Source of the DNA: an uncultured Mailhella sp.
Lineage (GTDB): Bacteria; Desulfobacterota; Desulfovibrionia; Desulfovibrionales; Desulfovibrionaceae
Length of the DNA: 20,870 nucleotides
Direction of reading: 5' to 3'
NCBI GenBank assembly: GCA_944324625.1
Contig: CALUWZ010000009.1
Span: 1 to 20,870, forward strand
In this document: piece after piece, positions 1 to 20,870 of the stretch
Position numbering within the stretch: position 1 is the first letter of the stretch
Layout: each line of letters starts with the position of its first letter
Notes under the pieces: model-generated
Told to the model about the DNA's origin: nothing
The model's database searches: none
The model's input: the letters and a program-made list of their open reading frames with translations, nothing else
Translations under genes and position numbers: made by a program

Positions 1-137
1 ATAACGGTTATGGTATTGTCCTGCTTTGCCTGAATCCACACGGAACGCAGATACTGGGCGCCTGCTTTCACGGGGATTATGGCTGACGCTTTCATAAGGC
101 CGTTAATCACTTCTTCTTTGGTAATGGTCACTAACAT
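1..137 (-). CDS. dnaN: DNA polymerase III beta subunit (sliding clamp), N-terminal part
   Basis: The gene runs off the left edge; only the first 45 or so codons are present. The start is ATG at 137-135 and the protein opens MLVTITKEEVINGLMKASAI, followed by a YLRSVW segment. This matches the N-terminal strand-helix-strand of beta clamps, where a helix of the form 'E.hI.gL.kAs.II' precedes 'YLRsVw' and an acidic 'ItV' strand. A Shine-Dalgarno-like AAGGA lies 11 bases upstream. The gene follows dnaA on the same strand with a 132-base gap, the usual dnaA-dnaN order. The product would form the ring that tethers the replicative polymerase to DNA. The identification rests on a short N-terminus plus the neighbour, so it is good but not certain. 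Confidence 0.82.
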   Translation of the reverse strand, partial: MLVTITKEEVINGLMKASAIIPVKAGAQYLRSVWIQAKQDNTITV

Positions 138-177
138 AAAAATAATATCCTTGTTAATGTTAATTAAGTCCTTGTCA

Positions 178-349
178 CTTTGTGCGTAACTCAGTCAACA
201 TATTGTTTTTGCTGTTTTTAATTAGGAACATTTTTGGGAACAAAAGTAACATAAGGAACAATCTGCCTGTTATCTGCCGCCTGAAAGGCTGTTTTTGCAT
301 TTCATTGTTACTTCTGTTACCAGATTGTTCATAACTTTGTTCGTAACTC
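178..349. repeat. Cluster of short GTAAC/GGAAC motifs between dnaA and dnaN
   Basis: The dnaA-dnaN spacer and the last codons of dnaA contain repeated five-base cores. GTAAC occurs near 187, 246 and 344, GGAAC near 225, 237 and 255, and the reverse form GTTAC near 307 and 316. A 15-base near-direct repeat, CTTTGTGCGTAACTC at 178-192 and CTTTGTTCGTAACTC at 335-349, differs at one base. TGTGCGTAA (181-189) and TGTTCATAA (326-334) are each one base from the reverse DnaA-box consensus TGTGNAWAA. They could be degenerate initiator sites or chance in AT-rich DNA; the motif has no known name. Confidence 0.3.
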
Positions 350-1262
350 TTAAATCTTCAATCTTTTTGATTGAATGCACTATGGTCGAGTGGTCTTTTC
401 CGCCGAAAATCCTGCCTATTTCAACATAGGTTTCCCCAAGCAGGTTTCTGCAGAGATAAATGGACAGGTGCCGCGCTTCCGCAATGCGCGGATAGCGTTT
501 TTTTCCTTTGATGTCCTTAACGCTGAATCCGTAATGCTGCGCCACTGTGGCAATGATGATTTCGGGGTTCAGGGTAAAAATCTGTCCTTTTTTTGCCACA
601 ATGCGTTCAATGTCCTGCAGTGTGGGCATTTTCTGCATGTGCTGCCTGAACAGAAGAATGTGGTTTGCAATGGTTTGGATATTGCGGAACCCTGAACTTC
701 TTCTGGCAATAAAAAGACATTGTTCCCTGCTGATTTTTATATCAGCCTCCTGACAGAGTTTCTGCACGTATCGGGTTTTGATGTCCAGATCAGGTTCATG
801 CAGGGTGAAGCTTATCCCCTGATTGATTTTGCTTTCAAAGTTTTTTGAAAGGCTCTGGGTTGTTTCCGTATTGCGCAGAAAAAGCACCAGCACGGACTGC
901 ATGAGTTTTTCCGTAAAATACACAACCTGTTCCTGCAGAAACAGATCATCCTGCAGACGCTGTATATCGTCCAAAATCAGCAGTTTTTTGCTTTGTTTGA
1001 CGGCAAAGAATTTTTTGAGGTCGTCTTTTGCCTGCCAGAACAAGTCCCCGCACTGAATGCAGTGCGTTTTTTGAGGATAATGTTTTGCGAACATGGCCAT
1101 AATATGGCTTTTTCCGCTTTCTGTTTTGCCGTTAATCAATATGGGATTGAAAGGAAAGCTTTTTTTGTCCTCAAGGTGGGCGCAGATGTCGGCCAAAATC
1201 TGCGAAATATCCGCATTTTTTTGGTTGAGAAGAAATTCTTCAAAAAATGGATTTTTCTGCAA
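270..1262 (-). CDS. dnaA: Short DnaA-type replication initiator lacking domains I and II
   Basis: DnaA melts the chromosomal origin and loads the replicative helicase. The 330-residue product starts directly at the AAA+ domain (III). It has a Walker A GKTESGKS (45-52), Walker B LLILDDIQ (94-101), a sensor-2 arginine at about 193 and a C-terminal domain IV. Domain IV carries KKR (254-256, covering the position of E. coli Arg399) and GGKDHST (287-293), equivalent to the DnaA signature GGRDHTT. The usual 440-470-residue proteins have an extra N-terminal helicase-interacting domain that is absent here. The box VII arginine finger (E. coli Arg285) aligns with Lys145. The start is TTG at 1262: an in-frame TAA lies two codons upstream, and GGAG sits 8 bases before the TTG. 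dnaN follows on the same strand. Identity as a DnaA-family initiator is secure; whether it is the main initiator is inferred from position. Confidence 0.85.
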   Translation of the reverse strand: MQKNPFFEEFLLNQKNADISQILADICAHLEDKKSFPFNPILINGKTESGKSHIMAMFAKHYPQKTHCIQCGDLFWQAKDDLKKFFAVKQSKKLLILDDIQRLQDDLFLQEQVVYFTEKLMQSVLVLFLRNTETTQSLSKNFESKINQGISFTLHEPDLDIKTRYVQKLCQEADIKISREQCLFIARRSSGFRNIQTIANHILLFRQHMQKMPTLQDIERIVAKKGQIFTLNPEIIIATVAQHYGFSVKDIKGKKRYPRIAEARHLSIYLCRNLLGETYVEIGRIFGGKDHSTIVHSIKKIEDLRVTNKVMNNLVTEVTMKCKNSLSGGR

Positions 1263-1580
1263 TTTTTACACTCCGACATTTTCTTGTAAATTTATAGCAA
1301 AAATAAGTAAAAAAGACAAGTTTTTTTTGTGGGCATAGTCCCCTACGCAACCGAAAATTAAACGCCGTACAGCGCAGTCTGTGACGCTTTATTTTGACCT
1401 GTGTTTTATGTTTGCTTTTTTCTTGTGCCGACTACGGGAAAAATTTTTTTCTTCATTCAGGTTTATTTGCAGCCGTTTTTCTTTTTTTCATATATTTTAT
1501 GACGCATCATATCCAAAATTACGGCTGTTGATTTCTGTTGCTGTGTTTTATGCAGGCAAAAAAAAAGCCCCGCAGGGCTT
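1263..1580. other. Gene-free spacer between rfaE1 and dnaA
   Basis: About 318 bases without a credible gene. The left end holds the dnaA promoter and ribosome-binding site, and the right end holds the rfaE1 terminator. The middle (about 1320-1556) is T-rich on the plus strand, with a weak GGG/CCC hairpin near 1333-1345. I see no DnaA domain I coding remnant, since stops occur at once in the dnaA frame. No clear DnaA-box cluster was found. Confidence 0.6.
1291..1319 (-). promoter_or_regulatory. Predicted sigma-70 promoter of dnaA
   Basis: Read on the minus strand there is TTGTCT (1319-1314), a 17-base spacer and TATAAA (1296-1291). Transcription would begin near 1284, about 20 bases before the TTG start codon of dnaA, leaving room for the GGAG ribosome-binding site at about 1271-1274. 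Confidence 0.6.
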
Positions 1581-1582
1581 TT
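1557..1582 (-). terminator. Intrinsic terminator after rfaE1
   Basis: An 8-bp stem AAAAGCCC / GGGCTTTT with a 4-base loop overlaps the rfaE1 stop codon. On the minus strand it is followed by a run of about ten T. It would end the parA-parB-rfaE1 transcript and insulate dnaA. Confidence 0.85.
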
Positions 1583-2576
1583 ACCAAATTTCGGTTTCTG
1601 TTTTTATGTGTTCTGCCGCCTGTATAAGTTCTTCCTGTGTTACCGTGGCGGAGCCTACTTTTTCAACTACTATTCCCGCTGCCATTGTGGCTATGCTGCA
1701 GGCTGTTTCCTGCGGCAGATTCACGGATTCGCACAGCGCCATTGCGGCAATGACGGTATCTCCCGCACCCGTTACGTCAAAAACCTGTTTTGCCGAACTT
1801 TTAATATGAAAGGCTGAGGCAGAATATTTTGAAAAATAAGTCATGCCCTGTGCGCCCAAGGTAACAAGAATATTTTCCGCATTGAGGTCTTTCAGTATTT
1901 TTTGCGCAGCTTTTTTAATTTCTTCATTGCTGTTCATGGTCATGCCTGCGAGGGCTTCTGTTTCCCTATGGTTTGGCGTAAGCAGAAATGCATTGCCGTA
2001 ACAGGCTTTATTTTGCGGTTTCGGGTCAATAAATATTTTCGGTTTTGAAATATTCATTTTTTTAGCCATGTTTTCGATATCCGCAATAAGCTCGGCATAT
2101 ATGAAACCCTTGCCGTAGTCTGACAGCACAATGACCTTGCAGTCAGTCAGATATTCCATCAATATGTTTTTCAGCTGTTCTTTGCAGGATTCGGGAAGAG
2201 GACTGTCCACTTCCTCGTCATAGCGCAGCATTTGCTGATTTCTTGCAAATATGCGTGATTTGACCGTTGTCGGTCTTTTGCTGTCTTCTATCAGGCAGTG
2301 TTCTATATTTTCTTTGTGGAGCAAATCTTTGATTATCTGTGCGGAAAAATCTCTGCCGACCATGGAAAGCAGGGTGCATTTTCCGCCAAGAGCCGTTATG
2401 TTTCTGGCAACGTTTCCTGCACCGCCCAAAATATTGCGCTTGCGTTCTATTTTTACTACAGGAACAGGTGCTTCGGGAGAAATTCTGTCTGCATCGCCTT
2501 CATAGTAGGCATCAAGCATAATATCCCCTATGACAAGCACTTTTCCCGCATCAAGTTTGAAAATATCGTTGAGCAT
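1581..2576 (-). CDS. rfaE1: D-glycero-beta-D-manno-heptose-7-phosphate kinase
   Basis: The enzyme phosphorylates heptose-7-phosphate at C1 in the cytoplasm, a step toward ADP-heptose for the LPS inner core. The 331-residue protein is a PfkB/ribokinase-fold kinase. It has an N-terminal substrate region with GDIMLDAYYEG and RISPEAPVPV (about 17-40), a GGAGNVARN stretch (51-59), and the catalytic and anion-hole motif DVTGAGD (267-273) with Asp273 as the likely base. The length equals the kinase half of bifunctional HldE. No cytidylyltransferase domain is attached, so the second half (RfaE2) must be elsewhere. The start is ATG at 2576 with AGGAAAC upstream, overlapping the parB stop; the 9-base gap implies cotranscription with parAB. 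Other PfkB sugar kinases are an alternative, but the ISPEAPVPV signature is typical of RfaE1/HldE. Confidence 0.9.
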   Translation of the reverse strand: MLNDIFKLDAGKVLVIGDIMLDAYYEGDADRISPEAPVPVVKIERKRNILGGAGNVARNITALGGKCTLLSMVGRDFSAQIIKDLLHKENIEHCLIEDSKRPTTVKSRIFARNQQMLRYDEEVDSPLPESCKEQLKNILMEYLTDCKVIVLSDYGKGFIYAELIADIENMAKKMNISKPKIFIDPKPQNKACYGNAFLLTPNHRETEALAGMTMNSNEEIKKAAQKILKDLNAENILVTLGAQGMTYFSKYSASAFHIKSSAKQVFDVTGAGDTVIAAMALCESVNLPQETACSIATMAAGIVVEKVGSATVTQEELIQAAEHIKTETEIW

Positions 2577-2585
2577 GGCTGTTTC

Positions 2586-3521
2586 CTATTCAATTTCTTT
2601 GCTGTCAATGGAAAAGACGCTTAAAATATATAAGAGTTCATCTTTGTTCTTATAATTAATTTTTATGCTGCCCTTATTTTCCGTGCCTTTAATTGCGGCT
2701 TTTTTATGGAATAAATCCTTGAGCTTCAGGTCAATGCTTTGGATTTTTTCGTTGAGAACAGGTTTTTCTTTTTTTATTTTGCTCTGGGGTGCATGCTGAT
2801 AGGTATGGGCTAGTTCCTGCGGAAGAGTTCCGTGTTCTTTCCAGTAGTCAAGGGCGTTTTCCACATCGCGCACCGTAAGCTGATGTTCAAGAATGGATGA
2901 ACATAAAAACTGCTGATCTTCAGGATTGGTTATGCATAAAAGCGCACGTCCGTGACCTGCTTTTATCTGGTCATTGGAAATCATGCGTTTGATATTTTCC
3001 GGCAGGGCAAGAAGACGCAGCGTATTGGCAACATTGGAACGGCTTTTGCCAATTTTTTCCGCCAGTTCTTCCTGTGATAAATTATGGACAATTTTTAATT
3101 GATTTAATGCTTCTGCTTCGTCTATTGCATTTAAATCTTCACGCTGCAGGTTTTCGATCAGGGCTATGGTCATGGCTTCTGCATCGGTATAATCCCTCAC
3201 AATGACCGGAACTTCTGTCAGCCCTGCCATTTTTGCGGCGCGGAAACGGCGTTCTCCTGCCACGATTTCGTATTCTTTGCCTTGCATGTCATCAGTTTTT
3301 CTGACAATAAGCGGCTGTACTATGCCCTGATTTTTTATGGATGCCGCAAGTTCGGCCAAGCTTTCTTCATGGAAGTTTTTGCGGGGCTGATGCAAATTGG
3401 GTTTTATTCTGCTTATGGATACGGTTTCCGTGCCGTGCTGTTTTTCTTCTTCCGTTGCAATATTTTCGTCACGGCTGAATAAATGGTCAAGGCCTCTGCC
3501 CAATCCGTTGTTTTTTTTCAT
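2586..3521 (-). CDS. parB: Chromosome partitioning protein ParB (CTP-dependent clamp)
   Basis: ParB loads at parS sites, spreads as a CTP-dependent sliding clamp, and stimulates ParA to move the origin region. In the 311-residue sequence the N-terminus GLGRGLDHLF (6-15) is the usual ParA-contacting segment. The ParB/Srx domain follows (about 33-130), with the CTP-binding motif GERRFR (89-94) and the box ENLQREDLN (123-131). A helix-turn-helix for parS recognition (about 148-170) comes next, then a basic linker and a C-terminal dimerisation region. The start is ATG at 3521 with AAAGAG upstream. It lies 35 bases after parA and just before rfaE1 on the same strand. Two consensus parS sites at 4380 and 4636 support the call. 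Confidence 0.95.
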   Translation of the reverse strand: MKKNNGLGRGLDHLFSRDENIATEEEKQHGTETVSISRIKPNLHQPRKNFHEESLAELAASIKNQGIVQPLIVRKTDDMQGKEYEIVAGERRFRAAKMAGLTEVPVIVRDYTDAEAMTIALIENLQREDLNAIDEAEALNQLKIVHNLSQEELAEKIGKSRSNVANTLRLLALPENIKRMISNDQIKAGHGRALLCITNPEDQQFLCSSILEHQLTVRDVENALDYWKEHGTLPQELAHTYQHAPQSKIKKEKPVLNEKIQSIDLKLKDLFHKKAAIKGTENKGSIKINYKNKDELLYILSVFSIDSKEIE

Positions 3522-3556
3522 GGTATGCTCTTTTTTTGTTTTGGCGGAAATTATTT

Positions 3557-4486
<930 letters not shown>

Positions 4487-4635
4487 TCAATGTTTTTTCG
4501 GAATATTTATCCATAAGTGCTGCAATAACTATGCATGACCCTATTTTTCGTAATATTTTTAAAACCGCAAAAGTATTAATCGGACAGTTGTTTTTCTGAT
4601 TTATTTTAATAAAAATTTTCGGTTCTTGAATATTA

Positions 4636-4651
4636 TGTTTCACGTGAAACA
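4636..4651. promoter_or_regulatory. parS centromere site 2
   Basis: This is a second perfect copy of the 16-bp parS palindrome TGTTTCACGTGAAACA, 256 bases from the first, start to start. Two exact copies beside parAB are well beyond chance for a 16-mer. Confidence 0.95.
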
Positions 4652-4799
4652 AGTATGTTTATATTAAATGCATTAAAAATAATGTGTGCATTAAATACAA
4701 AATTGTAATTTAATGTATTCATTCGAAAAAAAGTTTATGGCATTTGTCAGAAAAATAATAATATAACGTATTGTTTTACTGTGTAATTTTTTTTAAATC

Positions 4800-4828
4800 T
4801 TGACAAAAACAAATTTGTAAGATAGATA
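4800..4828 (+). promoter_or_regulatory. Predicted promoter of the lactate operon
   Basis: TTGACA (4800-4805) is followed after 17 bases by TAGATA (4823-4828), a perfect -35 with a weak -10. A perfect 10-bp palindrome ACAAATTTGT (4809-4818) fills the spacer, where a bound regulator would block polymerase. No known regulator is assigned to it. Confidence 0.5.
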
Positions 4829-4882
4829 AAAAAATCAATTTTACAAAATATGAATAATAATAAGAATATAAGGAGATTGCTT

Positions 4883-5515
4883 ATGTCATCTGCCCAAACT
4901 CAAGCAAACCTTGTAGACCTTTATAAGGAGAAAGCCGCTGCCACTGCCTGCCAGATTGCGGAATTTTCTTCTTTTGAGGAAGCCATTCCCCACCTTCTTT
5001 CTTTAATGGAAAAGAAAGCTCCCTGTGAACTTTTGTATGAAGAAGATGTGGAAAAAGGCCCGAAAGGCCCCAACGGCTGTCCCACCCGTGTACAAAAGGT
5101 TGTTGCGGCGCCGCAGCTCGGCGAATATTATGAACCGTTGAAAAAAGCTTTTGAAGAAAAAGGCTATAAAGTTGTTGACAGCGGCCTTCGCCATTATCTT
5201 GCCGGTATTGACATGGGTATTGCCCTTGCCGAAAAAGGCATAGCCCAGAGCGGAAGCTGCATGGTCAACACCAATAATGAAGATACGCGTCTTGCCACCA
5301 TGATTTGTGAATTCAGCGTGCTTGTGCTGAAAAAATCACAAATCATGCCCACGGTGCTTTCCATGGCCGATGTGCTGCGCAGTGAAATGAGTGCAAGTCC
5401 CGCAAACTATATAACATTTATTTCCGGCCCAAGCCGTACTGCGGATATTGAACGTGTCGGCGCCGTCGGCGTGCACGGTCCCCTTGAAATGCATATTGTC
5501 CTGTTGGAGGGATAA
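4883..5515 (+). CDS. lutC: LutC-type LUD-domain subunit of L-lactate dehydrogenase
   Basis: The gene encodes a 210-residue LUD-domain protein, the small partner of the LutABC-type lactate oxidising complex that converts lactate to pyruvate. Visible features include a C-terminal GPSRTADIE motif (about 182-190) followed by GVHGP, characteristic of LutC/YkgG proteins, and a central ALAEKGIAQSGSCMV stretch typical of the LUD fold. I place the start at ATG 4883 because AAGGAG lies 7 bases upstream. An in-frame ATG at 4850 has no ribosome-binding site and adds only 11 Asn/Arg-rich residues. The stop codon directly abuts the start of the next gene, so translation is probably coupled. Desulfovibrio species carry the same pair in their lactate oxidation cluster. 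The order and motifs make the role likely; stereospecificity cannot be read from sequence. Confidence 0.88.
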   Translation: MSSAQTQANLVDLYKEKAAATACQIAEFSSFEEAIPHLLSLMEKKAPCELLYEEDVEKGPKGPNGCPTRVQKVVAAPQLGEYYEPLKKAFEEKGYKVVDSGLRHYLAGIDMGIALAEKGIAQSGSCMVNTNNEDTRLATMICEFSVLVLKKSQIMPTVLSMADVLRSEMSASPANYITFISGPSRTADIERVGAVGVHGPLEMHIVLLEG

Positions 5516-7654
5516 ATGAAAGACAGCGTAAAAACCTCAAAAGATTATAAAGAATATCTCGAAGAAGCTCTCAATGACCAGTTTTTGAGAAAAACACTGG
5601 ATAAATTTGCCGTGGACTACCGTGTAAGCCGCGAAGCGGTTTTCAGCGAAATCGACGGACGCGATCTTATTAAAAAAGTTGCAGACGCAAAAGACAATGC
5701 CTGCAGGCACATGGAAGAGCTGTATGCCAAGTTTAAGGAAGAAGCCGAAAAACGCGGCGTTATCGTGCACCGTGCCAAAGACGCAAAAGAAGCAAACGAA
5801 ATCATTGCCTCCATTGCCAAAAAGCATGAAGCAAAGAAAATTTTGAAATCCAAGTCCATGACTGCGGAAGAAACGCACCTGAACCATAAGCTTATTGAAG
5901 AAGGCTGTGAAGTTACCGAAACCGACCTCGGCGAATGGCTCATTCAGCTGCGCCATGAAGGCCCTTCTCACATGGTTATGCCCGCCATTCACCTTTCCCG
6001 CTATCAGGTTGCCGACGACCTCGGAAAAGTAACGGGTGAAAAATACGACCCTGAAGACATTCAGCGTCTTGTTAAAGTTGCCCGCGTGGAACTTCGCGGA
6101 AAATTCATTGAAGGCGAAATAGGCATTTCAGGCGCAAACTTCTGTATTGCGGAAAACGGAACCTTCGGCATTGCCACCAACGAAGGCAACGGAAGAATGG
6201 TAACCACCCTGCCCAAAGTGCATATTGCCCTTGCAGGCCTTGACAAGCTTATTCCCGATTTTGAAACAGCCCTCACCGCATTGACCGTTCTGCCGAGAAA
6301 CGCAACCGGTCAGCGCATTACCGCCAACGTAACCTTTATCAACGGTGCGGGCGAATACGCAATCGGCGAAGACAACAGAAAAGAACTGCATGTTGTTTTC
6401 CTTGACAACGGCAGAAGCGAAATAGCCAAAGATCCTCTTTTCAGCCAAGTGTTCCGCTGCGTGCGCTGCGGCGCCTGCGCCAACGTCTGCCCTGTTTTCC
6501 GCATGGTGGGCGGCCATAAAATGGGTCATATTTACATCGGCGCCATCGGCCTTATCCTGACCTATTTCTTCCACGGCAAAGACAAAGCCGCGATTTTGGC
6601 CCAAAACTGCATAGGCTGCGAAGCATGCAAAGACATCTGCGCAGGCGGCATTGACCTGCCCCGTCTTATTACGGAAATCCGCAATAAAACTGCCAAGGAA
6701 GTAGGTCAGCCCATGCAGGTTGCTTTTGTGGGCAAAATCATGCAGAACAGAAAGCTTTTCCACAGACTGCTGAAATTTGCCCGTTTCTCACAAAAGCCCT
6801 TCAAAACGCAGGAAGGTTTTGTGCGTCACCTGCCTGATGCGCTTTTCGGCAAACACCAGTTTAAATCCCTGCCTACTTTGGCAGACAAGGCATTCCGCGA
6901 AATTTACGCTGAACATGCCTATACCCTTGAAAATCCGAAAATGCGCGTTGCCCTTTTTGCAGGCTGTGCGCAGGACTTCATTTTCCCCGAGCATTTGGTA
7001 GCGTTCATGAAGCTTATGAAAGCCCACAACGTGCAGGTTGATTTCCCCGAAGAACAAACCTGCTGCGGCCTGCCCGTGCAGATGCTTGCCCTGAAAGAAG
7101 TTGCAGCGGACATTGCCCGTCAGAACGTTAAAGCCATTGACGCTTCAAAATACGATTATATCGTAACCCTCTGCGCAAGCTGCGCATCTCATCTGAGCCA
7201 CAACTACAAAAACTTCATCGGCGACGAATGCAGGGAATTTTCTTCCAAGGTAAAAGATTTCTCTTCCTTTATGAATGACGTGGTAAAACTTGATATGAGC
7301 CTCTTTAATAAGAGTGCGGAAAAAGTAACCGTGCACATTCCCTGCCATCAGGCCAGAAGCCTCGGCGTTATGGAACAGCCGAGAAACCTTATCGGTCAGG
7401 TTGCGGAATATACGCCGTCCAAAGAAGAAGCCAGCTGCTGCGGTTTCGGCGGAACCTATTCAGCCAAGTTCCCCGAAGTTTCCAAAGAACTTCTCGGCAA
7501 CAAAATCCGCCGCATTGAAGAATCTCAGGCTGAACGCATTGTTACGGACTGCCCCGGCTGCACCATGCAGATCAGAGGCGGCCTGCACAAGAAAGGCAGC
7601 AAAGTGCGCGTAACCCATATTGCGGAACTTCTTGCGGACAATCTGAAAAAATAA
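5516..7654 (+). CDS. Fused LutB-LutA iron-sulfur lactate dehydrogenase subunit
   Basis: This 712-residue protein joins what are two subunits in Bacillus LutAB. The N-terminal part (about 60-300) is a LUD domain with a GISGANFCIAENGT stretch. Two 4Fe-4S clusters follow, with cysteines 315, 318, 321, 325 and 365, 368, 371, 375 in CxxCxxCxxxC spacing. The C-terminal part (about 480-700) carries two CCG domains, with CCGLPV and CASC in the first and CCGFGGTY and CPGC in the second, likely binding further clusters. It would oxidise lactate to pyruvate at the cytoplasmic face and pass electrons to the membrane chain. ATG 5516 follows the lutC stop without a gap, and GGAGG lies inside the end of lutC. 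A similar 700-residue fusion paired with a LutC-like protein is known from Desulfovibrio. Function by family is strong; exact electron acceptor is unknown. Confidence 0.9.
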   Translation: MKDSVKTSKDYKEYLEEALNDQFLRKTLDKFAVDYRVSREAVFSEIDGRDLIKKVADAKDNACRHMEELYAKFKEEAEKRGVIVHRAKDAKEANEIIASIAKKHEAKKILKSKSMTAEETHLNHKLIEEGCEVTETDLGEWLIQLRHEGPSHMVMPAIHLSRYQVADDLGKVTGEKYDPEDIQRLVKVARVELRGKFIEGEIGISGANFCIAENGTFGIATNEGNGRMVTTLPKVHIALAGLDKLIPDFETALTALTVLPRNATGQRITANVTFINGAGEYAIGEDNRKELHVVFLDNGRSEIAKDPLFSQVFRCVRCGACANVCPVFRMVGGHKMGHIYIGAIGLILTYFFHGKDKAAILAQNCIGCEACKDICAGGIDLPRLITEIRNKTAKEVGQPMQVAFVGKIMQNRKLFHRLLKFARFSQKPFKTQEGFVRHLPDALFGKHQFKSLPTLADKAFREIYAEHAYTLENPKMRVALFAGCAQDFIFPEHLVAFMKLMKAHNVQVDFPEEQTCCGLPVQMLALKEVAADIARQNVKAIDASKYDYIVTLCASCASHLSHNYKNFIGDECREFSSKVKDFSSFMNDVVKLDMSLFNKSAEKVTVHIPCHQARSLGVMEQPRNLIGQVAEYTPSKEEASCCGFGGTYSAKFPEVSKELLGNKIRRIEESQAERIVTDCPGCTMQIRGGLHKKGSKVRVTHIAELLADNLKK

Positions 7655-7666
7655 ACAAAAAAACAT

Positions 7667-7695
7667 TTTCCCTTGGTCCCTGCGGCCAAGGGAAA
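7667..7695. terminator. Hairpin between the lactate dehydrogenase and permease genes
   Basis: A 10-bp perfect stem TTTCCCTTGG / CCAAGGGAAA with a 9-base loop begins 12 bases after the lactate dehydrogenase stop. On the plus strand no T-run follows, so it may be a weak terminator, an attenuator or an mRNA-stabilising stem that sets permease expression apart from the enzyme genes. Confidence 0.5.
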
Positions 7696-7906
7696 TAAAA
7701 GCTGTTTTCGGACAGCGGTCTTGTTTTGCTGCCTGAATCCGGCGCAGTTTTTATTGCGGCTGATCAGCGGAAAGAGGACAGCATAGCGGCAGAAAAAAAA
7801 CGGCAGGCCGCCGTATCATATTGGGGAACGGCAGGCAATGCATATTTTGCAGACAACGGAAAGGGAGCCGTTTCTGTATTAATCAAATTTAAGTGGAGGT
7901 GTAGGT

Positions 7907-9628
7907 ATGAGTTTTGGATTTTATGCTCTTTTGGCATTTATTCCCATTCTTATTGCTCTTGTTCTTATGGTTGGCATGCGTTGGCCTTCTACCCGTGCCA
8001 TGCCGATTGCATGGATTTCTGCAGCCGTGCTTGCTTTTGCTGTATGGAATCTTGATATCGTGCGCATTGCCGCTTTGTCCGTTCAGGGCTTTATCACGGC
8101 TTTCGGCGTACTGATTATCGTATTCGGCGCACTGCTTATTTATTATACGCTTCAGACAAGCGGCGCCATGGAAACCATACAGGCAGGCATGCAGAAAATT
8201 ACGCCCGACCGCCGTCTGCAGGCCATTATCATCGGCTTTATGTTCGGCGCTTTTATCGAAGGTGCGGCAGGCTTCGGAACGCCGGCGGCTTTGGCGGCGC
8301 CGCTTCTTATGGGGCTTGGCTTCCCTCCGCTCTGCGCTGCCATTATCTGCCTTGTGTTCAACAGCGTACCCGTAACCTTCGGCGCAGTGGGAACACCCGT
8401 TATCCAAGGGTTCAGCCCCATTCAGAATATGGCATTTGATGTTTTGAAAACTATTAATCCAAGTGCCGTTCCTTTTGATGTTTACAAACACATCGGCGAA
8501 TTTGTAACCCTCATGCATCTGCCCATGCTCATTCTTTTGCCCATCGGCATGCTTGGCTTCATGACGCGCTTCTTCGGCAAAAACAAAAGCTGGTCAGAAG
8601 GTTTTGCGGTTTGGAAATACTGCATTATGGCTTCCGTATGCTTCGGCGTGCCGTACCTCATCATTGCATGGACGCTCGGACCTGAAATTCCGTCCCTCAT
8701 CGGCGGCCTTATCGGCCTTGGCGTATTGGTATATCTTACCAAAAAAGGCGTATGCGTTCCCAAGGACGTATGGCTTTTTGAAGACAGAGATCATTGGGAT
8801 CCCGAATGGTCAGGCGTAATCAGAGCTGAAAACATACATGAATTCAAAGAACACATGAGCCAGCTCAAGGCATGGATGCCCTATATTCTCTGCGGTGTTT
8901 TCCTTGTGCTTACCCGCGTGCCCCAATTCGGCCTCAAAGCCATTATCACCGATCCCATGTTCAATCTCGGCCTGAGCAATATTTTCGGCGTTGAGGGCGT
9001 AAGTTCCTATATTGCCGTTCTGAACCTGCCGGGCACCATTCCGTTTATTTTGGTTTCCGTTATTACCATTTTTATTCACGGCATGCTGAAAGACGATGAA
9101 ATAGGCTCCAAAAAAGTCAGCCGCGCATGGGGCACAGCCATTCAGAAAATGACCGCGCCTACCATTGCCCTGCTTTCCGCTGTTGCCCTTGTTTCCATTT
9201 TCAGAGGAACGGAAGCCACCACTGTGGAAAGCCTTATGTATCACGGCAGAGGCGTTTCCATGCCCTTGGCCATGGCTATCACCATTTCCGAACTTACGGG
9301 CGACGCATGGGCCATGCTTGCTTCCTATATCGGCGGTTTGGGCGCATTTATCACAGGCTCCAATACTGTTTCCGACCTTCTTTTCTCAAACTTCCAGTGG
9401 GATGTTGCCCAAACTCTCGGCTATGACTACTGGCAGAGCATTGTCATTCTTGCGGCTCAAGGCGTCGGCGGTGCCATGGGCAATATGATCTGCGTGCACA
9501 ACGTTGTTTCCGTCTGCGCCGTGCTCGGCATGATCGGCCACGAAGGCGCCATTATCCGCAAGACATTCTGGCCCTTCCTTATTTACGGTATCCCGGCAGG
9601 CATTATCGCCCTTGTTCTTGTTATGTAA
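7907..9628 (+). CDS. lctP: L-lactate permease, LctP family
   Basis: This 573-residue polytopic inner-membrane protein has many long hydrophobic segments, about 12-14, and few charges. It takes up lactate, probably with protons. The conserved LctP core is visible: [20 protein letters not shown], then [15 protein letters not shown], and near the C-terminus [17 protein letters not shown] and [21 protein letters not shown]. Length is normal for LctP/LldP (about 550-570). ATG 7907 is preceded by GGAGGTG at about 10 bases. It lies 252 bases after the lactate dehydrogenase genes on the same strand and ends at a strong terminator. The context supports lactate as substrate; glycolate is a known alternative for some family members. 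Confidence 0.93.
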
Positions 9629-9655
9629 TGCAGTAAATGCCTGTCGGCAGACAAT

Positions 9656-9686
9656 AAGCCCTTTCATCGGAAAGGGCTTTTTTTTT
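9656..9686 (+). terminator. Intrinsic terminator after lctP
   Basis: A perfect 10-bp stem AAGCCCTTTC / GAAAGGGCTT with loop ATCG is followed by an unbroken T-run to 9686. It ends the lactate operon 27 bases after the lctP stop. Confidence 0.93.
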
Positions 9687-9826
9687 GCTCAGTCATCTGT
9701 TCGGTCTGCGGTTAAAAAAATGCGGAAAAAATGCGCACGGGAAACAGCGTCGATGCTGCCTTCAGGGCGTGCTGCCGCTGTTTCTGCACTGCGGGAGGCG
9801 TGCCTGCGGGGTCAGGCAAGGGCCGC

Positions 9827-9858
9827 AAAAAAATACCCCGCATTGCGGGAATGCGGGG
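9827..9858 (-). terminator. Intrinsic terminator after the first dctP gene
   Basis: A 9-bp stem CCCCGCATT / AATGCGGGG with a 5-base loop is followed on the minus strand by TATTTTTTT. It lies about 50 bases past the dctP stop at 9912 and ends the ureohydrolase-dctP transcript. The 140 bases between this and the lctP terminator show no gene. Confidence 0.88.
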
Positions 9859-9911
9859 CAATCGGGTTGAGTGTTGAGAGCAACCTTTGTTTTGGAGTTT
9901 ATAAATGAACG

Positions 9912-10913
9912 TTATTGCAGTCTGCCTGTTGATTTTGCGTAATTCTTCAAAATTTCGACACCCTTGGCTGTTTCAGGGAATTTTTGGGCTTCTTCGTTCC
10001 AAACTTGTGCGGCGGCTTCGGTGAGTTTCTGGATGTCTTCGTCAGGGAATGTTGTTACTTTGCCTTTGAAAACAGTATCAATGGCTTTAATGCTTTCGTC
10101 CATGCCCCACATATAGTATACGAATTCGGTCATTTGGGCTGCAGCGCTGAAAGCGGCTTTAATGTCGTCGGGGAAGCGTTCCCAAAGACGCTTGTTGATA
10201 AAAAAGCTGTCGACAACAGGGTCAAGAATCGGGGTTACGTTAAGGTACGGCGCAACTTCAAAAAATTTCGTTTCCACGTATTCTGCGGCACTGCCGTAGA
10301 CAACGCCGTCGATTTGGCCAGTGGTCAGGGCAAGATAAATGTCTTCAGGCGGAAGATTTACGCAGTTGATGCCAAGTTTTGTCAAAGCCTTGGCTGTGGC
10401 ACCCACGGCGCGGATATTCATTTTCTTCATGTCTTCCAAAGAATTGATGGGGGTTTTGCTCAGCGTGGTGAAAGGAACAGTATAGGCAGGTCCGAGGTAA
10501 ACAACGCCGTTTCTTGCGTATTCGCTGCTGATGAGTTCACGCAGTCCGCATTTGTCGAAAATATATTTTGCTTCAACGGGGTTGGTCCAGCTCATGGGCA
10601 GGCCTGCTTCCACGGTGCCCATTTTATTTTCCGTAAAATGGTGGCCTGTGCCGTGGCCGATGTCGATCATGCCGCTTTTTACGGATTTCAGGATATTTTC
10701 AGAGCCGACAAGTTCACCGGAGGTGAAAACTTGGATTTCGACTTTGCCTGCAGTAAGTTTTTTTACCTGTTCGGCAAAATATTGGCTGGCAATGGCCGTT
10801 GTCGGGGAATACCATGTTTGCAGTTTCAGCATGTAATCGGCTGCTTGGGCATACTGTGCACCGAACAGAACGGAGGCAGACAGAACAGCGGCTGTAAAGA
10901 ACTTTTTAAACAT
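9912..10913 (-). CDS. dctP: TRAP transporter periplasmic solute-binding protein (DctP family), copy 1
   Basis: This 333-residue exported binding protein catches a substrate in the periplasm for a TRAP permease. A signal peptide is clear: MFKKFF, a hydrophobic core, then QYAQA before ADYMLK. The family core follows, with LTAGKVEIQVFTSGELVG, then a helix with INSLEDMKKMNIRAVG carrying the conserved carboxylate-binding arginine, and a Tyr/Gly-rich GQIDGVVYGSAAEY strand. ATG 10913 has AAGGAG 7 bases upstream; a TTG two codons earlier is less likely. It lies 14 bases after the ureohydrolase and has no membrane subunits of its own; the nearest DctQ-DctM pair is about 2 kb away. It is clearly related to the second dctP at 15043. 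The arginine suggests an organic acid or similar anion as ligand; the identity is unknown. Confidence 0.9.
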   Translation of the reverse strand: MFKKFFTAAVLSASVLFGAQYAQAADYMLKLQTWYSPTTAIASQYFAEQVKKLTAGKVEIQVFTSGELVGSENILKSVKSGMIDIGHGTGHHFTENKMGTVEAGLPMSWTNPVEAKYIFDKCGLRELISSEYARNGVVYLGPAYTVPFTTLSKTPINSLEDMKKMNIRAVGATAKALTKLGINCVNLPPEDIYLALTTGQIDGVVYGSAAEYVETKFFEVAPYLNVTPILDPVVDSFFINKRLWERFPDDIKAAFSAAAQMTEFVYYMWGMDESIKAIDTVFKGKVTTFPDEDIQKLTEAAAQVWNEEAQKFPETAKGVEILKNYAKSTGRLQ

Positions 10914-10927
10914 AATCAATCTCCTTA

Positions 10928-11932
10928 CTATTTGTTATTTTTTTTATTCCATGCAACAAGGCTCATAATTTCAAACATAATGTAGGCAGCAACCTGAGCG
11001 GTTATTTTATTCGGATAATCCTTGGTAGGCATAAGGCAGACAACATCGCCGCCGATGACGTTCTGGCCTTTCAGGCTTCTGAGTATGGCCATGGCATTGT
11101 CCACGCTGAGGCCGCCGCAGCCGGGTTCAAGGTTGGAAACACCCGGAGCAATTGCAGGGTCAAGAACGTCAAGGTCAAAGGTTATGTAAATGGGCTGGCC
11201 GTCCAGACGCTTGTTTATGCGGTCAATGGAATTGTTCAGGCCTATTTTGTCAAATTCCGCTTTGGTCAGAACGTCATAGCCGAGATCAAAGCTGGGCTTG
11301 AGCCAGTCAAGGGTTCTTGTGTGGCCGCGTATGCCGATCTGCACGCTTTTTTCCGGGTCAATATGGCCGTCACGCACGAGATAGCTTCCCCAGTGGGCAG
11401 AGGAACGTTTTGCACCCATAAAGTGTTCGATATTGTGGAATGTATCGGTATGGGCGTCAAAATGCAGAAATGCCGCTTTTCTGCCGCCGGTTATTTTGGA
11501 ATCTTTGCCTGCAATGGACTGAACAATGCCGCCTGTAACGCTGTGGTCGCCGCCCACGGAAACAGGATTGATTTTGCGGCTGTCAAGATTTTTATAAAAA
11601 GCTGCAATGCGGTCAATGCATTTTTCGTTGTCCATGCCTTCGGGAAGGGGAACGTCGCCCAAATCATAAATTTTGCATGTATCCAAAGGAGAAAATTCAA
11701 ATTCATTGTGTACGCGGCGCGCATAGGCAGAAACGTCACGCACGGCTCTGGGGCCCAAATGCTGATCCCTTTCCGTTGTGCCGTTGCCTGAGCTGTGCGG
11801 CACGCCGACCAAGGCTATTTCACAGTCAGAAAGATCCGTTTTGTTCGGGCAGCGGAAAAAAGTTGGAATGCCCCACCAGTAAAGTGCTTCAACAACTCTT
11901 TCTTCATCTGTCATTGTTTGAACATTTGACAT
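10928..11932 (-). CDS. Divergent ureohydrolase-family (arginase/agmatinase fold) enzyme
   Basis: This 334-residue enzyme has a binuclear manganese site of the ureohydrolase fold, which hydrolyses guanidino or formimino groups to urea or formamide. The metal ligands are all present: GGDHS (His130), FDAHTD (Asp159, His161, Asp163) and FDLDVLD (Asp253, Asp255). The region before them aligns with E. coli agmatinase, including SVQIGIR. Two positions depart from known enzymes. The motif after the last ligands is APGVSNLEPGCGG, and where arginase and agmatinase have DVVEV-P with the guanidinium-binding Glu, this protein has DVVCLMP (Cys299). ATG 11932 is preceded by AAAGGAG. dctP follows 14 bases later, so uptake and hydrolysis are probably cotranscribed. 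A taurocyamine-, guanidinoacetate- or other amino-acid-derived substrate is possible, but none is shown. Formiminoglutamase is another family option. Confidence 0.85.
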   Translation of the reverse strand: MSNVQTMTDEERVVEALYWWGIPTFFRCPNKTDLSDCEIALVGVPHSSGNGTTERDQHLGPRAVRDVSAYARRVHNEFEFSPLDTCKIYDLGDVPLPEGMDNEKCIDRIAAFYKNLDSRKINPVSVGGDHSVTGGIVQSIAGKDSKITGGRKAAFLHFDAHTDTFHNIEHFMGAKRSSAHWGSYLVRDGHIDPEKSVQIGIRGHTRTLDWLKPSFDLGYDVLTKAEFDKIGLNNSIDRINKRLDGQPIYITFDLDVLDPAIAPGVSNLEPGCGGLSVDNAMAILRSLKGQNVIGGDVVCLMPTKDYPNKITAQVAAYIMFEIMSLVAWNKKNNK

Positions 11933-11985
11933 AATTGACTCCTTTTGTATCTGTTGATATTTAATACAGTTGATAATATGTTATC

Positions 11986-11995
11986 TGATATATCA
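11986..11995. promoter_or_regulatory. Candidate GntR operator upstream of the ureohydrolase
   Basis: TGATATATCA is a perfect 10-bp palindrome 54 bases before the ureohydrolase start. Further TTGATA half-sites occur at about 11954 and 11970. A minus-strand -10-like TATTAT (11978-11973) lies just downstream, with no clear -35. The same palindrome recurs at the regulator and TRAP promoters. Confidence 0.6.
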
Positions 11996-12011
11996 ATTTA
12001 GTTGTTTTTAA

Positions 12012-12040
12012 TTTTTCTTATACTGAAAGCATAAGAAAAA
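12012..12040. terminator. AT-rich inverted repeat after gntR
   Basis: TTTTTCTTAT / ATAAGAAAAA forms a perfect 10-bp stem with a 9-base loop, 10 bases past the gntR stop. It could end the gntR transcript on the minus strand just ahead of the ureohydrolase operator. The stem is weak because it is almost all A-T. Confidence 0.45.
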
Positions 12041-12049
12041 TCAAGAGGT

Positions 12050-12706
12050 TTAATTAAAATACGTCATCAGGATAAAATCTTTGTTATATTCAAAGTTCCA
12101 GTGCTTGTTTTCAATGGTCTGCTTTATTTTTTCAATATCCTTGTTTTCAATGGCTTCTATGATTTCAAGGTGTTCCGCGCAGGCATCCTGAATCCACTGC
12201 AGGGGAAAATCTTTTTTGGGCAGATCCCACAAACGGCTTTTGATGGGATCAAGAATTCTGTCCACAAATTTATTTTCCGCAACTTTCATGAAAATATTAT
12301 GAAAGTCTTTGTGCAGCTGGTCGTATTCGCGTCTTTTTCCCTCTTCCAGAGCTTTTACCATTTTTTGGTGCAGTTTGCGCATCTGAGCCAAAACAGGTTT
12401 GGTATAGCGGTGCAGGCTGTGGGTTATCATTGCCGTTTCCAAAGTGCCGATGATTTCAAAAAGATACGAAATGTCTTCGATATCCAGCCTGTTCATCACT
12501 ACTTTGCTTCGGGGAAATATGGTCAGAAATCCTTCAGCTTCCAGACGGATAAGCGCATCCCGCAGAGGACTTTGGCTGATCTGCAGATCTTCGCGTATTT
12601 TTTCCAGATCAAGCGCAGCGCCGGGATATAAATTTCCTTCCATTATCTGTTCCCGCAGATAATCATAAACTTGGTCACTTAATTTTTTTGTTACAATTTT
12701 AGCCAT
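12050..12706 (-). CDS. GntR-family transcriptional regulator, FCD (FadR-like) subgroup
   Basis: This 218-residue regulator has an N-terminal winged helix-turn-helix (about 1-70) with LSDQVYDYLREQIMEGNLYPG and a recognition region SQSPLRDALIRLEAEGFL. An all-helical FCD ligand domain follows (about 75-210). Its likely metal or ligand residues are the His in KDFHNIF, the His in EHLEIIEAI and the His in NKHWNF. The start is set at ATG 12706 with GGAGA upstream; a longer frame to 12757 would cross the promoter. FCD regulators bind small organic acids and control their own catabolic genes. It sits among the ureohydrolase and TRAP genes, and a palindrome overlaps its own -10, so it most likely represses the whole cluster and itself. 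The effector is unknown but is probably the transported solute or a product of it. Confidence 0.9.
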   Translation of the reverse strand: MAKIVTKKLSDQVYDYLREQIMEGNLYPGAALDLEKIREDLQISQSPLRDALIRLEAEGFLTIFPRSKVVMNRLDIEDISYLFEIIGTLETAMITHSLHRYTKPVLAQMRKLHQKMVKALEEGKRREYDQLHKDFHNIFMKVAENKFVDRILDPIKSRLWDLPKKDFPLQWIQDACAEHLEIIEAIENKDIEKIKQTIENKHWNFEYNKDFILMTYFN

Positions 12707-12726
12707 ATATGCTTGTCTCCATAAAA

Positions 12727-12757
12727 TTGATATATCAAATATCAATTTGTCTGTCAA
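12727..12757 (-). promoter_or_regulatory. gntR promoter with overlapping operator
   Basis: On the minus strand TTGACA (12757-12752) is followed after 17 bases by TATATC (12734-12729). The -10 lies inside the perfect palindrome TTGATATATCAA (12727-12738), and an extra TTGATA half-site lies beside it. A repressor bound here would shut its own promoter, which is classic autoregulation. Confidence 0.7.
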
Positions 12758-12791
12758 GGAATTTAAAATTGTTTTATGAAAAAATTAAGTA

Positions 12792-12945
12792 TCAAAAATG
12801 GTTATGATAAATTTCAGCTGCGGGCAGCAGTTTTCCGTCAGTGCGGTATGCAGCTGCAAATACATTGTCAAGTTTTCTGCGGCAAAGCCTGTCAGCCGAA
12901 AGCGTTTCGGAGCAGGCGGCTTTCATGGGGCACGGCGTCAGCCAT
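12792..12945 (-). pseudogene. Possible decayed or tiny gene downstream of dctM
   Basis: Fifteen bases after the dctM stop there is a strong ribosome-binding site AGGAG (12955-12951), and 5 bases later an ATG (12945) opening a 17-codon frame MADAVPHESRLLRNAFG. One frame over, an open frame of 44 codons (12926-12792) ends in KLLPAAEIYHNHF. The stretch is GC-richer and more coding-like than the spacers around it. It may be the frameshifted remnant of an operon gene, or a small protein. I do not recognise either product. Confidence 0.25.
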
Positions 12946-12960
12946 AAAAACTCCTGTTTT

Positions 12961-14280
12961 TTATTTGTTGAAAATGACATTCGGAAGCCATGTGACAAGG
13001 CCGGGAAACAGCATAAGGATAAGCAGGAGCAGGGCCTGAATGGCGATAAACGGCACGGCTCCCCAGTAAATGTCCTTGAGGGTGACGCCTTCGGGCGCAA
13101 CAGCCTTCATGTAAAAAAGATTTAATCCGTACGGCGGCGTGATATAAGCCATCTGCATGTTTACGACGAACAATATGCCGAACCATACAGGGTCGTAGCC
13201 GAGTCCGAGGATAATGGGGATATAAATGGGCATGCACATGAACATAATGGCGATGTCATCCATAAACATGCCTAAAATAAAGAAACTCAGCTGAATGACA
13301 AGAATAATCACAAAGGGGTTTGCATCAAGCCCGAGCACAAGGGATTTGATCATGGCGGTAGCGCCGAGGCCGCTGTAAACCTTGCTGAACATCAGGGCAG
13401 CGATGATAATGTAGCCTGCAAAGCCGGAAATGGCAAAAGTCTGTTTGCAGGCTTTTTTGAGCATGTCCACGGTCAGCCTTTTTTGAGCGGCCGCACATAC
13501 CAGCGAACCGGCAGCACCCACGGCGGCGGCTTCCGTCGGGGAAGTGATGCCGAAGAAAATGCAGCCCAAAATGCTGAAAATAAGACCCATGGGCAAAATC
13601 AAGGTTTTGAGTGCTTTTAAGCGCACGTTGAGGGGCAGGATTTCTTCTTTTGGAATGGCAGGCGCAAAATCGGGCTTAATCAGGGCAACTATGCCTATAT
13701 ATACAATATACATAACCGCAAGCATAAGACCGGGAATAATGCCGGCGGCAAAAAGCTTGCCGACTGATGCGCCGCTGATGAAGGAATACATGACCATCAT
13801 CATGCTGGGCGGAATCAAGAAGCCCAGTGCGCCGCCGGCCTGCACAATGCCGACCGCCAGACTTTTGTTGTATTTTTTCTGCAGCATGGCAGGAACGGCG
13901 ATAACTCCCATGGAAAGGACAGTTGCACTGCTGACGCCGAGCATGGCGGCCATGACGGCGCAGATAATAATGGTGCCCATGCCGAGGGCGCCGCGGACAC
14001 GGCCTGACCACATATACATGGTGTCAAACATGTCTTTGGCAATTTTGGATTCGTGGAGAATGAAGCCCATGAAAATAAAAAGCGGCACGGCACTCAGGAT
14101 AATGTTGTTCATAAGGTCGAGGGTTGCAAAGTAGGCAATGTCCATGGCTCCTCCGCCCCATAAAAAGAGCGCAGCCAGCGTGCCTACGGACCCAAGGCAA
14201 TATACGATGGGAAGACCCGTTCCCATAAGAACCAGCATGGAAAGGAACATTAAAGCGGTAATTTCGTAAGCACTCATCAT
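12961..14280 (-). CDS. dctM: TRAP transporter large permease subunit (DctM family)
   Basis: This 439-residue integral membrane protein has about 12 hydrophobic segments and forms the sodium-coupled transport channel of a TRAP system. Typical DctM features are the N-terminal MGTGLPIVYCLG, a GVSSATVLSMGVIAVPAMLQ loop, a GALGFLIPPSMMMVMYSFISGASVG segment and a conserved C-terminal MAYITPPYGLNLFYMK. The length of about 430 is normal. The start ATG at 14280 overlaps the dctQ stop (ATGA) with AGGAG 9 bases upstream, so translation is coupled to dctQ. An upstream extension inside dctQ is open but needless. Both flanking DctP proteins, at 9912 and 15043, could feed it. Solute identity is not given by the sequence. 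Confidence 0.93.
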   Translation of the reverse strand: MMSAYEITALMFLSMLVLMGTGLPIVYCLGSVGTLAALFLWGGGAMDIAYFATLDLMNNIILSAVPLFIFMGFILHESKIAKDMFDTMYMWSGRVRGALGMGTIIICAVMAAMLGVSSATVLSMGVIAVPAMLQKKYNKSLAVGIVQAGGALGFLIPPSMMMVMYSFISGASVGKLFAAGIIPGLMLAVMYIVYIGIVALIKPDFAPAIPKEEILPLNVRLKALKTLILPMGLIFSILGCIFFGITSPTEAAAVGAAGSLVCAAAQKRLTVDMLKKACKQTFAISGFAGYIIIAALMFSKVYSGLGATAMIKSLVLGLDANPFVIILVIQLSFFILGMFMDDIAIMFMCMPIYIPIILGLGYDPVWFGILFVVNMQMAYITPPYGLNLFYMKAVAPEGVTLKDIYWGAVPFIAIQALLLLILMLFPGLVTWLPNVIFNK

Positions 14281-14780
14281 AAGATTTCTTCTCCTGTAAC
14301 TGCAAGCCAAAGATTACGCAGAAATTCTGACAGCGTTTGCAGAACCGTCAGGATAAAGGCAATGGGAATAAGGGCTTTCCAGTGGTAAATGGGCTGTCCC
14401 CATGCGGAAGTGGAAATTTCTTTCATAACCCATGATTCTGCCGCATAAAGGACTGATGTATAAATAAGCACAAAGAAAAACGAAAGGGTAAAGGCATAGG
14501 TCAGGCAGTTGACCACGGCTCGGGTGCGGGGTTTCCAGTGGGAAGAAAAAATATCCACGCCCACCTGAACTTTTTCAAGAATTGAGCAGGGTCCGGCATA
14601 AATCATGTATACGCCGAAAATCATGGTGCTCAGCTCCACCCCCCAAAGCGTGGGTGAGGAAAAGAAATAACGCAGAATAACGTCCAAAAGCATGATTGCC
14701 ACCAAAGGAACTATTATCCACATGGTGCAGTCTGTTATCACGCGGTTTATTTTGTCCAGAAAATGAATGAATTTTACCAT
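14277..14780 (-). CDS. dctQ: TRAP transporter small membrane subunit (DctQ family)
   Basis: This 167-residue protein has four predicted membrane helices (about 18-40, 50-70, 87-110 and 130-160). DctQ proteins pair with DctM and help dock the periplasmic binding protein. Characteristic features are a first helix with MLLDVILRYFF, the LWGVELSTMIFGVYMIYAG segment and a charged VQVGVDIF loop. ATG 14780 has AAGGAG about 8 bases upstream. It overlaps dctM by four bases (ATGA), the usual QM order. A promoter and a twin operator lie within 125 bases upstream. DctQ is a poorly conserved family, so context adds much to the call. Confidence 0.88.
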   Translation of the reverse strand: MVKFIHFLDKINRVITDCTMWIIVPLVAIMLLDVILRYFFSSPTLWGVELSTMIFGVYMIYAGPCSILEKVQVGVDIFSSHWKPRTRAVVNCLTYAFTLSFFFVLIYTSVLYAAESWVMKEISTSAWGQPIYHWKALIPIAFILTVLQTLSEFLRNLWLAVTGEEIL

Positions 14781-14856
14781 GTTTAATCTCCTTTGAAACC
14801 GGAAAATGCGTTTTTATGGTGAAAATCTCCTCTTTTTTTTACATGAAAATATTCAC

Positions 14857-14903
14857 TGATATATCTATAAATATATCATACAAAATTTCAAAAAACATTG
14901 CAA
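14857..14903 (-). promoter_or_regulatory. dctQM promoter with twin operator half-sites
   Basis: On the minus strand TTGCAA (14903-14898) is followed after 17 bases by TATGAT (14880-14875). Just past the start point lie two 8-bp arms, TGATATAT and ATATATCA, separated by 6 bases (14857-14878). The left arm itself begins a 9/10 match to TGATATATCA. A bound repressor would cover the -10 and the start point. Confidence 0.65.
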
Positions 14904-14963
14904 GAAATTTTTTTAAATTTATTTACAGAAATTCAGGATATTATAATTTTGTTATTTAAAATA

Positions 14964-15017
14964 TTGACCTGATAATTCTTTATTGATATATAAGCAAATA
15001 TATTCACTGATATTTAG
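14964..15017 (+). promoter_or_regulatory. Promoter and operator of the second dctP
   Basis: TTGACC (14964-14969) is followed after 17 bases by TATATA (14987-14992). The -10 lies in TGATATATAA (14984-14993), a 9/10 match to the shared palindrome. A further copy of the 14-base string ATATTCACTGATAT, also present near 14849-14862, sits at about 15000-15013. Confidence 0.6.
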
Positions 15018-15042
15018 AAATTCATTCCAAAAGGAGAATTTT

Positions 15043-16056
15043 ATGAAAAAATACAAACTGATACGTAAGTTTAAAAAAATAGCGGCATTGGTGTTTTTGG
15101 GAGCGGCATGTTTTGCGGCGGACGCAGATTTTCTGTATGCAGAACCTCTGGAAATGCGCGCCCAAACATATTACAGCAGCAATATGGCTCTGACGCTGGA
15201 TACGTTTGCGAAAAACGTCAATGAAAAATCAGGCGGAAAGCTGCATATTTCCGTTTATTACTGCGATCAGCTGGTCAGTACGCCCAATATGCTCAAGGGC
15301 ATAAAAAACGGTATGATTCCCATAGGCAACATTATTGCCCACATGTATCCGGAAATAAAGGCAGGCCGCATTCTTTCCGCAGCGCCCTTTGCCACTTCAT
15401 CCGTGGAAGAGGCCATAGAGCTTTTTGACAAGGGCGGACTGGAAGCTTTTGCCGAAAGGCAGTTTGAAAAACAGGGCTTGGTGTATTTGAGTTCCGCATG
15501 GGCTGCTCCGTATCATCTTCTTTCAAAAAAACCCGTCAACTCTTTGGATGATCTCAGAAAAATGCGTGTCCGCGCGTTGGGAATGACGGCAGAAATGCTG
15601 AAAATTCTTGGGGTTACCTGCGTGGACATTCCTCCGGAATCGCTGTACATAGCGCTGCGCGATGATATTATTGACGTTGTGGTTTACGGTGCCGCCAATG
15701 ACTACGTTCAGTTTAATCTTAATGAAGTGGCAAAATGGTACAACACTACCCCGCTTGTCATTCCGGTTGTAGACTGTTTGGTTATTTCCAAGGACGTATG
15801 GGATACGCTCAGCCCCGATCTGCAGAAACTGCTCAAACAGGAAGCAAAAGCCGTAAGCAGGCTTTGGTATGATGAAACTACCAAGAACGAAGAAGAATTC
15901 TGCAAAACCGTTTTTAAAGACACGCTGTGCGAGTTTCCTGCCGAAGACGTGGAAAAACTGCGTCAGGCCGCCTATGCCGTGTGGGAAGCGGAAATGCTCA
16001 AGGATGAAGAATCCAAGGAAGCCGTTATGCTGATTAAAAAATTTCTGAATAAATAA
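15043..16056 (+). CDS. dctP: TRAP transporter periplasmic solute-binding protein (DctP family), copy 2
   Basis: This 337-residue binding protein is divergent from dctQM. A basic start (MKKYKLIRKFKKI), a hydrophobic stretch and a likely cleavage after FLYA give an exported protein. The core resembles copy 1 throughout, with paired segments such as KPVNSLDDLRKMRVRALG (conserved binding arginine), CVDIPPESLYIAL and IIDVVVYGAANDYVQF. ATG 15043 has AAAAGGAG upstream; the frame is open 20 codons earlier but that part covers the operator. Being next to dctQM and under the same palindromes, this is the best candidate as their standard partner. Ligand is unknown; it probably carries a carboxylate, as the conserved arginine suggests. 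It is not a tandem duplicate, as many residues differ. Confidence 0.9.
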   Translation: MKKYKLIRKFKKIAALVFLGAACFAADADFLYAEPLEMRAQTYYSSNMALTLDTFAKNVNEKSGGKLHISVYYCDQLVSTPNMLKGIKNGMIPIGNIIAHMYPEIKAGRILSAAPFATSSVEEAIELFDKGGLEAFAERQFEKQGLVYLSSAWAAPYHLLSKKPVNSLDDLRKMRVRALGMTAEMLKILGVTCVDIPPESLYIALRDDIIDVVVYGAANDYVQFNLNEVAKWYNTTPLVIPVVDCLVISKDVWDTLSPDLQKLLKQEAKAVSRLWYDETTKNEEEFCKTVFKDTLCEFPAEDVEKLRQAAYAVWEAEMLKDEESKEAVMLIKKFLNK

Positions 16057-16085
16057 AATCCTCCTCAAACTGACCCCATAAAAAG

Positions 16086-16113
16086 TCCTCCTCTCTTCGG
16101 GAGGATTTTTTTT
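16086..16113 (+). terminator. Intrinsic terminator after the second dctP
   Basis: TCCTCC (16086-16091) pairs with GGAGGA (16100-16105) across an 8-base loop and is followed by a T-run to 16113. It lies 30 bases past the dctP stop. Confidence 0.82.
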
Positions 16114-16196
16114 CGGACAGTTTTCGGAAAGCCGTTCAAAGTGTTTTTGCATGCGGCGGAAAACTTGTTCTTTTTATAACAAAATATGGTTTTCGG

Positions 16197-16230
16197 AAAT
16201 AAAAAAAGCATACGAAATTTTCGTATGCTT
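16197..16230 (-). terminator. Intrinsic terminator after the RRM gene
   Basis: A perfect 12-bp stem AAGCATACGAAA / TTTCGTATGCTT with a one-base loop is followed on the minus strand by a T-run. It lies 25 bases past the stop at 16255. Confidence 0.85.
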
Positions 16231-16254
16231 CAATAACTTGTTTGTATTATTGTA

Positions 16255-16506
16255 TTATTGTTTTTTTTGGTTTGCTTCGTTTACTTTCAGGGTGCGCCCG
16301 CCGTATTCGGAGGCGTTTAATTTTTCAATGGCAGTGAGTGCTTCGTTGTCGTCCATTTCCACAAAGCCGAACCCCTTGGGTTTTTTGGTTTCGCGGTCAT
16401 AAATGAGCTTTGCGGAGAGTACTGCGCCAAATTCTTGAAATAATTGTTTTAATTGTTCTTCTGTCGTTGACCATGGCAGATTGCCGATGTAAATTGATTT
16501 AGCCAT
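16255..16506 (-). CDS. Small RRM-domain RNA-binding protein
   Basis: This is an 83-residue single RNA recognition motif. RNP2 is IYIGNL (5-10) and RNP1 is KGFGFVEM (44-51), both with the aromatic residues that stack on RNA bases. The order strand-helix-strand-strand-helix-strand is intact and the tail is short and polar (NEANQKKQ). ATG 16506 has GAGG 7 bases upstream. Similar one-RRM proteins occur in cyanobacteria and many Gram-negative bacteria, often cold-induced and possibly acting on mRNA folding. It stands alone with its own terminator, so it is probably monocistronic. RNA targets cannot be read from the sequence. Confidence 0.93.
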   Translation of the reverse strand: MAKSIYIGNLPWSTTEEQLKQLFQEFGAVLSAKLIYDRETKKPKGFGFVEMDDNEALTAIEKLNASEYGGRTLKVNEANQKKQ

Positions 16507-16562
16507 TGAAAACCTCGCTAAAATATGGAAGCATTAAAAGCACGGCCGGCATGCTTTATGTT

Positions 16563-16592
16563 ATAAATCGCACAAATAAAAAATTTAGTCAA
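16563..16592 (-). promoter_or_regulatory. Possible promoter of the RRM gene
   Basis: On the minus strand TTGACT (16592-16587) is followed after 18 bases by TTTATA (16568-16563). The divergent flippase gene has a perfect TATAAT at 16612-16617 but no good -35, so that promoter is not listed separately. Confidence 0.4.
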
Positions 16593-16715
16593 GCATTGTG
16601 TCGGAAAAACCTATAATTTTTGGCGAGATAGGAAAAACAGGCAGGCAGGCAAAAGTATTTGCTTGACGGAAAAGTTGCCGGGATTTATTTTTATGAAAAA
16701 ACTTGGAGAAAAATA

Positions 16716-18527
16716 TTGCTGTTTTCCGCTCTGAAAAACAATCATTTTGTCGTGAACTACATGCGCATGTGGCCGTATGTGAAACCGTTTTGGTTTGCTG
16801 CCCTGCTTTCCCTGCTTGTGGGCATACCCATCGGCGCTCTTGATTCTGCGGTTGCGCTGTTTCTGAAACCGTATACGGATTTGGTCATAGTCGGCAACAA
16901 TGCGGGACAGGCTCCGTGGTATCTGCCTTTTCTTATTGTGGGCTTTACCGTTGTGCAGGGGCTTTTGATTTTTGCGTCTTCCTATCTTTCTGCGTATGCG
17001 GGCGGCCGTCTGAATAAAAACGTGCAGTATACCATGTATGAAAAACTGCTGACCCTTGACCCTGAATATTACGACAAGCAAAATTCAGGCGTCATTTTGA
17101 TGCGCTTTGCCTCAGACAGCGCAACTGCCTGCAACGGTCTTCTGCATAACCTCAAAAACCTTGTGACCCGCGTGTGCTCCACCCTTGCCCTGCTCTGCGT
17201 GCTTATCTACACCTCATGGCAGCTGGCCATTATTGCCGTTGTCATTCTCGGCATTACCGTGGCTCCCCTGACCATGGTGCGCCGCCTGCTGAAAAAAATA
17301 GTCAAAAAACAGGTGGAAATCGGGCAGAAAGTCAATATCAACTACAACGAAACCTATGCGGGAAACAGGACCATTCTGGCCTATAACCTTCAGGAAACGC
17401 AGCTTGGCGGTTTCAAGGAGCATTTGGAGAATATTTTTAATCTCGGCATGAAAATGACCAAGCGTACGGCGTGGATTTCGCCCTTTATGCATTTTGCGGT
17501 TTCCGTGGGCGTCAGCCTGACCATTGCTTACGGCAGCTGGCTTATTGTGCAGGGCGATATTACATCCGGCGATTTTGTGGCGTTTTTGGCGGCACTTTTA
17601 ATGATGTATACCCCGATTAAAGCCCTCGGCGGCACCATTACCAATATCCAGCAGGGCTTTTTGGCCATTGAGCGCCTGCATGAAATTCTGGAAACGGAAC
17701 CGAAAATCACGGACAGGGAAAATGCCCGCAGCCTTGACGGTCTGCACAGCGATATTTCCTTTAATAACGTGACCTTTGCCTATACGGAAAACAAGCCTGT
17801 GCTGAAAAATATTTCCTTTACCGTTCATAAAAACGAGTCGCTGGCATTGGTGGGCAATTCGGGCGGCGGCAAAAGCACCATTGTTTCCCTGCTTCCCCGT
17901 TTCTACGATGTTCTTGAAGGCAGCGTAACCATTGACGGCACGGACATACGCGATTTGAAAATTAAATCCCTGCGCGAAAATATTTCCGTGGTATTTCAGG
18001 ATAATTTCCTGTTCAACGGCACACTGCGCGAAAATATCATGTACGGCAAACAGAACGCCTCGGAAGAAGAACTGCGGCGGGCCGTTAAATCCGCGTATTT
18101 GGATGATTTTGCGGCAGGCCTTGAAAACGGCCTTGATACTGAAATAGGCGAACGGGGCATGCTGCTGTCAGGCGGGCAAAAACAGCGTGTGGCAATAGCC
18201 AGAGCCTTTTTGCGCAATGCGCCCATTCTGATTTTGGACGAAGCAACCTCTGCCCTTGACAACAAATCCGAAGCCATTGTTCAGCAGGCTATTGAAAACC
18301 TCATGAAGAACAAGACTGTCATCATTATCGCCCACAGGCTTTCCACCATTAAAAACGCCGACAAAATAGCCTTTATCCAAGAGGGCGAACTGGCGGAATT
18401 CGGCACCCATGACCGGCTTATGGCCAAACCGAACGGTCTGTACAAACAGCTTTACGAACTGCAGTTTAAAAAAGACAGCCGTGCCCGTTCTGCCGAAATG
18501 AATAAAGAACAAAGCCCCGCAGGCTGA
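16716..18527 (+). CDS. msbA: MsbA-like lipid A export ABC transporter (permease-ATPase fusion)
   Basis: This 603-residue half transporter flips a lipid, probably lipid A-core, across the inner membrane as a homodimer. Six membrane segments fill about 20-320. The nucleotide-binding domain follows, with Walker A GNSGGGKST (380-388), Q-loop VVFQDNFLF, signature LSGGQ (484-488), Walker B ILILDEATSALD and switch IAHRLSTI. I place the start at TTG 16716 with GGAG 7 bases upstream. A TTG at 16659 is also in frame with only a weak site, and ATG 16761 lacks a ribosome-binding site, so the N-terminus is uncertain. Spacing, size and the phospholipid genes downstream suit a lipid exporter; a drug-exporter role is possible because such proteins look alike. 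The spacer to the RRM gene is AT-rich. Confidence 0.85.
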   Translation: MLFSALKNNHFVVNYMRMWPYVKPFWFAALLSLLVGIPIGALDSAVALFLKPYTDLVIVGNNAGQAPWYLPFLIVGFTVVQGLLIFASSYLSAYAGGRLNKNVQYTMYEKLLTLDPEYYDKQNSGVILMRFASDSATACNGLLHNLKNLVTRVCSTLALLCVLIYTSWQLAIIAVVILGITVAPLTMVRRLLKKIVKKQVEIGQKVNINYNETYAGNRTILAYNLQETQLGGFKEHLENIFNLGMKMTKRTAWISPFMHFAVSVGVSLTIAYGSWLIVQGDITSGDFVAFLAALLMMYTPIKALGGTITNIQQGFLAIERLHEILETEPKITDRENARSLDGLHSDISFNNVTFAYTENKPVLKNISFTVHKNESLALVGNSGGGKSTIVSLLPRFYDVLEGSVTIDGTDIRDLKIKSLRENISVVFQDNFLFNGTLRENIMYGKQNASEEELRRAVKSAYLDDFAAGLENGLDTEIGERGMLLSGGQKQRVAIARAFLRNAPILILDEATSALDNKSEAIVQQAIENLMKNKTVIIIAHRLSTIKNADKIAFIQEGELAEFGTHDRLMAKPNGLYKQLYELQFKKDSRARSAEMNKEQSPAG

Positions 18528-18682
18528 GTTTGGGCAAAACCGAAACAACGAACAAAAAACTGTTTTTAAACAGAAACGCTGTAGAAAGAGTATGCCGCTG
18601 CTGCAATTAATTTAATGAACAAAAACTGCAGAAAGCGGAGACGGCACGGAATAAGCCGTCATAAGCAAGACTTTTGTTAATC

Positions 18683-18710
18683 TTGACAAAAGCGATTAAT
18701 CTTTTACAAT
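18683..18710 (+). promoter_or_regulatory. Predicted promoter of the psd-pssA operon
   Basis: TTGACA (18683-18688) is followed after 16 bases by TACAAT (18705-18710), a near-consensus match 70 bases before the psd start. The leader contains ACAAATTTGTAA near 18757, a 12-base string also present in the lutC promoter. Confidence 0.65.
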
Positions 18711-18780
18711 AAAGAAAAATGTATCAAAGTTTGGCTGCGGGCGCAAAAAGCCTGTACAAATTTGTAAAAAAGAGAATTGC

Positions 18781-19422
18781 ATGAAAAACGAATCCGTAAG
18801 CATTGCCAAAGAAGGCTGGCCCATAATCGGTTTAATGGCTGTTTCAGCTATGACGTTTGCCATGTTCCAGTGTTATGTCATGGCTTTTGTGTTCTTGGTG
18901 CTGTTATGGTTCAGCGTCTTTTTCTTCCGCGACCCCGAACGGGTCGTACCCGCTGACGAAGGCATAGCCGTCAGCCCTGCGGACGGAAAAGTCGTCCGTA
19001 TCCGGAAAAAAGAAGATCCCATGACAGGTGAGGAAAAAACCTGCATTTCCATTTTCATGAACGTGTTCAGCGTGCATGTCAACAGAAGCCCTGTGGCAGG
19101 TTCTCTGCAGAAAATCAAATATTTTCCCGGAAAATTCATAAATGCCGCCTATGACAAAGCCAGCACAGACAATGAGCGCTGCGCCTATCTTGTTAAGGAC
19201 GCTCAAGGGGATGAGTGGACATTTGTGCAGATTTCCGGGCTTATTGCACGGCGTATCGTGTGCCGTGCCGATGAAGGCGATGAGCTTAAGCGCGGGGAGC
19301 GTTTCGGGCTTATCCGTTTCGGTTCCAGAGTGGACGTGTATATTCCGGAGGGGTATGAAAGCGCGGTTCGCATAGGCGAACAGGTTTTTGCAGGCCAAAG
19401 CGTGCTTGCAGAAAAGGCATAG
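18781..19422 (+). CDS. psd: Phosphatidylserine decarboxylase proenzyme
   Basis: This enzyme converts phosphatidylserine to phosphatidylethanolamine, using a pyruvoyl group made by self-cleavage. The 213-residue protein is the short bacterial type, with N-terminal membrane helices (about 12-50), SPADGKV (65-71), [11 protein letters not shown] (94-104) and a C-terminal cleavage site [11 protein letters not shown]. Ser182 in the GS pair would become the pyruvoyl group, giving a small alpha chain of about 32 residues. ATG 18781 has AAGAGA upstream. pssA starts 18 bases after its stop, so the two steps that make PE are made together. The family length is about 210-230, so the gene looks intact. 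Confidence 0.95.
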
Positions 19423-19440
19423 CGCAGTAAAGGATTGTAT

Positions 19441-20211
19441 ATGACAGAACGAAAAACCCCTCATAAAGGCGTCTATGTTCTTCCAAACCTGTTTACGGCA
19501 GGAAGTCTTTTTGCGGCTTTTTTATGTGTAACTTATTGTTTTAAAGGACAGTTTCAGGCTGCTGCCCTGTCTGTTTTCCTTTCCGCCTTTTTGGACGGTC
19601 TGGACGGAAAAGTGGCCCGTCTTACCAATACGGCCAGCCAGTTCGGCGTGGAATTTGATTCCCTTGCGGATATGGTGGCTTTCGGCCTTGCGCCTGCCGT
19701 GCTTGCGTGGACATGGCAGCTTGAGGCTTACGGAAAATTCGGCACTGCCGTATCCTTTTTGTTTGTGGCATGCGCGGCCTTGCGCCTTGCCCGTTTCAAC
19801 GTGGATGTTGCCGTTGTTTCCAAACGCTTTTTTATCGGCCTGCCGAGCCCTGCCGCAGGCTGCACCTTGGCGGCTTTTGTGGTTTTTGTGCCTTATCTGC
19901 CCGATTTTATGCACGCCGCCATTCCTCATCTGACGCTGTTCATCTGTATTTTGGCTCCGCTTTTGATGGTCAGCCGCGTGCGCTATTTTTCTTTTAAAGA
20001 ATACGGCTTTGTCAAGGAACACCCCTTCAGTGTTTTGGTCTGCGCCATTTTCATTGTCATTCTTTTGTTCAGCACGCCGTTTTTCTTCATGTTCATCATG
20101 ATTTTTGTGTATATTGTCAGCGGCATTGTTTATACATACGGCTATATGCCCAACAGAAAGAACAGCCTTCTGCGCCGACTACACAAGTCAGGTGACGGTA
20201 CGAGTGAATAA
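19441..20211 (+). CDS. pssA: CDP-diacylglycerol-serine O-phosphatidyltransferase
   Basis: This membrane enzyme joins serine to CDP-diacylglycerol to give phosphatidylserine, the substrate of Psd. The 256-residue protein carries the complete CDP-alcohol phosphotransferase signature: Asp52, Asp55-Gly56, Ala59-Arg60, Gly69, Asp73 and Asp77, in the spacing D-x2-DG-x2-AR-x8-G-x3-D-x3-D. About eight hydrophobic segments follow. I chose ATG 19441, with AAAGGA upstream; a TTG two codons earlier is less likely. The psd-pssA-leuA order is common in related bacteria. It is the integral-membrane (Bacillus type) synthase, unlike the E. coli PssA family. A terminator ends the transcript 30 bases past the stop. 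Confidence 0.95.
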   Translation: MTERKTPHKGVYVLPNLFTAGSLFAAFLCVTYCFKGQFQAAALSVFLSAFLDGLDGKVARLTNTASQFGVEFDSLADMVAFGLAPAVLAWTWQLEAYGKFGTAVSFLFVACAALRLARFNVDVAVVSKRFFIGLPSPAAGCTLAAFVVFVPYLPDFMHAAIPHLTLFICILAPLLMVSRVRYFSFKEYGFVKEHPFSVLVCAIFIVILLFSTPFFFMFIMIFVYIVSGIVYTYGYMPNRKNSLLRRLHKSGDGTSE

Positions 20212-20240
20212 TGTTTGCCAACAATTGATTTGTATATGTC

Positions 20241-20277
20241 GCCTGTCAGAATATCCGTATTTTGACAGGCTTTTTTT
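20241..20277 (+). terminator. Intrinsic terminator after pssA
   Basis: GCCTGTCA (20241-20248) pairs perfectly with TGACAGGC (20263-20270), with a few more A-T pairs inside the 14-base loop. A run of seven T follows. Only 35 bases remain before leuA. Confidence 0.9.
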
Positions 20278-20289
20278 GAACCTTAGGAA
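20262..20289 (+). promoter_or_regulatory. Possible leuA promoter embedded in the terminator
   Basis: TTGACA (20262-20267) is the 3' arm of the terminator stem. TAGGAA (20284-20289) follows after 16 bases, a weak -10. Transcription would start near 20296, with a 17-base leader holding the GGGGG ribosome-binding site. The -35 is perfect; the -10 makes this tentative. Confidence 0.35.
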
Positions 20290-20312
20290 AATTATTTGCC
20301 AAAGGGGGCAAT

Positions 20313-20870
20313 ATGGAAAACAGAGTATATATTTTTGATACCACGCTTCGTGACGGAGAACAGAGCCCGGGCGCAACTATGAACCTGCATGAAAAACTGC
20401 GTCTTGCCGAACAGCTTGAAAAACTCGGCGTGGACTGCATTGAGGCAGGTTTTCCCGCATCCAGCCAAGGGGATTTCGATTCCGTGAAAGCCATTGCGGA
20501 AAAAGTGAAAAACTGTCAGGTGGCAGGTCTTGCCCGCTGCATGGAACAGGATATCCAAAGAACATGGGAAGCCATAAAAAATGCTGCTCATCCGAGAATA
20601 CACACGTTTTTGGCAACATCTCCCATTCACATGCAGTATAAACTGCGCAAGGAGCCCGAACAGGTTTTGGAAATGATTGACAAGGGCGTCCGCCTTGCAA
20701 GAAGCCTTTGCCCAGTGGTGGAATTTTCCGCTGAAGATGCCTCCCGTTCTGACAAGGATTTTCTGGTTAAAGTCGCCACAGTGGCAATCAATGCAGGCGC
20801 AGCGGTCATAAACCTGCCCGATACCGTGGGTTATGCCATTCCGAGCGATTGCGCCAAACTCATCGACTAC
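20313..20870 (+). CDS. leuA: 2-isopropylmalate synthase, N-terminal part
   Basis: LeuA condenses acetyl-CoA with 2-oxoisovalerate in the first committed step of leucine synthesis. Only 186 codons lie in the window, and the gene continues past the right edge. The DRE-TIM-barrel signature [13 protein letters not shown] (9-21) contains the catalytic Arg and metal-binding Asp. [11 protein letters not shown] and a NLPDTVGYA segment are typical of the alpha-isopropylmalate synthase group, not of homocitrate synthase. ATG 20313 is preceded by GGGGG. The N-terminus is complete; regulation by leucine cannot be seen because the C-terminal allosteric domain is off the window. Confidence 0.93.

Follow-up and report, generated by a model that had tools for sequence, protein, structure and literature searches.

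A clade of arginase-family proteins with a cysteine in place of the guanidinium-binding glutamate

What does an arginase-family protein act on when its metal site is intact and the glutamate of the guanidinium pocket is replaced by cysteine? The question is raised by a gene of an uncultured Mailhella sp., located in a stretch of 20,870 nucleotides that we call the window. A sequence-only reading had proposed that its product, named P0001, carries all six manganese ligands, has Cys299 where arginase has Glu277, and takes a substrate other than plain agmatine or arginine. Alignment confirmed the open reading frame, the six ligands (His130, Asp159, His161, Asp163, Asp253, and Asp255) and Cys299. 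The glutamate is regarded as part of the guanidinium grip of ureohydrolases, and a whole clade has lost it and kept the metal ligands.

Table 1 Features of the ureohydrolase locus and its surroundings in the window.
Feature	Position	Strand	Details
Cys-type ureohydrolase P0001	10928..11932	minus	334 aa, ATG start, AAAAGGAG upstream
Codon TGC (Cys299, replacing guanidinium-binding Glu)	11036..11038	minus	alignment, Cys in 42/42 clade rows
dctP1, TRAP solute-binding protein	9912..10913	minus	NF037995 107.7 bits, cut-off 50
GntR-family regulator	12050..12706	minus	several GntR-family models, each below cut-off; ATG 12706
dctM, TRAP large permease	12961..14310	minus	TIGR00786 309 bits, cut-off 268
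dctQ, TRAP small permease	14277..14780	minus	weak sub-cut-off YiaM match and position before dctM
dctP2, second TRAP solute-binding protein, divergent	15043..16056	plus	38% identical to dctP1; start is second Met of ORF
Putative operator TTGATATATCA	11986..11996	minus	54-64 bases before ureohydrolase ATG
Putative operator, palindrome TTGATATATCAA	12727..12738	.	21-32 bases before gntR ATG
One-mismatch operator copy	14857..14866	plus	dctQ/dctP2 divergent intergenic region
Second one-mismatch operator copy	14984..14993	plus	dctQ/dctP2 divergent intergenic region

P0001 belongs to the ureohydrolase (arginase) family by profile search (PF00491, 211.3 bits, cut-off 22), and its AlphaFold model (pLDDT 89.7) is a confident arginase alpha/beta fold with guanidinopropionase as the closest structure. 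HMMER aligns DVVCLMPTKD of P0001 with DVVEVAPAYD of E. coli agmatinase and DVVEVSPPFD of guanidinopropionase, and the Glu-to-Cys reading therefore stands. Cys299 lies opposite Glu in all five HMMER alignments, whose partners are guanidinopropionase (3nip), three agmatinases (4dz4, 7lol, and 7lba), and proclavaminate amidinohydrolase (1gq6); the residue equivalent to arginase Glu277 is thus a cysteine in P0001. The loop after the last ligands, also singled out by the sequence-only reading, is indeed unlike that of agmatinase: GVSNLEPGCGG replaces GTGTPEIGG and is two residues longer, in an alignment of 26 of 27 clade loci and 21 of 53 outgroup loci taken from the best 80 of 578 loci. We take this loop (GVSxxEPGG) to resemble that of plant arginase, an enzyme that has the guanidinium Glu. 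Plant-type arginase (PDB 6vss, 6vsu) shares the fold of P0001 at 28% identity and a lower Z (33.6). P0001 stays well below the NCBIfam cut-offs of agmatinase (TIGR01230, 130.5 vs 174.3; NF002564, 183.6 vs 302), arginase (TIGR01229, 60.2 vs 227.6), and formimidoylglutamase (TIGR01227, 82.8 vs 229).

To delimit the relatives of P0001, 84,980 species genomes were scanned for homologues, and the best 80 of 578 loci were analysed. The best segment of 27 of these loci has 50-73% identity and the next one 39%, which marks a clear gap between a clade and the rest; as the best 80 of 578 are covered, further members may exist. In plasmid records, the five best matches (55-59% identity, next 37%) also fall in the clade, and four of them were taken into the analysis. 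Cys299 was invariant in a first alignment of 32 sequences, and in the alignment made for the tree it is Cys in 42/42 clade rows vs Glu in 36/36 other rows, the latter including agmatinase-like, guanidinopropionase-like, and dimethylguanidine-hydrolase-like proteins. The tree and the residue counts comprise all 27 clade loci and 16 of the 53 outgroup loci (from the best 80 of 578) plus chosen others, with L105, L137, L147, and L148 left out; rows were first chosen by frames matching three metal motifs, and some genes are represented by more than one row. All 42 clade rows keep the six His/Asp ligands of the two-metal centre. A sequencing error or a lone mutation is rejected as the origin of the cysteine by its presence in every clade row from several phyla.

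The homologue search and the family tree that the sequence-only reading had called for thus recovered a whole clade sharing the cysteine, with P0001 inside it. The 42 rows group together with 100/100 support and are set apart by a stem of about 2 changes per site, beside a guanidinopropionase-like group; in this tree, built without solved reference sequences, two rows resembling GpuA (3-guanidinopropionase of Pseudomonas aeruginosa) fall in the neighbouring group, outside the Cys clade. By record titles the clade spans Thermodesulfobacteriota, Pseudomonadota, SAR324, and Actinomycetota. It divides into two halves. Half I has 18 rows and takes in the window, Rhodobacterales, SAR324, and Actinomycetota; the 23 rows of half II are mostly alphaproteobacterial, and L030 falls in neither half. 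Thirty further positions are clade-specific, among them His46, Asn50, Asp56-Gln57-His58, His170, Trp181, and Tyr184. The gene is rare in the window's order (2/297 genomes, its own included) and occurs in 13/385 alphaproteobacterial genomes, one of which (the centre genome G059) was chosen for having it. Clade genes whose annotation was seen are called arginase family protein. The clade is a variant within the known ureohydrolase family, with no new system, and apparently an uncharacterised branch of it.

The residue contrast was followed into loci that the metal-motif filter had missed. Glu stands at the Cys299 column in L006, L117, and the L118/L119 pair, as well as in L013 (partial), L015, L020, and L022. 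The arginase-like domain of L120 has Gly there and has lost five of the six ligands. The Cys-versus-Glu contrast therefore holds among proteins with a metal site, with one exception to this rule: a DmgH-like beta protein without ligands that still has Glu. In L120 (433-2265), from the same Aminobacter genome as L118, the arginase-like domain is fused behind another domain. In L118 (1429-3592, Aminobacter aganoensis), two ureohydrolase genes stand in tandem and resemble dimethylguanidine hydrolase, and the metal ligands of one of them are degenerate; we call L118 DmgH-like from the tandem arrangement and a Ser-Thr-Ser stretch like that described in the available text of PMC11399263.

Does the loss of Glu mean the loss of the guanidinium group? 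The sequence-only reading implied as much, and here it was not borne out, since some neighbour genes still point to guanidino compounds. By alignment, Asp56 is a candidate for another acidic residue in the guanidinium pocket; it is present in 42/42 clade rows, and 35/36 other rows have Gly. It is quite unlikely, in our judgment, that the clade splits the C-N bond of a non-guanidine such as an amidine, amide, or lactam of a betaine-like compound, a substrate for which no acidic clamp would be needed. Such a change of chemistry would fit the cysteine fixed against Glu in 36 other rows, the 30 clade-specific positions, and the deviating catalytic-His column of several alignments. In the column of the conserved catalytic His of ureohydrolases, which we take to be arginase His141, MAFFT places Ala in 40/42 and Ser in 2/42 clade rows, and His in 33/36 others. 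Residue 178 (Ala or Ser in the clade) lies opposite this His by MAFFT, by hhalign, and against 3nip and 1gq6; in pairwise alignments the His lies opposite His180 against 4dz4 and opposite Gly173 against 7lol and 7lba. His180 is near-invariant in the clade (40/42) and stands two residues beyond the altered column, and because these alignments disagree the alteration may be a mere loop shift. Methylated-compound neighbourhoods that hold no evident guanidine gene among the annotated ones also fit a non-guanidine substrate, with an MttB-family gene in L135 and a DddP-like gene in L030. Against it, guanidinopropionase-like, creatininase-like, and arginine-route genes adjoin clade members in different lineages. 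The L030 gene (7044-8279), third downstream of the clade gene in an Oceanospirillaceae MAG, encodes an M24-family protein near the solved chains 4b28 and 4rzy, which we presume to be DddP.

For the neighbour counts, phmmer was run on stop-to-stop frames because the gene caller is wrong in some loci (e.g., L036, L040, L142, L143, L146, and L147). The clade was represented by 31 loci (27 genome loci from the best 80 of 578 and 4 plasmid loci), and the controls were the 53 loci L051-L103, which, unlike the clade, include many betaproteobacteria. In Ruegeria pomeroyi (homologue WP_011242013.1) and two other Rhodobacterales (L104-L106, on plasmids), the clade gene stands after three ProXWV-type genes and overlaps with another ureohydrolase gene, which is of the Glu type. 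The second ureohydrolase of L104 is strongly guanidinopropionase-like, and the L106 copy groups with it in the tree. Such pairs could mean that the clade protein resembles the beta subunits of metformin hydrolase in being an inactive, regulatory, or structural partner, and a second ureohydrolase-like frame does occur in 5/31 clade loci (L033, L035, and L104-L106) vs 4/53 controls. The six ligands are kept in 42/42 clade rows, however, and the metal site of metformin hydrolase beta is degenerate according to the available text of PMC11399263. The window gene, moreover, stands alone, single where metformin and dimethylguanidine hydrolases have tandem alpha/beta genes, and the two other ureohydrolase genes found in its genome are both on other contigs. 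With the metal ligands kept, an inactive subunit is highly improbable. In the main text of a transporter screen of R. pomeroyi, as far as available, the words creatine, guanidin-, and SPOA0 are absent (PMC10130141). Upstream of the ProXWV-ureohydrolase genes, L104 has an arginine-deiminase-family gene and an M20-type hydrolase (4103-6246), perhaps a second guanidino-degrading route; no solved relative of the former was found at E 1e-10.

In the window itself, the sequence-only reading had linked the enzyme to a TRAP binding protein, and this link has grown stronger with a putative operator shared by the enzyme gene and the TRAP genes. The dctP1 ATG (10913) lies 14 bases after the ureohydrolase stop, and each of the two genes has its own ribosome-binding site, AAGGAG in the case of dctP1. 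DctP1 has an Arg in an IRAVG stretch, which we take to be the carboxylate-binding Arg. A conserved Arg underlies carboxylate selection by TRAP binding proteins in the available text of PMC4646407. DctP1 and DctP2, two different proteins, seem to use a single membrane pair. The gene immediately upstream of the ureohydrolase gene encodes the GntR regulator, whose counterpart near the sister gene in L024 is 52% identical. Exact copies of the palindrome TGATATATCA precede the ureohydrolase gene and gntR, and two one-mismatch copies lie between dctQ and dctP2; these 4 matches in the window compare with a shuffle mean of 0.44 and were never reached in 100 shuffles. In the window's own 1.8-Mb genome (88.7% complete), an exact-match search with no mismatch allowed found the 11-mer TTGATATATCA only at its position before the ureohydrolase and at the gntR site. 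No exact copy occurs in the sister loci L148 or L025, and three one-mismatch copies in L148 are no excess (23/200 shuffles reach 3), so that the operator is seen in the window only. From these sites the transporter seems to share control with the ureohydrolase gene, and carrier and enzyme may form one regulon.

Carriers stand beside several other clade genes, and their type varies from lineage to lineage. In the sister Desulfovibrio (L024), the clade gene lies behind a BCCT carrier and the 52%-identical GntR gene; the closest matches of this BCCT protein are carriers of trimethylamine, choline, and glycine betaine. A BCCT carrier likewise precedes the clade gene of the Desulfobacterales. In L024, the BCCT-ureohydrolase pair is immediately followed by type I restriction-modification genes (9226-13208). 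The proposal of a substrate other than plain agmatine or arginine draws support from these betaine-type carriers beside several relatives, from the sub-cut-off NCBIfam scores, and from the separate, fully supported clade on its long stem. On a Rhodococcus plasmid, genes for an MFS carrier, a creatininase-like protein, and a cytosine-permease-like protein run divergently from the clade gene, and further out lie a sarcosine-oxidase-like gene and one for an aldehyde dehydrogenase; a creatininase neighbour is present in 1/31 clade loci. In C. glutamicum, a creatininase gene and a creatine transport gene lie in one operon according to the available text of PMC8864220. A dimethylglycine-dehydrogenase query matched 8/27 clade loci vs 2/53 controls (from the best 80 of 578), where one of the eight (L036) is a short oxidase only and three are near-identical Mesorhizobium. 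Among alphaproteobacterial loci alone (best 80 of 578), the counts are 4/18 vs 0/18, no significant difference (p 0.10), three of the four being near-identical. Thirteen regions of 12 further alphaproteobacterial genomes gave one strong dehydrogenase match together with ProX and ProW (L135, which also has the MttB-family gene) and one weaker partial match (L147).

These observations suggest that the clade enzyme probably has a guanidino substrate. With moderate confidence, we read P0001 as an active ureohydrolase variant, a TRAP-fed and GntR-controlled hydrolase of a small zwitterionic guanidino acid. The TRAP transporter would import this acid, the GntR regulator would sense it or a product, and transporter and enzyme would be controlled through TTGATATATCA-like operators. 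In the two-metal enzyme, the metal-bridging hydroxide would attack the guanidino carbon and release urea and an amino acid. For half I, to which the window belongs, creatine is our best single guess, a tentative one, and the products would then be sarcosine and urea. The uncharged Cys299 might leave room for the N-methyl group of creatine. The fuller proposal, an arginase-fold creatine amidinohydrolase with Glu changed to Cys for an N-methylated substrate, present in four phyla and fed by TRAP, BCCT, or ProXWV-type carriers, is rather doubtful. A strict rule that a methylated leaving nitrogen forces the loss of Glu is weakened by the dimethylguanidine-hydrolase-like alpha protein of Aminobacter, which keeps Glu. 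Since DmgH acts on dimethylguanidine in the available text of PMC11399263, a methylated leaving nitrogen does not require this loss.

Part of the evidence counts against the main reading, and against creatine in particular: an arginine-route decarboxylase co-occurs with half II (see below), and the transporter type changes between lineages. Among the 385 alphaproteobacterial genomes, creatininase was found in 0/13 clade-positive and 11/372 clade-negative ones, a zero that says little because only 0.4 would be expected in 13 genomes. Urease alpha had no match in the window's own genome (88.7% complete), so urea would not be used there by urease. Sarcosine reductase GrdB had no match in this genome or in the control genomes, from which nothing follows, the controls being silent too. 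Creatine was tried as a substrate of human AGMAT (PMC9772407) and of the comammox guanidinase (PMC11410670) and used by neither, according to the available texts. Among the literature matches listed, which leave subscription papers and preprints outside their scope, no ureohydrolase for creatine or guanidinoacetate was found, and those on creatine and gut sulfate reducers added nothing to this picture.

Half II points in another direction, and 4-guanidinobutyrate or a relative is our best guess for its substrate. Extended to the clade, the corresponding proposal is a hydrolase of 4-guanidinobutyrate (or of 4-guanidinobutyraldehyde or 2-keto-arginine) that performs the urea-releasing step of arginine transamination or oxidation towards GABA; this we consider unlikely. 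It draws on L042, where an FAD oxidase, a RidA-like gene, an ABC importer, and a 5-guanidino-2-oxopentanoate decarboxylase share the strand of the clade gene, the decarboxylase (698 bits, cut-off 500) being directly upstream of it, and on L043, where a succinate-semialdehyde-dehydrogenase-type gene (687 bits vs 646) follows the clade gene. The decarboxylase family also occurs in 7/13 clade-positive vs 24/372 clade-negative alphaproteobacterial genomes (p about 1e-5), or in 6/12 (p 9e-5) without the centre genome G059, and this co-occurrence argues for an arginine-derived guanidino acid in half II. However, six of the seven decarboxylase-bearing genomes belong to half II and five of these to one 9-row subtree, so the independent events are few and relatedness inflates the figure, for which genome size is uncontrolled. 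The decarboxylase adjoins the clade gene in L042 only, and a match over the cut-off is absent from all six genomes of the window's genus, that of the window among them. Guanidinopropionase has Glu in the HMMER alignment, as presumably does guanidinobutyrase. In S. meliloti, by the available text of PMC7268258, a non-guanidino keto acid is a better substrate for the decarboxylase homologue, and the ureohydrolase SpeB2 acts on these arginine-route intermediates.

Comparison with known enzymes places the reading of P0001 as a hydrolase of a small guanidino acid among several partial likenesses. GpuA (PDB 3nip, 3niq) is the best match in both sequence and structure, with a common fold, the six ligands, and 34% identity over the structural alignment, and a close relative of it (tested for L104) overlaps the clade gene in the Rhodobacterales plasmids. 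Unlike GpuA, P0001 has Cys for Glu, the GVSNLEPGCGG loop, a remodelled N-terminal loop, and a place in a separate clade on a long stem. The known creatinase (EC 3.5.3.3) is a metal-free enzyme of the pita-bread M24-type fold; P0001 would resemble it in the proposed reaction, creatine to sarcosine and urea, and differs in its fold, which is that of arginase in the model. DmgH, MefH, and MetCaCb have a ureohydrolase fold like P0001 and, in the available texts, act on a fully substituted guanidino nitrogen (PMC11399263, PMC11271267); they are two-gene alpha/beta complexes needing nickel and HypAB (PMC11399263, available text), whereas P0001 is encoded by a single gene. If the substrate is creatine, the clade would reveal a bacterial route, so far overlooked, for a compound that animal tissue contains in abundance, and it would serve as a natural experiment in how the fold changes specificity. 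Its members would then be arginase-fold equivalents of pita-bread creatinase, to which they are unrelated, and would occur in relatives of gut Desulfovibrio among others.

Two further observations concern the same genome. Next to the locus, the window holds a lactate-use cluster (4850-9628) with a LUD/lactate-oxidation-like gene (weak, below cut-off), an LdhH-type L-lactate dehydrogenase (NF045670, 1003 bits, cut-off 800), and an LctP permease. On contig C11, a second ureohydrolase of the genome (L001) is about 30% identical to P0001 and has an unusual GTGTPEVEGF loop, which is common to L007-L009 from other genomes of the genus or family.
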